From Flavipsychrobacter sp. (lineage in GTDB: Bacteria > Bacteroidota > Bacteroidia > Chitinophagales > Chitinophagaceae): a DNA stretch of 64,000 nucleotides. The stretch lies in NCBI GenBank assembly GCA_021155965.1, contig JAJNBJ010000001.1:248001-312000 (forward strand). The letters are read 5' to 3'. Positions 1 through 64,000 of this stretch are shown one piece after another. A model generated the notes under the pieces. It did not search any database. It saw only the letters and a list, made by a program, of their open reading frames with translations, and had not been told where the DNA came from. The position numbers were made by a program, and so were the translations under genes. Position 1 is the stretch's first letter. Each line of letters begins with the position of its first letter.

Positions 1-180
1 ATGCGCCCCAATAGCGTGCGCTATGAGGACGACAATAGCCATGGTATGGAGCGTACTGAGGTGCTCTGTGGGCGTTGTGATTCTCACCTGGGGCATATAT
101 TCGATGATGGCCCGCCACCCACACACAAGCGTTTTTGTATGAATTCTGCCGTGCTGGAGTTTGAACCGGATAAAAAGTAG
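1..180 (+). CDS. msrB: Peptide-methionine (R)-S-oxide reductase MsrB, C-terminal fragment
   Basis: This is the last 59 residues of MsrB, which reduces methionine-R-sulfoxide in damaged proteins. The fragment shows the second zinc pair CGRC, the family signature [14 protein letters not shown], and the catalytic cysteine in RFCMNSA. The ATG at position 1 is an internal Met (families have SHGM.RTEV after a variable stretch), so the gene starts before the window and about half of it is missing. The next gene follows after a 120-base gap on the same strand. Family assignment is secure; whether it is fused to MsrA upstream cannot be seen. Confidence 0.93.
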
Positions 181-300
181 ATCAGGATTAAAGGATTGCA
201 GGATGCGCATAGTATGTTAATAATGCGCCTATTGTGGCATTGTATGCATTGCAAAAAGAAAAAATTTCTTGACCTTTGCTTTTAATCAAGAATTAATTGG

Positions 301-882
301 ATGGGTATTAGAAGCTTATTGCTGCTCTGCTGCATGTTTTTGGGCGTTACTTCCTTTGCGCAAAACCAAAAGGAGAAATTGACCCGTGAAGAAAAGGATG
401 AGAAGATCAAGGCGCGGCAGGACAGGATAGACATGAAGAATGACATTACTATCTTCAAAAGGCAGATACTTGGCCTAAAGGAATATGCTGCGGAACGCAA
501 GAAAATACCTGACCTGCAGAAAACCAGCAAGATGATGGTGAAGGTGACTGCTGTTGTTGATACCGAAGCCATAGATCAAGGCGCAGATCTTAAAACCCTT
601 CTGGGCTCCATACGGCAGGATGTGGGCGACAACTCCACCGTTATGTATGAACTGGTTTATGACCGCGCACAGAAAAAAATATCTTCAATAAAACGTACGC
701 CGGAAGCGATAGACGCAGACCGGGAATTGGCAGACGAAAAAGAAGAAAAAGCAACTGCAAAGAAGCCTGCTGCTGCAAAAAAACCAGTTGCTAAAAAGAA
801 CAAAGACGAAGATGATGAAGAGGAAGACCCCGATGAGGAAAAACCTGCGAAAGGCAAACGAAACACCGACGATGACGAATGA
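301..882 (+). CDS. Secreted protein with a lysine/alanine and acidic tail, unknown function
   Basis: I do not recognise the family. The 193-residue product has a signal peptide at about 1-20 ending in SFAQ, a central mixed-charge region (about 22-140) that may form a small alpha/beta fold, and a low-complexity tail. The tail first runs through AKKPAAAKKP-type repeats and then through D/E-rich stretches, a charge pattern like that of histone-like tails. A -7-like element (GACCTTTG, 271-278) lies 22 bases before the ATG. Mature protein should be periplasmic or outer-membrane associated. It shares its strand with msrB, but the next gene (889-1248) runs the other way and ends seven bases after this one, so the pair converges. 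Confidence 0.7.
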   Translation: MGIRSLLLLCCMFLGVTSFAQNQKEKLTREEKDEKIKARQDRIDMKNDITIFKRQILGLKEYAAERKKIPDLQKTSKMMVKVTAVVDTEAIDQGADLKTLLGSIRQDVGDNSTVMYELVYDRAQKKISSIKRTPEAIDADRELADEKEEKATAKKPAAAKKPVAKKNKDEDDEEEDPDEEKPAKGKRNTDDDE

Positions 883-888
883 TCTGCA

Positions 889-1248
889 TTAGAAATTGAT
901 AGTCTCGAAATACCGCCCGTAGAGGAAAAGCAATATGGCAACTAATGAATAAACTATGATCGGAGCCACAAGTGGTTTGATTCTCTTTCCTTTTGAAAGG
1001 TCCTTAAGCGGGGTAAGCAGCCAGTAATTGAATGCCAGCATTGCCACAATGGTAATTAGGTAGTAGGGGAAGGCAAACAATTTAAGCAGAGCGGTCACCT
1101 TGACCAATCCTTTCAGCAGGAATATCAGGCCATACAAGGTCAGCAAATTAAGTGCGGAAAGATAAACAATAGCCAACCCAATGGACAAAGTTTTATAGCC
1201 GGTCAACTGATAAATAATTTTATACAGATCGGTTATAAATCTCTTCAT
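889..1248 (-). CDS. Small multi-pass membrane protein, unknown function
   Basis: The 119-residue product has three clear hydrophobic segments, at about 20-50, 58-80 and 93-112, and a short basic stretch (LSKGKRIKP) between the second and third. I recognise no conserved motif. The gene converges on the preceding secreted-protein gene with six bases between stop codons. About 115 non-coding bases separate its start from the end of galE. An inner-membrane location is inferred from hydrophobicity only. Confidence 0.65.
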   Translation of the reverse strand: MKRFITDLYKIIYQLTGYKTLSIGLAIVYLSALNLLTLYGLIFLLKGLVKVTALLKLFAFPYYLITIVAMLAFNYWLLTPLKDLSKGKRIKPLVAPIIVYSLVAILLFLYGRYFETINF

Positions 1249-1363
1249 GGATATCGCAAATGGTTACTGCAAGTTATAAAATAGCATTGACTTGCCATAA
1301 ACAAATAAATATTTTATTTAAATTGTTTTATGCTAAAACTTTATAGATAGCTCATTGGGGCTA

Positions 1364-2401
1364 TTAGTTGCTTACCATGGCTTTTTGGGCAGCATAGGCT
1401 TGTTCCCAGCGCCAGGCTGTATCCATCATAGCATTTAGGTCATGGATGGTTTCCCAGCCAAGCAAAGTTTTTGCTTTATTATTATTGGCATATACCTCTA
1501 TCACATCGCCGGGGCGGCGTGGGCCTATTTTATAATTCAGTTTCTGGCCTGATACTTTTTCAAATGCATCGATCAGCTCCAGCACGGTAACACCATTGCC
1601 CGTGCCCAGGTTGAATATTTCGCAGTTTGATTTGTTGCGGTCGTCAATAATGTACTGCAGCGCCTTGGTATGCGCACTGGCTATGTCGCTTACGTGTATA
1701 TAGTCGCGAACACAGGAACCATCTCGGGTGTTATAGTCACTTCCGAAAACTGTCATTTCCTGGCGTTTACCAATAGCTGTCTGGGTGATGACCGGTACTA
1801 CGCTTTCAGACAGGTCCTGGAACTCACCTATAATAGCAGAAGGGTGCGCGCCAACCGGGTTGAAATAACGGAGCAATATAGTATTGAAGTGTTTATGGGT
1901 AAAAGTAAAGTCCCGGCAAATAGCTTCGCCTACCTGCTTGGTGCGTGCGTAAGGCGACTCTGGTTCGGGTAGTGGTGTTTCCTCTACAACCGGCAATGCA
2001 GTTGTGTTGCCATATACCGAACAGGATGAGGAAAATACAAAATTGTCCACATCAAACTCTTCAGCACATTGCAATATATTGATGAGGGAATTGAAATTGT
2101 TTTTAAAATACAACAATGGATCACCAACAGATTCCGGAACCGATTTATAAGCTGCAAAGTGTATCACGCCAACAAGGTCGGGGTTCTCCAGGAAAATAGC
2201 CTCGGTATCATCCAGGTCGCAAAGGTCTACCTTGTAATTCTTCACCTTCTTACCGGTTATCTTTTCAATGCCTTCCAGCATTTTTAATGAACCCCTTGAA
2301 AGGTCATCAACCGATATGACATCGAAGCCATTCTGGATGAGGTCAACTATAGTATGGCCTCCTATATAACCACAACCGCCGGTAACAAGTATCTTATTCA
2401 T
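1364..2401 (-). CDS. galE: UDP-glucose 4-epimerase GalE
   Basis: GalE interconverts UDP-glucose and UDP-galactose in the cytoplasm and feeds surface polysaccharide synthesis. The protein starts MNKILVTGGCGYIGGH, giving the GxxGxxG dinucleotide motif at about 8-14. It continues with SSCSVYG and the catalytic YxxxK as YARTK, and ends with the C-terminal GPRRPGDV substrate region. About 345 residues is a normal family length. A longer frame opens at 2422, but that ATG lies inside a strong -7 promoter element (2420-2427), so I choose the ATG at 2401. It is a monocistronic minus-strand gene; the ABC transporter gene upstream is separated by a 30-bp palindrome. Confidence 0.95.
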   Translation of the reverse strand: MNKILVTGGCGYIGGHTIVDLIQNGFDVISVDDLSRGSLKMLEGIEKITGKKVKNYKVDLCDLDDTEAIFLENPDLVGVIHFAAYKSVPESVGDPLLYFKNNFNSLINILQCAEEFDVDNFVFSSSCSVYGNTTALPVVEETPLPEPESPYARTKQVGEAICRDFTFTHKHFNTILLRYFNPVGAHPSAIIGEFQDLSESVVPVITQTAIGKRQEMTVFGSDYNTRDGSCVRDYIHVSDIASAHTKALQYIIDDRNKSNCEIFNLGTGNGVTVLELIDAFEKVSGQKLNYKIGPRRPGDVIEVYANNNKAKTLLGWETIHDLNAMMDTAWRWEQAYAAQKAMVSN

Positions 2402-2419
2402 ATACTGTAGTTTGTATTG

Positions 2420-2427
2420 CAAATATA
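2420..2427 (-). promoter_or_regulatory. -7 element of the galE promoter
   Basis: Read on the minus strand this is TATATTTG, a full match to the Bacteroidetes -7 consensus TAnnTTTG. It sits 18 bases before the chosen galE start and overlaps the upstream in-frame ATG, which excludes that ATG. I see no clear -33 TTTG. Confidence 0.6.
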
Positions 2428-2481
2428 TAGGCTGGGCCTATTCAGTTTAATTTTTTTTATTCGGAAAATATGGGTATATCG

Positions 2482-2511
2482 TGTAGGGCCACAATGCATT
2501 GTGGCCCTACA
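2482..2511. repeat. Perfect 30-bp REP-like palindrome
   Basis: The left half GTAGGGCCACAATG and its exact reverse complement meet at the centre, with a further T/A pair outside; all 30 bases are self-complementary. It begins eight bases after the ABC transporter stop codon. No T-tract follows on the minus strand, so it is not a classical terminator. Palindromes of the form GTAGGG...CCCTAC recur between genes in many Bacteroidota, from general knowledge. Confidence 0.75.
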
Positions 2512-2518
2512 TGGGATA

Positions 2519-4336
2519 TTATTTCACCTGTTGCATGTCCACAAGGCGCTTGTATATCCCGCCCTTGCCAAGCAGTTCGGCATGTGTGCCGCGTTCAGCT
2601 ATGCTGCCCTTGTCCAGCACTATTATCTCGTCTGCATGCTGCACGGTAGATAGGCGGTGGGCTATTACGATACAGGTGCGGTTCTGCATCAGGTTATTGA
2701 TGGCATCCTGCACTATCCGTTCACTTTCGGTATCGAGCGACGAGGTTGCCTCGTCAAGTATAAGTATAGGAGGGTTTTTCAGAATTGCGCGCGCTATGGT
2801 CACACGCTGGCGCTCACCACCGCTCAGGCGCACGCCCCTGTCACCGGCCGTGGTTTGGTAGCCTTCCGGTTTCTGCTTGATGAACTTATCCGCATTGGCT
2901 ATACGGGCCGCTTCTTCCACATGCTCCTGTGTAGCACCACCAGTGCCCAGTGTTATATTATTGTAAATAGTGTCGTTGAACAATATAGGGTCCTGGCTCA
3001 CTACGCCTATCAGTTTGCGCAGGTCGCCGATCTTACATTCTTTAATGTTGATGCCATCCACCAGTATCTCACCGCCGGTCACATCATGGAAACGCGGTAC
3101 AAGGTCCACAAGGGTTGATTTGCCTGCACCCGATGCACCCACCAGGGCTACTGTTGTCCCTTTTTTTATTTCAAGGTTAATGCCATTCAATATTTGTTTT
3201 TCACCGTAGGCAAAGCTTACATTTTTGAGCACAATACTATCGGAGAATGCGGGCAGTGGTTTTGCATTGGGTATTTCCGTTATGGTGTTCTCCACATTCA
3301 GCAGTTGCTCAATGCGCTCCAGCGCCGATGAGCCTTTTTGCACATTATAAAAAGCAGACGACAGGTTTTTGAACGGCGCGATGATCTGCGTAAAGAAACC
3401 TATATATACTATGAATGCTGCCCCATCAAAACTTCCAGTACCTGCAAACACCTGCCTGCCGCCTATCCACAAAATGATAGCTACAGTTATTACTCCAAAT
3501 GTTTCAGATAGAGGCGAGGCTATCTCTCTCCTTGCTATCATGCTATTGCGTACGCGGAACAGCTTATTGTTCAGTTTCGTGAACCTCAGGTGCTGGTGGC
3601 CTTCGGCATTAAAAGCTTTCAGCACGCGCATGCCCACCAGGGTTTCATCTATCACGCCCAGCATATGGCCCAATTGCTCTTGCATGGCATTTGATGATTT
3701 TTTCAGCGATTTACTGATGCGGCCGATGATGAGCCCTGATATAGGCAGCACAAGCAACATGATCAGCGTGAGCTGATAATTGGTATAAACCATTGCCCCC
3801 AGGTAAATGAGTATGGTAAGCGGTTCGCGTATAAATACTTCCAGTATATTGATGACGGAGATATCCACTTCTGTCATGTCGTTTGTCATCCGGGAGATGA
3901 GATCTCCTTTGCGTTCCTCAGAGAAAAAGCCGATGGGTAGTGATAGTGTTTTAGCGAAGAGGTCGTTCCTGAGCTTACGCAAAATTGCGCTGCGAATAGG
4001 GTTGAGGATATATAAAGACAGGTAGAGGAAAAAATTCTTTAGTACTGTGAATATGATCACTGCAATGCATACGTATGCAAGTGCGGTGCTTTTGTCCTCA
4101 CGCTGTACAATATCCCTGAAAAATCCGAATATCTGCTGTGGAAAGTTAAGAGATGACGCAGGAGCTGTGCTTGCAGGAATAACGCTATCTGCCTCGAACA
4201 GGATACGCAATACCGGCACAAGCATGGTGAAGGACATGAGCCCAAAAAGGATACCCAGCAGGTTGCACAGGAAATAAAGCCCTGTCTGCCCTTTGTGGGC
4301 AGACAGGTACTTAAATATCCGGGAGAATTTCTTCAT
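2519..4336 (-). CDS. MsbA-like ABC transporter, fused permease and ATPase
   Basis: A 605-residue half-transporter of the exporter type, probably acting as a homodimer that flips lipid A-core or another lipid across the inner membrane. Six membrane segments lie in about 1-320, followed by the nucleotide-binding domain. That domain shows Walker A GASGAGKST near residue 405, the signature LSGGERQ, Walker B with ILDEATSSLD, and the H-loop IAHRLST. Length and order fit MsbA/lipid exporters of Bacteroidota. The start is 15 bases after the stop of a RelE-type toxin gene on the same strand, so read-through from the toxin-antitoxin promoter is possible. The substrate is not shown by the sequence. Confidence 0.88.
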   Translation of the reverse strand: MKKFSRIFKYLSAHKGQTGLYFLCNLLGILFGLMSFTMLVPVLRILFEADSVIPASTAPASSLNFPQQIFGFFRDIVQREDKSTALAYVCIAVIIFTVLKNFFLYLSLYILNPIRSAILRKLRNDLFAKTLSLPIGFFSEERKGDLISRMTNDMTEVDISVINILEVFIREPLTILIYLGAMVYTNYQLTLIMLLVLPISGLIIGRISKSLKKSSNAMQEQLGHMLGVIDETLVGMRVLKAFNAEGHQHLRFTKLNNKLFRVRNSMIARREIASPLSETFGVITVAIILWIGGRQVFAGTGSFDGAAFIVYIGFFTQIIAPFKNLSSAFYNVQKGSSALERIEQLLNVENTITEIPNAKPLPAFSDSIVLKNVSFAYGEKQILNGINLEIKKGTTVALVGASGAGKSTLVDLVPRFHDVTGGEILVDGINIKECKIGDLRKLIGVVSQDPILFNDTIYNNITLGTGGATQEHVEEAARIANADKFIKQKPEGYQTTAGDRGVRLSGGERQRVTIARAILKNPPILILDEATSSLDTESERIVQDAINNLMQNRTCIVIAHRLSTVQHADEIIVLDKGSIAERGTHAELLGKGGIYKRLVDMQQVK

Positions 4337-4351
4337 TAATACTTGTTTGTA

Positions 4352-4624
4352 CTAGCGATATGCATCTTTGCGATTGACTACTTCAAAAACATAAATGTGC
4401 AAAACATGATCTTCTATAGTATATAATACACGAAAATCGCCAACGCGCATTCTGTATTCATTTTCTGTATCTGTAAGCTTTATTGAATTATGCCCACGTG
4501 GATTTTCAGCCAATTTGTCAATTGCTACACGTATTTTTAAGTAATCGTTTTTAGAAAGGCTTTTAAGCTGTTTTTCTGCTTTGCGCTCTATTACTATTTT
4601 GTAGCTTTTTCGAGTTGACTCCAT
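4352..4624 (-). CDS. RelE/ParE-family toxin
   Basis: A 90-residue protein with the RelE fold signature: an early basic helix (IERKAEKQLKSLSK), then NPRGHNSIKLTDTENEYRMRVGDFRVLYTIEDH and a terminal HIYVFEVVNRKDAYR strand. Such toxins cut ribosome-bound mRNA. The RVGDFRVLY block and the distal arginine in NRKDAYR are the residues usually involved in catalysis. The gene overlaps the antitoxin gene by 62 bases, which is a longer overlap than usual and implies tight translational coupling. The stop lies 15 bases before the ABC transporter start. Activity is inferred from family only. Confidence 0.88.
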   Translation of the reverse strand: MESTRKSYKIVIERKAEKQLKSLSKNDYLKIRVAIDKLAENPRGHNSIKLTDTENEYRMRVGDFRVLYTIEDHVLHIYVFEVVNRKDAYR

Positions 4625-4817
4625 GCTTATTATCGAGTTCTTTCTTTATACTTTCCCATGGCACAAAATCAGCAGTTTTTTTTGCTTCTTCTATTCTTAA
4701 GTGGTCAAGGTAATCATCAACGAATGTAGCATGGTACTTCATATCCAGAGTCACCTTCTTCACTTTGCCGTGTACATCTTTTTCAAATTTTACTCCAGCC
4801 AGCTTATTCATAGACAT
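4563..4817 (-). CDS. Antitoxin of the RelE-type pair
   Basis: An 84-residue protein upstream of and overlapping the toxin, in the normal antitoxin-first order. The central part (about 20-58, with LDMKYHATFVDDYLDHLRIEE and ADFVPWESIKKEL) resembles short Bacteroidota antitoxins that accompany RelE toxins; the C-terminal tail is polar and probably disordered until bound. The start may be the ATG at 4817 or the one six bases on (MNKLAG). The promoter at 4830-4837 leaves a leader of only a few bases. Direct repeats on both sides of that promoter suggest autoregulation by the toxin-antitoxin complex. Confidence 0.8.
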   Translation of the reverse strand: MSMNKLAGVKFEKDVHGKVKKVTLDMKYHATFVDDYLDHLRIEEAKKTADFVPWESIKKELDNKHGVNSKKLQNSNRAQSRKTA

Positions 4818-4848
4818 TCAATATAATTACAAAGTTATTCAATATAAT
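4816..4848 (-). promoter_or_regulatory. TA-module promoter with a direct-repeat operator
   Basis: Two perfect copies of a 12-mer, ATTCAATATAAT on the plus strand (4816-4827 and 4837-4848), start 21 bases apart, which is two helical turns. Between them is the minus-strand -7 element TAACTTTG (4830-4837). This fits an operator where the antitoxin would cover the promoter. Confidence 0.65.
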
Positions 4849-4873
4849 GGTTAAAGACAAGCTAATTATGCTA

Positions 4874-6370
4874 TTATTCAATAGTATAAGACACGCTGCC
4901 ATCCTTCTCGTCCTTCAGCATAACGCCTGCCTCTGCCAGCTTATTGCGTATCTGGTCGCTGGTCGCAAAGTCTTTCCGTTTTTTGGCGTCTTTCCTTATT
5001 TCTATCAGTAACGACAATACGCTATCCAGCTTGCTGCCGCTTTGCTGTGCCGCTAATGGTTGCATGCCCAGTATTTCTTCCAGGTAAGTTTTGAATGTAC
5101 GCTTCAGCAACTCAAAAGTGCCTGCAGAAATTGCATTGGCAGCTACCTGGCCTCCTTTAATACCATTGATAACGGGAGCAAGCTCAAACATATTAGCAAT
5201 AACCTTTGCGGTGTTGAAGTCATCGTTCATGAATTCTTCAAATTCGTTGCACCAGTTGGTTACCTGTTTGTCCAGTTCAGCATTTGCAGCATCGGCATTG
5301 CCGGGATGAGTTATTTTCTGCAAGATCTCATATGCCTCCCACAACCTGCGGAATGCTTTTTCAGATGCCTGCAGTGCCTCATTACTGAAGTCAAGCGTGC
5401 TGCGGTAATGTGTTTGCAATATGTAAAAACGCACCACCATAGGATGATAAGGCTGCTCTAATATGGGATGGTTACCGCTGAACAGTTCAGACAGCTTGAT
5501 CACATTATTATAGCTCTTGCCCATCTTCTTGCCGTTGATGGTGATCATGTTATTGTGCATCCAGTAGCGCACCGGAGGATGCCCATGAACAATGGTACTC
5601 TGTGCTATCTCGCTCTCATGGTGCGGGAACAGCAGGTCCATACCACCACCATGAATATCAAATGTCTCGCCAAGGTACTTGCTGCTCATCGCAGAGCACT
5701 CAATGTGCCATCCCGGGAAACCTTCTCCCCAAGGGCTGTTCCAGTGCTGTATATGCTCCGCCGGTGCTTTTTTCCACAAGGCAAAGTCAACTTTATTGCG
5801 TTTCTCATCCTGCCCGTCCAGTTCGCGTGTTGTCTCCAGCAAGTCATCAAGTATCCTGCCCGATAGTTTTCCGTATGGATATTTTTCTGCGTATTTCTTC
5901 ACATCAAAATATACCGATCCATTCACTTCATAGGCATAACCTTTATCTATGATAGTCTCTATCATGGTTATCTGCTCAATGATATGCCCTGTGGCCGTAG
6001 GCTCAATAGACGGTTCATCGTTATTGAACAGCCGCATACCATAATGGAACAGTGAGGTGTACTTATGCACCATCTCCATTGGCTCCAGCTTTTCCAGTTT
6101 GGCTTTTTCGCCTACTTTATCTATTGCTTCGCGGCCTTCTTCTTCAAAGTGGCCGGCATCCGTGATGTTGCGCACATAACGTACTTTATAACCTAAATGT
6201 TTCAGGTAACGCTGCACCACATCAAAAGTGATGTAAGGGCGTGCATGGCCAAGATGAGATTCTCCGGACACGGTTGGTCCGCACACATAAAGGCCGGCAT
6301 AACCGGGGGTCAATGGTTCAAATTTTTCTTTCTGGCGGGTGTATGAATTATAAAAATGAAGTTCAGACAT
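4874..6370 (-). CDS. cysS: Cysteinyl-tRNA synthetase
   Basis: CysS charges tRNA-Cys with cysteine. The 498-residue product has the class I HIGH motif as HLGHA near residue 41, the KMSKS motif as KMGKS, and zinc-binding residues around CGPTV, HIECSAM and [12 protein letters not shown]. The DALR anticodon domain and the short C-terminal [26 protein letters not shown] block follow. Length fits the family. It is downstream of no obvious operon partner; the 250 bases before it are non-coding and lead to a divergent methyltransferase gene. Identity is secure. Confidence 0.97.
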
Positions 6371-6620
6371 AATATTTATAATAATGTTTGTCAGCCATAA
6401 GCTTCAAAACGGGTGTAAAAATAGATTAAAAAAGATGGATATTAAGTTAAATGGGGAAATGCGTCTTAAAGACAACAGCAACAGGCACAACAGCCATTGC
6501 GCTGTATGACGGACTCAATGAAAGATCGTATGTTGGTTGACAGTGTCATCTATGCAAACTTAAAGAATATTTGAATTACCCCGCAGATATTTTTTCTTTG
6601 TACCGTAAAATAGCCTCTGA

Positions 6621-7478
6621 ATGATAGACCCATGGGTAAATAACCCCAAAAGCCCCAAGTACCATGTAAAAAAATACCTGCATTCCATAAAGGATGATAT
6701 AAAGGGTAAGGTAGTATTGGATCTTGCTGCAGGCAGCGGTGTTACTACTGAAATATTGCAGGAGCTGGGTGCCAATGTGGAGGCTTTCGACCTGTTCCCG
6801 GAATATTTCATGCTTAAGGATATTGAATGTAAAAGGGCAGATATTCTGGACAAAATACCTGTACCGGATGGTTATGCCGACTATATTGTTTGCCAGGAAG
6901 GGGTAGAGCATTTTTCAGACCAGTTCAAAGCATACAGGGAGTTCAACAGGATATTAAAGCCGGGTGGCAAGCTCGTGATCACCACACCAAGCTATACCAA
7001 CCTGAAGGCAAAGATGAGTTACCTGCTTTTTGAATGTGAGGATCTGAACAAGCTGATGCCGCCTAATGAAATAGATTCAGTATGGATGGCTGAGAAATCG
7101 CTGAATGATGAGATATACTACGGTCACATATTCCTCACAGGGATACAGAAGCTGCGCGTGATAGGAAAGCTTACAGGCTTTAAGATCAGCAAAACCATCT
7201 TTACCCGGTATAATAAGACCTCTTTGTTCCTGATGATATTCTTCTACCCGTTCATTCTTTTCTCATCATACTATACTTATCGGAAATCGATGAAGAAAAA
7301 CCCGCACATAAGCGATAAAGCCAAGGATGATATATATGGCGAGCAGTTGCGGTTGAATACAAGCGTGAAAATTCTTACCGATTCACATACCTTTATTATT
7401 TATGAAAAAGAAAAAGAGCTGAAGAATATCTACAACGACCTGAACAATACCACCAAGCCATTCGATAAAGTGATGTAG
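6621..7478 (+). CDS. Class I SAM-dependent methyltransferase, possibly membrane-attached
   Basis: A 285-residue protein with motif I VLDLAAGSG at about 33-41, an acidic residue after strand 2 (AFDLFPE), and the motif III region FNRILKPGGKLVITTPSY. This places it among Methyltransf_11/23-type enzymes. A hydrophobic segment near 200-220 (LFLMIFFYPFILFSSYY) is unusual for a soluble methyltransferase and suggests membrane attachment, perhaps to act on a lipid-linked glycan. The substrate is unknown. Its stop is followed after 90 bases by a DNA methyltransferase gene on the same strand. Confidence 0.8.
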   Translation: MIDPWVNNPKSPKYHVKKYLHSIKDDIKGKVVLDLAAGSGVTTEILQELGANVEAFDLFPEYFMLKDIECKRADILDKIPVPDGYADYIVCQEGVEHFSDQFKAYREFNRILKPGGKLVITTPSYTNLKAKMSYLLFECEDLNKLMPPNEIDSVWMAEKSLNDEIYYGHIFLTGIQKLRVIGKLTGFKISKTIFTRYNKTSLFLMIFFYPFILFSSYYTYRKSMKKNPHISDKAKDDIYGEQLRLNTSVKILTDSHTFIIYEKEKELKNIYNDLNNTTKPFDKVM

Positions 7479-7570
7479 TTCGTTCTGTGCATTCGTACAC
7501 CGGCTACATTTTTTCTTTACCCGCGAACGATATATCTTCACATAAATTGGCAAAAGATAAAATCACGGGG

Positions 7571-8317
7571 ATGGAACAGGCTGCAAATTCTGTAATAGGA
7601 AAAAGCAAGACAAATGTCTTTTCTAATTCAAGGACACCGACCGCCAAACTAGCACATTCAAATGTTTTAAAGAAAGAAACGATAAAGGTAAATGACAAAA
7701 ACACGATGGATGGTTTGTCATTGCTGCAAAACATTTATACGAACGTAATTACCGCCTGCTTCTTCGATCCCCAGTACAGGGGTATAATGGATAAATTGAA
7801 TTATGGCAATGAGGGGGCAAGGCAAATAGAGCGGGCAGAATTGGGCCAGATGTCGGAAGAAACGATTAAGGCCTTTATCAATGAAATAGGGCGTGTGCTG
7901 GTACCAAGCGGGCACCTGTTTTTATGGATCGACAAATTTCATCTTTGCGAAGGGACATCCAACTGGTTCAGGGAGACAAAATTCAGAATAGTTGACCTGA
8001 TCACCTGGGACAAGGGAAAAATCGGTATGGGATACCGGACAAGGAGAAAAAGCGAATATCTGTTGGTCCTTCAAAAGGAGCCGGTAAAAGCAAAAGGGGT
8101 GTGGACAAAACACGATATACCGGATACCTGGACAGAAAAAATTACCGACAAGGAACACCCGCACCAAAAACCGTTGAACCTGCAGAAAGATTTGATAGAG
8201 GCCGTGTCGGGTAAAGATGATTATATAATTGATCCGTGCGCAGGTAGCTATTCTGTCTTAAAGGCGTGCAGGTTAGTAAGCAGGAATTTTATAGGTTGCG
8301 ACCAAAAAACCATTTAA
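7571..8317 (+). CDS. Orphan beta-class N4/N6 DNA methyltransferase
   Basis: It should methylate adenine N6 or cytosine N4 in a specific DNA site. The catalytic motif IV appears first, as DPQY in the sequence ACFFDPQYRGIMDKLNYGNEG, and the SAM-binding motif I appears near the C-terminus as DPCAGSYSVLKAC; that order is the beta class. The family consensus DPPY has Q in place of the second P. PHQKP just before motif I is also typical. The open frame extends back to 7487, but the extra 28 residues look non-native, so I prefer the ATG at 7571, giving 248 residues. No restriction endonuclease gene is nearby, so it is either regulatory or a remnant of a restriction system. Confidence 0.82.
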   Translation: MEQAANSVIGKSKTNVFSNSRTPTAKLAHSNVLKKETIKVNDKNTMDGLSLLQNIYTNVITACFFDPQYRGIMDKLNYGNEGARQIERAELGQMSEETIKAFINEIGRVLVPSGHLFLWIDKFHLCEGTSNWFRETKFRIVDLITWDKGKIGMGYRTRRKSEYLLVLQKEPVKAKGVWTKHDIPDTWTEKITDKEHPHQKPLNLQKDLIEAVSGKDDYIIDPCAGSYSVLKACRLVSRNFIGCDQKTI

Positions 8318-8357
8318 AGCGGAGTTATATCATTTGGGCTTTAAAAATCGGCACAAC

Positions 8358-8424
8358 AGCTCCATAGGAGCTAAAGCTTTGTAGCCAGCAATCCCCTGAA
8401 TATCCAGCGCTCCGTTAGGTGCGC
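8358..8424. repeat. Intergenic repeat with two hairpins
   Basis: Two short hairpins, AGCTCCATAGGAGCT (8358-8372) and GCGCTCCGTTAGGTGCGC (8407-8424), flank a linker reading through GCTTTGTAGCCAGCAATCCC. I recognise the pattern (gctcc/ggagc, then ctttgtag..., then a second gctcc) as one of the dispersed non-coding repeats of Bacteroidota. It fills most of the space between two convergent genes. Confidence 0.6.
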
Positions 8425-8464
8425 AACTAATCGCAGGATGCCGTATTTTAATGTTTGATCGGTA

Positions 8465-9373
8465 TTATTCCTTCCCCGCCCTCAGCAGTATTTCTTTTTC
8501 CTCGGCAGAAAGTGAATTGTAACCCTTCTGGTTTATTTTATCCAGTATATCGTCTATCCTTTTTTGGGAAACACCATTCACCATTTCCTGCCTGCTGCTA
8601 CCCCAGCGGGCATCCTGTTTTTTTGAGCGAAGGCCCGGATCGAAGGTACTGTTTACCTTCGAGCTGAAAGAGTACATCCATTCACCCGGCCTGTAACCTG
8701 CTTTCAATAGTTTCACGTAGCCATAGCCCATCAGGCCACCCCCCACCATCAGCAGAATGACCGGCAGGTAAAAACCGGAGCCCATCAGCATCAGGAACGC
8801 AAATATGCCTGCAACCACAAGTATGTGAATTCTAAAGGTTTCTGTTATGTAAAAACGGTATTGCGGGGCCAGTGTTACTGCTGCTGTTGCCAGGCCCACC
8901 AGCCCTGCCTGTGGTGTAAGCAAACTCGCGATCTGCGATTGCTTACCCGGAAATAGCTGTACTAACAGGTAAAAAACTCCGCCGGTGACCAGGCTGTACG
9001 TATAAAGCGGTATCACCTGCTTATGCCCAACCAGCATCTGCACCAGCGATCCGAAGCAATATAGCCACAGCATATTGCTCAGCATATTCAATAAGAAGCT
9101 AAGGTTAAATTGGCCCGTATAGTTGAACCAGCCGTAGGTAAGTATCGTCCAGAAACGGTATTTAAACCCGGATAAAGGAGGTAATCCTATATTTGGTAAA
9201 AAGTAATGCAAAAAATTAGACGCATCTCCCTCATAAACGATCTGCAAAATACCCCAGGTAACACCCAGCATCACAGAAGCCCCGGCCGAAAAAAAGATAA
9301 GTTGCAGTACGGCATTATTGGAGTATCCCGGTATATATAATAGTCCTGATCTTTTTCTTCCTGTATTCATCAC
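8465..9373 (-). CDS. Rhomboid-like protein without catalytic residues, C-terminal helical tail
   Basis: A 302-residue multi-pass membrane protein with the rhomboid layout. It is the last gene of the tatC-rpiB-rhomboid operon, 25 bases after the active rhomboid. Where active rhomboids have GxSG it has PQAG (about 154-157), so the serine is alanine. The TM6 HIGG is replaced by MVGG, and the TM2 HxxxN by NMLSN or similar. The C-terminus (about 265-302: RIDDILDKINQKGYNSLSAEEKEILLRAG) is a helical domain often found at the end of Bacteroidota rhomboids. It is most likely a pseudoprotease that binds substrates or partners, as iRhoms do; that role is inferred. Confidence 0.78.
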   Translation of the reverse strand: MMNTGRKRSGLLYIPGYSNNAVLQLIFFSAGASVMLGVTWGILQIVYEGDASNFLHYFLPNIGLPPLSGFKYRFWTILTYGWFNYTGQFNLSFLLNMLSNMLWLYCFGSLVQMLVGHKQVIPLYTYSLVTGGVFYLLVQLFPGKQSQIASLLTPQAGLVGLATAAVTLAPQYRFYITETFRIHILVVAGIFAFLMLMGSGFYLPVILLMVGGGLMGYGYVKLLKAGYRPGEWMYSFSSKVNSTFDPGLRSKKQDARWGSSRQEMVNGVSQKRIDDILDKINQKGYNSLSAEEKEILLRAGKE

Positions 9374-9398
9374 CTCAGCAAATAGTACTCTAAATTTA

Positions 9399-10214
9399 TT
9401 AATAAAACCGGTCTTTGTAACTGTTCTTCCATATTCTTAACAATATGAAAGCAAAGAGCATGCCACCTATATGGGCAAAGTGCGCAATATTGTCGCCGGC
9501 AGAATTCTGGATACCTAAAAACAGTTCGAATACAGCATATATGCCAACAAACCATTTTGCTTTTATCGGCATAGGGGGGATTAACAGCATTAATTCAGTA
9601 TTCGGGAACAAATATCCAAAAGCGAACAACAGCCCGAAAACAGCGCCCGATGCACCTACTGTTTCCTCGTTAAGGTGTGATTTTAATATTTCAATTGATT
9701 GGCCCGCATATTGCATCGATGTTGGGTCGTTTCTCCATGCATTCACAAGTTGGTTGGCATAATCAGCATTATAGCGGATAGGGTATTGGTTTGCTATCGC
9801 AACAAAGTCTTGCACATTGGGGTGTTGCTGGTACTGCTGCAGTGCCTGCAAAAAAGGCATGTGCTGGTAGGTGAGTACACCCAGGTGGCAAAGCGCCGCT
9901 CCTAGCCCGCACACCAGGTAAAACGTCAGGAACCGTTTAGGGCCCCATACATTTTCCAGTATCCGCCCGAACATCCATAACGCAAACATGTTGAAGAAGA
10001 TATGCGTCATGCTGCCATGCATGAACATATGCGTGATCATCTGCCACCAGCGGAACTCCGGCGATCTCCAGAAGTGCAGGGCAAACATGCCGTCAAAATC
10101 CACGCCACGCATGCTCATCACGTTCTGTAAAAGAAAAACCAGTACATTAATAATGACCAGGTTCTTTACAACTGTGGGTATTGACTGGAAGCGTCCGTTA
10201 TCGGTTTGAAACAT
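9399..10214 (-). CDS. Rhomboid intramembrane serine protease
   Basis: A 271-residue GlpG-type rhomboid that cuts membrane proteins within the bilayer. The nucleophile is Ser189 in GASGAVFG and the base is His248 in AHFAHIGG; the oxyanion-side HxxxN is H71-N75 (HIFFN). About 60 residues between TM2-3 and TM4 (115-180) form an extra soluble loop rich in Q and N, longer than in GlpG. The gene is third in the operon tatC-rpiB-rhomboid-pseudorhomboid, 32 bases after rpiB. Catalytic residues are intact, so I expect activity. Confidence 0.92.
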   Translation of the reverse strand: MFQTDNGRFQSIPTVVKNLVIINVLVFLLQNVMSMRGVDFDGMFALHFWRSPEFRWWQMITHMFMHGSMTHIFFNMFALWMFGRILENVWGPKRFLTFYLVCGLGAALCHLGVLTYQHMPFLQALQQYQQHPNVQDFVAIANQYPIRYNADYANQLVNAWRNDPTSMQYAGQSIEILKSHLNEETVGASGAVFGLLFAFGYLFPNTELMLLIPPMPIKAKWFVGIYAVFELFLGIQNSAGDNIAHFAHIGGMLFAFILLRIWKNSYKDRFY

Positions 10215-10246
10215 GGTTCCGGGATTGTGCCGTTAAGGCAAATTAC

Positions 10247-10696
10247 TTATATTTTTTCAACTCTTCTTTCGTGCCGCCCGCCTTCAAATGCAGTAGCTAA
10301 AAATACATTCGCCATTTTCTCAGCGGTCTCAAAGGGAACAAAACGAGCGGGTATGCAGATAATATTTGCATTGTTATGCTGCCGTGCAAGTGATGCAAGT
10401 TCATCATTCCAGCAGAGGGCAGCGCGTATGCCTTTATGTTTGTTGGCAGCCATGCACACACCATTGCCGCTGCCACAAACCAGTATGCCCGCTGTGGCCT
10501 GGCCATTTTCCACCATTTCAGCAACAGGGTGGGCAAAATCAGGGTAGTCAACACTGTCAAGGCTGTAACAGCCTTTGTCGGCTACCTGCCAGCCGGCATC
10601 AGTAAGCATTTTTTTTAAGGTTTCTTTATATTCAAAACCGGCATGGTCTGCGCCTATAGCTATCGGCAGTTTGTTGCTGAAGGTTAAACTACTCAT
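10247..10696 (-). CDS. rpiB: Ribose-5-phosphate isomerase B
   Basis: RpiB interconverts ribose 5-phosphate and ribulose 5-phosphate in the pentose phosphate pathway. The 149-residue product has the family motifs IAIGADHAGFEYK at the N-terminus, SVDYPDFAHPVA, LVCGSGNGVCMAANK with the active-site cysteine, and a C-terminal GGRHERRVEKI. Length is typical. The start codon lies within the end of tatC (8-base overlap), so the two genes are translationally coupled. Confidence 0.96.
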   Translation of the reverse strand: MSSLTFSNKLPIAIGADHAGFEYKETLKKMLTDAGWQVADKGCYSLDSVDYPDFAHPVAEMVENGQATAGILVCGSGNGVCMAANKHKGIRAALCWNDELASLARQHNNANIICIPARFVPFETAEKMANVFLATAFEGGRHERRVEKI

Positions 10697-11552
10697 TATC
10701 GTTATTTTTCAATGCTTGTTTTTGCTTCCTAATTCTCATTGCGCGCCCGCTTATCTTAACGGATATTTCGAAAAGGATGTATAAAGGTACAAATATCAGC
10801 AGGCAACTGAATACATCCGGCGGCGCTATTATCATAGCCAGGATGAACAGGAGTAAAAAAGCATGCCTGCGTTTTGCTTTTAAAAATGCCGGGGTTAGTA
10901 TGCCTATGCGCGAAAGGAAAAATACCAGCATGGGCAATTCAAATACCACACCCAATGCCAGTATCAGGTTGCTCATGGTATCGTAATAGTTTTCTATCGT
11001 AATGATATTCTCGAACAAGGGACTTAACTGGTAGTTGCCGAAGAAATTAATGGTATAGGGCGCAACAATGAAATAGGCGAACATCACGCCCATGAAAAAA
11101 AGCAACGAACACCAGAACACGATACCCCGTGCTGCCCTTACCTCGTTAGTCTTAAGGGCAGGCTTGATGAATTTCCATAATTCCCACAATATATACGGAA
11201 ATACAATAATAAAACCTAGCATCACCGATACCGATAAGCTCATCATGAACTGGCCCGTAACAGCTGTATTCTGAAAACGCATATTAACATCGTCCATACA
11301 AAACGCATCAGAATGGAGCAGTCGCCCAAGGGCGCAAAATGCACGGTAAGAAATGAAATCCTTGTGTGCAGGCCCTAATATTATGTTATCAAATATCCAT
11401 TCAACCTTGATAAACACCAGTATCGCACCAACAACAACGGCAATTGCAGAGCGCACAATATGCCACCGCAACTCCTCGATATGGTCGAGAAAATTCATTT
11501 CCGCCTGTGGATTGGCATTGCGACTACTGAGGAATTTATTAAAAACGCCCAC
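10689..11552 (-). CDS. tatC: Twin-arginine translocase subunit TatC
   Basis: TatC is the receptor of the twin-arginine pathway, which exports folded proteins carrying RR signals. The 287-residue product begins with the conserved cytoplasmic EMNFLDHIEELRWHIVRS, has six membrane segments, and contains the FPYILWELWKFIKPAL block. The first periplasmic loop is enlarged, as is usual in Bacteroidota. No tatA gene is present in the window. A Tat-type substrate candidate, the YgiD-like protein at 59038, is. First gene of a four-gene minus-strand operon. Confidence 0.96.
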   Translation of the reverse strand: MGVFNKFLSSRNANPQAEMNFLDHIEELRWHIVRSAIAVVVGAILVFIKVEWIFDNIILGPAHKDFISYRAFCALGRLLHSDAFCMDDVNMRFQNTAVTGQFMMSLSVSVMLGFIIVFPYILWELWKFIKPALKTNEVRAARGIVFWCSLLFFMGVMFAYFIVAPYTINFFGNYQLSPLFENIITIENYYDTMSNLILALGVVFELPMLVFFLSRIGILTPAFLKAKRRHAFLLLFILAMIIAPPDVFSCLLIFVPLYILFEISVKISGRAMRIRKQKQALKNNDNE

Positions 11553-11571
11553 TATTTAAACTTAGGATGCG

Positions 11572-11579
11572 CAAAATTA
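11572..11579 (-). promoter_or_regulatory. -7 element for the tatC operon
   Basis: On the minus strand this is TAATTTTG, a match to TAnnTTTG, 19 bases before the tatC ATG. No convincing -33 element seen. Confidence 0.5.
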
Positions 11580-11639
11580 CGCTTTAGTTGGAAGAAAAAT
11601 GGGATTAAAGTACTTTTATGATCCACAATTCAAACCAAA

Positions 11640-13742
11640 ATGACAAACAGAATTAACCTTAAATGGGCAATACCGGTTATGGCTTTAAGCACACAACTGT
11701 TCACTACCGGCTGTGGCAATGAGGCCGCCAATACAGCTAAAACAACAACCGACACTGTTGCGGCGCCAGTGGGTTTTGACCCCAATTTTAATGTAGAGGC
11801 ACAGGCATTCGGAGACCTGCAGGTGCTGCGCTACGAAGTGCCGGGTTTCAATAACCTTACATTGCAGCAGAAAAAATTGGCATATTACCTGTACGAGGCT
11901 GCGCTCTGCGGCAGGGACATCATTTATGACCAGAAAAGCAAGTATGGCATCCTGCTGCGTAAAACATTGGAAACTGTTTATGGTTCGTATAACGGAGACA
12001 AAAATTCTGAAGACTGGAAGAAATTTCAGGACTACTGCGGCAGGTTCTGGTTCAGCAATGGCAACCACCACCACTATAGCAACGCCAAATTCATCCCTGA
12101 ATGTTCATACGAATATTTTACAGGCTTGGTAAAAGGCAGTGATACGGCATCGTTACCAAAAGAGGCAGGTGAAAGCACGGAGAAATTCCTTGCACGTATA
12201 AAACCAATGCTGTACGATATGAAGTTTGAACCAAAGGTAGTTGACCTGAGGCCGAATATCGATAACGTGGTAAACTCATCCAACAACTTTTATGAGGGCG
12301 TAACACAGAAGGAAGTAGAGGCTTACTATGCAAAGTTCGATACTAAGGGCGATGCACCATCGTGGGGGCTGAACAGCAAAGTGGTGAAGGAGAACGGGGT
12401 AGTAACTGAAAAAGTATGGAAGAGCGGTGGCATGTATGGCGCAGCTATAGATAAAATAATTGGCTGGCTGGAGAAAGCAGCAGGCGTGGCTGAAGATGCA
12501 ACCCAAAAGAAGTCGTTGGAACTATTGGCGCAATACTACAAGACCGGCGACCTGAAAATATTTGATGAATACAGCATTGCATGGGTAGATACTGCTTCTC
12601 ATGCCAGTATAGATGCCGTGAATGGATTTATAGAAGTGTACCTGGATGCCATTGGCAAAAAAGGTAGCTATGAAAGTACCGTTTCGTTGAAGGACATGGA
12701 ATCAACAAAACGCATTGCTGCTATTGCAAAAGAAGCACAATGGTTCGAGGATAATTCGTCTATTATGCCTGAGCATAAAAAGAAAGAAGTAAAAGGCATA
12801 ACTGCAAAAGCTATCACTGTGATCGTAGAAAGCGGAGATGCAGCTCCAAGCACACCGATCGGCATCAACCTGCCGAATGCAGACTGGATAAGGAAGAACC
12901 ATGGCTCTAAATCGGTATCATTGAGCAATATCGTTCACTCGTACAATGTAAGCAGTGCAAAGAGCGGTATGCTTGATGAGTTTGCAGTGAATGATACAGT
13001 TCGTGACCGTATGAAGAAGTATGGTGCATTGTCATCAGACCTGCATACCGATATGCATGAGTGCATAGGCCATGCATCAGGACAAATAAACGAAGGTGTG
13101 GAAACTACCGATAAAACATTGAAGAACTATGCAAGCTGCCTGGAAGAAGCACGTGCCGACCTGGTGGCGCTTTACTTTGTAATGGACAAAAAGCTGGTGG
13201 ACATAGGCGTTATGCCCAGCCTTGAAGTGGGCATGGCAGAATATGATAGCTACCTGATGAACGGTATGATGACCCAGCTTACCCGCCTGAAACCGGGAGA
13301 GCAACTGGAAGAGGCACACATGCGTAACCGTGCGCTGAATGCACGCTGGGTATATGAGCACGGCAAAAAAGACAATGTAGTGGAGTTCGTAAAGAAAGAT
13401 GGCAAGACCTATGTACGTGTGAACGACTATAACAAATGCCGTGAATTATTTGGCCAGTTGCTGCGCGAGATACAGCGCATCAAATCTGAAGGCGATTATA
13501 AGGCCGGCAAAGACTTGGTGGAAACTTATGGTGTAAAAGTTGATCCGGTCCTGCACAAAGAAGTGCTGGAGCGTTTTGCGAAGCTGGGTATAAAACCATA
13601 CAAAGGCTTTATACAACCAAAGCTTGTACCGGTGATTAACGGCAATGATATCACGGATGTAAAGATCGAATACCCGGACAATTTCTTCCAGCAAATGATG
13701 GAGTACGGTAAGAACTACGCCTACCTGCCGGTGAAGAATTAA
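11640..13742 (+). CDS. Dipeptidyl-peptidase III-like zinc metallopeptidase (M49), lipoprotein
   Basis: A 700-residue M49-family peptidase that should remove dipeptides from the N-terminus of oligopeptides. The zinc site HExxGH is HECIGH near residue 473, and the third ligand and support residues are in EEARADLVALYF about 45 residues on. A lipobox (FTTGC, Cys25) marks it as a lipoprotein, so the active site is outside the cytoplasm, unlike eukaryotic DPP III. Length fits the Bacteroidota branch. A single gene with its own terminator (13763-13794). It diverges from the tatC operon. Confidence 0.9.
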   Translation: MTNRINLKWAIPVMALSTQLFTTGCGNEAANTAKTTTDTVAAPVGFDPNFNVEAQAFGDLQVLRYEVPGFNNLTLQQKKLAYYLYEAALCGRDIIYDQKSKYGILLRKTLETVYGSYNGDKNSEDWKKFQDYCGRFWFSNGNHHHYSNAKFIPECSYEYFTGLVKGSDTASLPKEAGESTEKFLARIKPMLYDMKFEPKVVDLRPNIDNVVNSSNNFYEGVTQKEVEAYYAKFDTKGDAPSWGLNSKVVKENGVVTEKVWKSGGMYGAAIDKIIGWLEKAAGVAEDATQKKSLELLAQYYKTGDLKIFDEYSIAWVDTASHASIDAVNGFIEVYLDAIGKKGSYESTVSLKDMESTKRIAAIAKEAQWFEDNSSIMPEHKKKEVKGITAKAITVIVESGDAAPSTPIGINLPNADWIRKNHGSKSVSLSNIVHSYNVSSAKSGMLDEFAVNDTVRDRMKKYGALSSDLHTDMHECIGHASGQINEGVETTDKTLKNYASCLEEARADLVALYFVMDKKLVDIGVMPSLEVGMAEYDSYLMNGMMTQLTRLKPGEQLEEAHMRNRALNARWVYEHGKKDNVVEFVKKDGKTYVRVNDYNKCRELFGQLLREIQRIKSEGDYKAGKDLVETYGVKVDPVLHKEVLERFAKLGIKPYKGFIQPKLVPVINGNDITDVKIEYPDNFFQQMMEYGKNYAYLPVKN

Positions 13743-13762
13743 TTGAATTGTGTGAAAAAATT

Positions 13763-13794
13763 AAAAACGCGGAACTTATAAGTTCCGCGTTTTT
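13763..13794. terminator. Bidirectional terminator between convergent genes
   Basis: A perfect 15-bp inverted repeat, AAAAACGCGGAACTT followed after AT by its reverse complement, with A-runs on the left and T-runs on the right. Both strands therefore end in a U-tract. It lies between the M49 peptidase gene and the convergent DUF6624-like gene. Confidence 0.9.
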
Positions 13795-13854
13795 AAAATA
13801 ATGATGTGCTACGAAATTGACACCCTGGCCCGGTTACTATTTAGTCTCTTTCTC

Positions 13855-14811
13855 TTATCCCTTCGTAGGATGCTTCTTTTTATACTCCACAAGGTCCCAC
13901 CGCACATTAAAGTACTTCAGGTACTCCGCCAATGGGTTCAGTCCTACTTCTGCTCTGCGTTTATCTACATTGTCTGGGTCTTCCAGTTCCCCGTTGAACA
14001 AACCATCTTTATCACTTTCCACCTGGCTGCCGTATACCTGTTTTCTGCCGTGGCGCAGGTTTACGCGGTCTTCAAGCAGGGCAAGGTGCGATGCAGAGGC
14101 CTTTTTATTCTTTACCGCTTCGCGCATTATGGGCAAATATTTATCCTGCACCGTAATATCAGCATGTTGTATTACTGCCCAAACTGCCTGGCTGCCCCGC
14201 CAACCTACAATATCTGTCCCCGGCCACCCATATTGGTCAATTATAGCGACCACCTTAATTTGGTTTAGCGAATCATGATAATTTTGGTTCGCCCAGAGTT
14301 CCTTCATCTCTTTTGAATCTTGCCCGTATTTCGCTTTCACCTCGTTTATTTGTTTCCGGTATTGTTGGTCGGTTTCGTATATAGTATCTAACATCGCAGC
14401 TAACGGCTTATTATAGTTAGCCTCTGCTTTCTCTTTATTCTGTTTCACGAGGTCGCATAGCGGCTGCCAGCGCTTATCGCTCCGCAGGCTGCTAAGGTCA
14501 GCGTCGGTGGTCAGGTGGGAGTAATTGGAAAAATTTCCTTTGGTGGCAATGCGTTCCAGGTTGATGAAAGCAGAATCTATATTACCCGCAAGCGCCCATG
14601 AGCAGGCAGCATCATAGCGGTCGTTTGTGAACCCTTTGCCTCCAAATGCGGCAAATGCTTTGGAATATGCCTCAGCAGATTCTTTATACTGCTTCGCCCT
14701 GTAATATTCACTGCCCTTACTTATCCATTGCTTGTATTCAGTATCAGATTGCGCGCAGCATAATAATGAAGACAGGAAAAAGGCTGCAAAGAGAATAGTA
14801 TTTTTTACCAT
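13855..14811 (-). CDS. Secreted TPR plus DUF6624-like protein
   Basis: A 318-residue protein with a signal peptide ending LLCCAQ. One or two TPR-like repeats follow (about 25-130: GSEYYRAKQYKESAEAYSKAF... and DAACSWALAGNIDSAFINLERI). The C-terminal half matches what I know of DUF6624: DQYGWPGTDIVGWRGSQAVWAVIQHAD, then LLEDRVNLRHGRKQVYGSQV. Function of that domain is not known to me. The two Cys before the cleavage site could instead act as a lipobox. Monocistronic, convergent with the M49 gene. Confidence 0.8.
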   Translation of the reverse strand: MVKNTILFAAFFLSSLLCCAQSDTEYKQWISKGSEYYRAKQYKESAEAYSKAFAAFGGKGFTNDRYDAACSWALAGNIDSAFINLERIATKGNFSNYSHLTTDADLSSLRSDKRWQPLCDLVKQNKEKAEANYNKPLAAMLDTIYETDQQYRKQINEVKAKYGQDSKEMKELWANQNYHDSLNQIKVVAIIDQYGWPGTDIVGWRGSQAVWAVIQHADITVQDKYLPIMREAVKNKKASASHLALLEDRVNLRHGRKQVYGSQVESDKDGLFNGELEDPDNVDKRRAEVGLNPLAEYLKYFNVRWDLVEYKKKHPTKG

Positions 14812-14871
14812 AGCCGATAATTTTCAGGGTTACGAATATTACCAAATTATAAAATTCCGCGCGTATGCAAT

Positions 14872-14900
14872 AAAAAAGCCCGGATATTATCCGGACTTTA
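14872..14900 (-). terminator. Rho-independent terminator of the etfBA operon
   Basis: A hairpin CCGGAT-ATT-ATCCGG extended by four A:T/G:C pairs after one mismatch. Read on the minus strand it is followed by GCTTTTTTA. It lies about 75 bases after the etfA stop. Confidence 0.75.
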
Positions 14901-14915
14901 ACAATATTGATAAAA

Positions 14916-14975
14916 CATCTCCCTCTCCACCTGCGGAACATCTCCCTCTCCACAGGTGGAGAGGGTTGGGGTGAG
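14916..14975. repeat. REP-like repeat directly after the etfA stop codon
   Basis: On the plus strand it contains CCCTCTCCAC-AG-GTGGAGAGGG (14944-14965), flanked by CATCT on the left and TTGGGGTGAGG on the right. A second, incomplete copy (CATCTCCCTCTCCACCTG) lies at 14916-14933. On the minus strand it follows the etfA TAA without a gap. A second full copy lies at 15987-16025. Confidence 0.8.
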
Positions 14976-14976
14976 G

Positions 14977-15951
14977 TTAATGGTTCGCCTTAAATCTCTT
15001 CACCGCCTCTGTAAGCTTCGGTATCACTTCCAGAGCATCGCCCAATACACCATAGTTAGCCGCGCTGAAGAAAGGAGCCTCTGCATCTTTATTAATAACC
15101 ACTATGGTCTTGGAGCCGTTAACACCAGCCAGGTGTTGTATAGCACCTGAGATACCTACTGCTATATAAAGGTTAGGGCGAATAGTACCGCCTGTCTGGC
15201 CAACATGCTCATGGTGCGGGCGCCAGTGGCTGTCGGCTACCGGGCGGCTGCATGCCAATGCAGCGCCTAACTCTTTAGCAAGGCCTTCCAGCACATGCCA
15301 GTTCTCGGGACCTTTCAAACCGCGGCCGCCGCTCACTACCAGTTCAGCTTCCGAAAGCGGAACACTGCCGCTTGCCTTGCTCACTTCTTTCACCTGTATG
15401 GAGAAATCTTTATCGTCAAAAGCTATATCCAAATTCTCCACAGTTGCGCTGCCTTCACCCTTCACTACCTGGAAAGTATTAGGCATCAGCGTGATCACCT
15501 TTACATCGCTGGTAACATTCACAAAAGCAAATGCCTTACCCGAGAATACGTTCTTCTTTACCACAAATCCTTTAGAGAGATCAGGGTAGCCAACTGCTCC
15601 GGCTACCATCCCTGCTTTCAGGCGTGCAGCAAGGCGTGGGCTCACTGCTTTACCCACCGTATCATGCAGGCCAACTATCACTTTTGCGCTTTCTTTCTGC
15701 GCTGCAGCAAGCATCACCTTGGTATAAGCACGCGAGTTAAAATTCTCCAGGCGGCTTTCTGTAGTGTGCAGCACTTTATTGGCACCATAAGCACCAAGGC
15801 CCTGCATTGCAGCATTGTCCACATTGCCAACAGCTACCGCCGTTACGCTTGTGCCCAGCTCTTTTGCAACATGTGCAGCATATTGCACTGCCTCAAGCGA
15901 TTTCTTCTTAAAAACTCCTTGCGAATGTTCAACTAAAACAAGTACGCTCAT
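14977..15951 (-). CDS. etfA: Electron transfer flavoprotein alpha subunit
   Basis: The alpha subunit holds FAD and passes electrons from acyl-CoA dehydrogenases to the respiratory chain. The 324-residue product has an N-terminal nucleotide-fold domain ([12 protein letters not shown]) and a C-terminal FAD domain with [38 protein letters not shown] and [10 protein letters not shown]. Length is normal. It follows etfB on the minus strand after 74 bases, which are filled by a REP-like repeat and an octamer array ending three bases before the ATG. Confidence 0.96.
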
Positions 15952-15954
15952 TAC

Positions 15955-15986
15955 GTTAATCAGTTAAAAAGTTAAATGGTTAATTA
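15955..15986 (-). repeat. Four tandem octamers directly before the etfA start codon
   Basis: On the plus strand the units are GTTAATCA, GTTAAAAA, GTTAAATG and GTTAATTA, exactly eight bases each. In the sense of etfA they read NNNTTAAC four times, and the last unit ends three bases before ATG. The same arrangement occurs before the hddC-like gene and rseP. Confidence 0.8.
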
Positions 15987-16025
15987 CATCTCCCTCTCCA
16001 CCTGTGGAGAGGGTCGGGGTGAGGT
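15987..16025. repeat. REP-like repeat directly after the etfB stop codon
   Basis: Second copy of the etfA downstream repeat: CCCTCTCCAC-CT-GTGGAGAGGG at 15992-16013, with CATCT to the left and TCGGGGTGAGG to the right. The loop dinucleotide is the complement of that in the other copy. On the minus strand it follows the etfB TAA by one base. Confidence 0.8.
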
Positions 16026-16769
16026 TTAGATCACCTTCGCTTCAGTGTGCAGCAAGTTCACCAGTTCATCCATATTGTCGGCAGATATCATCTTCACACC
16101 TGTTTTTGCTGGTGGCAGTTCATAGCCTACAATTGTGCTCACGGTATCAACTGCTGCTGGTGCTACCACTTTCAGTGGCTTAGTGCGTGCCGCCATAATG
16201 CCGCGCATATTTGGTATGCGTGCCTCAGCCACACCTTTTTGGCAGCTTATTACCAGTGGCAAGCTACAGGCGTCGGTTTCTTCGCCACCCTCAATTTCAC
16301 GCGTCACTGTTGCAGTGCCGCCTGCAATATCTATTTTGGCAGCAAAGCCCAGGTAATTCATATCCAATAACTCAGCAACCATAGCACCTACAGTGCCGTT
16401 GTTATAATCTATAGATTCTTTACCGCACAACACCAGGTCATAACCATCGGTTTTTGCGTATTCAGCTATTTGTGCCGCAACCGCATAAGTGTCGTTGCTG
16501 TCGGTGTCTATACGTATGGCTTCATCGCCGCCAAGTGCCAGCGCCTTACGGATAACCGGCTCGGCATCAGCCTTGCCCACCGTTACCAGGTGAACAGCCG
16601 TAGCCACACCGGCCTCTTTCAGCTCAAGTGCGCGCACCAGCGAGTACCACTCATCATACGGATTGATGATGAAAGTAACCCCCTGTGTATTGAAATGTGT
16701 ATTGTTATCGCTGAACGCGACCTTGGTAGTAGTGTCCGGAACCGGGCAGATACAAACTAATATCTTCAT
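16026..16769 (-). CDS. etfB: Electron transfer flavoprotein beta subunit
   Basis: The beta subunit binds AMP and forms the heterodimer with EtfA. The 247-residue product starts MKILVCICPVPDTTTKVAF and contains INPYDEWYSLVRALELKEAG, DLVLCGKESIDYNNGTVGAMVAELL and the C-terminal PNMRGIMAARTKPLKVV recognition loop. First gene of the etfBA operon, with a -7 element at 16813-16820. Confidence 0.96.
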   Translation of the reverse strand: MKILVCICPVPDTTTKVAFSDNNTHFNTQGVTFIINPYDEWYSLVRALELKEAGVATAVHLVTVGKADAEPVIRKALALGGDEAIRIDTDSNDTYAVAAQIAEYAKTDGYDLVLCGKESIDYNNGTVGAMVAELLDMNYLGFAAKIDIAGGTATVTREIEGGEETDACSLPLVISCQKGVAEARIPNMRGIMAARTKPLKVVAPAAVDTVSTIVGYELPPAKTGVKMISADNMDELVNLLHTEAKVI

Positions 16770-16812
16770 AATATTAAAATATTATCGCCTGTATAAGGCT
16801 AAAAACAGGCTG

Positions 16813-16820
16813 CAAAAGTA
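16813..16820 (-). promoter_or_regulatory. -7 element for etfBA
   Basis: Minus-strand TACTTTTG followed by CA, a full TAnnTTTG match 43 bases before the etfB ATG. Confidence 0.55.
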
Positions 16821-16845
16821 GGCAAAAAAACACAACTGTCTTAGG

Positions 16846-17031
16846 TTAAATGGAAGGTATTTCAAGTTGCTTGCAGATCTTTTTACATAAAAGATTATCT
16901 AACTCCTGATGCCTGCCAACCGCAGATTGTTTACCGTTGGTCTTGTTCCGGTATATTGAGTGATTGCTTCCTTCACGTAGAAGTTCACAATTATTGGTCT
17001 TAAGATGTTTAATAAGGTCTGCTCTCTTCAT
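16846..17031 (-). CDS. hicA: HicA-type mRNA interferase toxin
   Basis: A 61-residue double-stranded-RNA-binding-fold protein. It starts MKRADLIKHLKTNNCELLREGSNHSIYRN, where the histidine in GSNHSIY is the known catalytic residue of the family, and continues with AVGRHQEL. HicA cuts mRNA and is blocked by HicB. The start codon overlaps the hicB stop codon by one base, so the order is antitoxin then toxin, the reverse of the E. coli hicAB order but common elsewhere. Confidence 0.9.
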   Translation of the reverse strand: MKRADLIKHLKTNNCELLREGSNHSIYRNKTNGKQSAVGRHQELDNLLCKKICKQLEIPSI

Positions 17032-17246
17032 CAGGCAAGTATGAGCTCTTCCCTGGTGATATTTTTACCTTCATATTCCTGATCAGTCAATTCTTTCTGT
17101 GTCTCCAGGTATAAATTTAAAGCATCAATAAGATTAGCTTTTAGCTCTTCGGTTGTTTTGCCTTGGGATATTACTGCGGGAATTTCTTCTATCTGGCCTA
17201 CCAGCCACCCATTTTCACCCTTTTCAATTATTGCAGTCAGCTTCAT
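17031..17246 (-). CDS. hicB: HicB-type antitoxin
   Basis: A small HicB partial-RNase-H-fold protein: MKLTAIIEKGENGWLVGQIEEIPAVISQGKTTEELKANLIDALNLYLE. It lacks the C-terminal DNA-binding domain of longer HicB proteins, so autoregulation would need another route. An in-frame ATG at 17255 lies inside the -7 element, so I start at 17246, giving 71 residues. The predicted leader is then two to three bases or none. Confidence 0.88.
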   Translation of the reverse strand: MKLTAIIEKGENGWLVGQIEEIPAVISQGKTTEELKANLIDALNLYLETQKELTDQEYEGKNITREELILA

Positions 17247-17252
17247 ATATAC

Positions 17253-17260
17253 CAAAGATA
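17253..17260 (-). promoter_or_regulatory. -7 element of hicBA, near-leaderless
   Basis: Minus-strand TATCTTTG, a full consensus match, ending seven bases before the hicB ATG. Transcription should start within about three bases of the start codon. Confidence 0.6.
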
Positions 17261-17300
17261 GCTATTTTTTTATGATTTGAATGTTAAGGTTGGTAGTGTC

Positions 17301-17516
17301 TCAGTTTGAATTTCTGAACTTAAAATAAATTAATAAAACAATGGGTATCACAATTCCAAATATACTATAAGCACTTGTTCTCCCAATCTTCATTTTCAAA
17401 ATAATATCTATATGGCTTTCTGCATAATGTGCTATCCATCTTAGGAAAGCTCCGTAGCCATTAATTATAATTTCCCAAACGAACCGCACAAATATTTTCA
17501 CGATAAACTCAAACAT
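17301..17516 (-). CDS. Small membrane protein, unknown
   Basis: A 71-residue open frame with a C-terminal hydrophobic helix (about 49-65, IFGIVIPIVLLIYF) and an amphipathic N-terminal half. I recognise no family. It lies between hicBA and the TATACCC array with no clear promoter. It could be a real small membrane protein or a chance frame in AT-rich DNA. Confidence 0.4.
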   Translation of the reverse strand: MFEFIVKIFVRFVWEIIINGYGAFLRWIAHYAESHIDIILKMKIGRTSAYSIFGIVIPIVLLIYFKFRNSN

Positions 17517-17603
17517 ACATTATCAAATATAACAAAAATAGGAGCTTATTCATGCCCCTTCTGCTGCTGCTTAGTGTAGATTTATCTGCGCCTAAACCCG
17601 TCC

Positions 17604-17621
17604 TTCCGATAGCTATCGGAA
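17604..17621. repeat. Perfect 18-bp palindrome containing CCGATAGCTATCGG
   Basis: TTCCGATAGCTATCGGAA is fully self-complementary. The core is, from memory, an over-represented palindrome in Bacteroidota genomes. No T-tract follows. Confidence 0.6.
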
Positions 17622-17787
17622 ACCCGACTGTCGAATAACTCACTCATCCTGCCATCTTTTCATCCTATAAATCGTAGTTCAGACAATTTGCGGTCTGGCA
17701 CACTTTTTGCTGCATTATTTATTGCGCCGCAAATGGCTAAAACCTGCTGCCAGTGCGCATTTTGGCAGTTCTTTGTTTACGGAAAAT

Positions 17788-17869
17788 TATACCCAAAATA
17801 TACCCTTTTTATACCCTCTTGTATTGAAGATTATACCCAAATTATACCCTTTTATACCCCTTTATACCT
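17788..17869 (+). repeat. Helically phased TATACCC array
   Basis: Heptamers TATACCC start at 17788, 17799, 17810, 17832, 17843 and 17853, with a final TATACCT at 17863. The 11-base step continues through 17821, where the motif is degenerate (GTATTGA). Spacing changes to 10 in the last two steps. Bases between motifs are A/T-rich. Confidence 0.75.
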
Positions 17870-18028
17870 TAAAATAAAAAGCAAGATGATTGCCCATGGC
17901 GTGTTTCGCGCATACAAAAAAATTATTAACCGAAAACAGGGCTATCCCGGAAATTATACCCTGGGCTATGATTTATCTCATCCACCCATTCTCCATAATT
18001 CCTTATTTTGCCCATCCAAATTATCAAT

Positions 18029-19402
18029 ATGGCACGTAAGGTTACTGTATTAGGTGCAGGGCTGGTTGGCTCGCTGCTTTCTGTTATTCTGCGCAAGCGC
18101 GGCTATGAGGTGGAATTGTATGAACGCCGGCCCGATATGCGCAGCGCATCTATATCTGCCGGTAAGTCTATTAACCTCGCTACCAGTCATCGCGGCTGGA
18201 AGGCACTGGAATTGGCTGGGCTTAAAGACCAGTTGTTACCCATAGCCATCCCCATGTATGGCCGCTACCTGCACCAGCCTGATGGCAATACCGCTTTTCA
18301 GCCGTACAGTAAGAACAATGAAGCGATCTTCTCCGTAAGCCGTGGTGAACTGAATAAAAAGCTAATGACGCTTGCGGAAGAACACGGTGTAAAAATATTC
18401 TTCGAGCACCGTTGCACGCATGTAGATGTGCCGAACAACACAGTGCATTTCGAATTGCCGGATAAATCGCAGAAAGTAGTGCAGGCCGATCTGCTTTTTG
18501 GCGCAGATGGCGCGTTCTCAGCTCTGCGCGATAGTTATTCAAAACTGGCACGTGTAAATAGCGACCAGCATTATCTCGATTACGGTTACAAAGAGCTGTG
18601 CATACTATCCGGCAAGGATGGAGAATGGGTGATGGAGAAAAATGCCCTGCATATATGGCCCCGCGGCAATTATATGCTCATTGCCCTGCCTAATACCGAT
18701 GGCACATTCACTTGCACACTCTTCCTGCCGTTTGAAGGAGAAGTATCTTTCGAAAAACTGAAAACAAAAGAAGATGTAACCAAATTCTTCGACTCTCAAT
18801 TTGCAGATGCAAAAGCGCTGATGCCGGGTTTGTTAGATGATTTCTTTACCAATCCTACCTCAGCATTAGTTACAACACACATCAGCCGTTGGAATTATGA
18901 GAACAAAAGCGCATTAATAGGCGATGCCGCACATGCCATCGTACCTTTTTATGGGCAAGGTATGAATGCAGGATTTGAAGATTGCACGGTGCTCAGCGGT
19001 CTTATGGATAAACACGGCGATGATTGGGGCAAAATATTATCTGCTTATGCAACTAAAAGAATACCAAACGGTAACGCTGTAGCCAACCTGGCCCTTACGA
19101 ATTTTATAGAAATGCGAGACAAGGTAGCAGACCCAAAATTCCTTGAGCGCAAGAAAATAGAGAAGGAACTGGGCAAACGCTACCCCGATCAATTTGTATC
19201 GGTGTACGAGATGGTATCTTTCAGCCATACTCCTTATAGTACAGCCATACAGTGCATACAGGCGCAGGACCAATTGCTGCACCGCATTATGAGCGAAGGT
19301 GATTTTTTTGAGAACGTGGAAAAAGGTAGTTTTGGCGATACGCTTGGCAAATGGGTAACTGATTACCATAATGCCGTGCAACAATTAGATTTTGGACAAT
19401 GA
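18029..19402 (+). CDS. kmo: Kynurenine 3-monooxygenase
   Basis: A FAD-dependent hydroxylase that converts kynurenine to 3-hydroxykynurenine in tryptophan degradation and de novo NAD synthesis. The protein starts MARKVTVLGAGLVGSLLS, which gives the GxGxxG FAD motif; ERRPDMR and the second FAD motif GDAAHAIVPFYGQGMNAGFEDC follow, and the C-terminal half carries the membrane-facing helices of the family. A longer frame from 18008 adds seven residues; I prefer 18029 because of the motif position. The stop overlaps the recJ start (ATGA). No other kynurenine pathway gene is in the window. Confidence 0.94.
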   Translation: MARKVTVLGAGLVGSLLSVILRKRGYEVELYERRPDMRSASISAGKSINLATSHRGWKALELAGLKDQLLPIAIPMYGRYLHQPDGNTAFQPYSKNNEAIFSVSRGELNKKLMTLAEEHGVKIFFEHRCTHVDVPNNTVHFELPDKSQKVVQADLLFGADGAFSALRDSYSKLARVNSDQHYLDYGYKELCILSGKDGEWVMEKNALHIWPRGNYMLIALPNTDGTFTCTLFLPFEGEVSFEKLKTKEDVTKFFDSQFADAKALMPGLLDDFFTNPTSALVTTHISRWNYENKSALIGDAAHAIVPFYGQGMNAGFEDCTVLSGLMDKHGDDWGKILSAYATKRIPNGNAVANLALTNFIEMRDKVADPKFLERKKIEKELGKRYPDQFVSVYEMVSFSHTPYSTAIQCIQAQDQLLHRIMSEGDFFENVEKGSFGDTLGKWVTDYHNAVQQLDFGQ

Positions 19403-21123
19403 AGCCTGATAAGAGATGGACACTTAAACCTGCCGACGAACAAAAAGTAAACAGGCTTGCCGAAGCACTAAAGATACAACCCGCCATATGCCGTATGCTG
19501 GTGCAGCGTGGCATTGAGGATTACGAAAGTGCAAAATTATTTTTCCGCCCTGAGCTATCCCACCTGCATGATCCTTTCCTCATGAAGGGAATGAAAGAGG
19601 CTGTAACCCGCATTAGTGATGCCATAGAATGGCATGAGCGCATAATGGTTTACGGAGATTATGATGTGGATGGCACAACCGCTGTTTCACTGTTTTATTC
19701 TTTTCTTAAAAACAATTATAAAGGTGATCTTGCCTATTATATCCCCCACCGCTACAGGGAAGGATATGGTATATCAAAAGCTGGTATAGATCATGCACAT
19801 GCCAGTGGTTATACGCTGATGATAACGCTGGACTGCGGTATCAAGTCGGTGGAGATGATCGGTTACGCAAAGTCGCTGGGCATAGACGTAATTGTTTGCG
19901 ACCACCACTTGCCTGATAAAGAACTGCCACCTGCCATTGCGATACTCAATCCTAAGCAGAGCGATTGTAAATATCCGTATAAAGAACTCAGTGGTTGTGG
20001 AATTGGGTTTAAGCTGGCATCAGCTCTTGCTATCTATTGGAAACAGCCACTGGAAAATGTATATCAATACCTGGACCTCGTCGCTACCAGCATAGCTGCC
20101 GATATTGTTCCAATAGACGGTGAGAACAGGATACTGGCGTTTTATGGCGTAAAGCGCATCAACGAATCACCATGCCTTGCTATTTCTACATTGAAAGAAC
20201 TGGCAGGCGTAACAAGGCCACTGTCAATATCAGACCTCGTTTTTGTGATAGGGCCCCGTGTGAACGCCGCAGGCAGGATGGACGATGCACGTAAGGCTGT
20301 TGAATTTTTCATTGAAACTGATTCAGAAAAAATACAATTGCTGGCAGCTGCCCTGCACTCTGATAATGACGACCGTAAAGAAGTAGATAAAAGCACTACC
20401 GAAGAAGCACTGGCTATACTGGAAGATGAGCTGATGCGGCAGCGCAAGTCAACAGTGATCTACAGGCCTCATTGGCATAAAGGCGTGGTAGGTATTGTAG
20501 CATCCAGGTTGATTGATCATTACTATCGTCCTACCATATTGCTCACCAATGCCAACGGCAAGGCTACAGGTTCTGCACGTTCAGTTTCCGGATTCAATAT
20601 TTATGAGGCAATACATGAATGCCGCGACCTGCTGGAAAATTATGGCGGGCACTTTTATGCTGCGGGCATGACGATGGATGAGAAAAAGGTAGATGATTTT
20701 ATTGCTAAATTTGAGCAGGTAGTGTCTGCAACGATAACTGCCGAGCAGCAGGTGCCTGAAATTGAGATAGATGCGGAGATACCCCTTGCACTAGTGAAAC
20801 CTGCTACCAATAATATCCTGAAGCAATTTGAGCCATTTGGCCCGGCCAATATGCGCCCTGTATTTGTAAGCCGCAATGTATACGACTACCAGGGCAAATC
20901 TGTTCTTGTGAAGGAGCAGCACCTGCGCATAGTTGCGCATCAAAAGGAGGGTGCTATAGTAGAGGGCATTGGCTTTAACCTGGCGGATAAGTATGAACTG
21001 GTAAAAAACAACCCGTTCGATATGGTATATACCATTGAGGAAAATGAATTTAACGGTACCACACGCCTGCAGGTGAAGGTGTTGGACATACGGATGCATA
21101 CGCAAACCCATAACGGGGTTTAA
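19399..21123 (+). CDS. recJ: Single-stranded-DNA-specific exonuclease RecJ
   Basis: RecJ degrades single-stranded DNA 5' to 3' in recombination and mismatch repair. The 574-residue product shows the DHH motifs in order: VYGDYDVDGTTA, TLDCGIKS and CDHHLPD. Later come SARSVSGFNIYEAI and the DHHA1 signature YGGHFYAAGMTM, then the OB-fold domain. It is translationally coupled to kmo by a 4-base overlap, an unusual pairing of metabolism and repair. Confidence 0.96.
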   Translation: MKPDKRWTLKPADEQKVNRLAEALKIQPAICRMLVQRGIEDYESAKLFFRPELSHLHDPFLMKGMKEAVTRISDAIEWHERIMVYGDYDVDGTTAVSLFYSFLKNNYKGDLAYYIPHRYREGYGISKAGIDHAHASGYTLMITLDCGIKSVEMIGYAKSLGIDVIVCDHHLPDKELPPAIAILNPKQSDCKYPYKELSGCGIGFKLASALAIYWKQPLENVYQYLDLVATSIAADIVPIDGENRILAFYGVKRINESPCLAISTLKELAGVTRPLSISDLVFVIGPRVNAAGRMDDARKAVEFFIETDSEKIQLLAAALHSDNDDRKEVDKSTTEEALAILEDELMRQRKSTVIYRPHWHKGVVGIVASRLIDHYYRPTILLTNANGKATGSARSVSGFNIYEAIHECRDLLENYGGHFYAAGMTMDEKKVDDFIAKFEQVVSATITAEQQVPEIEIDAEIPLALVKPATNNILKQFEPFGPANMRPVFVSRNVYDYQGKSVLVKEQHLRIVAHQKEGAIVEGIGFNLADKYELVKNNPFDMVYTIEENEFNGTTRLQVKVLDIRMHTQTHNGV

Positions 21124-21173
21124 TTGCATTTTGCATCATTTTTATTAATATTACACTGTACGAAATTATGATT

Positions 21174-21599
21174 ATGAAAAAAGTCCTCGTATTCAGTTTT
21201 TTGTTCTTAACTATTACCGCATCAGCCCAAAGGAGAACACATTCTAAAGCGCCTGAAGTTGTACGCATAGCATTTTATAGACAGTTCCCTGGCATCGACG
21301 ATCCGAGGTGGGAGATAGAGGGAGGTGAATATGAAGCCCATTTCAGGCACAACGGCCAGCCAACCTCAGCAGTATTTACCAACGATGGCAAATGGGTAGA
21401 GACAGAGCGGGTTATACCCATAAATTCACTGCCTGTAGGTGCCAAATTATATATTGAAAAGAATTTCAGTGGCCGCAATGCGCGGCACGCTTCAGTGGTT
21501 AAGCTGGCAAATGGAGAGACCAACTATGAAGCGCACATCAACTATATGGACCTCATTTTTGACAAAGACGGCAAGTATATAAGAACGGAAAAAGATTAG
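21174..21599 (+). CDS. PepSY-like periplasmic protein
   Basis: A 141-residue product with a signal peptide (MKKVLVFSFLFLTITASAQ) and two PepSY-like (beta-lactamase-inhibitor-like) repeats: VRIAFYRQFPGIDDPRWEIEGGEYEAHFRHNGQ and IEKNFSGRNARHASVVKLANGETNYEAHI. Such proteins are common small periplasmic proteins in Bacteroidota; their role is unclear. The frame begins two codons earlier (21168), but MKK gives the better signal peptide. A weak terminator follows. Confidence 0.8.
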   Translation: MKKVLVFSFLFLTITASAQRRTHSKAPEVVRIAFYRQFPGIDDPRWEIEGGEYEAHFRHNGQPTSAVFTNDGKWVETERVIPINSLPVGAKLYIEKNFSGRNARHASVVKLANGETNYEAHINYMDLIFDKDGKYIRTEKD

Positions 21600-21616
21600 T
21601 TCTATGTGAAAGTAAA

Positions 21617-21638
21617 ATCCCTCAATCGAGGTTTTTTT
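21617..21638 (+). terminator. Weak terminator after the PepSY-like gene
   Basis: A short stem CCTC-AATC-GAGG followed by seven T residues. The stem is only four pairs. Confidence 0.4.
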
Positions 21639-21718
21639 CATTTTCATATACTACCTATTATAAATGCTTGCTATCTTTAAGTGAGTTTATATAATATATT
21701 CTTTTAAAATAAACAGTT

Positions 21719-23662
21719 ATGAAATTTTCTACTCAAAATGTTGCCGCTTTTTTCTTAGCAATAGCTTTTTGTTGCACAGGCAATAAATGCTATTCAACTG
21801 CATGGACAACTGCAAGTGCCGGAGCAATAAATACACTCTCAAATTGGACAAACGGAAGCACGTCGCCGACTTCATTTACAACGCCGGGAGATACATGGAC
21901 GGTCGATAAATCAATGACAATTACGTCGTCGGGAACATGGACGGTTGGAACTATTTCCAGTACAGCTGTAACTGTAACATTTATTGCAGGCGGAACGTTA
22001 AATGCTTCCGGATCAGGTAGTAGTATTGCTAACGTTACTATATATGGCAATGTAGTTAACAGTGGTGGTACGATCAGTCGGAGCGGCTCGGGCTCTACTG
22101 GAATTGCTGTAAATATATATGGTAACTACAGTATGACCAGTGGAGATATCGACGCATCCGGTTCTGGCTCAGGCACAATTGTTATGAATGTTCATGGGAA
22201 TTTTACCCAAAGCGGTGGAGATATTCATAGGGGCGGGTCCGGCACTACTGCTGATACAATAAACGTACACGGCAATTATAGTATGACCGGAGGAACCGTG
22301 AGTTCAGGAGGTTCTGGCTTTGGCAACGTGAATATTAATGTCTATGGCAACTTTTCAGTGAGTGGAACATCCGCAATGACATACTCTGCAGCAGGGAGTG
22401 GCAATGTGGTTCGCTTACGGCTTAATACTGGTGCAGGAACAATGATGATAGACAATACGAGTACCGGCTCATGGTCGGGCACCAACGTATATATTGACAC
22501 AAATTGTACGGCTCAGTTGGCGGGCAACTTCAGCACAACAACCGGTTCTGCAACTTTTGGATTAACCGTTGATGGTACCCTCATTTGCCCGGCTACTTAT
22601 ACAGTAAATGGGACACGGAAGTTCATACTGAATGGACTAGCTACGCTTAAAGTGGCCCATACTACGGGAATAAACGGGGCAATTGTAACAACAGGTACTA
22701 AAACATTCAGCAATAGTGCGAATTATGAATTTAATGGAACAGCAGCACAGGTTACCGGAGCAGATATGCCGGCTTCACTCGTTGCACCAGACACGATCAC
22801 AATAAATAACCCAATGGGCGTAACGCTTTCGCAAACCACATCTACTACAGGCAAACTAATGTTAACAAGTGGCATACTGCATACCGGCACTTATACAATG
22901 ACTGTACCCGGCGGGGGCGCATCAGTATCGGGTGCGGGCCTGGCTAGCTATATTGAAGGTACATTTATAAAAACAGCTGCAGGAAATGGAACATTGTTCT
23001 TCGAGGTTGGTGATACAAGCTATGCACCTATGTTACTTATATTTGATGCTACGGCCACTGCCGGCAGTGTAGGCATGAAGGTCAACAACGGCCTGCACCC
23101 TAATATTGCCACCTCAGGCATTACTGCGTCTTTCATTACCACTCATTACTGGACAGTTACTAATTTTAGCCTTGCAGGGCCGGATACTGTTTATCCCAAA
23201 GCAGAATACAATCTATCTACTATTGTAAGCGGTTCCAACAATTATTTCCGCACGCAAAAGTATAGTGGTTCTGCCTGGCTTAGCAGTGCCCGTGTGAGTA
23301 CCAATACTTCCGCACCCTATACCACAACTACCGATACCGGGTTTGCCCTGGCATCATTTGCCGGAGATTATATTTTTGGCAGGATCAACATGCCATCATT
23401 GGGAGCGAATTCAGTTGCAAAGGTTGCGGGAATAAATATTTCCCCCAATCCTAGTAAAGGAGTATTTACGCTACTTGCGATTGCTGCGACAGAAGAAGAT
23501 TTGCAGCTTACGGTAACAGATATTTTTGGCAGAATTGTCAGCGAGTTCGTTGCATCAACCAATAAGACGATCAATGTAAAACTTGATGTGGTAGCTGGCG
23601 TATACTTGTTGTCTGCAAAGAGTAAAAGCGAAACGTATTCGGGACGTATAGTTATCGACTAA
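21719..23662 (+). CDS. T9SS-exported beta-solenoid surface protein
   Basis: A 647-residue secreted protein with a signal peptide (about 1-27) and a Gly/Ser/Thr-rich body. Residues about 95-225 hold five related repeats of about 30 residues around YGN and VHGN cores (VTIYGN, VNIYGNYS, MNVHGNFT, INVHGNYS, INVYGNFS), each followed by a GSG turn; this fits a right-handed beta-solenoid. The last 80 residues (ISPNPSKGVFTL... then GVYLLSAKSKSETYSGRIVID) are a type A T9SS sorting domain. A -7-like TATCTTTA lies about 50 bases before the ATG. Possible roles are adhesion or biofilm matrix. Convergent with the next gene, overlapping 11 bases. Confidence 0.85.
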   Translation: MKFSTQNVAAFFLAIAFCCTGNKCYSTAWTTASAGAINTLSNWTNGSTSPTSFTTPGDTWTVDKSMTITSSGTWTVGTISSTAVTVTFIAGGTLNASGSGSSIANVTIYGNVVNSGGTISRSGSGSTGIAVNIYGNYSMTSGDIDASGSGSGTIVMNVHGNFTQSGGDIHRGGSGTTADTINVHGNYSMTGGTVSSGGSGFGNVNINVYGNFSVSGTSAMTYSAAGSGNVVRLRLNTGAGTMMIDNTSTGSWSGTNVYIDTNCTAQLAGNFSTTTGSATFGLTVDGTLICPATYTVNGTRKFILNGLATLKVAHTTGINGAIVTTGTKTFSNSANYEFNGTAAQVTGADMPASLVAPDTITINNPMGVTLSQTTSTTGKLMLTSGILHTGTYTMTVPGGGASVSGAGLASYIEGTFIKTAAGNGTLFFEVGDTSYAPMLLIFDATATAGSVGMKVNNGLHPNIATSGITASFITTHYWTVTNFSLAGPDTVYPKAEYNLSTIVSGSNNYFRTQKYSGSAWLSSARVSTNTSAPYTTTTDTGFALASFAGDYIFGRINMPSLGANSVAKVAGINISPNPSKGVFTLLAIAATEEDLQLTVTDIFGRIVSEFVASTNKTINVKLDVVAGVYLLSAKSKSETYSGRIVID

Positions 23663-24800
23663 TTTGCTTACTCCCAAATACCGCTTTCATCATTACATCA
23701 GTAAAAGTATCCCAGCTATACTTCTGTTTTTCAGCAAGTATATGCGCATGCAGGTTGGGTATGGAATTAGGTTCATAGAACTTCAATATCGCATCAGCAA
23801 TAGAAGCCGGGTTGGGCTCTGCCACAAAGCCTACCTTTCCATGCGGCACTACTTCGGCAAGGCCGCCTACATTGGTCACTACCATGGGCTTTTCGAAATG
23901 AAAGGCTATTTGTGTAATGCCGCTTTGGGTAGCATGTTTGTAAGGTTGTACAATAAGGTCTGCCGCGGAAAAGTAGTAACGTACTTCGCTGTTGGGAATA
24001 AAATCCGTTTTCAGATGCACTACCTTTTGCAACTGGTGTTTTTCTAATATTGCATTGTTATTTGCTTCTACAGCTTTATCGTAGTACTCTCCCGCAGCTA
24101 TCAGTTCTATGCCTGCCTGCCTGATGCGTTCATCAGCCATGGCTTCCAGCAGCAGGTCTAATCCTTTATACTCGCGTATAAACCCAAAGAACAGCAGGTA
24201 TCTTTTATTAGGATCAAGACTTAATTTTTTGCAGGCTTCCTGCTTGCTTACAGGTTCGTTATAACTATCATAAATAGGGTGGGGCGTAAAATAAGACGGC
24301 TTATTGGTGAATGTCCTCACATCCTTCAACACGTCCTTGCTCATGGTCACAAAAGCATCAATAGGCTTAATGAAGTAGTTGGTAAATTGCTTATCACCCG
24401 GCCGTTTCTCGTGGGGTATGATGTTGTCCACTATGCACAACACCTTAGTATGCTTATTCTTTTTACCTTTCCTTAGAATTGTGCCAAACGCAGGTCCCAT
24501 AAAAGGCAGCCAGTATTTTACAATAATGAGGTCGAATTTTTCTTTGTTCACCTGGCTGCCAATACTCATCCAATTGAGTGGGTTTACAGAGTTAACAACC
24601 GTACGTATGGTCAATCCCTTTGGGGCGGGTTCATCAGTAAATTGTGTTTTGCCTGGAAACAGGAACGATGGGTACTGAAGGCTGAAAGAATAGATAACTA
24701 CTTCATGCCCCTGCTGCTGCAACTGGTAAGCAAGCCGCTCATTAAAAGCAGCAAGCCCGCCCCTTAACGGATGTGCAGAACCAAGGATGGCTATCTTCAT
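23652..24800 (-). CDS. Family 4-type glycosyltransferase
   Basis: A 382-residue GT-B fold enzyme. N-terminal signs are the SAHPLRGGLAAFNERLA glycine-rich loop. The C-terminal domain shows FFGFIREYKGLDLLLEA, TDFIPNSEVRYYFSAADLIVQPYKHATQSG and the GGLAEVV nucleotide-sugar-binding helix. It should transfer a sugar to a lipid-linked glycan; donor and acceptor are unknown. Last gene of the heptose-type operon, overlapping the nucleotidyltransferase by four bases. Its position suggests it uses the activated sugar made by that operon. Confidence 0.87.
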   Translation of the reverse strand: MKIAILGSAHPLRGGLAAFNERLAYQLQQQGHEVVIYSFSLQYPSFLFPGKTQFTDEPAPKGLTIRTVVNSVNPLNWMSIGSQVNKEKFDLIIVKYWLPFMGPAFGTILRKGKKNKHTKVLCIVDNIIPHEKRPGDKQFTNYFIKPIDAFVTMSKDVLKDVRTFTNKPSYFTPHPIYDSYNEPVSKQEACKKLSLDPNKRYLLFFGFIREYKGLDLLLEAMADERIRQAGIELIAAGEYYDKAVEANNNAILEKHQLQKVVHLKTDFIPNSEVRYYFSAADLIVQPYKHATQSGITQIAFHFEKPMVVTNVGGLAEVVPHGKVGFVAEPNPASIADAILKFYEPNSIPNLHAHILAEKQKYSWDTFTDVMMKAVFGSKQISR

Positions 24801-25495
24801 TTAAAAAGTGTTTTAAAGTCCTTTTGGGCAAGGTCGTAATCAGTAGGTATGCCAATATCTATGAAATAGCGATCGCTTTCATACCCAAAGAACTTCTTTT
24901 CCTTTACAAATTTCTCGAGGTAGTCTTTTTCAAAGGAAAACTTATCAGGCAGCTTCCTGGCAAGAAATTTTTCCCGGTTGATGAAATAAACGCCGCCATT
25001 GATCATTCCTTCGTCGCGATATTGTTTTTCCTCAAATGAGGTGATGACGCCGGATGCATCAGCATTCACTATACCATACCGGTCAAACTCTTTCATCTTT
25101 TTCAGCGCCAGCGTTGTTTCTGCATTTTTGCTGCGGTGAAAAGCCATTTGTTTTGCCAGGTCCACCTTGAACATCGTATCACCGTTCACAATAGCAACAT
25201 CATCCGTCTCAGCTACCTCCATCGATGCTAATATACCTCCGCCGGTGCCTAAAGGTTCTTCCTCTATCACGCAATCAACTTCAAACAAAGTATCCTGTTC
25301 TTCTACCCAGTCGGTAATTACCCTGTGTTTATAACCGAGCGAAAGAATTACACGTGTGCATCTTTGCTGTGCCAGGTAATCAAAAAGATAGGAAAGAAAA
25401 GGTTGGTCATTTACCGGTGCCATGCACTTGGGATATGCACCTATAACGCCCTGTAATCTTGTACCAAGCCCACCGGCAAGTATTATTGCTTCCAT
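24797..25495 (-). CDS. hddC: Sugar-phosphate nucleotidyltransferase, HddC-like
   Basis: A 232-residue enzyme that joins an NTP and a sugar 1-phosphate. The N-terminus has the GGLGTRL pyrophosphorylase loop (AIILAGGLGTRLQGV), PKCMAPVNDQPFL, and the metal site NGDTMF. Family and length match D-glycero-D-manno-heptose-1-phosphate guanylyltransferase. With the GHMP kinase of the same operon this suggests GDP-heptose synthesis. The partners GmhA and GmhB are not in the window. The symbol is inferred from the neighbour. An octamer array ends two bases before the ATG. Confidence 0.72.
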   Translation of the reverse strand: MEAIILAGGLGTRLQGVIGAYPKCMAPVNDQPFLSYLFDYLAQQRCTRVILSLGYKHRVITDWVEEQDTLFEVDCVIEEEPLGTGGGILASMEVAETDDVAIVNGDTMFKVDLAKQMAFHRSKNAETTLALKKMKEFDRYGIVNADASGVITSFEEKQYRDEGMINGGVYFINREKFLARKLPDKFSFEKDYLEKFVKEKKFFGYESDRYFIDIGIPTDYDLAQKDFKTLFK

Positions 25496-25497
25496 TT

Positions 25498-25529
25498 GTT
25501 AACAGGTTAAATAGTTAATTAGTTAAAAG
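25498..25529 (-). repeat. Four tandem octamers directly before the hddC-like start codon
   Basis: Plus-strand units GTTAACAG, GTTAAATA, GTTAATTA and GTTAAAAG, eight bases each. In the sense of the gene they read NNNTTAAC; the last one ends two bases before ATG. Confidence 0.8.
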
Positions 25530-25540
25530 GGCAATGGGGA

Positions 25541-25957
25541 TTAATTATTTTTAGAATCGATCATCTTTTTAAGCCAGGCTATATATCCGTTCAGAAGTTT
25601 TTCTAATTCTAAAGCTTGTTGTTTATATTCGTTCAAAGTACTTTCCGAAATATAGTTGCAATCAAATGCGTTAATGCAATCGTTTATTGTCTCATACAGA
25701 GAACCTCGTGCCTGAATACAGAAATGCAACTGATCTTTATAAGTATATCTTCCATAACCTTCAGAAATATTACTGCCAATTGAGCGGCTTGCTCTTATTA
25801 ATTGGTCTTCAAGACGGTATTTTTCGACTGCCGGAAATGATTTTACAAGCTGATAAATAGAATTTTTATATCGTCTTGCACCTTGCCAGACTTCAAGATC
25901 GGTAAATGACTTATATACTTTATCATTTTCCATAAGCAACGATTTATTAATACTCAC
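25541..25957 (-). CDS. S23-type four-helix-bundle protein
   Basis: A 138-residue protein of the 23S-rRNA intervening-sequence (IVP) family: FTDLEVWQGARRYKNSIYQLVKSFP, then EDQLIRASRSIGSNISEGYGRYT, then a QARGSLYETINDCINA helix. Homologues occur in rRNA intervening sequences and, often in Bacteroidota, within polysaccharide gene clusters. The function is not known. An inner ATG at 25933 is also possible. It breaks up an operon whose other genes are contiguous in function, and is flanked by octamer arrays facing each other. Confidence 0.9.
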   Translation of the reverse strand: MSINKSLLMENDKVYKSFTDLEVWQGARRYKNSIYQLVKSFPAVEKYRLEDQLIRASRSIGSNISEGYGRYTYKDQLHFCIQARGSLYETINDCINAFDCNYISESTLNEYKQQALELEKLLNGYIAWLKKMIDSKNN

Positions 25958-25976
25958 CTTTTTTACTTATTTGCTT

Positions 25977-26023
25977 TATTAACCTTTACCCTATTACCCT
26001 TTTACCCTATTAACCATTTAACT
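25977..26023 (-). repeat. Degenerate octamer array at the hddA-like stop codon
   Basis: Plus-strand units TATTAACC, TTTACCC (7), TATTACCC, TTTTACCC, TATTAACC and ATTTAACT. In gene sense they begin at the TAG stop codon and read TTAAATGG, TTAATAGG, GTAAAAGG and so on. The orientation is opposite to the array at 25498-25529. Confidence 0.75.
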
Positions 26024-27044
26024 AGATACTCCACGATACAAGCCCGTGATTAGTGAATTGGTAGGCGCTGAAACTTCCACCGAATGATGCAAGAGTTTTT
26101 TTTACTTGATGTCTCGTATTTGCAGGGCAGTAAAACATCATAAACCCACCACCGCCTGCGCCCGATATTTTGCCCCCGGTTGCGCCCGCTTTCAATGCAG
26201 CTTCATAAATATCATCCATAGCTGAGTTGGAAATGCCCTTCGCCATTTGTTTTTTAAAACGGAAACCAAAATCCAGTATCCTGCCAATGTCGTGTATATT
26301 ACCCTTAAGCAATGCCTCTTTCATCATTACAGACTGTTCCTTCAGGTTGTGCATCGCATCTATCGACTCTTTGTTTTTTTCTTTCACATTCTGGCTTTGC
26401 GCTTCAATTATGGTAGATGACAAGCGGCTGGTTGCTGTAAAGTAGAGCAGGAGGTTATTCTCCAATTCCCACAGGTAACGTTGCTTTATACGGAGTGGGT
26501 TCACAATTACTTTGTCATCGCTGTAAAACTCCATAAAATTCACTCCGCCGAAGGTTGCTGCATACTGGTCCTGCTTGCCGCCTGCCATTGCAAGTTCCAC
26601 GCGTTCAATATCATATGCCATATGGGCAATGTCATATTCGCCGAGGGGCAGTTTCAGCCACTCAGCAAAAACACCAATTATTGCTACCATTAACGTTGAT
26701 GAACTGCCAAGTCCGGACCCCGCCGGGGCATCGACCAATGTAGACAGTTTAAATCCTGAAGCTACAGGCCCATACTTCTTCACGACATGGTTATAGGCAC
26801 CTTTCGCCAGATCCAATGTGCCATCAATAGGCAACTGGTCCATATTGTCATAACTTGTTGTTTCATTGCGGTCTATCGCTTCAATAATTATTTTCGGCTC
26901 ATCCAGCGGCTCTATCGTTGCATACGCATAAAGTGATATAGTGGCGTTGAGGATGGCTCCCCCATACAGGTCACAATACGGGCTTACGTCTGTTCCGCCC
27001 CCTGCCAGGCCTATTCTTAATGGTGCTTTGCTGCGGTATATCAT
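26022..27044 (-). CDS. hddA: GHMP kinase, HddA-like heptose-7-phosphate kinase
   Basis: A 340-residue GHMP-family kinase. The first motif is APLRIGLAGGGTDV, the ATP loop is DAPAGSGLGSSSTLMVA, and the third motif is KISGAGGGGFMMF. These match D-glycero-D-manno-heptose-7-phosphate 1-kinase, which makes the alpha-1,7-bisphosphate. Fucose or other sugar kinases of the same family cannot be fully excluded. First gene of the minus-strand operon; its leader carries AT-rich direct repeats around TTATTAATTTA (about 27056-27074). Confidence 0.78.
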   Translation of the reverse strand: MIYRSKAPLRIGLAGGGTDVSPYCDLYGGAILNATISLYAYATIEPLDEPKIIIEAIDRNETTSYDNMDQLPIDGTLDLAKGAYNHVVKKYGPVASGFKLSTLVDAPAGSGLGSSSTLMVAIIGVFAEWLKLPLGEYDIAHMAYDIERVELAMAGGKQDQYAATFGGVNFMEFYSDDKVIVNPLRIKQRYLWELENNLLLYFTATSRLSSTIIEAQSQNVKEKNKESIDAMHNLKEQSVMMKEALLKGNIHDIGRILDFGFRFKKQMAKGISNSAMDDIYEAALKAGATGGKISGAGGGGFMMFYCPANTRHQVKKTLASFGGSFSAYQFTNHGLVSWSI

Positions 27045-27207
27045 AATGAGGAGGCTAAATTAATAAATTAATAATTCACCTTACGTCATCGGGGCGGTAC
27101 TCCTACCACTTTAATGTGATTTTAGCCCGTTTTCACAAAAAATTACAATCGGCACTTGGTTTGCTACGTTATTAAGCCGTAAAATTGTATTAAGAAAAAA
27201 GATAACT

Positions 27208-28200
27208 ATGATCGATCCCGTTACAGAGCAGGTTAGCATAGATGCGGTGGCTGCCATTCAGCAGCTTGCCGGGCAAATGGAAAAGGTAATACGTGGCAAA
27301 CGCAAGCAGATAGAAATGGTTATCACCTGCCTGCTTGCAGGGGGCCATATCTTGATGGAAGATAATCCCGGCACCGGTAAAACCGTTTTGGCACGTACGC
27401 TTGCCCAATGTATAAGTGGTGAGCGCGAAGGAGAGCATGTGGTGTTCAAACGTATCCAGTTCACGCCCGACCTTTTGCCAATGGACCTTATTGGTACGCA
27501 CATTTTTGACGACCGTAACAAAGAATTCGTTTTCAAAAAAGGGCCCCTGTTTTGCAACATACTGCTTGCTGATGAAATAAACCGTGCCTCACCAAAAGTG
27601 CAGAGCGCTTTGCTCGAGGCTATGGCAGAGCACCAGATAACGGTAGGGGATACTACCTTCCTGCTCGAGCGCCTGTTCTTCTCTATAGCTACGCAAAACC
27701 CGATAGAGATGGAAGGCACATATCCATTGCCCGCAGCCCAGCTCGACCGCTTCTTCATGAAAATAAACTTCGGCTATGTAGATGAACAAACCGAACTGAA
27801 TATTTATCGTGAGTATCTCGACATCGCAAAAAACCTTGTTGAGCTGCATCAGGTGCTGAGCATGCAGGATATATTGGCACTGCAGGCACAGGCAGGAGCT
27901 GTTTTCGTGCATGAGGAGATATTGAAAGCCGTAAGTAATATTGTTCGTCAGACCCGCGAACACCAGGATATTTCACTCGGTGCATCCACCCGCAGCGGTA
28001 TTGCTTTCCTTAAATGCCTGCGTGCATATGCATTGGTTAGAGGCCGTACTTACGTAATAGAAGACGATGTAAAAGATACTGCCCGCGCAGTGCTCGATCA
28101 CCGGCTGATATACCGTAATAAAGAAGGTAAGTTGAAAGCGCTGGACAGCATAATCATTAAAGAAACCGAACGCCTGGCTAAGTTGAAGCTGTATGCCTGA
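27208..28200 (+). CDS. MoxR-family AAA ATPase
   Basis: A 330-residue AAA+ ATPase. The Walker A motif is DNPGTGKT near residue 60 and Walker B is LLADEINRASPK; sensor 1 is in SIATQNPIEMEGTYPLPAAQLDRF, and the arginine-finger region follows. MoxR proteins act as chaperones that insert metals or mature secreted complexes, usually with DUF58 and VWA partners. Those partners are absent here. Instead the next gene (overlap 8 bases) encodes a large secreted TPR-like protein, which is probably its functional partner. Confidence 0.92.
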   Translation: MIDPVTEQVSIDAVAAIQQLAGQMEKVIRGKRKQIEMVITCLLAGGHILMEDNPGTGKTVLARTLAQCISGEREGEHVVFKRIQFTPDLLPMDLIGTHIFDDRNKEFVFKKGPLFCNILLADEINRASPKVQSALLEAMAEHQITVGDTTFLLERLFFSIATQNPIEMEGTYPLPAAQLDRFFMKINFGYVDEQTELNIYREYLDIAKNLVELHQVLSMQDILALQAQAGAVFVHEEILKAVSNIVRQTREHQDISLGASTRSGIAFLKCLRAYALVRGRTYVIEDDVKDTARAVLDHRLIYRNKEGKLKALDSIIIKETERLAKLKLYA

Positions 28201-30334
28201 TCCGTACATCCATATCAAAAAATCATTTCTTCTTTGCTGCACAATACCATTATTGCTGTTGGCAGTTTCGTCTTACGCACAGGATAAAGACCCGGCGAAA
28301 GCAGCAGCAGCGGCACAGCAGGCAGCAGAACGCAAAAAATCCATTCCACGCGAGTTTATGCCGCCGCACCCACCCGATAAATTCCAGGAACGTGCTTTTG
28401 ACATTGATGCAAAACGAGATGTGGGTATAAGTAGTGAAGACAGGCTGCCCCGCTCGCGTGAGTTCAAGCGCATAGACAGTACATACTATGTAGGATGGAT
28501 GATAGAAGGCGATTATAAATTTGACCATTCTGCCGATTACCTGGGATATAAGAATGCTGCTATACCTTTGGAGAAAGCGCTCAATCTCCTCGAACACGAT
28601 TATGCCAAGGCGCTCTCCACACGTACCAGCGAAGTGTTGGTGCTGTATCCTAAATGGGTCATCATAACAGACTACACCAGGATTGCATACCAGTTAATGA
28701 CTTGCTACGCCAATACCGAACAGGTTGAAAAAACATACGCACTGCTTCGCCGCACTTTGAAATGGAAGTTCCAGGCAACATACTATATGGATACCTATAA
28801 CTACCTGGCATGGACCGTACACCGCCACCGGTTCTATACAAGCAGCAAATATTCTTTTCTAAAAAATACTATTGATGAGAATGAGCGGCTGGCAAACCGC
28901 TACCTCGATACCAGCCTGATGCTTACAGAGAAGAACAAAAGCCTGAACAAGCCGCTCGAGGGCTCGTATCCGTTCTTTCGTGGCAACGAAGAACGGGAGA
29001 AAATGGCCGTATACCATTATAAGAACATCCTGCACAGCTATTCATTCAATATCGATTCGGCTGCTTACTACTTTGAGCAGATGCGCAAGGGTGGCAGGCT
29101 GCCCCACAATAATTACGCTAATTTCAGGGGTATATGCGGCGACTTCAGGGTAGCAGAGGAAGAATACAAAAATGCGTCCATGCAGGATGCCGGTGACAAA
29201 CGGCTACAGGAATGGGCATATTTTACCTCCATAATTGATATATACAAGGCAAAACCAAAAACAGGCATAGAACTGTCAAAGAACATGATAAAGGCAGCAG
29301 GCTCTACTCCGGGTTATGGCTGGTATAATATCGCATTGGCACGCTGCGAGCTGTATGATGGACAAATAGCTGAAGCAGAGCGTCACATTGAGCGTGCAGC
29401 AGGATTTAAAGAACTGCATATAGGCACTACATTGGGCCAAAGCCACTACGACTTTGCTATACAACTCATAAAGCTCATTAATAAAGAACAGACATGGCAA
29501 ATGGACCAATTCGAGAACCGGAACTGGTGGTATAATCCTAAAGTGCTGTATAGTATGGTGAACAAGAAGTCAGAGAAATACCTGCAACAGTTTCTCATCA
29601 TCAACCAGTTTGCCCAAAACCCGGAGCGCGACCGTGTGATATATAAACTCTTCTCAACGGAAAGCGTAGTGTCGTGGGATGAGATATGGTACCTTGTACA
29701 CGATTTCAGCAACCAGTTTTTCATCAGCAGGTTTGAAAAGTCTGCAAGGACAGATAACAGGCCGATTGTCCGCAAGTACTTTGAACTCTTTACTGCGCGC
29801 CTCAAAATGCAACAAGGCAAATACGCTGAGGCTAAAGCCATGTTGGATAAACTGCTGAAAGACCCTAGCACAGATGCAGAATACGAAAAGCTATTCACTG
29901 CCCGTGTTTACCAGGCGCAGGCCGAATGCGCCAAAGAAGCTAAAAATGAGGCACGCCAGAACGAATGGCTCTACCGTATGTACCTGCTTTATCCTCAATT
30001 GCTGCCGTTCACCGGTATGCAAATGAATATGCGCCTGCATGTAAGCGGCGATGTGGATGCAGAAGTAGAAAAAAGATTACGTGCGTGCAATGTAAATTGG
30101 GTGACCAACAGCAGCGCCCCGGCTCCCGATGCCTTTGTTATCTTCTCCCGCAAAGGGAGTAAGAAAAGCATAACTTACTACGTGGTTGACCAACAGGGGA
30201 ATTATATAGTGCAGAAGCAGGGCTTTTCCTGGCAGAAAGCTGAAGAGACAGGCAAGGCGTTAGCTTATCGGCTGTTCAATATAGGCGGCAAAGGTGAGGA
30301 TGAGAATCCCAAAAATTCCGATGCAAATCCTTAG
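28193..30334 (+). CDS. Secreted TPR-like protein coupled to MoxR
   Basis: A 713-residue product with a hydrophobic N-terminal signal (about 10-30, ending SSYAQ) and many helical segments. TPR-like helix pairs with Y/A spacing are visible at about 140-260 and 360-470 (MIKAAGSTPGYGWYNIALARCELYDGQIAEAERHIERA) and at 515-600 (RLKMQQGKYAEAKAMLDKLL). I do not recognise a named family. The translation start overlaps the MoxR stop, so synthesis is coupled. It may be the scaffold or substrate of the MoxR ATPase; that is inference from position. Confidence 0.75.
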   Translation: MPDPYIHIKKSFLLCCTIPLLLLAVSSYAQDKDPAKAAAAAQQAAERKKSIPREFMPPHPPDKFQERAFDIDAKRDVGISSEDRLPRSREFKRIDSTYYVGWMIEGDYKFDHSADYLGYKNAAIPLEKALNLLEHDYAKALSTRTSEVLVLYPKWVIITDYTRIAYQLMTCYANTEQVEKTYALLRRTLKWKFQATYYMDTYNYLAWTVHRHRFYTSSKYSFLKNTIDENERLANRYLDTSLMLTEKNKSLNKPLEGSYPFFRGNEEREKMAVYHYKNILHSYSFNIDSAAYYFEQMRKGGRLPHNNYANFRGICGDFRVAEEEYKNASMQDAGDKRLQEWAYFTSIIDIYKAKPKTGIELSKNMIKAAGSTPGYGWYNIALARCELYDGQIAEAERHIERAAGFKELHIGTTLGQSHYDFAIQLIKLINKEQTWQMDQFENRNWWYNPKVLYSMVNKKSEKYLQQFLIINQFAQNPERDRVIYKLFSTESVVSWDEIWYLVHDFSNQFFISRFEKSARTDNRPIVRKYFELFTARLKMQQGKYAEAKAMLDKLLKDPSTDAEYEKLFTARVYQAQAECAKEAKNEARQNEWLYRMYLLYPQLLPFTGMQMNMRLHVSGDVDAEVEKRLRACNVNWVTNSSAPAPDAFVIFSRKGSKKSITYYVVDQQGNYIVQKQGFSWQKAEETGKALAYRLFNIGGKGEDENPKNSDANP

Positions 30335-30342
30335 TATATTTG
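30335..30342 (+). promoter_or_regulatory. -7 element, near-leaderless transcript
   Basis: TATATTTG, full consensus, ends seven bases before the ATG at 30350. It begins at the end of the preceding coding sequence. Confidence 0.5.
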
Positions 30343-30349
30343 TAGCCGC

Positions 30350-30646
30350 ATGGATCATAAAGTTATCATCAAACATATAGAAGATACGGCCCATCATTTC
30401 CTGCATAGTGTGCATAAAGAGGGTCAAAACACTAAGAAAACTGCTATTATTATTAGGAAATATGTGGTTACAGGCGAAATAACACACGACGAAGAGCACA
30501 TGCTGAAACTCCAGCTTGCTGATACATTAAAGATAGTGGGCATAGGTGTGCCATTTGTCCTGATTCCCGGTGCTTCGATAGTAATGCCCATATTGATTAA
30601 GGTGGCTAAAAAGCACAACATCGATCTGTTACCATCGGTTGTCTAG
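30350..30646 (+). CDS. Small LETM1-like protein
   Basis: A 98-residue protein. The C-terminal half (MLKLQLADTLKIVGIGVPFVLIPGASIVMPILIKVAKKHN) has the K...G...PF...IPG....P...K pattern of the LETM1 membrane region. The match is to a short stretch only and the function is unknown. It follows the TPR-like gene after 15 bases but has its own -7 element. Confidence 0.65.
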   Translation: MDHKVIIKHIEDTAHHFLHSVHKEGQNTKKTAIIIRKYVVTGEITHDEEHMLKLQLADTLKIVGIGVPFVLIPGASIVMPILIKVAKKHNIDLLPSVV

Positions 30647-30734
30647 CTCTTCCTGATATATAAGCTTCTCTTTCCGTACTAGTACGTACTCAAAAATACC
30701 ATGAAGGTGGTATGGCAAGGGCTGTCAGGCAGAA

Positions 30735-30742
30735 TAGTTTTG
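30735..30742 (+). promoter_or_regulatory. -7 element before the 257-residue lipoprotein gene
   Basis: TAGTTTTG, full TAnnTTTG match, 33 bases before the ATG. Confidence 0.5.
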
Positions 30743-30775
30743 CACTATTGATTTTCACCATTCAAAAAAGTAAAC

Positions 30776-31549
30776 ATGAAAAAGCTAACAACATTATCGG
30801 TTGCCGCCAGCCTGGCAATGGCTGGCGCGGTTACATCGTGTAAAAAAAGCAGTACACCATCACCCGGCACTACGCCTACCACTACTTCCACTTCCACCGC
30901 ACCTACTCCTAAGGTAGGCAGCGTAGACGGTATATTCGTAAGCCTGAAGCTGGATGTAATAACTGTTACAATGGGTTTCCCCGTAACTGTGAAGAATGAG
31001 AACGCACTTGCCAATTTTTTCAGCACTGCCGGCGGCAGCACTATGGTTGATGGTGGCGCCGTAAGTGTGAATACCTTTGCACTTACAAAGCAAAGCAATA
31101 ACAGCTACTTCAAAACGGCTGGCATGGGTATGACACCCGCAGATCTCGACTTTGACTCCGACAACAGTAACTGGAGCGTAGGTGGTGCTGGTAGTGTGCC
31201 TGCATTCACTTACAACCACAGCGTGGCCTTCCCCGACTTCACCGGAACCGTGCCCGATAGTATACCACGTGCTAACGCGCTCACAGTTTCATTAAGTGGG
31301 AAAGTGAGCAATGCAGATAGCGTTATCCTGCTGGTAGCAGCCGGAAGCACTTCGGTATATCGCACAGTAGCCGGTACAGCTTCTTCTGTAAGCATCCCGG
31401 CTGCTGATCTTGCTACATTGCCAATGGTAACTAATAAGTCTGCAATTGTGGAGGTGGTGCCATACCGTGTTACTGTAAGCACACATGGCGGTAAGCATTA
31501 TGCATTCATCAAAGAATATGCAGCAGTAAAAAGTGTCAATGTAAATTAG
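30776..31549 (+). CDS. Lipoprotein with Ser/Thr/Pro linker, unknown
   Basis: A 257-residue lipoprotein with lipobox AVTSC (Cys at about 22). A T/S/P-rich linker (SSTPSPGTTPTTTSTSTAPTPK) follows and then a domain rich in beta strands. I recognise no family. The linker suggests exposure at the cell surface, a common arrangement in Bacteroidota. It has its own promoter and a strong terminator. Confidence 0.72.
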   Translation: MKKLTTLSVAASLAMAGAVTSCKKSSTPSPGTTPTTTSTSTAPTPKVGSVDGIFVSLKLDVITVTMGFPVTVKNENALANFFSTAGGSTMVDGGAVSVNTFALTKQSNNSYFKTAGMGMTPADLDFDSDNSNWSVGGAGSVPAFTYNHSVAFPDFTGTVPDSIPRANALTVSLSGKVSNADSVILLVAAGSTSVYRTVAGTASSVSIPAADLATLPMVTNKSAIVEVVPYRVTVSTHGGKHYAFIKEYAAVKSVNVN

Positions 31550-31573
31550 TTTCTTTCTATTATTTGTGTTCTG

Positions 31574-31600
31574 AAGGGGATGGCAGAGCCATCCCCTTTT
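31574..31600 (+). terminator. Terminator after the lipoprotein gene
   Basis: Stem AAGGGGATGGC, loop AGA, and the perfect complement GCCATCCCCTT, ending in TTTT-rich sequence. Confidence 0.85.
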
Positions 31601-31642
31601 ACTTTTTGTTAAATTCGTTAAATATTTTGGCAGTTTCAAAAA

Positions 31643-31666
31643 ATATTTAGACATTTGACTAAATAT
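31643..31666 (+). promoter_or_regulatory. Inverted-repeat operator of the SdpR-like repressor
   Basis: ATATTTAG (31643-31650) and its exact complement CTAAATAT (31659-31666), spacer eight bases. The spacer contains GACATTTG, close to a -7 element, so binding would block the promoter. It lies seven bases before the ATG of the ArsR-family gene. ArsR-family proteins bind such inverted repeats. Confidence 0.7.
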
Positions 31667-31672
31667 CTAATT

Positions 31673-31927
31673 ATGGATAGTTTATTCAAAGCCATGAACG
31701 ACCCTACCCGCCGGGAGATACTTACCCTCCTGAAACGGAAAGACCTCACAGCGGGAGAAATAGCAGATGCGTTCAATATATCTAAGCCGAGTATATCCCA
31801 CCACCTGGAGATACTGAAGAATGCTGACTTGGTGACCAGCGAGAAGAAAGGCCAGTTCGTGGTCTACTCTATCAATACAACTATTCTTGACGACCTGCTT
31901 TCATTTATTTTAAAACTTAAAAAATAG
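31673..31927 (+). CDS. sdpR: ArsR-family autorepressor, SdpR-like
   Basis: An 84-residue winged-helix repressor: MDSLFKAMNDPTRREILTLLKRKDLTAGEIADAFNISKPSISHHLEILKNADLVTSEKKGQFVVYSIN. It has no metal-binding cysteine pair (ELCVCDL is absent), which separates it from metal sensors. With the SdpI gene eight bases on, it fits the SdpR/SdpI immunity pair known from Bacillus, where the membrane protein SdpI sequesters SdpR. The frame extends six codons upstream (31655) into the operator, so I use the ATG at 31673. Confidence 0.85.
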   Translation: MDSLFKAMNDPTRREILTLLKRKDLTAGEIADAFNISKPSISHHLEILKNADLVTSEKKGQFVVYSINTTILDDLLSFILKLKK

Positions 31928-31935
31928 ATAATTAT

Positions 31936-32598
31936 ATGAAAACTTTCGAAGTAAAAAAAGAGATCACGATATGGGTAATAATGTTGCTGCCCATTATCTA
32001 CCTGTTCATGGTGTGGAACAAAATGCCCGAGATTGTACCCACACATTTTGGCATAGACGGTACACCCAACGACTGGAGCCATAGGTCGGTGCTCATCTAT
32101 CTGGTAGGTGGCATGACGCTGGGGATGTACCTAATCTTTCTCATCATTCCGGTAATAGACCCTAAAGACAAGATAAAAGCCATGGGCAACAAGTACTTCA
32201 AGCTCAAATTCGTGTTGATGCTGGCCATGGCGTTGTTAGCAACGCTGGTGGTGCATGCTGCGCTCACCGGCAGTATTGGCGGCAACACTATTTTTCTTAT
32301 CGCAGGTGGTATGTTTTTGTTCCTGGGCAATTATATGCAAACGGTGAAACCTAACTACTTCATCGGTATCCGCACCCCGTGGACGTTGGAGAACGAGACA
32401 GTATGGAGCAAGACACATCGCCTGGCCGGCCGTCTCTACTTTATTGCCGGCCTGGTCATTATCATACTATCTTTTGTCGTAAAAAACGCGCTCACTTATA
32501 TCTTCGTTCCGCTCATCCTGTCAGCTACTATTGTACCTGTAGTGTATTCTTACATTTTATTCCGGAAGGTGAAGAAGGAGGTTAATGGTGCCTCCTGA
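31936..32598 (+). CDS. sdpI: SdpI-family membrane protein
   Basis: A 220-residue protein with DUF1648 in the N-terminal half (MLLPIIYLFMVWNKMPEIVPTHFGIDGTPNDWSHRS) and the SdpI domain in the C-terminal half (NYMQTVKPNYFIGIRTPWTLENETVWSKTHRLAGRLYF). It has six or so membrane segments. In Bacillus, SdpI protects against the SDP toxin and senses it. No toxin gene of the SdpC type is visible nearby, so the signal here is unknown. Coupled to the repressor gene. Confidence 0.9.
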   Translation: MKTFEVKKEITIWVIMLLPIIYLFMVWNKMPEIVPTHFGIDGTPNDWSHRSVLIYLVGGMTLGMYLIFLIIPVIDPKDKIKAMGNKYFKLKFVLMLAMALLATLVVHAALTGSIGGNTIFLIAGGMFLFLGNYMQTVKPNYFIGIRTPWTLENETVWSKTHRLAGRLYFIAGLVIIILSFVVKNALTYIFVPLILSATIVPVVYSYILFRKVKKEVNGAS

Positions 32599-32625
32599 TC
32601 ACCACCAGGATATCCGAGGGAATAG

Positions 32626-33978
32626 CTACTCTTTTACGATTAAAATAGTTTTTGTGCCTGCACCGGTATTGAGGCCTAAAAAATATAAGCCACCGGCCAG
32701 CGCTTCCAGGGATAGTATATTGCTCTCTCTGCCAAGAGTGCCCTGTAACACTGCTTGTCCGGTAACATCGGTAAAGGTGTAAGCGGTATTTGCAGCAATG
32801 CCATCAATATGCAGTGTATTGCCAGCAGGGTTAGGGTAGGTTTTCAGACCCGCCAAGGCAGATAGATGTATCGCGGCAGGCACGGTTGCGAGGTCTATTT
32901 TCCGCACCCGGTTGTTTTGCATGTCTGGTACAAACAGTTGCCCGGCAGTATTCAACGCCACCATTAACGGGAATTGAAATTCTGCGGCGGTCGGCACACC
33001 TCCATCACCACTGAAGCCATTGGTGCCTGATCCGGCTACGGTAGTGGTGATGCCTCCGGCATCTATTTTTCTTATTACACTGTTGTTTACATCACATACA
33101 AGCAGGTTCCCCGATGCATCGCGTATCAGCGCCCCGGGATACCTGAGCTGCGCTGATGTAGCGGGACCACCATCGCCGCTATACCCTTCTGTGCCAGTGC
33201 CGGCAATGGTTGTGATGTTACCCGTAACATCTATTTTCCGTATCCTTCGGTTAACCCCGTCAGATACCAGTATTGCCCCAGATGGCTCAATGAATACGCC
33301 TGACGGACGCATGCCGGCTGCGGTAGCCGGCCCGCCATCACCGCTATAGGTAGCAGAGCCATTACCTGCTATAGTTGTAATGATGCCTGCTGAATTTACT
33401 TTGCGAAGGCGTGCATTTATCCAGTCACATATGTACAGGTTGCCGGCGGCATCTGTTTTTATGTAACATGGATTGTCGAACATGGCTGCTGTAGCAGGGC
33501 CGCCATCGCCGGCAAATCCATAGGTGCCGTTGCCCGCAACCGTTGTAATAATGCCCGAGGGGTCTATTTTCCTTACGCAAGGTGTCCACCGATCTGCAAA
33601 GTACAGGTTACCAGCTGCATCAAATGTAATGCTCTCCGGATAGCTGAGCTCTGCTACTGTGGCTTGTCCGCCATCGCCACTATAGCCGGTGATACCGGTA
33701 CCGGCAAAAGTGGTGATGGCGCCAGAGGCATCTACTTTCCGTATGCGGTGGTTGCGGGAGTCAGCTATATATAGATTGCCAAAGCTATCGAACGCAGCGC
33801 CACTGGGATTGTTTAATGTTGCTGCTGTTGCCGGCCCTCCGTCGCCGCTATAGCTCCCCGTCATAAAACCGGTAGGACCACTGCCGGCAATTGTACTAAT
33901 GGTTTGTGCATCAGCAGGGGTAGCAAAGCTCCAGAGTGTTATGGAGCTGAACAGTATATTGATGAGTGTCTTGCGCAT
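32626..33978 (-). CDS. T9SS-exported six-repeat NHL beta-propeller
   Basis: A 450-residue protein with signal peptide (ending ADAQ), then six NHL repeats of about 56 residues. Each repeat carries a GDGGPATAA-type loop (YSGDGGPATAATL, YSGDGGQATVAEL, FAGDGGPATAAMF, YSGDGGPATAAGM, YSGDGGPATSAQL, FSGDGGVPTAAEF) and an IRKVD or VRKID strand. Six repeats fit a closed six-blade propeller. The last 75 residues (LKTYPNPAGNTLHI... GGLYFLGL... KTILIVKE) are a T9SS sorting domain. Likely surface attached; ligand unknown. Convergent with sdpI. Confidence 0.88.
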   Translation of the reverse strand: MRKTLINILFSSITLWSFATPADAQTISTIAGSGPTGFMTGSYSGDGGPATAATLNNPSGAAFDSFGNLYIADSRNHRIRKVDASGAITTFAGTGITGYSGDGGQATVAELSYPESITFDAAGNLYFADRWTPCVRKIDPSGIITTVAGNGTYGFAGDGGPATAAMFDNPCYIKTDAAGNLYICDWINARLRKVNSAGIITTIAGNGSATYSGDGGPATAAGMRPSGVFIEPSGAILVSDGVNRRIRKIDVTGNITTIAGTGTEGYSGDGGPATSAQLRYPGALIRDASGNLLVCDVNNSVIRKIDAGGITTTVAGSGTNGFSGDGGVPTAAEFQFPLMVALNTAGQLFVPDMQNNRVRKIDLATVPAAIHLSALAGLKTYPNPAGNTLHIDGIAANTAYTFTDVTGQAVLQGTLGRESNILSLEALAGGLYFLGLNTGAGTKTILIVKE

Positions 33979-34103
33979 AGATGCAGGTTATACTCCTTCA
34001 AGACACTAAAATGAGTGAATGCGTTGGTATTTTAAGAATTGTTAGGTTTTGTCGCCTTTGTTTCAGCATTGCTCCGCGTCCTGAAAATCCTTAAATCCTG
34101 ATC

Positions 34104-34931
34104 CTACTTGCCCTTCTCATTCGTCAATGCCTCGTCCCAGGTTACTTCCAGTTTTTTTGAAGGCAACTTATCGGGGGTGATCTCTGTGAATGCGTCATTC
34201 CATTTTATCAGCATGTCCACCTTCTGCATGTCCATTTTGCTGCCACCCTCCATGCGTGACCATGTTAAAGTAAAATAGTCGTCCTTGCCCCTTTCCAGCA
34301 TTATTTCGCTGGCCTTGCTTTTTTCGTTGGCATATTCCCTCTCATCAGGCATTTTTACCGCCACTTTAGACGGGAAGATGAACCCGATCTTGCTGCCGTT
34401 ATAAGTACACTCAAACCTGGCATTGGTTACAGCGCTCTCTTTTTTCACTTTCTCCAGCTTGCAGGTAAAAGGGCCGGTTTTAAAATCATTGCGCGATGCG
34501 GGTAGCATAAAATCCGGAGTGGCAATCCCCTTGGCATCTGCCGGCACTTTGTACAGTCCGTCCAGTATGTACTCATAGCTTTTCACACTGTTGTAGCCGG
34601 CACCTTTTATATTCACCACTCTCGATCCGTGTTCGTTAGGCGATATAAGTAACGCCTTTTCCGACACTTCAATTTCTTTCCCGTTGATCACGAATTTACT
34701 TTCCGATATCTTGAACAGGATATAATCGGCAGTGTTGTTGGCTATCTTCAGTTTGAATTTCGATTCACCCTCATTCGCCACCGCATTGTCAATGGTTATC
34801 GTCAGGTCCTGGTGTCCGGCCTTTACGTCCTTGTAGAACATTTTAGTGTATGTAACTTCTTTTTGCGCCATCAATGCGTTGGTGCTTAATAAAGAAGCAA
34901 GCACTATTGCTCCTGTTTTAATAATATTCAT
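34104..34931 (-). CDS. Secreted protein, unknown function
   Basis: A 275-residue product with a signal peptide (MNIIKTGAIVLASLLSTNALMAQ). The body is rich in beta strands, with charged repeats such as LTITIDNAVANEGESKFKLKIAN; nothing I recognise as a catalytic motif. A -7-like TACCTTAG (34977-34984, minus strand) lies about 45 bases upstream. Faces the divergent cyclase gene over a 406-base intergenic region. Confidence 0.7.
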   Translation of the reverse strand: MNIIKTGAIVLASLLSTNALMAQKEVTYTKMFYKDVKAGHQDLTITIDNAVANEGESKFKLKIANNTADYILFKISESKFVINGKEIEVSEKALLISPNEHGSRVVNIKGAGYNSVKSYEYILDGLYKVPADAKGIATPDFMLPASRNDFKTGPFTCKLEKVKKESAVTNARFECTYNGSKIGFIFPSKVAVKMPDEREYANEKSKASEIMLERGKDDYFTLTWSRMEGGSKMDMQKVDMLIKWNDAFTEITPDKLPSKKLEVTWDEALTNEKGK

Positions 34932-35027
34932 AATGTGCTGTTTTGCAGTGGAAAAATGTGTGTTGTTATTACACCACTAAGGTATTAAAAAATAAACAAC
35001 TGCACATTTTCGCCTGTTTTTTTGGGA

Positions 35028-35052
35028 CAACACTTATATGTATAAGTTGTTG
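35028..35052. promoter_or_regulatory. Inverted repeat, possible operator
   Basis: Left arm CAACA-CTTATA, right arm TATAAGTTGTTG; the perfect core is CTTATA-TG-TATAAG (35033-35046) and the outer arms pair with a one-base bulge. No T-tract on either side. Confidence 0.45.
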
Positions 35053-35285
35053 ATTCAGTGGCTGAATTTGCATATTTTTTTGCACACTATTTGCGCATTT
35101 TTTGCACACATACTCATTGATAATCAATAACCGCAATTCTTACACTTTCAAAGAACTTTTGCCGTTCGGGGCATGTATAAGACAGGCTGAAACAGGTAGA
35201 GGTTGGAGAAAGCGAGTTGTAATTTTGTTAAAGAGATCGGGGCGCATGATTGAAATGTATGACATGCGAACCATAATTTTTCATG

Positions 35286-35293
35286 TATTTTTG
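35286..35293 (+). promoter_or_regulatory. -7 element before the TPR-cyclase gene
   Basis: TATTTTTG fits TAnnTTTG and lies 44 bases before the ATG. Confidence 0.45.
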
Positions 35294-35337
35294 AAAAAAA
35301 AGAAGGCTTTGCTTAAAGTTTTCGTCTGATAAATGCC

Positions 35338-37155
35338 ATGAACATCAAGCAAAGACTTATCGCCGCAGGTTGTGCTGCATTGCTCTCTGTATTTATTATT
35401 CCATGTGCGCAGGCACAGCCGGGAGGCAGCAAACGCATAGACTCCCTGAAAAATGAACTATCCAGGGCCAAAGAGGATACCAACAAGGTGGCCATACTGG
35501 GTGCGCTGGCTATGTACTATGCCAATGGCGACCCTAAAGAGGGATTGAAGTACTGCGAACAGGCTGTTGCACTTTCGGAAAAACTGCAGTGGAAGCAGGG
35601 CATGGCAACGGCATACAATAGCCTTGGGGCTAACTACAAAAGCCTTTCAGATTACCCGAAGGCAATGGATAATTACCTGAGATCGCTGAAGATAAATGAA
35701 GAGCTGAACAATCGGGTGAATATTGCGCGCAACACAGCAAACATTGGCAATGTGTACCGCGAAATGAAGAATTACCCTAAAGCGCTGGAGTATTTCGACA
35801 GGTCGCTGAAGGAGAATGAGGCGCTGGGCCGGAAGTTTGGCATTACCAACAACTACAGCGATATGGCCATTATCTATTCTGAAATGAACGATAATGCGCG
35901 TGCATTGGAATATTTTGGGAAGGCGCTGAAAATATCGGAAGAGATAGATGATAAAGAAGGGGAAGCTATTATTTACGGCAACATAGGGAATGTATATACT
36001 GATATGCACCAGTATGACAAAGCCATTGAGCATTTTGTAAAATCGGAAAAGCTAAATGAAGAACTTGGAAGAATGGTGGGGCTTGCCATCAACTATACCA
36101 ACCTTGGGAAAAACTATTTCCTGATGGCAGTGGATACCAATAACCGGGTAAGCGGCAAAGATGCCCTGCTTGATAAAGCCATTGTTTATTTTAGTAAGAC
36201 CACACCTATATTGGCAGATATGGGCGCTATAGATATGCTTGCTGAAAACTATGGCGGTTTGGCAAATGCTTATCTCGCAAAAAAAGACTATAAAGGCGCC
36301 TATGAGGCATACAAAGAATACAGGACACTGAGAGATTCTGTTTTCTCTAACGACAATAAAGTGAAGATAGCTAACCTCACTGCAGAAAGGGCCGAAACAG
36401 AAAAAAAACAGCAGGAGGAATTGACCAAGCTGACCCAGAATAAAAGGCGGAACGAGGGCATATTGTTTGGGGTGGTGACGGTGTTTTTACTGGTCTTCGC
36501 GGTTTTTATGGTGAGGGAGCGGCGGCGGTCGGACAAGCTGCTGCTGAACATATTGCCTGAAAAAGTAGCGGCAGAGCTGAAAGCGAAAGGCACTGCAGCT
36601 GCCAGCAATTTTGATAATGTAAGTGTTTTGTTCACAGACTTTGTGAACTTTACCACGGTGGCGGAAACAATGGACCCCAACGCCCTGGTGCACGAGCTGC
36701 ATACCTGTTTCATGGCGTTTGACGGGATCATTTCGAAGTATGGCATTGAGAAGATAAAGACTGTGGGCGATGCGTATATAGCGGTAGCAGGGCTGCCTGT
36801 GGCAAATGCAGAACATGCCGTTAATACCATTAATGCCGCAATGGAAATAAGGGCGTTTACCGCAGACCGGAGAGAGAAAATGGGCAATAAGACCTTTGAC
36901 ATACGCATAGGCATCAACAGCGGCAGCGTGGTGGCGGGCATAGTAGGCGTAAAGAAATTTGCGTATGACATATGGGGCGATACCGTGAACACCGCAGCCC
37001 GTATGGAACAGAACAGCGAAGCCGGGGAAATAAATATCTCGCAAAGCACCTACGAGCTGGTGAAAGATAAATTCAACTGCACCTACCGCGGAGAGCTTGA
37101 AGCAAAAAATAAAGGTGCGCTGGCTATGTATTTTGTAGTGGGGAAGAAAGGGTAG
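35338..37155 (+). CDS. TPR-sensor class III adenylate cyclase
   Basis: A 605-residue membrane protein with a signal peptide (ending AQAQ), five or six TPRs (about 50-320), a coiled linker (KVKIANLTAERAETEKKQQEELTKL), one membrane helix (about 375-393) and a C-terminal cyclase domain (about 415-600). Both metal aspartates are visible (LFTDFVNFT and KTVGDAYIAV). The adenine-specifying lysine is in EKIKTVGD and its partner aspartate in FAYDIWGDTVN, so the product should be cAMP. The TPR part would face the periplasm. Convergent with the mini-kinase gene 16 bases away. Confidence 0.9.
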   Translation: MNIKQRLIAAGCAALLSVFIIPCAQAQPGGSKRIDSLKNELSRAKEDTNKVAILGALAMYYANGDPKEGLKYCEQAVALSEKLQWKQGMATAYNSLGANYKSLSDYPKAMDNYLRSLKINEELNNRVNIARNTANIGNVYREMKNYPKALEYFDRSLKENEALGRKFGITNNYSDMAIIYSEMNDNARALEYFGKALKISEEIDDKEGEAIIYGNIGNVYTDMHQYDKAIEHFVKSEKLNEELGRMVGLAINYTNLGKNYFLMAVDTNNRVSGKDALLDKAIVYFSKTTPILADMGAIDMLAENYGGLANAYLAKKDYKGAYEAYKEYRTLRDSVFSNDNKVKIANLTAERAETEKKQQEELTKLTQNKRRNEGILFGVVTVFLLVFAVFMVRERRRSDKLLLNILPEKVAAELKAKGTAAASNFDNVSVLFTDFVNFTTVAETMDPNALVHELHTCFMAFDGIISKYGIEKIKTVGDAYIAVAGLPVANAEHAVNTINAAMEIRAFTADRREKMGNKTFDIRIGINSGSVVAGIVGVKKFAYDIWGDTVNTAARMEQNSEAGEINISQSTYELVKDKFNCTYRGELEAKNKGALAMYFVVGKKG

Positions 37156-37171
37156 AAGGGTGCGCCGGTAA

Positions 37172-37690
37172 TCAACGGTTCAGGAAGTATTCACGGAACT
37201 CTGCCATTTCTTTCAGTTCTGTTTCTATGTATTTATTAAAGAGATTGTCGCCTACCTGTGTGTGCAATGCAGATATACCAACATCTATAAGGCGTAGACC
37301 TTCGGTAGTGAGCAGGATATTATCGAATGCAAGGCCTGCAAGATTTGAAGGGCGTTTAATATCGCGATGAACAAAGCCTGCATTGTGCAGTTCCCGGAGT
37401 TCATGTTCAAACATTTCCCACCACAGTTCCCGTTTTTCTACTTCGTAAGCACGGTAGTCTATCGGGTAAATACGCTCCATCACAAGCATCTCAGCCTGCA
37501 GCGATTCATTAAAGTCCATACGGATGAAACGGGCAACCAGTCCATTTACTGTGTTGGCAAATTTCATTTTTTCTGCTTCCGAGCCTATATCTGAACGGGT
37601 GTCATCAATGAACAACTTTGCCACTTCAGTTTCTGAAAGTGCTATTACCCTGTTGTTGGCACCTGATGAAAGGAGGCGGGGATATTTCAT
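37172..37690 (-). CDS. Minimal protein-kinase-like protein
   Basis: A 172-residue protein with kinase landmarks in order. The ATP-lysine candidate is in EVAKLF (residue about 25), an alpha-C glutamate in SEAEKMKF, a hinge-like LVMERIYPID, the catalytic loop HRDIKRPSN (about 113-121) and a metal aspartate in RLIDVGIS, where DFG is DVG. Residues after the DVG motif are few, so most of the C-lobe is missing. It could phosphorylate a small molecule or lipid (Kdo/RIO-type folds are compact) or be a pseudokinase. Promoter not clear. No operon partner. Confidence 0.68.
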   Translation of the reverse strand: MKYPRLLSSGANNRVIALSETEVAKLFIDDTRSDIGSEAEKMKFANTVNGLVARFIRMDFNESLQAEMLVMERIYPIDYRAYEVEKRELWWEMFEHELRELHNAGFVHRDIKRPSNLAGLAFDNILLTTEGLRLIDVGISALHTQVGDNLFNKYIETELKEMAEFREYFLNR

Positions 37691-37805
37691 GCATGCTAAG
37701 ATAGTTAAATTATCTTTTTCACCTTTTCCTATGTAATGCGATGCGCTCCGTTTCGCCGAGTATTATGAAAAATGGAGACACCGGCGCAGGGAAAGTTGCG
37801 TGACA

Positions 37806-38924
37806 TTATTTGCTTAGTATTTTCATGAGGGCTTCTTCCTGTATGTATATATCTTTATATCCGGCGCCGGTTATTACCAGCACTATCGTTTTATTAGCTA
37901 TTTTATCCTGTATTTTGTCTAAAGCTGCAACGGGCATTGCCCCGCTCAGTTCACAGTCTATACTCTCATACTCTGCCAGGTCTTTCGATGCCAGCACCAC
38001 GCTTTCATCACTCACTTTTGTCCATATCCCTTCTGTTCGGTCGATGTATTTTTTCACTTTCACGTAGTCGAAGGGGTCGGCTACTGCTGTGGCAGAACAA
38101 AGCGTATTGGTTTGTGAGGCTGTCATTTTCACCCCTAATTCCAGCGAATCTATTATGGGGCAGCAACGATCGCTTTGTACCACACACAACTGAGGTATTT
38201 TATCTACAATGCGTGCATCTACCAATTCGTCAAACCCTTTCATGATGGCACCTGCATTGGTGCCAACGCCGCAGGGAACCACTATCATATCGGGAACTTT
38301 ATGCCCTAACTGGCTAACTATTTCTCCTGCAACTAATTTTGCCCCTTCGGCCCTCAGATAATAATCTCCTGCAAGGAATGCCCCCGTTCGGCGCACATAT
38401 TCAGATACTTCCCGTTCGCACTGCGAGAAGGTTCCGTCAACATATTTGATCCTGGCCCCGAATTTTTTTGCCGCAGCCAGTTTTGACTGCGGTGTGGCCT
38501 GGGGCACAAACAATGTAAGCGGGAAGCGTTTTTTTGCACAGATGGATGCAAGGCTCACGCCCATATTGCCTGTGCTGGCGCAGGCTATCTCGGAATAGCC
38601 AAGCTCTATGGCAGTTAAAACTTCCGTTTTAGACCCCCTGTGCTTAAAAGAACCCGTGGGCAGTTCCTGCTCACACTTGGCATATATCTGTGCATTGTAT
38701 TTTTCTGAACACCTGGGTAATGGAATAAGTGCAGATTCAGTTAACGGGCTCAGGTTTTGCATGAAGCCGGGCAATTGAAAGGTGCCGGCATGGCCGGTAT
38801 ATTGCAATTCAAGGGGAAAGCCGTGCCCGCAATGGGTGCAAAAAGATTGTGATTGCTTTACTGTATGTTCTTTGCTGCATTTAATACACTGTACCCGGTA
38901 ATTGTCCGTAAATATTATTTTCAT
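37806..38924 (-). CDS. PLP enzyme of the threonine-synthase type
   Basis: A 372-residue fold-type II PLP enzyme. The N-terminus has a zinc-ribbon (CIKC and CTHC pairs, about 14-33), the PLP lysine is in PTGSFKHRGSK, the phosphate-binding loop is STGNMGVSL and a glycine-rich GVGTNAG follows. Threonine synthase is the nearest named family, but diaminopropionate-type and cysteate-type enzymes look similar, so I give no symbol. Homologues with the ribbon often occur near amino-acid metabolism genes; here neighbours give no clue. Confidence 0.82.
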   Translation of the reverse strand: MKIIFTDNYRVQCIKCSKEHTVKQSQSFCTHCGHGFPLELQYTGHAGTFQLPGFMQNLSPLTESALIPLPRCSEKYNAQIYAKCEQELPTGSFKHRGSKTEVLTAIELGYSEIACASTGNMGVSLASICAKKRFPLTLFVPQATPQSKLAAAKKFGARIKYVDGTFSQCEREVSEYVRRTGAFLAGDYYLRAEGAKLVAGEIVSQLGHKVPDMIVVPCGVGTNAGAIMKGFDELVDARIVDKIPQLCVVQSDRCCPIIDSLELGVKMTASQTNTLCSATAVADPFDYVKVKKYIDRTEGIWTKVSDESVVLASKDLAEYESIDCELSGAMPVAALDKIQDKIANKTIVLVITGAGYKDIYIQEEALMKILSK

Positions 38925-38934
38925 GGAATTAAGT

Positions 38935-39183
38935 TTACAAAGCCTGTTTCAATAAGGCCACACTCCCTGTAAATAAAAAGAGTGCCGCGAAAACCCAGGT
39001 GATTGCAAGCTGAAGGATGCGCTGAACATTTAGTATTTCTTTGGGAATATGGAAGCCATTGGTGAAGAACACCAGCGGCGGAAGCGAGGGTATAATTTTC
39101 GGAAGTGCCTGTTTTCGGTTAATAATTTTTAGGGGGTGTAGTTGAAATGCGCTATGGGTGGGTGTTATGTGTTTTGTGTTCAT
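38935..39183 (-). CDS. Doubtful small frame with a C-terminal membrane helix
   Basis: An 82-codon frame, 10 bases before the PLP gene on the same strand. Its C-terminus (about 56-80) is a good hydrophobic helix. However, about 12 residues (LPPLVFFTNG) are the translation of an intergenic repeat found at two other sites (39623, 41141), so the frame may be a chance product. Confidence 0.25.
   Translation of the reverse strand: MNTKHITPTHSAFQLHPLKIINRKQALPKIIPSLPPLVFFTNGFHIPKEILNVQRILQLAITWVFAALFLFTGSVALLKQAL
39056..39083. repeat. GGTGAAGAACACC repeat, copy 1
   Basis: CCATTGGTGAAGAACACCAG followed by CGGCGGAA. The core TTGGTG-AAGAA-CACCA(A/G) can form a hairpin. See copies at 39623 and 41141. 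Confidence 0.7.
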
Positions 39184-39391
39184 GTCTAAAAGGGTATAAA
39201 AGCGACTAAGAAACGGGAGAAAATGACTAAAAAACGCCCTTTTGGGTATATTTTAAGTTGTAAGTCATGTTGTGCTAGGGCAGATAAATAAGTCATAAGT
39301 GTAAGTTGCCAGTCATTCAAAGAACTTGCCCCAATTTTTTTTGGAGTTGAGTAAAGTTCATTAATGCTGTTGCTCCTGCCAAATTTAAAAA

Positions 39392-39445
39392 CCATGACGG
39401 TACAGTTTTAGTACCGTGACGGTACAGTTTTCTGTACCGTCATGG
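39392..39445. repeat. Nested hairpin array built from GACGGTACAG
   Basis: CCATGACGGTACAG (39392-39405) has its perfect complement CTGTACCGTCATGG at 39432-39445. A second direct copy, GACGGTACAG (39418-39427), pairs with the same right arm over a TTTT loop, and GTACCGT (39411-39417) can pair with the left arm. So two exclusive foldings exist. Confidence 0.75.
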
Positions 39446-39622
39446 AAAATATTTTTTATTACGTATTGCAGTGCGGGCGTGGATTTGCAGGTTTTGAACA
39501 TGCAAAAAACAGAAGGTGTTTTTTGAAGGGTGAAATACATGTCTATGTATCTAATTTTTAAGGGTGTTACAAATGTTTGCAGCAGGTTTCGAAAAGGAGG
39601 CTTGCAAAGTGTTGGGGGATTG

Positions 39623-39650
39623 CCGGAGAAGAACACCAACAGCAGCGAAA
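39623..39650. repeat. GGTGAAGAACACC repeat, copy 2
   Basis: CCGGAGAAGAACACCAACAG followed by CAGCGAAA. It diverges at the left stem, so the hairpin is weaker. Confidence 0.6.
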
Positions 39651-39826
39651 AAATGCTAATAGACTATGCAGGGCGTGAGCAGCACGAATTAAAGCCGTTT
39701 ATTGGCCAATTAGGGTTAACTTGCATTACCCGCCATTGTTATTGGCCATATGGCACCTTCCGTGTTTTTATCCAAATCATTTCCCGGATCTCCATACAGT
39801 AAAGCGTAATAATTTTTTAAGGATCC

Positions 39827-41017
39827 ATGCAGAACGAACAAAACAATTCAAAAATGTTGCGTAGCAGCTACATACCCACGGCTGAATTTTATAGCCAGAT
39901 AATAGACAGCTTACAGGATTATTCAATTTTTACGCTGAATAATGATCTTTTAATTAACAGCTGGAGTTCAGGATCTGTAAAGATATTTGGTTATGAAACC
40001 GATGAAATTATCGGTCGCCCCTTTGATATGATATTTACTGAAGAAGATATAAAAAATGGTATCCCCGGCCGGGAGATAGCCGCAGCTTTAAAAGAAGGAC
40101 GGGCTACAGATAACAGGTGGCATGTTTGTAAAGACAAGAGTACATTTTATGCATATGGCCTTGTTTTCCCGTTCACAGGTATAGACGGGGAACTGCTTGG
40201 ATATGTAAAAATACTGCGTGACCTTACGGAGAGAAAGAGATCGGAAGATGCGATAAGAAAATATGTAAAGGACCTGGAAGAACTTAACGCGCATAAGGAA
40301 AGTGTGCTGGCTATACTCTCGCATGACCTGCGAAGCCCACTGACGGGTATTGTGAGCATAGTCAACTACCTGCAATCGCACTATGATACGCTGGAGCCTG
40401 CAGAGATAAAAGAAATGATAGGCCTTTTATGCAAAGCATCGGCCGATGAATTGAATATGCTGGACTACCTGGTAGAGTGGGCAAGGATAAAATATGCATC
40501 GGAAGCATTCACCCCTGTAAAGATCGAGCTTGTAAGCTACATCAGGAGGGTTTTTGATACGTTGAATGAAACCGCCGCCATAAATACGATCAACCTTCAT
40601 CACGAAGTGGAAGAGAACACCAGCGTATTTGCCGATGGGAAAATGCTGCTCTCTATTATTCAAAACATAGTTTCCAATGCTATAAAGCATACGCAACCGG
40701 GAGGGAATATCACTATCTCGGCAAAAAGTAAAGATGATAAGATAATAGTACAGGTAAAGGACACCGGCAGCGGCATGTCGGAAGAGATACAGAAAACGCT
40801 CTTCACGCCACAAATACACGCACTTTCGAACGCCAGGAAAGAAGGCAAGGGCGCAGGGATAGGATTATTGCTGGTAAAAGGATTTTTAGAAAAAAATGGT
40901 GGCGAGATATGGGTAGAAAGCGTGGAAGGCATGGGCTCCACCTTTTATTTTACCTTGCCGGCCAACAAGCCATTAGAGCAGGCAGACAGCACGGGTGAAA
41001 CAGATCAAAATGCTTAA
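39827..41017 (+). CDS. PAS-domain sensor histidine kinase
   Basis: A 396-residue cytosolic sensor. A PAS domain covers about 18-135 (IIDSLQDYSIFTLNNDLLINSWSSG ... DLTERK). The HisKA domain follows with the phospho-acceptor in ILSHDLRSPLTG (about 165), and the HATPase_c domain has the N-box IIQNIVSNAIKHT, G1 DTGSGM and G2 KGAGIGL. No membrane segment is present. No receiver domain or response-regulator gene is next to it, so the partner is encoded elsewhere. A purine-rich AAGGA lies just before the ATG (AAGGATCCATG), one of the few Shine-Dalgarno-like sites here. Confidence 0.93.
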   Translation: MQNEQNNSKMLRSSYIPTAEFYSQIIDSLQDYSIFTLNNDLLINSWSSGSVKIFGYETDEIIGRPFDMIFTEEDIKNGIPGREIAAALKEGRATDNRWHVCKDKSTFYAYGLVFPFTGIDGELLGYVKILRDLTERKRSEDAIRKYVKDLEELNAHKESVLAILSHDLRSPLTGIVSIVNYLQSHYDTLEPAEIKEMIGLLCKASADELNMLDYLVEWARIKYASEAFTPVKIELVSYIRRVFDTLNETAAINTINLHHEVEENTSVFADGKMLLSIIQNIVSNAIKHTQPGGNITISAKSKDDKIIVQVKDTGSGMSEEIQKTLFTPQIHALSNARKEGKGAGIGLLLVKGFLEKNGGEIWVESVEGMGSTFYFTLPANKPLEQADSTGETDQNA

Positions 41018-41140
41018 GTAAATCCACGCATTGCTCCGATTAAGCACTTAATTTTAAAAAATACCAGGCCGAGCGAGGATTGGATCACATACATAATAAA
41101 ACCGGGATAAGGCGAAGTAGTTGAATTTTCTGCGCGAGGC

Positions 41141-41170
41141 TATTGGTGAAGAACACCAACAGCGGCGGAA
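41141..41170. repeat. GGTGAAGAACACC repeat, copy 3
   Basis: TATTGGTGAAGAACACCAAC followed by AGCGGCGGAA; the perfect hairpin is TTGGTG-AAGAA-CACCAA (41143-41159). It lies between the histidine kinase and DUF4240 genes. Confidence 0.7.
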
Positions 41171-41262
41171 AAAAACTACGTCCATCTTTACTTTTTATTT
41201 TTTAGAATACTACGAACAGCATGGGTAACGGCTTTTCTGTTATCTTTAGATAAACATACTTT

Positions 41263-41844
41263 ATGGGTATCTTCGGTAATTTATTCGGAGGCAAAAAGGA
41301 TAAGAATTTTATACCTACTACCGATGTAATGAATGATGAGGCTTTTTGGTCGATAATTCATCGCTCGTATGAGGCAGCGAAAGGCGATTATGAAGAGCAG
41401 CAAGAGCAACTGGAAGCAGAGCTGCACAAATTAACACCACAGGATATAATTCTCTTCGACAATAAATTCAGGCAACTCTGTGGCATTGCATACAACTGGC
41501 AGTTATGGGGTGCTATCTATATAATAAATGGTGGATGCGGGGACGATTCATTTAATGATTTCAGGGACTGGATAGTTGCACAGGGAAAGGACTTTTATTT
41601 CCGCACGATCCCGGACCCTGCAACACTTGTGGATGTGAACAGGGAGAAGCTGGAAGTAGAGTGGGAGGGCATGGGATATATACCAACCGCAGTTTTTGAA
41701 GAGATAACAGGTGAAGACATGCCTGCCGGGTTTACTGAGAACACAGAGGTAACCGGAACAGAATGGGATGAAGAAAATGATGACCTACAGAAGATGTTCC
41801 CGAAGCTATGGGAGAAGTATTCAAATAATCCATTAGAGTTATAA
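41263..41844 (+). CDS. DUF4240-family protein
   Basis: A 193-residue cytosolic protein with the family pattern MNDEAFWSIIHRS, LTPQDIILFDNKFRQLCGIAYNWQLWGAIYIINGGCGDDSFNDFRDWIVAQGKDFY. The function of DUF4240 is not known to me; it occurs beside toxin-immunity loci in some bacteria. A -7-like TATCTTTA lies at 41241-41248. The next gene follows after 12 bases. Confidence 0.85.
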   Translation: MGIFGNLFGGKKDKNFIPTTDVMNDEAFWSIIHRSYEAAKGDYEEQQEQLEAELHKLTPQDIILFDNKFRQLCGIAYNWQLWGAIYIINGGCGDDSFNDFRDWIVAQGKDFYFRTIPDPATLVDVNREKLEVEWEGMGYIPTAVFEEITGEDMPAGFTENTEVTGTEWDEENDDLQKMFPKLWEKYSNNPLEL

Positions 41845-41856
41845 CCTATAATATTT

Positions 41857-42306
41857 ATGGAGCAATTAACCTTTGAAGTACTGAGCAATTACCACAAGCA
41901 AGAGGGCGTGGAGGAAATGGCGTACCTGTCGATAATTTTTACAGTGATATTCGGGCTGTTTGGTTATTTCGGCACGGCTAACAAAATTACAAAGGTGACG
42001 CGGTACCTTATTGTTGCAACCTTTGTGGTATTTTATGCTACGTTGGTATCTGCATTCTTAGATTCGATGAAAATACATGATGCCCTGCATACAGAAATAA
42101 GAGATTATATATCCATACACCCCGAAATTTTTGTAAACAGGTCGGACAGGGGGCTTCATCATGCCCTGACGAATCATCTGAAGGGCCAGCCAATAGTATT
42201 ATACACCGTTTTTGCCATTGGCCTTGGGTTAGCCATTGTTTTTGCTTTGCTTGCCATTGGCGATGACCCGGTATTGGGGAGGAGGAAGAAAGCTGATGTG
42301 GTTTAG
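41857..42306 (+). CDS. Membrane protein, unknown, in tandem with DUF4240
   Basis: A 149-residue protein with membrane helices at about 22-40, 46-68 and 115-137, and a soluble loop between the second and third. I recognise no family. It is probably in an operon with the DUF4240 gene. Its end overlaps the antitoxin-like gene on the other strand by four bases. Confidence 0.65.
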   Translation: MEQLTFEVLSNYHKQEGVEEMAYLSIIFTVIFGLFGYFGTANKITKVTRYLIVATFVVFYATLVSAFLDSMKIHDALHTEIRDYISIHPEIFVNRSDRGLHHALTNHLKGQPIVLYTVFAIGLGLAIVFALLAIGDDPVLGRRKKADVV

Positions 42307-42503
42307 ATAGCAGATAAGTGTTTGAATATTATTCTTCTGCTAACCGTTTTTCCTGTTTTTTCTTTTTTCATCATCATACCTAGCTGTATATCTTCTGCTT
42401 GTGATGAAGAAAGCTTATTTACGGTTTCTCCAAGCTGTTCGGCTAATGCGCTGAGCAGTTTAAGGTTTTTACTATTACTGCTTTTTATGACAATTGCACC
42501 CAT
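42303..42503 (-). CDS. Orphan antitoxin-like protein
   Basis: A 66-residue protein: MGAIVIKSSNSKNLKLLSALAEQLGETVNKLSSSQAEDIQLGMMMKKEKTGKTVSRRIIFKHL. The opening beta strand and the amphipathic helix with a polar tail resemble small antitoxins of the RelB or DUF6364-like type. No toxin gene is adjacent, so it may be an orphan or a decayed module. The gene is short and could be chance, but composition is protein-like. Confidence 0.5.
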   Translation of the reverse strand: MGAIVIKSSNSKNLKLLSALAEQLGETVNKLSSSQAEDIQLGMMMKKEKTGKTVSRRIIFKHLSAI

Positions 42504-42638
42504 ATTACACTTTTCTCAAAGTTACAAAAAAAGAAGGTTATCCCATTGGCAGTGAGATTTACACAGGACGAATATTTATTGTGTTTCATATGTATCTTTC
42601 TTCTTTTTCTTTTAACTTATTTCCACCTGCCTTTTTAA

Positions 42639-42646
42639 TACCTTTG
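42639..42646 (+). promoter_or_regulatory. -7 element of dxr
   Basis: TACCTTTG, full consensus, 30 bases before the dxr ATG; the leader is AT-rich. Confidence 0.6.
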
Positions 42647-42676
42647 GGAATTACAACTGATATATAATTATAATTA

Positions 42677-43846
42677 ATGAAGCGACTGGCGATATTGGGG
42701 TCAACGGGGTCTATAGGGACACAGGCGTTGGAGGTGGTGGCTGCCCATCCTGACCTGTTTGAGGTGGAGGTATTGACTGCGCACCGTAATTCGGCACTGC
42801 TGATAGAGCAGGCAAAAAAGTTTAAGCCCAATGCGGTGGTGGTAACAGATGAGAGCAAGTATAAAGAGGTGAAAGATGCCCTGCTGATGCTGCCCATAAA
42901 AGTGTTCAGCGGGAACCAAAGCCTGAACGAGGTGGTGCAGTGGGAGGCAATAGATACCGTGCTTGGCGCCATTTTGGGCTTTGCGGGCCTGCACAGCATA
43001 TTGGCAGCCATTGATGCCGGCAAGCGCATAGCCCTTGCCAATAAAGAAACACTGGTGGTGGCAGGCGAACTGGTGATGCAGCGCGCCAAAGAAAAAGGTG
43101 TGGACGTAATACCGGTGGACAGCGAGCACAGCGCCATCTTCCAGTGCCTGGTGGGCGAGAACCCCGCCAGTGTGGAGAAAATGATACTCACCGCCAGCGG
43201 CGGGCCCTTCCTGGGGCGCAAACCCAACTACCTGGTGAACGTAAAAGCCAGTCATGCCCTGCAACACCCGAACTGGAGCATGGGCAACAAGATAACGATA
43301 GACAGCAGCACACTTATGAACAAAGGGCTGGAGATGATAGAGGCAAAGTGGCTATTCGGGCTGAAGAATGAGCAGATAGAGGTGGTGATACATCCGCAGT
43401 CCATCATACATTCTATGGTGCAGTTCAACGATGGCAGCGTAAAAGCCCAGATGAGCCTGCCTGACATGAAGCTGCCCATACAATATGCCATCGCTTTCCC
43501 GCACAGGGTAGCGAACACCTACAAAAGGCTGGATTTTAAAGATTTCCCAAAACTGACATTTGAAGCGCCCGATTATAAAACTTTCCGTAATCTTGCCATC
43601 GCTAAGGATGCGCTGGTGAAGGGCGGCAATGCGCCGTGTGTGATGAATGCTGCGAACGAAATGGTGGTGAACGCATTTTTGCAGAACAAGGTGGGCTTTT
43701 TGGAGATGAGCGATATGATTGAAAAGACGATGGAGCAGGTGGCTTTTATAGACCACCCAACCCTGCAGGACTACCAGGAAAGCGACCTTGAAGCACGTGG
43801 ATACGCAACGGAGTTTATTAAGAAGAGCCAGTTGTCTATTTATTAG
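42677..43846 (+). CDS. dxr: 1-deoxy-D-xylulose 5-phosphate reductoisomerase
   Basis: Dxr makes 2-C-methylerythritol 4-phosphate in the MEP isoprenoid pathway. The 389-residue product has the NADPH motif LGSTGSIGTQALEV at the N-terminus, ANKETLVVAGE, the metal and catalytic block VDSEHSAIFQCLVGE, TASGGPFLGR, MGNKITIDSSTLMNKGLE and the C-terminal HPSM-type domain. Length is normal. The stop TAG starts an octamer array, and rseP follows. Confidence 0.97.
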   Translation: MKRLAILGSTGSIGTQALEVVAAHPDLFEVEVLTAHRNSALLIEQAKKFKPNAVVVTDESKYKEVKDALLMLPIKVFSGNQSLNEVVQWEAIDTVLGAILGFAGLHSILAAIDAGKRIALANKETLVVAGELVMQRAKEKGVDVIPVDSEHSAIFQCLVGENPASVEKMILTASGGPFLGRKPNYLVNVKASHALQHPNWSMGNKITIDSSTLMNKGLEMIEAKWLFGLKNEQIEVVIHPQSIIHSMVQFNDGSVKAQMSLPDMKLPIQYAIAFPHRVANTYKRLDFKDFPKLTFEAPDYKTFRNLAIAKDALVKGGNAPCVMNAANEMVVNAFLQNKVGFLEMSDMIEKTMEQVAFIDHPTLQDYQESDLEARGYATEFIKKSQLSIY

Positions 43847-43885
43847 GTTAATAGGTTAAATAGTCAAGTGGTTAAAAGGTATTTA
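43846..43885 (+). repeat. Octamer array beginning at the dxr stop codon
   Basis: Units GGTTAATA, GGTTAAAT, AGTCAAGT, GGTTAAAA and GGTATTTA from 43846. The first G is the last base of the TAG stop. Orientation is opposite to the array at 43931-43977. Confidence 0.8.
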
Positions 43886-43930
43886 AAGTAAATCAAATGC
43901 CTTTAAAAATTGAAAACTACGATTGCCGAC

Positions 43931-43977
43931 AACCTAATTAACCTAGTACCTTATTAACTTTTTAACTAATTAAGTAA
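43931..43977 (+). repeat. Octamer array directly before the rseP start codon
   Basis: Units end TTAAC(42), CTAGTACC, TTATTAAC, TTTTTAAC, TAATTAAG, then TAA and ATG. The last unit ends three bases before the start. Facing the array at 43846-43885, it can form a long imperfect stem with a loop of about 45 bases. Confidence 0.8.
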
Positions 43978-45360
43978 ATGCATTTAGATACTCTGTTATT
44001 AATATCGGGCACGTGGATGAAGGTTATCCAGTTGTTCGTGTCTTTGTCTATACTTATAGTGCTGCACGAGTTCGGGCACTTTTTCTTTGCGCGCTTGTTT
44101 AAAACGCGTGTGGAGAAGTTTTACCTGTTCTTCGATTTCCTTTTTCCGTTTTCAGGCCTGCTGAATTTTGCGTTGTTCAAAAAGAAGAAGGGCGATACGG
44201 AATATGGTATAGGGTGGTTCCCGCTGGGTGGCTATGTGAAGATAGCCGGCATGGTGGATGAGAGCATGGACAAGGAGCAGATGGCGCAGCCGCCACAGCC
44301 ATGGGAATACCGCTCCAAGAAACCATACCAGCGTTTGTTCATCATGCTGGGGGGGATAATTGTGAATGTGGTGCTGGCCATAGTGTTGTATGTAGCTGTG
44401 TTTGGCATATATGGTGAAGATTACCTGCCTGCACGTAATGTAAAATGGGGAATAGCACCGGATAGCACGGCAAGAGCGATAGGGCTGAGAACAGGCGATA
44501 TAGTTACGGCTCTGGATGGTAAGCCTGTGGAGCGTTTTGAAAGAATTGTACCAGATATAGTGCTGGACGAAGCAAAGACCATAACCGTGCAGCGCGATGG
44601 CCAGCCTGTGAACATAGATATAAAACCCGGTACGGTACATTCTATAATTACGGGACAAAAGGGGACCTTCGTAGCGCCAAGGATTCCTTTCATGGTTGGC
44701 GAGGTGACAAAGGCAAGCGAGGCCGAAAAAATGGGCTTGAAAGAAGGCGACAGCATTATGGCAGTGAATGGCAATGTTGTGCGCTTCTTTGATGAATATG
44801 ACAGCATAAAACGATCGTTAGCGGGGCAGGCGATAACGATGACCGTAATGCGTAAAGACCAGCCACTTGAACTGCATGGCACAGTGCCAGCAAACAAAAC
44901 GCTGGGCTTTTTGCCGAATATAGAATATGATCGGCATTTTAAAATGGAAACGATAAAGTATAACCCCATACAGGCAATAGGCAAAGGGTTCTCTTATACT
45001 TTCGAGCAGTTTGGCAGCTACTTGCGGCAGTTCAAGATGATCTTCACGTCAAAAGAAATTAAGGCCAGTGAGAGTCTTGGCGGAATCATCAGCTTCGGGA
45101 AGATATTTCCTGCGGAATTCAATATGGAGGCTTTCCTGAAGCTGACGGCTTTTGTATCAATTATCCTTGCTTTTATGAACCTTTTACCCATACCCGGCCT
45201 TGATGGCGGCTATGTTATCTTCCTGCTGTTTGAGATGATAACAGGCAAGCAGGTGAGCGAGAAGGTAATGGAGCGTGCCACAACGGTAGGTTTGGTATTG
45301 TTGCTTACACTGATGGTGTATGCCAACGGGCTGGATATTTTCAGGTTGTTTAAACACTAA
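43978..45360 (+). CDS. rseP: Site-2 metalloprotease RseP with two PDZ domains
   Basis: An intramembrane zinc protease that cuts anti-sigma factors and signal peptides. The 460-residue product has the zinc site HEFGH at about 31-35 in the first membrane segment. Two PDZ domains follow in the middle, one at about 145-215 and one at about 225-305. The second zinc motif LDGGYVIF lies near the C-terminus. Length and order match the family. Downstream of dxr, with which it may share an mRNA that would contain the octamer stem. Confidence 0.95.
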   Translation: MHLDTLLLISGTWMKVIQLFVSLSILIVLHEFGHFFFARLFKTRVEKFYLFFDFLFPFSGLLNFALFKKKKGDTEYGIGWFPLGGYVKIAGMVDESMDKEQMAQPPQPWEYRSKKPYQRLFIMLGGIIVNVVLAIVLYVAVFGIYGEDYLPARNVKWGIAPDSTARAIGLRTGDIVTALDGKPVERFERIVPDIVLDEAKTITVQRDGQPVNIDIKPGTVHSIITGQKGTFVAPRIPFMVGEVTKASEAEKMGLKEGDSIMAVNGNVVRFFDEYDSIKRSLAGQAITMTVMRKDQPLELHGTVPANKTLGFLPNIEYDRHFKMETIKYNPIQAIGKGFSYTFEQFGSYLRQFKMIFTSKEIKASESLGGIISFGKIFPAEFNMEAFLKLTAFVSIILAFMNLLPIPGLDGGYVIFLLFEMITGKQVSEKVMERATTVGLVLLLTLMVYANGLDIFRLFKH

Positions 45361-45361
45361 A

Positions 45362-45380
45362 CCCCACCCCTGAAGGGGCT
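45362..45380. repeat. CCCCACCCCTGAAGGGG repeat after the rseP stop codon
   Basis: The hairpin CCCC-TGAA-GGGG (45367-45378) follows the stop TAA by only a few bases. A similar element CCCCAACCCCTAAAGGGG lies at 58244. Confidence 0.65.
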
Positions 45381-45387
45381 TTATACC

Positions 45388-45816
45388 ATGTTAAAACAAA
45401 ATATAACCGTTGCAGCAGATGCGGTTGTGTTCAGGAAATTGGGGCACAAGCTGCAGTTACTGCTCATAAAACGCGGCAATGAACCTTTCAAGGGTATGTG
45501 GGCGCTGCCCGGTGGATTTGTAGAAGATGATGAGGAGCTGGAAACAGCAGCCATGCGTGAGCTGGAAGAAGAGACGGGCCTGAAGCTAACCTCATTAAAA
45601 CAATTGCACGCCTTTGGCAAAGTAGGCCGCGATCCACGCGGCAGGTGTATATCCATCACTCATTACGCTATTGTTGAATCAGACCATGAGGTAGCTGGCG
45701 GCGATGATGCCTCACATGCAGAGTGGGTGAACCTTGAAGAGATCACCGAACTGGCCTTCGACCATATGGAAGTGCTGGAGTTTGCTGTGCGTGAGTTGGC
45801 GCCGCAGCTGAAGTAG
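45388..45816 (+). CDS. NUDIX hydrolase
   Basis: A 142-residue NUDIX protein. The box GX5EX7REUXEEXGU is GGFVEDDEELETAAMRELEEETGL, with the catalytic glutamates present. Such enzymes hydrolyse nucleoside diphosphate derivatives; which one is not clear. The N-terminal strand (VAADAVVFRKLGHKLQLLLIKRGNEPFKGMWALPGG) resembles ADP-ribose-type members and the N-terminal part of NrtR regulators, but no winged helix follows. It converges on lysC with one base between stop codons. Confidence 0.9.
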   Translation: MLKQNITVAADAVVFRKLGHKLQLLLIKRGNEPFKGMWALPGGFVEDDEELETAAMRELEEETGLKLTSLKQLHAFGKVGRDPRGRCISITHYAIVESDHEVAGGDDASHAEWVNLEEITELAFDHMEVLEFAVRELAPQLK

Positions 45817-45817
45817 C

Positions 45818-47083
45818 CTACTTCATCACAACTTGCAAAGTCTTTCGGGTTTCCTGTCTCAGCAGTATTTGCTTGTCTTTGGTAAGTTCAAAAACGATCT
45901 CAGGGTTGAAGTGGCGGATTGTCAATAGATGTACATTCTCGTTGGTGGAGACTTTGTAATCTTTACCTAATGCCTGTATCAATGATTTCACTTTATCCTC
46001 GCGGTTATCAATACAGGCAATGAAGCTGATGGCTGCATTCTGTATGAGGTTGATCTTCACCTTCAGGTCGTGGAAGATGCTGTAGAGTTTGCTTAGGTTG
46101 TCTTCGGTGATGAAGGAGAAGTCTTTGGTGGTTACCTGTATCAGCACCTGGTTGTCTTTCAGTACAATGATAGGCGGATAGTGCGATGCATCAACCTCGC
46201 TCTTAATTACGGAGCCGGGTATATTCTTATCGAGGAAGCATTTTACATACAGTGGTATGCCTGCATTCTGCAGCGGCTTAATGGTTTTGGGGTGAATGAT
46301 CTGGGCGCCGTAGAAAGCCATTTCAATCACTTCGTTGAAGGATATGGCGTCTATTTTAACGGTGTTTGGGAATAGTTTAGGGTCGGCGTTTTGCAGACCG
46401 GCAACGTCTTTCCATATGGTAACTGATTCGCCGTGGAGCATAGATGCGAGGAGGGCTGCGGTATAGTCGGAGCCTTCGCGGCCGAGGGTTACAGATTTAC
46501 CATCTTCTGTTGAGCCGATGAAACCTTGTGTTATCAATACTTTACCCTGCCTTAATATACCGCCGAGAATTGACTCTGCATTGTGCCTGGAGTATCCCCA
46601 GTCTACCACGCCATCGCGGTAGGTGTTGTCTGTGCGAAGTACATTGCGGATGTCCACCCACTCATTAGCAATGCCATTTTGAGTGAGGTAGAAAGAGAAC
46701 ATACGTGATGAAAGCAGCTCACCCATGCATACTATCTGGTCGTAGGAATAATCGTAGCGGGTGGGGTCGACGTTCTTTACAGCCTGCTCCAGTTCGGCAA
46801 AGTGACCTTTCAGCGCTTGCACTGCTACAGGGTAATGTTCTTCATTCAGCAGCGACTTGGCGTATTCAAGGTGCTGTTCTTCCAGTTGCTTTGTGGCAGC
46901 TACAGCGCGTATGCTATCACCCTTGCAGGCGAGGTTCACGATGTTCTCCAGCGCATTGGTGGTTTTACCAAGTGCTGATAATACAAGGAGTAACGAATCC
47001 TTTTCATCTTTAATGATGGGCAGCAAAGCTGCCATCCTGCCTGCATCAGCTATAGACGCACCGCCAAATTTGTAAACACGCAT
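45818..47083 (-). CDS. lysC: Aspartate kinase, monofunctional
   Basis: Catalyses the first step from aspartate to lysine, threonine and methionine. The 421-residue product begins MRVYKFGGASIADAGRM with the KFGG motif, continues with GFIGSTEDGKSVTLGREGSDYTAALLA, and ends in two ACT domains (about 280-421), which normally bind lysine or threonine for feedback. Monofunctional, without a homoserine dehydrogenase part. The leader has tandem AT repeats; no lysine riboswitch is seen. Confidence 0.94.
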   Translation of the reverse strand: MRVYKFGGASIADAGRMAALLPIIKDEKDSLLLVLSALGKTTNALENIVNLACKGDSIRAVAATKQLEEQHLEYAKSLLNEEHYPVAVQALKGHFAELEQAVKNVDPTRYDYSYDQIVCMGELLSSRMFSFYLTQNGIANEWVDIRNVLRTDNTYRDGVVDWGYSRHNAESILGGILRQGKVLITQGFIGSTEDGKSVTLGREGSDYTAALLASMLHGESVTIWKDVAGLQNADPKLFPNTVKIDAISFNEVIEMAFYGAQIIHPKTIKPLQNAGIPLYVKCFLDKNIPGSVIKSEVDASHYPPIIVLKDNQVLIQVTTKDFSFITEDNLSKLYSIFHDLKVKINLIQNAAISFIACIDNREDKVKSLIQALGKDYKVSTNENVHLLTIRHFNPEIVFELTKDKQILLRQETRKTLQVVMK

Positions 47084-47110
47084 AAAAAATTAAAAAGCAA
47101 AAATTAAAAG
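47084..47110 (-). repeat. Tandem AT-rich repeats in the lysC leader
   Basis: Plus strand AAAAAATTAAAAAG then CAAAAATTAAAAG. In gene sense two copies of CTTTT(T)AATTTTT abut the lysC ATG. Confidence 0.6.
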
Positions 47111-47135
47111 TAAAATTTTTTGTGTTAGGGAGGGC

Positions 47136-47143
47136 AAAGATAA
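47136..47143 (-). promoter_or_regulatory. -7 element of lysC
   Basis: Minus-strand TATCTTTG followed by CCC, full consensus, 52 bases before the ATG. The element ends four bases after the stop of hscA. Confidence 0.6.
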
Positions 47144-47146
47144 AAA

Positions 47147-49006
47147 TTAAATCACTTTCTTTCCACGCATTGCATCCTTCAGCGCTGAATCCATTACACG
47201 CTCTGCATACGGGCGTGATACTTCATTCAGTGTTTCGGTTGCTTTGTGCACAAGATCTTTATCTTTTGCGGCTATTGCATCGCGCAGTTGCTGCATATGC
47301 TCGTTGGTAGTTGCCACTTCTTCAGCGGTAAGAAATTCTTTGTGTTTAACCAGGAATTTCTCTGTGGTGTCCAACATTTGTTGTGCTTCTGTGGTTGCTT
47401 CAACCAGTGCACGGACCTTTATATCATCTTTAGCATGGGTGAGAGAGTCCAGAAGCATTTTTTCTACTTCTTCGTCTGTGAGGCCATATTGTGGTTTCAC
47501 ATCTATGCTTTGTGCTACGCCACTGCGCAGTTCCGTTGCGCTTACTTTCAGGATGCCGTCGGCATCTATCAGGAAGGTTACTTCTACATTAGGCAATCCT
47601 GCGGGCATGCCGGGAATACCGGTGAGATTGAACTCTGCCAGCTTGCGGTTGTCCTGTACCAAATCGCGCTCGCCCTGGAAAACGGATATGCGCATGCCGC
47701 TTTGCCCGTCTTTTTGGGTAGTGTACTGTCTGCCTGCTTTGTTGGGTATTTTGGAGTTGCGTGGAATGAGCACATCCATCAGTCCGCCCATGGTTTCTAT
47801 GCCCAGGGAAAGCGGAGTTACATCCAGCAGCAGCATTTCGGTATTGTTGCCGGCAAGTATATCTGCCTGCACGGCTGCGCCGAGTGCTACTACTTCATCG
47901 GGGTTCATGCTGTCGAACACCTCTTTGCCAAAGAACTGACGGACACTTTCCTTTACTAATGGTACACGGGTGGAGCCGCCAACCATTACCACTGCGTCTA
48001 TTTGTTCAGCCTTCAGCCCTGCATCTCTCAGGGAGTTTTGGCATGCGGTAATGGTACGGTCTATAAGTGGTTGTATAAGCTTGTTGAATTGTTCTTTTGT
48101 GAGGCTAACCGGTGTATCGTCAATTGTTCCCTGATACACCTCGTTGGTTGTTAAATGTACTTTCGCCTGTTCCGCCTTTACGCGGAATTGTTGTGCAAGC
48201 GATTTAAAGTTGTGCAACTCATTATCTGTAATACCTGTTTGTTCCTGCCAATACTTCACTATGGTATTATCCATGTCGTCTCCGCCCAGGTAAGTATCGC
48301 CGTTGGTGGAGAGTACTTCAAAAATGCCGTTGTTTATGGTGAGAATAGAAATGTCGAATGTGCCACCGCCAAGGTCGTACACCGCTATTGTGCGTTCATC
48401 GGCATGTTTAGTACCGAGTCCATAAGCCAGGCTGGCTGCGGTTGGTTCGTTAATAATGCGCAGCACATCTAGCCCGGCAAGCCGGCCTGCATCGCGTGTA
48501 GCCTGACGCTGGGCATCATTAAAATATGCCGGCACCGTAATAACTGCCTTGGTGATGGATACCTTTAAAATATGTTCTGCACGTTTCTTTAGTTCTTTGA
48601 GGATATAGGATGATAACTCGATCGGTGAATAGAATTTATCGCCCACCTGTATTTTTACGAGGGCATCAGTATTATCATCTATAATGTGGTATGCAAAAAA
48701 ACCTGCGTCTTTACTTACATCGCGGTACGATTTGCCCATCAGCCGTTTTACAGAATAGATAGTGCGTTCCGGTTGAGCAACAAGTAACTCCTTTGCGGGG
48801 TTACCTACCGTTGTATTGCCATATTCGTCAAAGTGAACTATAGAAGGTACCAGTGCAAGGCCATCAATATCCTTCAGGGCTATTGGTTCATGGCTGTCGC
48901 CACGCACAATAGCTATAAGGCTATTGGTGGTGCCGAGGTCTATCCCTACAATAATTTCTTCCTGCTGAATGCTGCCTGTAACAAGATTGATGGCTACTTT
49001 GCCCAT
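47147..49006 (-). CDS. hscA: Iron-sulfur assembly chaperone HscA
   Basis: A 619-residue Hsp70-type chaperone of Fe-S cluster biogenesis. The N-terminus [32 protein letters not shown], with an extended lead before the IDLGTTNS motif, marks HscA rather than DnaK. The hydrolysis motifs are [13 protein letters not shown] and [11 protein letters not shown], and the substrate domain has [10 protein letters not shown]. HscB, IscU and ferredoxin genes are not adjacent here. Single gene with its own -7 element. Confidence 0.9.
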
Positions 49007-49025
49007 ATTTTAAAAAACTGAGGTG

Positions 49026-49033
49026 CAAAGGTA
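49026..49033 (-). promoter_or_regulatory. -7 element of hscA
   Basis: Minus-strand TACCTTTG followed by CA, full consensus, 19 bases before the ATG. Confidence 0.6.
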
Positions 49034-49219
49034 GCTCATAATGGCTGAATGCCCGCCCGGATGAAAAACCCGTTCGGACGGGGCTTAATGGCGCATTGCT
49101 TAATTGGTTATGGCTGCATTGGTATTGCTGATATTATACATGTAATATATGCTCAAGTTGTTTAGGCTATTCCATGTGCAACAGAAATGGCGTATTATTG
49201 TAGTCCGGCAAAAGTTTTT

Positions 49220-49717
49220 ATGCAACGGCAGTTAGCTATAATTTGTCTTTTTATAAGTGTCTTTTTCAGCTCTTGCGTGTTCGACCGCAAGGCGCGGGTT
49301 GACCTTTGCCGGGAAATAAGCGCCACTAATGACTCTCTCTACACCCTTACTCGGGAATGGCATATGCAACTGGATAAGGCCGCACGGGTGAGAAATTTCT
49401 CGATACTACGCGAGAACCGTATAAAACTGGGCCAATTCATCAGCCGGAGGCGGTCGGCAGTGGCTAACCTGGAGTTACCTGCTGATGCTGAAACCCTGAG
49501 ACAAAGTGAAGATGTATTTTTATCCAACCAGTCGGCTGTAATAGCTGATGTTTATCCCCGGTTTGAAGCCTATAATGACCTGACACCAGACAGCACCATC
49601 CAAAGAATGCTGATGACCGTGAAAGGCGACGAAGACAATGTGCTTGCCTGGAAGCTGACCATCAAAAAATCGATGGAGGCTTTTATTAAGAAGCATGGGT
49701 TGAAAATACCGAAGTAG
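49220..49717 (+). CDS. Small lipoprotein, unknown
   Basis: A 165-residue product (from the inner ATG) with a lipobox: MQRQLAIICLFISVFFSSC, Cys at 19. The body is helical and charged (REISATNDSLYTLTREWHMQLDKAARVRNFSILRENRIKLGQFISRRRS). The frame opens at 49187, but the first 11 codons precede the signal peptide. I do not recognise the family. Confidence 0.68.
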   Translation: MQRQLAIICLFISVFFSSCVFDRKARVDLCREISATNDSLYTLTREWHMQLDKAARVRNFSILRENRIKLGQFISRRRSAVANLELPADAETLRQSEDVFLSNQSAVIADVYPRFEAYNDLTPDSTIQRMLMTVKGDEDNVLAWKLTIKKSMEAFIKKHGLKIPK

Positions 49718-49778
49718 GAGTTTTCTTAAATTTTGATAAATTTCCTATTTAGCTCACCTGTATTCATCAATTATTAAT

Positions 49779-49786
49779 TAAATTTG
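49779..49786 (+). promoter_or_regulatory. -7 element of the first ParE-type module
   Basis: TAAATTTG, full consensus, 15 bases before the ATG at 49802. Three TGAGT(A/G) hexamers follow at 49785, 49793 and 49803, a possible operator. Confidence 0.5.
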
Positions 49787-49801
49787 AGTAAATGAGTGTA
49801 T

Positions 49802-50062
49802 ATGAGTACTGCTGAATTAAAAGAATTAAAGAAAGAAATAAAAAAATATATCGAACATGCAGATGAGCGAGCAGTTCGCATGGTATATGGAATGATAGAG
49901 GCTGATTCAAAAAACGAACGCGACACTTATCAATTAACGCCCGAGCAAGAAGCTATTTTAGATAGGCGTATGGAGCGGGACAAAAAAGGTCTTACAAAGT
50001 ATTCTACATGGGAGGAAGTTGAAAAGCGCATCAAACAGAAAGCGAAAAAGCATGGAATATAA
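49802..50062 (+). CDS. Antitoxin of the ParE-type pair before smc
   Basis: An 86-residue protein starting MSTAELKELKKEIKKYIEHADERAVRMVYGMIEAD. An N-terminal helix and a polar C-terminal half (RDTYQLTPEQEAILDRRMERDKKGLTKYSTWEEVEKRIKQKAKKHG) are typical of Bacteroidota antitoxins of ParE toxins. The frame opens with GTG at 49796; the ATG at 49802 fits the promoter better. It is a clear paralogue of the antitoxin after smc (the YI..(A)D(E/D)R.V....M(I/L)E block). Overlaps the toxin start by 11 bases. Confidence 0.85.
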   Translation: MSTAELKELKKEIKKYIEHADERAVRMVYGMIEADSKNERDTYQLTPEQEAILDRRMERDKKGLTKYSTWEEVEKRIKQKAKKHGI

Positions 50063-50330
50063 TATTACTCTTTCTGATGATGCAGAAGATGATATTTTTA
50101 CCGCCTACATTTGGTATGAACAGCAGAAACAGGGCCTAGGAGATGAGTTTAAAAACGCGGTAAAAAATGCAGTGACATCAATAAAATTAAACCCTCTTTA
50201 TTTTAGTTATCGCAGAAAGAATACCAGAGGTTACATCGTAAAGGGCTTTCCTTATATAGTTTTGTTTTACATAAAGCGAAACAATATTTATGTCAATGCT
50301 GTATTTCATATGAGCAGAAAGCGCAAGTAG
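50052..50330 (+). CDS. ParE/RelE-family toxin before smc
   Basis: A 92-residue protein starting MEYNITLSDDAEDDIFTAYIWYEQQKQGLGDEFKNAVKNAVTSIKLNPLYFSYRRKNTRGYIVKGFPYIVLFYIKRN. Helix-then-sheet order and the FPY.VLFY strand are ParE-like, and the end FHMSRKRK matches the basic C-terminus. The frame starts 11 codons earlier (50019) inside the antitoxin, but MEYN is the natural start. Stop is 98 bases before the smc start. Confidence 0.85.
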   Translation: MEYNITLSDDAEDDIFTAYIWYEQQKQGLGDEFKNAVKNAVTSIKLNPLYFSYRRKNTRGYIVKGFPYIVLFYIKRNNIYVNAVFHMSRKRK

Positions 50331-50428
50331 CCTTACTTGCAAGATTATTAAATATCCACACCCTGCTTTTTAAGGCTATTTCTTTTCACTTTTAGTTTAT
50401 TTTTGTCTTCCTCCTAAATTTTTTTGCT

Positions 50429-53400
50429 TTGAAATTAAAGTCGCTTGAGATAAAAGGGTTTAAGTCGTTTGCCGACAAGACCCACGTGGTTTTAGATAAC
50501 CCGATAACCGGTATTGTGGGGCCGAATGGCTGCGGCAAATCGAACATAGTAGATGCTATACGCTGGGTGATAGGTGAGCACAAGATAAAATCGCTGCGTT
50601 CTGATAACCTGGATGACCTCATATTCAATGGTTCGCGCACACGTACTGCATCGGGTATGGCTGAAGTATCGCTTACTTTTGAAAATACCCGCAACCTTCT
50701 GCCTACTGAATTTACCACAGTTACGATTACACGCAAATTTTATAAGAGTGGTGAGAGTGAATATCGGCTAAACGATGTAAGCTGCCGCCTGAAAGATATC
50801 CATAACCTGTTTCTTGATACAGGTGTGAGCAATGATAGCTACGCCATCATAGAACTGGGCATGGTGGATGACATTATTAAAGATAAAGATGGCGCACGCC
50901 GCCGTATGCTGGAGCAGGCTGCCGGTATCTCTATCTACAAAACGCGTAAAAAAGAAGCCAAACAAAAGCTGGAAGCTACCGAACTGGATATAGCACGTAT
51001 AGAAGACCTGCTTTTTGAAATAGGCAACAACCTGCGCACGCTGGAAAGCCAGGCAAAGAAAGCTGAGCGCTTCTTCCAGATAAAGGGTGAATACAAAGAG
51101 GTGAGCATAGAACTTGCCAAGGCATCGCTGGAGCATTTTAATGAGCAGTATAAGACACTGAACGAACAGAGCGATACTGAAACAGACAAGAAAGCACAAT
51201 TGGAAGCATTTGTTGCTACCGAGGAGGCGGCTGTGGAACAGCAAAAAGTGGCGCTGATAACAAAAGAGCAGGAGCTGAGCGGATTGCAGAAGCAATTCAA
51301 TGAGTTGATAAACAGGGTGCGCCAACTGGAGAATGATAAAAAACTTGCTGCGCAACGTTTGGAGCATCTGAAAGAGCGTGAGAAGACCCTCAGGGACTTT
51401 TTATCAGGTGCGGGTGGACAGGAAAAGAAGTTGGAAGACTCGATCGCATTCACTGAGAAGCAGATAACAGAAGAAACCGCAACGATTGAAAAAATAAGGC
51501 AGGAGCTGGAAACTTTGCGCTCAACGGTAGATGAGAAGAGGCTGGCGTTTGATGAAAAGAAACAAGTGCTGGAGCAATTGAGAAGCGATTACCAGCAAAA
51601 ACAGCGCAGCCAGTTTGAGGCAGAAAAGAAGGTGGCGATAGCGGATACATCGGTAATGAACCTGCAGCGCAGCCAGCAGCAGGTGCAGGACGAACGCACG
51701 CAGAGAACTGCTCAGGTAACACAACTTACTGCAGAGCGGAAGGACACAGACGATCAACTGGCAGATAAGCAGGATGAACTGCAGGACCTTGTTACTAAGC
51801 ACGAAGAGGTAAAAGCCAAAATATTAGAGAGCCAGGAGCAAATGGAAGGGCTGCGTGCCAAACTGGTGGAAGAGAACAGGAAGCTGGATAGCCGCCGCAA
51901 CGAGCACGACCTGCTGAAATCGCTGGTGGATAGTTTGGAAGGTTACCCGGACAGTATCAAGTTCCTGAAGAAGAACCAGGAGTGGAATAATGATGCGCCA
52001 CTGTTATCGGATGTATTCGTGGTAAAGAATGAATACAGGACTGCATTAGAAAATGTACTGGACAATTACCTGAACTACTATTTAGTGGCCAATACGGCAG
52101 AAGCTGCGAAAGCTGTAGCCCTGCTGGATGCCAATAAAAAAGGTAAAGCAAACTTCTTTGTGCTTGATCATTTGGGCGAGTACAAGCAATCGGCATCAGA
52201 TGCGCCTGCTGATGCGATACCTGCTCTGAGTGTAGTAACAGTTGATGAGCAATATGGTGAACTTGCCAAGCATTTGCTTGGGCATGTGTATATAACCAAT
52301 GAAGGCACTGATATTACCCAGGTAGAACTGAAGAACGGCAATGTGCTGGTAGCGCAGAACGGCAAGATGATCCGCGGTAAGTACACATTTGGTGGTGGTT
52401 CTATTGGTTTGTTCGAGGGGAATAAAATAGGCCGTGCGAAGAATTTGGAGCGTCTTGCGAAGGAAATAGCAGAGCTTACTGCAACTACTGCGGAGCTGAA
52501 ACAGTTCATAGCTGATACGCAAACACAGATAACCGGCTTTAATAACGAACTGAGCGATAAGGCTATTGAACAAACCCGCCAGGAAATAAACCGCCTGCAA
52601 AACCACAGCCTGAACCTGGGCCACAGGATAGAGAATTTTGAGCACATGAACCAGAATGCTGATCGCCGCCTGCAGGAGATACAGGAGCAACTGGACCATA
52701 CGCACGAGAGCATACAGGACACCAGGGATGAGCTGGCCTCTATTACCGATGCTTTGAAAGAATTGCAACAGAGTATACAAAATGCTGAAGGTGACTTTAA
52801 AGCTGTAGAACAGGCGTTCAACGAGATAACACAACAGTACAATAACCAGAACATAGCCTATACCCGCCAGCACAGCAAGCTGGATACGCTGAAGCAGGAA
52901 CTGGAATTCCGTACCAACCAGTTGGCTGACCTGAAAAAGCAGATAACTGAGAACAGCGACCAACTACAACAGATAAGCGGGCAACTGGAAGAAACAGAAA
53001 AGCTGCTACATGCGGGCGATAATGAACTGTATGAGTTGCTGAGCCGTAAAGAGACTGACGAACGCACACTGAATGAGAAAGACCGTGCATACTATGAAAT
53101 GCGCAACAACATAAGCGCACAGGAAGGCCAGCTGAACCAGAAGCGCCGTGAGAAAGAACATGCGGAGGCGATACTTACCGGTATAAAGGATAAGCTGAAT
53201 ACCATGAAGCTGCAGGTGGCAGGTATGAGTGAGCGCCTTGCGATAGAATTCAAAGTGGTGCTGGACGAGATACTGGACCAGCCACGCACAGGCGAGCAGA
53301 CCATTGAAGAGCTTACCGCCGATGCTGAGAAGATGAAGAAGCGCCTGGACAACATGGGCGAAGTGAACCCCACGGCTATTGAGGCCTACAGCGAAATGAA

Positions 53401-53959
53401 GGTGCGTAACGACTTTATTGCTGAACAGCGCGATGACCTGGTGAATGCGAAGGAGTCGTTATTGAGTACCATAGAAGAAGTGGAGAATACGGCTAACACC
53501 AAATTCAGCGAGACTTTTGATATGGTGCGCAAGAACTTTGTGCAGGTATTCAAAGCGCTGTTTACCGAGGATGATAATTGTGACCTGCGCCTGACAGATC
53601 CGGATAATATGGCTGACAGCAATATAGAAATATACGCACAGCCTAAGGGTAAGAAGCCGAGTACGCTTACGCAGCTATCGGGAGGGGAGAAGACGCTTAC
53701 TTCTACGGCGTTCCTGTTTGCGATATACCTCATAAAGCCAGCACCGTTCTGCATATTAGATGAGGTGGATGCGCCGCTGGATGATGCCAACGTTGGCAAG
53801 TTCACCACTATGATACGCAAGTTCTCGGATAACTCGCAGTTCATCATTGTTACCCACAACAAGCAGACCATGGCTGCCGTGGATGTAATATATGGTGTGA
53901 CGATGCAGGAACCTGGTGTGAGCAAGCTGGTGCCGGTGGATTTCAGGAGTTTGAATTAA
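50429..53959 (+). CDS. smc: Chromosome segregation ATPase SMC
   Basis: SMC compacts and segregates chromosomes with ScpA and ScpB. The 1176-residue product has Walker A GPNGCGKSN at about 32-40, two coiled-coil arms (about 170-490 and 670-1000), a hinge between them (about 500-660, PLLSDVFVVKNEYRTALENVLDNYL...), and the C-terminal signature LSGGEKTLTSTAFLFA followed by Walker B FCILDEVDAPLDDANV. The start is TTG: MKLKSLEIKGFKSF is a perfect SMC N-terminus and no ATG exists before it. scpA/scpB are not adjacent. It lies between two toxin-antitoxin modules on the same strand. Confidence 0.95.
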   Translation: MKLKSLEIKGFKSFADKTHVVLDNPITGIVGPNGCGKSNIVDAIRWVIGEHKIKSLRSDNLDDLIFNGSRTRTASGMAEVSLTFENTRNLLPTEFTTVTITRKFYKSGESEYRLNDVSCRLKDIHNLFLDTGVSNDSYAIIELGMVDDIIKDKDGARRRMLEQAAGISIYKTRKKEAKQKLEATELDIARIEDLLFEIGNNLRTLESQAKKAERFFQIKGEYKEVSIELAKASLEHFNEQYKTLNEQSDTETDKKAQLEAFVATEEAAVEQQKVALITKEQELSGLQKQFNELINRVRQLENDKKLAAQRLEHLKEREKTLRDFLSGAGGQEKKLEDSIAFTEKQITEETATIEKIRQELETLRSTVDEKRLAFDEKKQVLEQLRSDYQQKQRSQFEAEKKVAIADTSVMNLQRSQQQVQDERTQRTAQVTQLTAERKDTDDQLADKQDELQDLVTKHEEVKAKILESQEQMEGLRAKLVEENRKLDSRRNEHDLLKSLVDSLEGYPDSIKFLKKNQEWNNDAPLLSDVFVVKNEYRTALENVLDNYLNYYLVANTAEAAKAVALLDANKKGKANFFVLDHLGEYKQSASDAPADAIPALSVVTVDEQYGELAKHLLGHVYITNEGTDITQVELKNGNVLVAQNGKMIRGKYTFGGGSIGLFEGNKIGRAKNLERLAKEIAELTATTAELKQFIADTQTQITGFNNELSDKAIEQTRQEINRLQNHSLNLGHRIENFEHMNQNADRRLQEIQEQLDHTHESIQDTRDELASITDALKELQQSIQNAEGDFKAVEQAFNEITQQYNNQNIAYTRQHSKLDTLKQELEFRTNQLADLKKQITENSDQLQQISGQLEETEKLLHAGDNELYELLSRKETDERTLNEKDRAYYEMRNNISAQEGQLNQKRREKEHAEAILTGIKDKLNTMKLQVAGMSERLAIEFKVVLDEILDQPRTGEQTIEELTADAEKMKKRLDNMGEVNPTAIEAYSEMKVRNDFIAEQRDDLVNAKESLLSTIEEVENTANTKFSETFDMVRKNFVQVFKALFTEDDNCDLRLTDPDNMADSNIEIYAQPKGKKPSTLTQLSGGEKTLTSTAFLFAIYLIKPAPFCILDEVDAPLDDANVGKFTTMIRKFSDNSQFIIVTHNKQTMAAVDVIYGVTMQEPGVSKLVPVDFRSLN

Positions 53960-53981
53960 TTGACTATACTATGAATTTGTT

Positions 53982-54011
53982 AAAGTGCACCTATTAATAG
54001 GTGCACTTTTT
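53982..54011 (+). terminator. Terminator after smc
   Basis: AAAGTGCACCTATT and its reverse complement AATAGGTGCACTTT meet at the centre; the hairpin is 12 bp with a TTAA loop, followed by TT. Confidence 0.8.
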
Positions 54012-54012
54012 G

Positions 54013-54020
54013 TATATTTG
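54013..54020 (+). promoter_or_regulatory. -7 element of the second ParE-type module
   Basis: TATATTTG, full consensus, 21 bases before the antitoxin ATG and directly after the smc terminator. Confidence 0.55.
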
Positions 54021-54041
54021 TATTGAGCCAAAGTAAATACT

Positions 54042-54284
54042 ATGCAGGCAAAGAATATTGAGGTGATACGAAAAGAAGTGATAGAGTATATCTCTGATGC
54101 AGATGACCGAATGGTCAAGGTAATACATGCCATGCTTGAGGAAGACCGGAACGATGATTGGTGGGATGAGATAAGCGAAGAGCAGAAGGCATCAATTGAA
54201 AGAGGAATAAAGGACATGGAAGCAGGGAATACGACCTCCCATGCCGACATGGTAAAACTCTATAGCAAATGGCTTACGAAATAG
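54042..54284 (+). CDS. Antitoxin of the ParE-type pair after smc
   Basis: An 80-residue protein starting MQAKNIEVIRKEVIEYISDADDRMVKVIHAMLEEDRND, related to the antitoxin before smc in the block YI.(D)AD.R.VK..(H)AMLE.D. The middle (ISEEQKASIERGIKDMEAGNTTSHADMV) is polar. The last 16 bases overlap the toxin gene. It was probably derived by duplication of the other module, or both came from one source. Confidence 0.85.
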   Translation: MQAKNIEVIRKEVIEYISDADDRMVKVIHAMLEEDRNDDWWDEISEEQKASIERGIKDMEAGNTTSHADMVKLYSKWLTK

Positions 54285-54571
54285 TCTGGTCAGCTGAAGC
54301 CAGGCATACATATCTTGCTATAATAGAGTATCTAAATAAAGAATGGTCTGAAAAGGAAGTGAGCAATTTTGTACTGAGAGTACATAACAAACTGATTTTG
54401 CTGAGCGCTCAACCTGCAATAGGCAGGGTTCACAAGAGAAAATACAAAGTTCATATTACGCTGGTCCACAAGAATGTTTCGCTGGTGTATCATATACGAC
54501 CATTAAAAAAGGAGATCGTACTGCTTTCGTTTTGGGACAACAGGCAGGATCCGGCAAAATTCAAGCATTAA
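54269..54571 (+). CDS. ParE-family toxin after smc
   Basis: A 100-residue ParE-type protein: MAYEIVWSAEARHTYLAIIEYLNKEWSEKEVSNFVLRVHNKLILLSAQPAIGRVHKRKYKVHITLVHKNVSLVYHIRPLKKEIVLLSFWDNRQDPAKFKH. The helical half, then the RVHKRKY..HITLVHKNVSLVY strands and the FWDNRQDP end are diagnostic of Bacteroidota ParE. ParE toxins usually poison gyrase; activity here is not tested. Confidence 0.88.
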   Translation: MAYEIVWSAEARHTYLAIIEYLNKEWSEKEVSNFVLRVHNKLILLSAQPAIGRVHKRKYKVHITLVHKNVSLVYHIRPLKKEIVLLSFWDNRQDPAKFKH

Positions 54572-54623
54572 CATTGAGCGGTTAATTAAAGTTAATAAGT
54601 ATACATCCCCTCTTACGGCGAAA

Positions 54624-54631
54624 TACCTTAG
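54624..54631 (+). promoter_or_regulatory. -7-like element of the TonB-type receptor gene
   Basis: TACCTTAG, one mismatch from TAnnTTTG, 17 bases before the ATG. Confidence 0.4.
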
Positions 54632-54647
54632 CCTAACAAATTGTTTT

Positions 54648-57041
54648 ATGCACCTGTTTACTCTTATTGTGTTTCTAGTATGCTTTTGCAACAGCCTTTT
54701 TGCCCAGACAGGAAGCATATTTGTAAGTATTGCCAGCAATGGCAAGAGTATTGATGCAGCTACTGTTTCGTTGCTGAATGCGGATTCGTCTTGGGTTAGA
54801 TCAGATATTACTGATGAGCAAGGGAAAGTGTCTTTTACGGGAGTAGCTGCAGGTAAGTATTTAGTGTCTGCCAGTTTTTTGGGTTATAAAACAGGAATGC
54901 AAACAGTGGAGATAAAAGAAGGACAAGCATTCGACTGCAATATTGAACTGGAGAAAGAAAGTGCATCGCTGGCCGAGGTTGCGGTGACTGCTAAAAAGCC
55001 TTTCATAGAAATGAGCCTGGGCAAGACGATAGTAAATGTTGAAGGCTCAACCACTACAGGTGCTATCAATGTGCTGGACCTGATGAGCCGGTTGCCGGGG
55101 GTTATTGCAGACCAGAATGGTAATATAACCATGCGGGGAAAGAGTGGGGTGCTGGTGCTGGTGAATGATAAGCCTACTTACCTGAGCGGGGATGACCTTG
55201 CCGCTTATTTAAGGGGTACTACCGCCAATGAGGTATCGCAGATAGAATTAATAACACAGCCGGGTGCACGGTATGATGCCGCAGGAAATACAGGTATCAT
55301 AAATGTCAAATTCAGGAAGAATAAAAAGGTGGGGCTGAATGGTAATGTGTCTGCCGGTTACCAGCCGGGCAGATATTATCGCAGGGATGAGAGCTTTTTG
55401 CTGAACTATAGAAAGAACAAGCTGAACCTGTTATTGGCCGTAAGCGATTTTGAAGCAATAGGCCATGCAGACTGGAAGCAGGATATGTATTACATGGATG
55501 GGGCGGGCAATGTGACCGGCAGCAATATTAACCGCTCCTCGGCAACCGAGCGTTTTTCACATACTACCTTAAGATTTGCTGCCGACTATGATCTTTCTGA
55601 GCAAACGACCATAGGGGTAAGCGCCCGGGGTGCATATCATCCCAATAAAATGGGGGCATGGCTTAACGCTACATATAAAGACGATGTAAATGGCGCTACC
55701 ACATATACCAACAGCGATGCCCCCGAAGGACATATCCGCAAAGAGTTAGTTGTCAACGTATATGCTACGCATAAATTCAGTAAGGAGCATACACTGGATG
55801 TGAATGTTGATGCGCTCTCATTTTCAAAAAACGCCGACCAGGACTTTATCATAAGCCGCTACAATGAGCAGATGCAGCCTGTAGGCACCCCGGAACGTAC
55901 GAACAGTATGCAAAAGTCGCCTATTAGTATTTACAGCTTTAAAATTGATGATGCCTGCACATTTAAAAATGGGCTGAAACTGGAGACGGGTATTAAGATG
56001 AGTCAGCTGACCATGGATTTTGATGCATCGTTTCACCGGTATGATAACAATGAATGGATAAATGATACAGGGCGTACCAACCATTTTCTGTATAAAGAGC
56101 ATATAAATGCGGCATATGCCGCGCTGGCAAGTGGTTTTGGTAAAAAATGGGAGACACGCATAGGGCTGCGTGCAGAGCAAACATCTGCATCCGGGTTGCA
56201 GTATATACACAACGATTGGTTTACTAAGAACTATATCTCGTTGTTCCCGACGGCTTATGTTAACTACAAACCGGATACGAATAATCAATTAGAGCTGAAC
56301 TATGGCAGGAGGATAAACCGGCCTGAATACCGCCAGCTTAATCCTTTTGTTTATTATTCGTTCCAGAACATGTACAGCGTAGGCAATCCGGCCCTGATGC
56401 CGCAGTATACCAACAACGTAGAATTGAAACATAGTTATAAGAACACCGTAATAACAACTATTTCATGGTCGAATACCACTGATGTGATACAGGGTTTTCT
56501 TACCGTGGATACGAATAATGTGAGCACTAATAAACTAAGAAACATTGCATCGAACAACAATGTGTACCTGAACATTGAGTTGAATAAAGACATTACTAAA
56601 TGGTGGTCGTTCAATATATCGGGCACAACATTCTATGCTTACTTTGAAGGGATATTCAATAATGCCTGGAAGAAGTCGGAATGGACGGGTTATTCTTTCA
56701 ACACCAGCAGCAGGTTCGACCTGGGTAAAGGATGGAGAGCGGAGGTTTATGGCAGTTATACCAGCAGTGGAAGGTGGTCGTTAACTTCAACATTTAAGCC
56801 AGTTATCGGGTTCGATTTCGGAATGTCTAAAAAATTTAATGACCACTGGACTGCAAGACTTTTTGCGCAGGACCCTCTTTATCTCTTTGCATTGAGAGCT
56901 AATGATTACGGGGTAAACTACCGCGCCGAAACCAGTTTCCGGAACGCCACACGCAGGTTTAATTTTTCGCTCACGTATAATTTTGGCGGCGAGCAAAAGG
57001 ATAGGAGAGAACGATCTATGGACGAGGCAAGGCGGCTGTAA
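54648..57041 (+). CDS. Outer-membrane TonB-dependent-type receptor
   Basis: A 797-residue outer-membrane protein. After the signal peptide (ending LFAQ) comes a carboxypeptidase-regulatory-like domain (about 22-105: GKSIDAATVSLLNADSSWVRSDITDEQGKVSF). A plug domain follows (about 120-220: VLDLMSRLPGVIADQNGNITMRGKSGVLVLVNDKPTYL, then ELITQPGARYDAAGNTGIINVKF) and then a large beta-barrel of the OMP_b-brl_3 type. This fits the SusC-like receptor relatives of Bacteroidota without an adjacent SusD. The substrate is unknown. Confidence 0.9.
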   Translation: MHLFTLIVFLVCFCNSLFAQTGSIFVSIASNGKSIDAATVSLLNADSSWVRSDITDEQGKVSFTGVAAGKYLVSASFLGYKTGMQTVEIKEGQAFDCNIELEKESASLAEVAVTAKKPFIEMSLGKTIVNVEGSTTTGAINVLDLMSRLPGVIADQNGNITMRGKSGVLVLVNDKPTYLSGDDLAAYLRGTTANEVSQIELITQPGARYDAAGNTGIINVKFRKNKKVGLNGNVSAGYQPGRYYRRDESFLLNYRKNKLNLLLAVSDFEAIGHADWKQDMYYMDGAGNVTGSNINRSSATERFSHTTLRFAADYDLSEQTTIGVSARGAYHPNKMGAWLNATYKDDVNGATTYTNSDAPEGHIRKELVVNVYATHKFSKEHTLDVNVDALSFSKNADQDFIISRYNEQMQPVGTPERTNSMQKSPISIYSFKIDDACTFKNGLKLETGIKMSQLTMDFDASFHRYDNNEWINDTGRTNHFLYKEHINAAYAALASGFGKKWETRIGLRAEQTSASGLQYIHNDWFTKNYISLFPTAYVNYKPDTNNQLELNYGRRINRPEYRQLNPFVYYSFQNMYSVGNPALMPQYTNNVELKHSYKNTVITTISWSNTTDVIQGFLTVDTNNVSTNKLRNIASNNNVYLNIELNKDITKWWSFNISGTTFYAYFEGIFNNAWKKSEWTGYSFNTSSRFDLGKGWRAEVYGSYTSSGRWSLTSTFKPVIGFDFGMSKKFNDHWTARLFAQDPLYLFALRANDYGVNYRAETSFRNATRRFNFSLTYNFGGEQKDRRERSMDEARRL

Positions 57042-57056
57042 GTGAGTTTATTGGCA

Positions 57057-57064
57057 TACCTTTG
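57057..57064 (+). promoter_or_regulatory. -7 element of the YkgJ-like gene
   Basis: TACCTTTG followed by CA, full consensus, 17 bases before the GTG at 57081. It makes the earlier in-frame GTG (57042) unlikely as start. Confidence 0.6.
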
Positions 57065-57080
57065 CAGCACATTTTACTGT

Positions 57081-57602
57081 GTGAACGCATCAAATTATAT
57101 TACTGATCTTAGTGTTATTGCTGCGGAGGCGGAGCTGAAGGAAGAAGAAAACAGGCATTTTCTTCAATCGCTTAAAAAGTATGATAGTACAGAACTTGAT
57201 GGGATGGCGCATGCTGTGAATACAGAGGTGAGCACTGCCGTAGATTGTACAGCCTGCGGCAACTGCTGCAAAACACTGGTGATAAATGTGACAACTGACG
57301 AAGTAGATGGGCTTGCAGCTTATTTTAACGAGCCTCGGGACACAGTTAAGGAAAAGTATATTGAGGAAAGCCAGGGAGGAAATTTTTTTATTAATGTAAT
57401 GCCCTGCCATTTCCTTAAAGACAAGAAGTGTACTATATACGAGAACCGTTTTACAGAATGCAGGGATTTTCCCCATTTGCACAAACCCGGTTTTAAGGCA
57501 CGTCTGGCAGGTACACTTAATTATTATGGTATGTGCCCCATCATTTATAATGTAGTGGAGGAAATGAAATCAAGGCTAGGCTTCAATGAAGTTAGCGAAT
57601 AA
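57081..57602 (+). CDS. YkgJ-type cysteine-cluster protein
   Basis: A 173-residue protein beginning with GTG at 57081 ([21 protein letters not shown]). Two cysteine groups, CTACGNCCK and [24 protein letters not shown], with a later CP, match the YkgJ (zinc or Fe-S cluster) family. The frame can be opened at 57042, but that lies before the -7 element. Convergent with the DnaJ-like gene, overlapping 11 bases. The role of the family is not known. Confidence 0.87.
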
Positions 57603-58242
57603 TGCCATAATAGTACATACACACGCACAATACAACAGTAACAAACAGTACAAAATAGGGTAGGTATTTTTCGAAAGCAGCATTGCGCTTGCGGTCTTCG
57701 ATCTTATCGTCAATTTCATCCAGCATTTCTTCATCATCTCCTGCCAGGGTGATGAGCCGCTCTTCTATTTCATCAAGATGGTTTATGTGCAGTTTTTTTG
57801 CGGCCTTCAGTATTTCTGTTATTATTTTCCTGTTGGCTTGTGCATCGTCGTATTGCTGCAAGACGGCGAGATGCGCATCGGAAAGTATCAGTAATATATA
57901 CGCTTTCAGCGCTCTCTTGCTCATGCGGTGCGTGTCCATTGTGGCCAGGCTGGCATTAAGGTCGTAGCTTACTTTTGTCAGCCAGTCGGGTGTTACTTCC
58001 TGTGCCTGCTGGTTCCTGGTGCCTATACCTGAGAGCCACCGCTCGTCATCGTAAACGGCACGTTTTACCGAATTAGACAAGACAGCATATGCCTCCTGTA
58101 CTTCTTTGAACTGTGCTTCGGATAATGGGTTGCCAGGGTTTTTATCAGGGTGATATTTTACAGCAAGCGCACGATATGCCTTTTTGATCTCTGAATGAGA
58201 GGCAGCAGGTTTAATGCCCAATGTCCTATAATGGTCTTTCAT
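57592..58242 (-). CDS. J-domain protein with a C-terminal membrane anchor
   Basis: A 216-residue protein. The J domain is at about 3-66 with the HPD motif in [10 protein letters not shown]; it would stimulate an Hsp70. The middle is helical and a single membrane helix lies at the very end ([18 protein letters not shown]), so the J domain is anchored to a membrane with the N-terminus in the cytoplasm. A CCCC-repeat touches the start codon. HscA in this window could be an Hsp70 partner only in principle. Confidence 0.88.
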
Positions 58243-58243
58243 G

Positions 58244-58263
58244 CCCCAACCCCTAAAGGGGAG
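58244..58263. repeat. CCCCAACCCCTAAAGGGG repeat at the start codon of the J-domain gene
   Basis: Hairpin CCCC-TAAA-GGGG (58250-58261) preceded by CCCCAA. It reads directly into the ATG of the minus-strand gene. Related to the element at 45362. Confidence 0.65.
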
Positions 58264-58280
58264 TTATTATTGCTTTAATG

Positions 58281-58901
58281 TTATTTAGTGTCTTTGTAAC
58301 GCCATAGGTAAAAGCAGGCATAGGTACGGTAGGGCGCCCATTTGGCTGATATCTTCAGCATTTTTTCTTTCATGGCCTTTTTATCTGTTGCATCCAGCTT
58401 ATATATTTTGGTCATGGCCTGTTGTATACCAAGGTCATCAACGGCAAAAACATCTTCCCTGCCTAATGTGAACATGAGTAGCATCTCGACGGTCCATTTA
58501 CCAACACCTTTTATAGGAGTGAGGAATTCGATCACTTCCTCATTGGTCATTCTGTACAGCTTCTTGTCATCGGTGTTATGTTCTAAAACATATCGTGCCA
58601 CATTTTGCACATAATTCACTTTGGCGTTAGATAGCCCGATAGCCCTCAGTTTTTCAAATGGTGTATCTAATATTTGCTGTGGGGTAGGTTCATCGCCGGC
58701 ATACAATTCCAGGAAACGCTTGAAGATAACCTCTGCTACGCGTGTAGATAACTGCTGGCTCATAATAGAAGCGCATAACCGCAGGCAGATGTTTTTACGT
58801 TTTTTCAGCTTGTATGGATCTACAGATAACAAGACCGGCAGCAGCTTTTTATCTTTGGATAAGTGCTCAATATGAGCTGATTGTGCAGTTTTTACAGCCA
58901 T
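58281..58901 (-). CDS. DNA-3-methyladenine glycosylase, AlkA-type
   Basis: A 206-residue HhH-GPD glycosylase that removes alkylated bases in base excision repair. The hairpin and GPD motif are LTPIKGVGKWTVEMLLMFTLGREDVFAVDDLGIQQAM, with the catalytic aspartate in VDDLG. There is no Fe-S cluster, so it is AlkA-type rather than Nth or MutY. Shorter than E. coli AlkA (which has an N-terminal extra domain), as in many bacteria. Adjacent to the J-domain gene on the same strand. Confidence 0.92.
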   Translation of the reverse strand: MAVKTAQSAHIEHLSKDKKLLPVLLSVDPYKLKKRKNICLRLCASIMSQQLSTRVAEVIFKRFLELYAGDEPTPQQILDTPFEKLRAIGLSNAKVNYVQNVARYVLEHNTDDKKLYRMTNEEVIEFLTPIKGVGKWTVEMLLMFTLGREDVFAVDDLGIQQAMTKIYKLDATDKKAMKEKMLKISAKWAPYRTYACFYLWRYKDTK

Positions 58902-59037
58902 AGAAAGTAAATGTAAGCAAATGATTATAAGGATAGCCTATTACGGTATAAGATGGGAGATTTGGTAAATAGATGTATATACACGTAATTTTGTAGTGTA
59001 ATACTTAAATCGCCGGGAAGGTTTAATTTTATAGAAG

Positions 59038-59925
59038 ATGCACAGGCGAACATTAATAAAAGCAGGCGGCCTTGCGGTACTTGCACAAGTTTCGGGAATG
59101 AATACATTGTCTGCGCTGGAAGCGCAGGGGCGCGAACTTGCCCCATCTGAAAAAATGCCCGTGCTGTTTGTAGGGCATGGTTCACCGATGAATGCCATTG
59201 AGGATAATGCCTACCACAAAAGCTGGCAGGAGATAGGCAAGAAGCTACCGCGCCCACAGGCGATACTATCTATATCTGCACACTGGCTCACAAAGGGTAC
59301 TAAAGTTACCGGTATGAATAAGCCAAAAACCATCCATGATTTTGGTGGGTTTCCTAAAGCGTTGTTCGACCAGCAATACCCTGCACCGGGTACACCTGAG
59401 TTTGCGAAACTTACGGCAGACCTAATTACTTACAGCCATGTGCAGACCGACGAAAGCTGGGGCCTGGACCACGGCACATGGAGTGTATTGTTGCCCATGT
59501 ACCCATTAGCTGATATACCGGTATATCAACTAAGCCTTGACTATGACCAGCCGCCAACATACCATTACGAGATAGGCAAGCAGTTAAGCAAGCTACGTGA
59601 GAAAGGTGTATTGATCATTGGCAGCGGCAACCTGGTTCATAACCTTGGTAGGATAGACTGGAGTAACTCGGGCAAAAAGTTTGACTGGGCGGTGGAGTTT
59701 GACACCCAATTCACCAACTGGATGGATAAAGGCGACCATGCTTCCATACTTAACTACCAGAAAATATTGGGCAGCACTGCTACGATGGCGCATCCAACCT
59801 ACGATCATTTGTTGCCGCTGTTTTATATACTTGGCTTGCAGCAGAAAAATGAGCACATTACCTATTTTAATGACAAGATAGATATGGGGTCTATATCTAT
59901 GAGGTCTATGGTGATACGGGCTTAG
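59038..59925 (+). CDS. ygiD: YgiD-like extradiol dioxygenase with a Tat-type signal
   Basis: A 295-residue member of the 4,5-DOPA-extradiol dioxygenase family, class III (LigB). The metal histidines are in FVGHGSP, SAHWLT, LDHGTW and GNLVHNL. The first 27 residues (MHRRTLIKAGGLAVLAQV) resemble a Tat signal: RR at 3-4, LIK, then a hydrophobic stretch. E. coli YgiD has no signal and is cytosolic, so export would be a change. The true physiological substrate is unknown. Convergent with the APC permease gene, 20-base overlap. Confidence 0.85.
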   Translation: MHRRTLIKAGGLAVLAQVSGMNTLSALEAQGRELAPSEKMPVLFVGHGSPMNAIEDNAYHKSWQEIGKKLPRPQAILSISAHWLTKGTKVTGMNKPKTIHDFGGFPKALFDQQYPAPGTPEFAKLTADLITYSHVQTDESWGLDHGTWSVLLPMYPLADIPVYQLSLDYDQPPTYHYEIGKQLSKLREKGVLIIGSGNLVHNLGRIDWSNSGKKFDWAVEFDTQFTNWMDKGDHASILNYQKILGSTATMAHPTYDHLLPLFYILGLQQKNEHITYFNDKIDMGSISMRSMVIRA

Positions 59926-61243
59926 AATATTGTTTGCGGATAAAATACACCACAATACCTGTGCCTATTATCCCTAGTGAAGCAAAAATATAGCTTGGTT
60001 TTATTGTAAGATAAATAAACAACCATACTATAATACTAATAATAGCTGGGATAGGAAATAATGGCATCTTAAAAGGCCGGTCTTCATTCTTATGTTTATA
60101 GTTCCAGGCAATAACACCAACCGCCTGCGATACAAATTGCACCAATATACGCATGGTAAGTATGGCTGTAATAGCCTCACCCAGCCTGAAAAGAAGGCTG
60201 AAAATAAAACCTAGTCCACCTACCAGGAGCAATGAAACATGCGGGAAGTGATATTTAGGATGCACCTTGGCAAATACACTAAAAAAATCGCCGTTCAGCG
60301 CTGCAGCATAGGGAATGCGGGAGTAACCCAATATTGCGGAAAACAGCGATGCTAAAGCAATGATCAGGATGAGTACAGTAGCAAATTGCGCTACTGTAGC
60401 ATTGTAAAGCTGCTCAAAATACAGGCTTGCCACAAAATCTGAACTGGCAACTGTTTCCCAAGGCAGTACACCCACGATAACTGTTTGCATGCCCAGGTAG
60501 AAAATGACAATGCCTGTGATGGAAATAAGGATACTACGAGGAATATTCTTTGCAGGGTCCTTTATTTCCGCACCAAGATGGCATACGTTGTAATAGCCCA
60601 GGTAGGAATAAACGGATTTTAAAGAAGCCTGTCCCAACGCCACGAATAGCAAAGAGCTGCTATCAAAGCTATCTAGGCGCAGATCAAAAGCTTGCGATGC
60701 ATTAAAATGAGGGATGCCTGAGAGGATGAGCCATATGATCGTTCCCCCGGTTATTATCCACAGAACAACAGATATTCTGCCAATACTTTTAATATTTCGA
60801 TATAGCAGAACGATCAATAATAGCACCAGCCCACCGCTCACCAATTTCTTCTGAATGTCCGATACAGGAACGATGTATGAGAAGTAATTCGCAAAGCCAA
60901 TAGCCCCGCTGGCAATAACCAGTGGCGCCTGCAAGGTTGTCTGCCAGATGAACAGAAAAGACATCAGCTTATCTCCCTTCTTTTCGCCGAACAGCTTTTG
61001 CAGGAACACATAGCTGCCGCCCGCCTGCGGCCACCGTGCCCCCATCTCTGCCCATACCATACCATCTGCATACGACAGCACGGCGCCCAGTAGCCATGCC
61101 AGTATGCTTGCGGGCCCATGCATGGTGGCTACAATAATGGACATGGTGACAAATGGGCCAATGCCCACCATGTCTATCATATTGATAGCCGTGGCCTGCC
61201 ACAGGGATAATCCCCTTTCCAGTTTCGGTGTATTGGAGGTCAT
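59906..61243 (-). CDS. APC-family amino-acid permease
   Basis: A 445-residue transporter of the APC superfamily with about 12 membrane segments. The N-terminal motif SLWQATAINMIDMVGIGPFVTMS, with its GIGPF loop and the neighbouring GA.LSYADGMVWAEMGA, is the substrate and sodium region. The substrate is probably an amino acid or amine. Last in a minus-strand run after the GT-C-like genes, separated by 22 bases. Confidence 0.85.
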   Translation of the reverse strand: MTSNTPKLERGLSLWQATAINMIDMVGIGPFVTMSIIVATMHGPASILAWLLGAVLSYADGMVWAEMGARWPQAGGSYVFLQKLFGEKKGDKLMSFLFIWQTTLQAPLVIASGAIGFANYFSYIVPVSDIQKKLVSGGLVLLLIVLLYRNIKSIGRISVVLWIITGGTIIWLILSGIPHFNASQAFDLRLDSFDSSSLLFVALGQASLKSVYSYLGYYNVCHLGAEIKDPAKNIPRSILISITGIVIFYLGMQTVIVGVLPWETVASSDFVASLYFEQLYNATVAQFATVLILIIALASLFSAILGYSRIPYAAALNGDFFSVFAKVHPKYHFPHVSLLLVGGLGFIFSLLFRLGEAITAILTMRILVQFVSQAVGVIAWNYKHKNEDRPFKMPLFPIPAIISIIVWLFIYLTIKPSYIFASLGIIGTGIVVYFIRKQYSKPVSP

Positions 61244-61265
61244 TGGTTACATATAAATGCCTGCA

Positions 61266-62948
61266 CTAGTCCTGCTGCACATTTATTTTGCTCATGTCTA
61301 CTTTCTTCCACGTATCGCCCACACTATAGAGCAATAAGTATTTATCCGCAGGATGTTTCAGGATGAGGTCATAGTGCTGCCCTACGGTTTTCATATCCGC
61401 TTTATAATCCGGGGTTTCATAGCTCAGCGCGCCATGGCCTTCATACCACCACCAGGTGCCCACATGGTTCAGCACTACCGAAATGGTACTGTCGTTCAGC
61501 ACTTTTACGTGAGCGCCGTTGTAAGTAGCAACCATATTGTAGGAAGCCACATCATAAATGGTGTTCTTTGGCAGCTTGCCGGTGTACACTTCCATCATAT
61601 TCCGCAGGTTGCTTTCCCGTTGTGCGCCTATCATCGCAGCTCCATTCATGTTCTCTGGTATATTCAGCAGCAATACTGTTTTGCTTTCATCGTTAGGGAA
61701 ATTCTCTATCAGCTTTTTGTCAATGGCATCACCTTCCATCCACGAGGTATTTACTTTCAGGGTAAAGAACAGGTTCACATCAATATAGGCGCAGAATAGG
61801 CCAATAAGCAGGTATTTGTTCCGCACGAGTGCAGCTACAAGCAATATGGCCACTACATAAATAAAAGGGGCGCAATAATACAGGTAGCGGTCGTAAAATA
61901 CCCACAAAGCAGACATAGGAAATGCAAGCGGTATGAGGAAGAACAGTGTCATTAACCCGCAAACACTGAAAAGGAAAATAGCTTTGCTGTTGCTGCCCCA
62001 TGCTTTTATTTTGGATATACCTAACAATAAATACCCGGTAACCAATGCATAGAAAAGAATAATGACAGGCAGTGATTCGAGTACGCGATAGGCGCCGTCT
62101 TTAGCTTCTTTTGAAAAATACCGGCCCAGGAAAATTATATGGAAAAGATATTTGGCAGGTTTTGACAGGTAGACCAGCAGCGGTTCGCTGAGCGCTGTTT
62201 TATGCGGCCTGACCGTACCATACACCATGTATAAGGCCACAAAATAGGCCGACAACAAAACCAGCAGTGGAACAAAAATGTTCAGTATAGTTTTCCGGAA
62301 AATGCTTTTATCATATCCAAGCGCCAGTTTGTAATAGATCGCCAGTATGAGTACAAAAAATGGGGTAAGGTAGAAGATAGGGTTGGTAAAAACAGATAAA
62401 GAGAAAAAGAGAATGGCGCTTAAGATATACTTACCCCGCTGTGTGTGCTGATATTTTTGGGTTTGCGCGATAACAAGCAAAAGGAAGAGAAAAGACAGTA
62501 AATAATGAAAACAAGCCCGCCACACAAGTACTTCCGATATATGGGGCGAAAAGGTGAAGATAATGGCTGTAGTAAGCGCTATTATACTGCTGTTTTTAAC
62601 GCCGGAATCGGTGAGTACAGCCCGGAAAACAGAAAATACCAGCATTGCATTTAAAGCATGCATGGTGATGTAGAGCGTGCCCCACATCCAGGGGCTAAAG
62701 CCCCATATTTTGTAGAAAATGTAATAGGGCAGGGTCAGGAGCTGGTAAAATCCCTGGTCGCCGGAATATGTAGTATTGATGAAATCCCAAAAACTCTGGT
62801 GCTTCATATTATAAAGAAGGCCCACGCCGTCTATCACCCATCCTGCCTGCCTTGTGGCTACATAAATGGCAAACGTTACCGCCCAGAGTATAATGAATAC
62901 CCATGAGTTCTTTATTGCTGATATTTTTGACAATATCGGGCTGTTCAT
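61266..62948 (-). CDS. Multi-pass GT-C-like membrane protein
   Basis: A 560-residue protein with about ten membrane segments over residues 1-400 and a periplasmic C-terminal domain (about 410-560, containing NIPENMNGAAMIGAQRESNLRNMMEVYTGKLP and WWYEGHGALSYETPDYKADM). The segment FSPHISEVLVWRACFHYLLSFLFLLL resembles the PMT/TMTC-type loop of GT-C glycosyltransferases, but I do not see an early catalytic aspartate pair that I would call with certainty. Role (glycan transfer) is inferred. Downstream of a paralogue, 13 bases between genes. Confidence 0.68.
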   Translation of the reverse strand: MNSPILSKISAIKNSWVFIILWAVTFAIYVATRQAGWVIDGVGLLYNMKHQSFWDFINTTYSGDQGFYQLLTLPYYIFYKIWGFSPWMWGTLYITMHALNAMLVFSVFRAVLTDSGVKNSSIIALTTAIIFTFSPHISEVLVWRACFHYLLSFLFLLLVIAQTQKYQHTQRGKYILSAILFFSLSVFTNPIFYLTPFFVLILAIYYKLALGYDKSIFRKTILNIFVPLLVLLSAYFVALYMVYGTVRPHKTALSEPLLVYLSKPAKYLFHIIFLGRYFSKEAKDGAYRVLESLPVIILFYALVTGYLLLGISKIKAWGSNSKAIFLFSVCGLMTLFFLIPLAFPMSALWVFYDRYLYYCAPFIYVVAILLVAALVRNKYLLIGLFCAYIDVNLFFTLKVNTSWMEGDAIDKKLIENFPNDESKTVLLLNIPENMNGAAMIGAQRESNLRNMMEVYTGKLPKNTIYDVASYNMVATYNGAHVKVLNDSTISVVLNHVGTWWWYEGHGALSYETPDYKADMKTVGQHYDLILKHPADKYLLLYSVGDTWKKVDMSKINVQQD

Positions 62949-62961
62949 CTCAATTTCCAGG

Positions 62962-64000
62962 TCAATATTGGTTTTCGTTCTTTTTATTCATGTTAACTGT
63001 GCGCCATTGGTCACCCTGCTGAAATAATAGTAAATACCGGTCGGCCGGATGCTTCAGTATTATATCATACCAGTGCCCCATATCCATCATATTCAGTTTG
63101 TAATCTTCATTTTCATAGCTAACCGCGCCAAAGTCGGCATACCACCACCAGGTGCCCCATTGGTTCAGCGTTACTTTTATGGTACTGTCATTTATCACCA
63201 TTACATGCGCCCCATCGTCGCGTGTAAGCATATTATAGGCCACGGCATCATACATCTTATTGGGCATTTGCCTGACAAACAGGCCATGTAGTTTCTTAAA
63301 CTCCCCCTCCTGCTGCGCACCGATCATTGGTATGCCATTCATATTCTGGGGCACATTAAGTATGATCACGGTCTTATCTCCCGGATCAGGCATATCTTTT
63401 AATAAACGGTTAATGATATAGGCAGAATGCTTCCAGGTGAGGTTGATCTTAACAGTAAAATACAGGTTCGCCAACCCTACGAGGGATAATACTGTGCTGC
63501 GAATGTACTTATTAGCAATATAGCTTAACAGCAATGCCACCAGCATGTATATGAATGCATCTATGAAGTAAGTGTACCGGTCAAAATAGACCAGCAACAT
63601 ATCGGGGAATGCCAGTGGCAGAATGATGGCCTGCGCCAACACAGCCCAGGTAAACAGGAGGACCATTGCTTTGCCGCGCATGCTCATCCCGGTGAACCTT
63701 GAGCCAATGTGCAGGCATAGCAGTATGAAAATATTGTAGAATACAATAAGCCCTGCGTTCGATCCTATAAAGTCGTAAACTGCTTTACGGGTATCAAACG
63801 AAAAAAACCTGCCCATGAACAGTATATGAAAAATATACCGCGGCGGTTTGCAAATGTAGTTGGTGAAAGGCTGCCAGAAGTTTGGCCCTATATGGGCAAG
63901 CAGGTAGCTGTAAACTATTTTAAGGATGACGATGTGCAAAGCAAAAAGCAACAATTGCGGAAGGATGAACCACTTTAGGACTTTCTTGTAAACCTCTTTA
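62962..64000 (-). CDS. Second GT-C-like membrane protein, 5' end cut by window
   Basis: The open frame runs to the window edge in the sense KEVYKKVLKWFILPQLLLFALH, so the gene is truncated at its start; 346 codons are visible. The C-terminal domain matches the neighbour (NVPQNMNGIPMIGAQQEGEFKKLHGLFVRQMPNKMYDAVAYNM and WWYADFGAVSYENEDYKLNM). Tandem duplication is clear. A TTG at 63954 is not a start but an internal codon. Confidence 0.75.
   Translation of the reverse strand, partial: KEVYKKVLKWFILPQLLLFALHIVILKIVYSYLLAHIGPNFWQPFTNYICKPPRYIFHILFMGRFFSFDTRKAVYDFIGSNAGLIVFYNIFILLCLHIGSRFTGMSMRGKAMVLLFTWAVLAQAIILPLAFPDMLLVYFDRYTYFIDAFIYMLVALLLSYIANKYIRSTVLSLVGLANLYFTVKINLTWKHSAYIINRLLKDMPDPGDKTVIILNVPQNMNGIPMIGAQQEGEFKKLHGLFVRQMPNKMYDAVAYNMLTRDDGAHVMVINDSTIKVTLNQWGTWWWYADFGAVSYENEDYKLNMMDMGHWYDIILKHPADRYLLLFQQGDQWRTVNMNKKNENQY

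Follow-up and report, generated by a model that had tools for sequence, protein, structure and literature searches.

Described systems with S23 genes or short repeats

Several described systems share single elements with the locus reported here. The Avd protein of diversity-generating retroelements is S23-like, and MITE-type elements have terminal inverted repeats, dispersed copies and gene-less forms. The closest counterpart is found in ribosomal RNA. The 23S rRNA intervening sequence (IVS) of Coxiella burnetii carries an S23 open reading frame (ORF) within a 28-bp terminal inverted-repeat stem, and tandem heptamers lie immediately 5' of the ORF (PMC4990558). In that source, this ORF is regarded as reductively evolving and probably unexpressed, S23 has "no known function", and the S23 protein of Xanthomonas campestris is reported as a pentamer (PMC4990558). 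Degenerate seven-nucleotide repeats are described in the P6b stem of the Nostoc tRNA-Leu(UAA) group I intron, where one of two alternative motif classes has repeatedly replaced the other and the length varies by repeat units (PMC4476775). Heptamer arrays of the TAACTGA type are reported from Beggiatoaceae, cyanobacteria and some Bacteroidetes. They are intergenic and mostly near start codons, close relatives have shorter, array-less spacers, and a role in gene rearrangement was suggested by the authors (PMC4679880).

The present locus has an S23 gene between two facing repeat arrays in a protein-coding operon. It is probably an IVS-like S23 cassette of a widespread class that resides in the stop-start gaps of operons.

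The S23 gene and its arrays in the hdd operon

The window, i.e., the whole 64,000-nt stretch of DNA that was analysed (G000:C14:248001-312000), belongs to a genome of 4.25 Mb. On its minus strand, within an operon for sugar synthesis, an hddA-like gene (26022..27044) is followed by an array, the S23 gene (25541..25933), a second array, an hddC-like gene (24797..25495) and a glycosyltransferase gene. The hddA-like gene encodes a GHMP kinase (NF049969, E 6.9e-121; PF00288) and the hddC-like gene a nucleotidyltransferase (NF049965, E 3.5e-68; PF00483). Both are named "-like" because their best NCBIfam matches, HddA with 404 bits (cut-off 600) and HddC with 230 bits (cut-off 300), score below the cut-offs. 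The ORF between them (25541-25957, minus strand) matches PF05635 with E 4.9e-33 (114 bits, cut-off 33.8) and TIGR02436 with 106 bits (cut-off 24). Its protein matches the solved structure 2gsc (XCC0516) with E 1.8e-9, and a profile from eight S23 proteins of the family matches 2gsc at 7.4e-35 and 2rld at 7e-15. Based on these profile matches, the gene is assigned to the S23 / 23S rRNA IVP (four-helix-bundle) protein family (PF05635, TIGR02436). An ATG at 25933, conserved among congeners by eye, gives a protein of 130 aa; the GTG at 25957 is a less likely start. The locus is not inside 23S rRNA but between two protein genes. Neither a transposase nor an integrase was found between the arms, and S23 was the only gene found there.

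The upstream (5') arm (25977..26022, minus strand) contains about six degenerate octamers, which read GTTAAATG GTTAATAG GGTAAAAG GGTAATAG GGTAAAG GTTAA on the transcript strand. Three units are of the GTTAA type and three of the GGTAA type, and the first lies inside the TAG of hddA (26022). The downstream (3') arm (25498..25526, minus strand) reads TTAACTAA TTAACTAT TTAACCTG TTAAC, with four TTAAC units, and ends 2 nt short of the hddC ATG. The original prediction had placed an S23 gene between hddA-like and hddC-like genes, enclosed by facing arrays that begin at the TAG of the former and end two bases ahead of the ATG of the latter. The family matches and the array coordinates bear this out. 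A 34-nt inverted repeat (25506..25539 with its partner 25989..26022) is 82% complementary, with its arms 449 nt apart, and the two ends are joined by 38 bp in the predicted RNA fold. By both measures, the locus has complementary ends that would form a terminal stem, as in a bacterial IVS.

The octamer pair pattern GTTAANNNGTTAA occurs nine times in the window against 0.13 expected, and (GTTAANNN)3 has 20 matches in the genome against one for the reversed pattern. The octamer is only one flavour, the unit being mostly 7 nt elsewhere. A second, gene-less pair of facing arrays, which had been claimed between dxr and rseP, is real as well (upstream arm 43840..43880 and downstream arm 43939..43977, plus strand). 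Degenerate 10/11-nt TTATACCCCT repeats were observed at 17784-17868 of the window. TATACCC stretches were also seen ahead of the arrays in L010 and L023 of the same genome; these two and L020 are single TTAACC octamer arrays with no S23 gene within the stretch shown. A promoter element of the TAnnTTTG-like type and a start codon lie shortly downstream of the three arrays.

Enclosure of S23 genes in other genomes

The genome itself contains five PF05635 matches. It had been asked whether the same octamers border other S23 genes. In this genome they do not, as GTTAANNN units in a row are found only at the window copy and none of the four other loci has two of them. Three of the four are nevertheless enclosed by facing arrays of other units, namely AAAGTAG, AATTTGAA and GATTTGT. 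The fourth is unenclosed; it adjoins a tRNA-Leu gene, and its match contains a stop codon.

In the family, S23 genes were found in 114 of 147 genomes (E <= 1e-8), with up to 16 copies. A set of 143 S23 loci was compiled from the four other loci of the genome, 30 loci of the genus (kept from 56 listed places) and 109 of the family, the last being the top of an E-value list and not a random sample. All but one are distinct (142), and 138 have both 200-nt flanks. To obtain the inverted-repeat score, the upstream flank was locally aligned to the reverse-complemented downstream flank. Scores of at least 16, 18, 20 and 25 were reached by 112, 88, 73 and 36 of the 138 loci, respectively. The corresponding rates were 10.0, 4.9, 2.6 and 0.5% with swapped partners and 7.8, 2.7, 1.0 and 0.14% after dinucleotide shuffling. 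As controls, 48 genes of the window gave 3, 1, 1 and 0 loci at the same thresholds, and 29 RsfS loci (30 fetched, one lost to a contig end) gave 2, 0, 0 and 0. The 26 family loci with scores below 16 include a tRNA-Leu-linked group. Indeed, L005 and L079-L082 form a separate S23 group, and all five are downstream of tRNA-Leu with no facing array (scores 9-12). AACAGTG-like repeats were noticed on the upstream side of L005, L079 and L080.

Similar results were obtained across phyla with S23 loci from named genomes (the best 80 of 584), which come from Bacteroidota, Clostridia, Planctomycetota, Proteobacteria, Cyanobacteria, candidate phyla and one archaeal bin. Among the 77 loci with flanks, 61, 53, 46 and 21 reached the four thresholds, compared to 8.7, 3.6, 1.8 and 0.2% in the null. 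Two of the best 80 repeat family loci: L228, from a Bacteroidetes MAG, shares its arms with L074 of the genus, and L195, from Chitinophagaceae UBA4407, shares its own with L103 of the family. An Rfam scan for rRNA context at 20 of the best 80 loci gave no match.

A strict scan that required a 7/8-mer array in both arms found enclosure at 4 of the 5 loci of the genome, 94 of the 138 family loci and 52 of the 77 others. In 320 kb of the genome, taken from arbitrary stretches without S23, the same scan found one facing pair. This pair is gene-less, and its type is that of the arm at C22:228560, an S23 copy; block shuffles gave none. Facing pairs are therefore rare, yet not restricted to S23. Other S23 genes are rarely bordered by the window octamer and mostly by facing arrays of some 7- or 8-mer. 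As a box of this build, with other repeat units, surrounds most of the S23 relatives examined, in many phyla, it looks like an insertable, IVS-related unit.

S23 genes were also matched on 35 plasmid records, mostly cyanobacterial; cyanobacteria are a group known for heptamer repeats. No match was found among 50,697 phage records with one family S23 protein as the query. In one Calothrix strain, an S23 pair on two plasmids was considered as a case of cassette movement. The flanking genes carry like annotations on either side (integrase, hypothetical genes), which makes the pair uninformative on movement of the cassette alone.

Structure and position of the arms

The arms are built on short periods. 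Among 109 compact upstream arms (score of at least 18, length of at most 70 nt), a period of 7 was the best in 75 and one of 8 in 27, and nothing comparable was found in the S23 coding sequence. In the pooled set of 213 loci, arrays were detected in 131 upstream flanks, 119 downstream flanks and none of the coding stretches, with median lengths of 4.9 units upstream and 4.6 downstream. Stops in all frames are present in 59 of the 109 upstream arms, against 28.6 in shuffles, and in 25 downstream arms, against 9.8. Supplying stop codons in every frame was considered as a purpose of the arms; with an excess on the downstream side too, it is no more than a possibility.

Operon neighbours were assigned by a mechanical rule based on the open frames, and 113 of the 138 S23 loci were co-directional with both. 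In the pooled set, arms with a score of at least 14 are located between stop and start at 141 of 176 co-directional loci. The median distance is 1 nt from the upstream stop to the arm (quartiles -3, 8) and 8 nt from the arm to the downstream ATG (quartiles 3, 16). Without the insert, the residual gap would be 12 nt, compared to about 478 nt in line.

The arms could also be viewed as the leader and trailer of the S23 gene itself, serving, e.g., expression or termination, with no cassette behaviour. The strand polarity agrees with this view. On the S23 strand, the upstream flank is G-rich in 85.5% and the downstream flank C-rich in 82.6% of the 138 loci, and on each side the polarity is kept in 8 of 10 copies that are antisense to both neighbours. 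However, arms persist without the gene at L322 and L328 (see the rpoB-rpoC junction below) and occur elsewhere without S23, and the leader-trailer explanation is considered very improbable.

As for the origin of the complementarity, own arms pair more than swapped ones in predicted RNA folds at 34 of 45 sampled loci. G.U is not in excess over A.C among the arm mismatches (244 v 248; 47 v 63 and 12 v 30 in stricter sets), so selection for an RNA stem on the S23 strand is unsupported. For this reason, the complementarity is more likely kept by a process at the DNA level, or by an agent blind to wobble pairs, than by RNA-stem selection on this strand. The S23 protein was also considered as a strongly basic nucleic-acid binder, which its charge alone does not support, the core pI being near neutral (median 6.8).

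Presence and absence of S23 at two operon junctions

The hddA gene was found in 32 of 35 genomes of the genus (own genome included), and 30 loci were kept. At 16 of them, hddC is next, in the same direction and within reach, and these junctions were compared. In five, including that of the window, an intact S23 gene lies between facing arms (scores 20-49), and L045 has both arms with an S23 fragment (score 20). The ten junctions without S23 score at most 13 and have no facing arms. Seven of them have gaps of 9 to 59 nt and are armless by eye. L042 (40 nt) has TTAAC stretches reminiscent of a downstream arm left behind, a short GTTAA stretch was seen in L048 (212 nt), and L036 (794 nt) contains other sequence. 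L038, an additional locus, is broken by a contig end within the apparent start of an S23 gene. The genus thus offers the junction both with and without S23, as had been anticipated, and the S23-less forms lack facing arrays. A single fused array had been predicted for the latter. L322 at rpoB-rpoC, with both arms and no gene, comes close to it.

Filled and empty genomes are intermixed in the hddA tree. The supported branches force at least three changes for the filled state, and the window genome groups with two empty congeners (95/87). S23 at the hdd junction has been repeatedly lost or gained and is not a fixed feature. The S23 genes of this site have pN/pS of 0.14-0.24 over ten pairs, the two estimable dN/dS values being 0.05 and 0.06, and are under purifying selection. 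They differ at most synonymous sites (pS 0.70-0.85), so no recent movement is caught at this site.

Another S23 copy of the genome is located between rpoB and rpoC. The downstream gene was identified as rpoC by Pfam, and the upstream gene is taken to be rpoB, judged from its C-terminal sequence. In the genus, 27 loci were obtained, with both genes visible in 26. All 12 loci with S23 have facing arms (scores 16-28), and 12 of the 14 loci without S23 have none. The two exceptions are L322, which keeps both arms in a 97-nt gap (score 16), and L328, where arms surround 464 nt with no S23 frame (score 17). Apparent single-arm scars were seen by eye at L309 and L327. Ten S23-less loci are armless, among them L316, which scores 22 through an unrelated palindrome. 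A different palindrome, of type GTAGAGACGCAATGCATTGCGTCTCTAC or similar, was observed in the S23-less spacers of L306, L308, L315 and L316. The S23 genes at rpoB-rpoC have pN/pS of 0.14-0.35. By eye, no target-site duplication was recognised when filled and empty spacers of the hdd and rpoB-rpoC junctions were compared.

These two junctions bear on another explanation, a possible but rather unlikely one, namely that facing arrays are a property of the spacer. They would grow in place at both edges, slippage and template switching keeping the arms complementary until coding sequences are reached, and S23 would merely be tolerated between them. At hddA-hddC and rpoB-rpoC, however, junctions with S23 have facing arms and most of those without it do not.

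Association of the arms with the S23 lineage

At the same junction, own arms score 21.4 against 15.1 for swapped ones (103 loci in 16 groups), with two groups of three showing no difference; sites were grouped by the downstream gene only. For the association with the S23 lineage, the 139 of 213 loci with a score of at least 18 were used. S23 pairs of at least 65% identity at different junctions have an arm similarity of 15.4 (37 pairs, 38 loci), and same-junction pairs one of 16.4. S23 pairs below 45% identity have values of about 6.8 across junctions and 6.7-7.5 within a junction, and where both members of a low-identity pair come from one genome, the value is 5.5. Permuted arms gave 7.1, with a maximum of 9.95, and none of 1000 permutations reached 15.4. 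Fifteen of the 37 pairs belong to one fabD-adjacent group and may reflect local rearrangement. The effect is smaller without this group, with 10.9 against 6.9 for permuted arms (22 pairs; maximum 9.2, 0/1000). It is also weaker at an identity of at least 60%, i.e., 11.0 v 7.1 with the fabD-adjacent group and 9.3 v 6.9 without it. The three pairs of at least 60% identity at different sites of one genome have similarities of 18, 7 and 8, the arms being similar in one only.

The S23 tree gives examples of such sharing. GTTAA arms occur in one weakly supported group (81/80) that covers hdd and CoA-transferase junctions, the latter being L061 and, in another genus, L166. Furthermore, GGAATT arms are found in a clade across rpe and paa junctions. 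Judged from these comparisons, S23 genes of one lineage tend to keep their arm type at different sites. This fits the expectation for a cassette border and tells against growth in place as a spacer property. The proposal that the octamer borders an insertable cassette is supported as far as the link between arm type and S23 lineage is concerned; it does not hold for GTTAANNN as a general border of S23 genes.

Facing arrays without S23 and with other cargo

Evidence for arrays as a spacer property comes from junctions without S23. The window S23 was sought at 30 dxr-rseP loci, with no match in any. Among 28 dxr-rseP junctions, 26 have a length of 60 nt or more, and a score of at least 15 was found for 10 of the 26, with several unit types; in L280, it comes from a different palindrome. 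The rpsA-PCD neighbours encode an S1-domain protein and Pterin_4a by Pfam. Both genes are present at 11 of 30 loci, and 10 of the 11 score at least 15 with no S23. Here, the arms enclose an apparent native terminator, and the unit type varies between congeners; at L435, the arms are 52 and 61 nt from the edges. Own arms also beat swapped ones without S23 (22.4 v 15.4 and 19.7 v 11.2 in these two sets). Since arrays bound these S23-less spacers, arms can form without S23, and spacer edges must also be subject to some process that produces paired arrays in its absence. Together with the lack of a G.U preference, these data favour the spacer property. The rarity of facing pairs in the strict scan outside S23 loci (one in 320 kb), compared to their frequency around S23 genes of the genome and the family, speaks against it. 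A simple transposon or a simple RNA stem is likewise disfavoured, by the S23-less facing arrays around native spacers and by the missing G.U excess.

Single octamer arrays without an adjacent S23 gene are also present in the genome. Given these and the gene-less facing pairs, arrays are not confined to S23 genes and are not simply the ends of a transposon. Another explanation, considered unlikely, is a MITE-like family of repeats whose mobile part is the arms and whose cargo can be exchanged, S23 being one passenger among others. Its main support is the arm of C22:228560, which has 30 matches in the genome (up to 3 mismatches) against none for the reversed pattern. Arms of this type occur as single arms, as gene-less facing pairs and around other cargo (L381:1493-2262 and L385:1493-2475, both on C22 of the genome). 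The first cargo is a FEKKY-domain gene, present in 1 of 35 genomes of the genus (own only), and the second consists of a 139-aa gene and an antitoxin that is RelN-like (below cut-off). The FEKKY gene lies inside the rpsA-PCD arms of the genome, which are among the ten pairs above. Congener G031 shares this arm type at rpsA-PCD and lacks the FEKKY gene, so this gene may have entered a pre-existing box. This possible later entry, S23 as the most regular cargo in the material examined and the lack of a recognised target-site duplication all count against a MITE-like family. The repeat unit, moreover, differs between most S23 cassettes.

Proposed mechanism and significance

The most economical account is an IVS-like cassette made of S23 and its own complementary heptad or octad arms. 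In such a cassette, the S23 gene is held between complementary degenerate 7-/8-mer arrays that extend from a stop codon to the next start codon. It would reach new junctions now and then, and would mostly be inherited and then lost. The arms may pair to form a long stem, either in the mRNA or in single-stranded DNA, which would fold away the insert of about 480 nt and leave about 12 nt between stop and start. Alternatively, they may serve a hairpin process in DNA. With the insert folded away, the operon would tolerate the cassette as ribosomes tolerate an IVS. The S23 protein, kept by selection, would probably act on the hairpin or on host RNA.

A bolder version, for which the chances are seen as slim, is an undescribed cross-phylum process that writes complementary heptad or octad border arrays, with S23 as its dedicated partner. 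The arrays would be set flush with stop and start codons and stay complementary despite the turnover of units. The S23 pentamer could engage about five units per hairpin arm, comparable to ring proteins on repeated RNA or DNA motifs and in line with the medians of 4.9 and 4.6, though this is as doubtful as the process itself. Equally speculative is that S23 might move the cassette or shield the operon from it.

The recurrent boxed architecture offers a handle on S23 function, as excision, the stem, binding of the arms and mobility become testable. It would unite rRNA IVSs, the heptamer repeats found in cyanobacteria and Bacteroidota, and intergenic hairpins without genes as one subject. It is also a warning that S23-type genes inside operons need not share the surrounding pathway.

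Comparison with known systems

Among titles and abstract openings, which made up most of the literature seen, no report on S23 genes boxed by repeat arrays in protein operons was found. As in the 23S rRNA IVS, an S23-family ORF lies inside a long inverted-repeat stem, and heptamers are present in Coxiella too. The host differs, being a protein-coding operon gap here and not helix 45 of 23S rRNA. Moreover, both arms are tandem arrays here, and the S23 gene is under purifying selection.

The TAACTGA arrays share the intergenic position close to start codons and the array-less relatives. In contrast to the facing arms, they are given as direct repeats, with one inverted set, and the terms "S23" and "four helix" are absent from the available text (PMC4679880). 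With MITEs, the cassettes may have in common the terminal inverted repeats, the dispersed copies and the gene-less forms. They differ in that there is no fixed terminal sequence and no recognised target duplication, and in that the arms are degenerate arrays with a changing unit.

Like the P6b stem of Nostoc, the cassette arms are built on degenerate heptads. The Nostoc stem, however, is intronic, and the available part of the source mentions neither a gene between the arms nor S23 (PMC4476775). By analogy, the cassette would work like a 23S rRNA IVS and be built like the Nostoc heptad stem; as it lies outside rRNA and outside introns, it is a member of neither.
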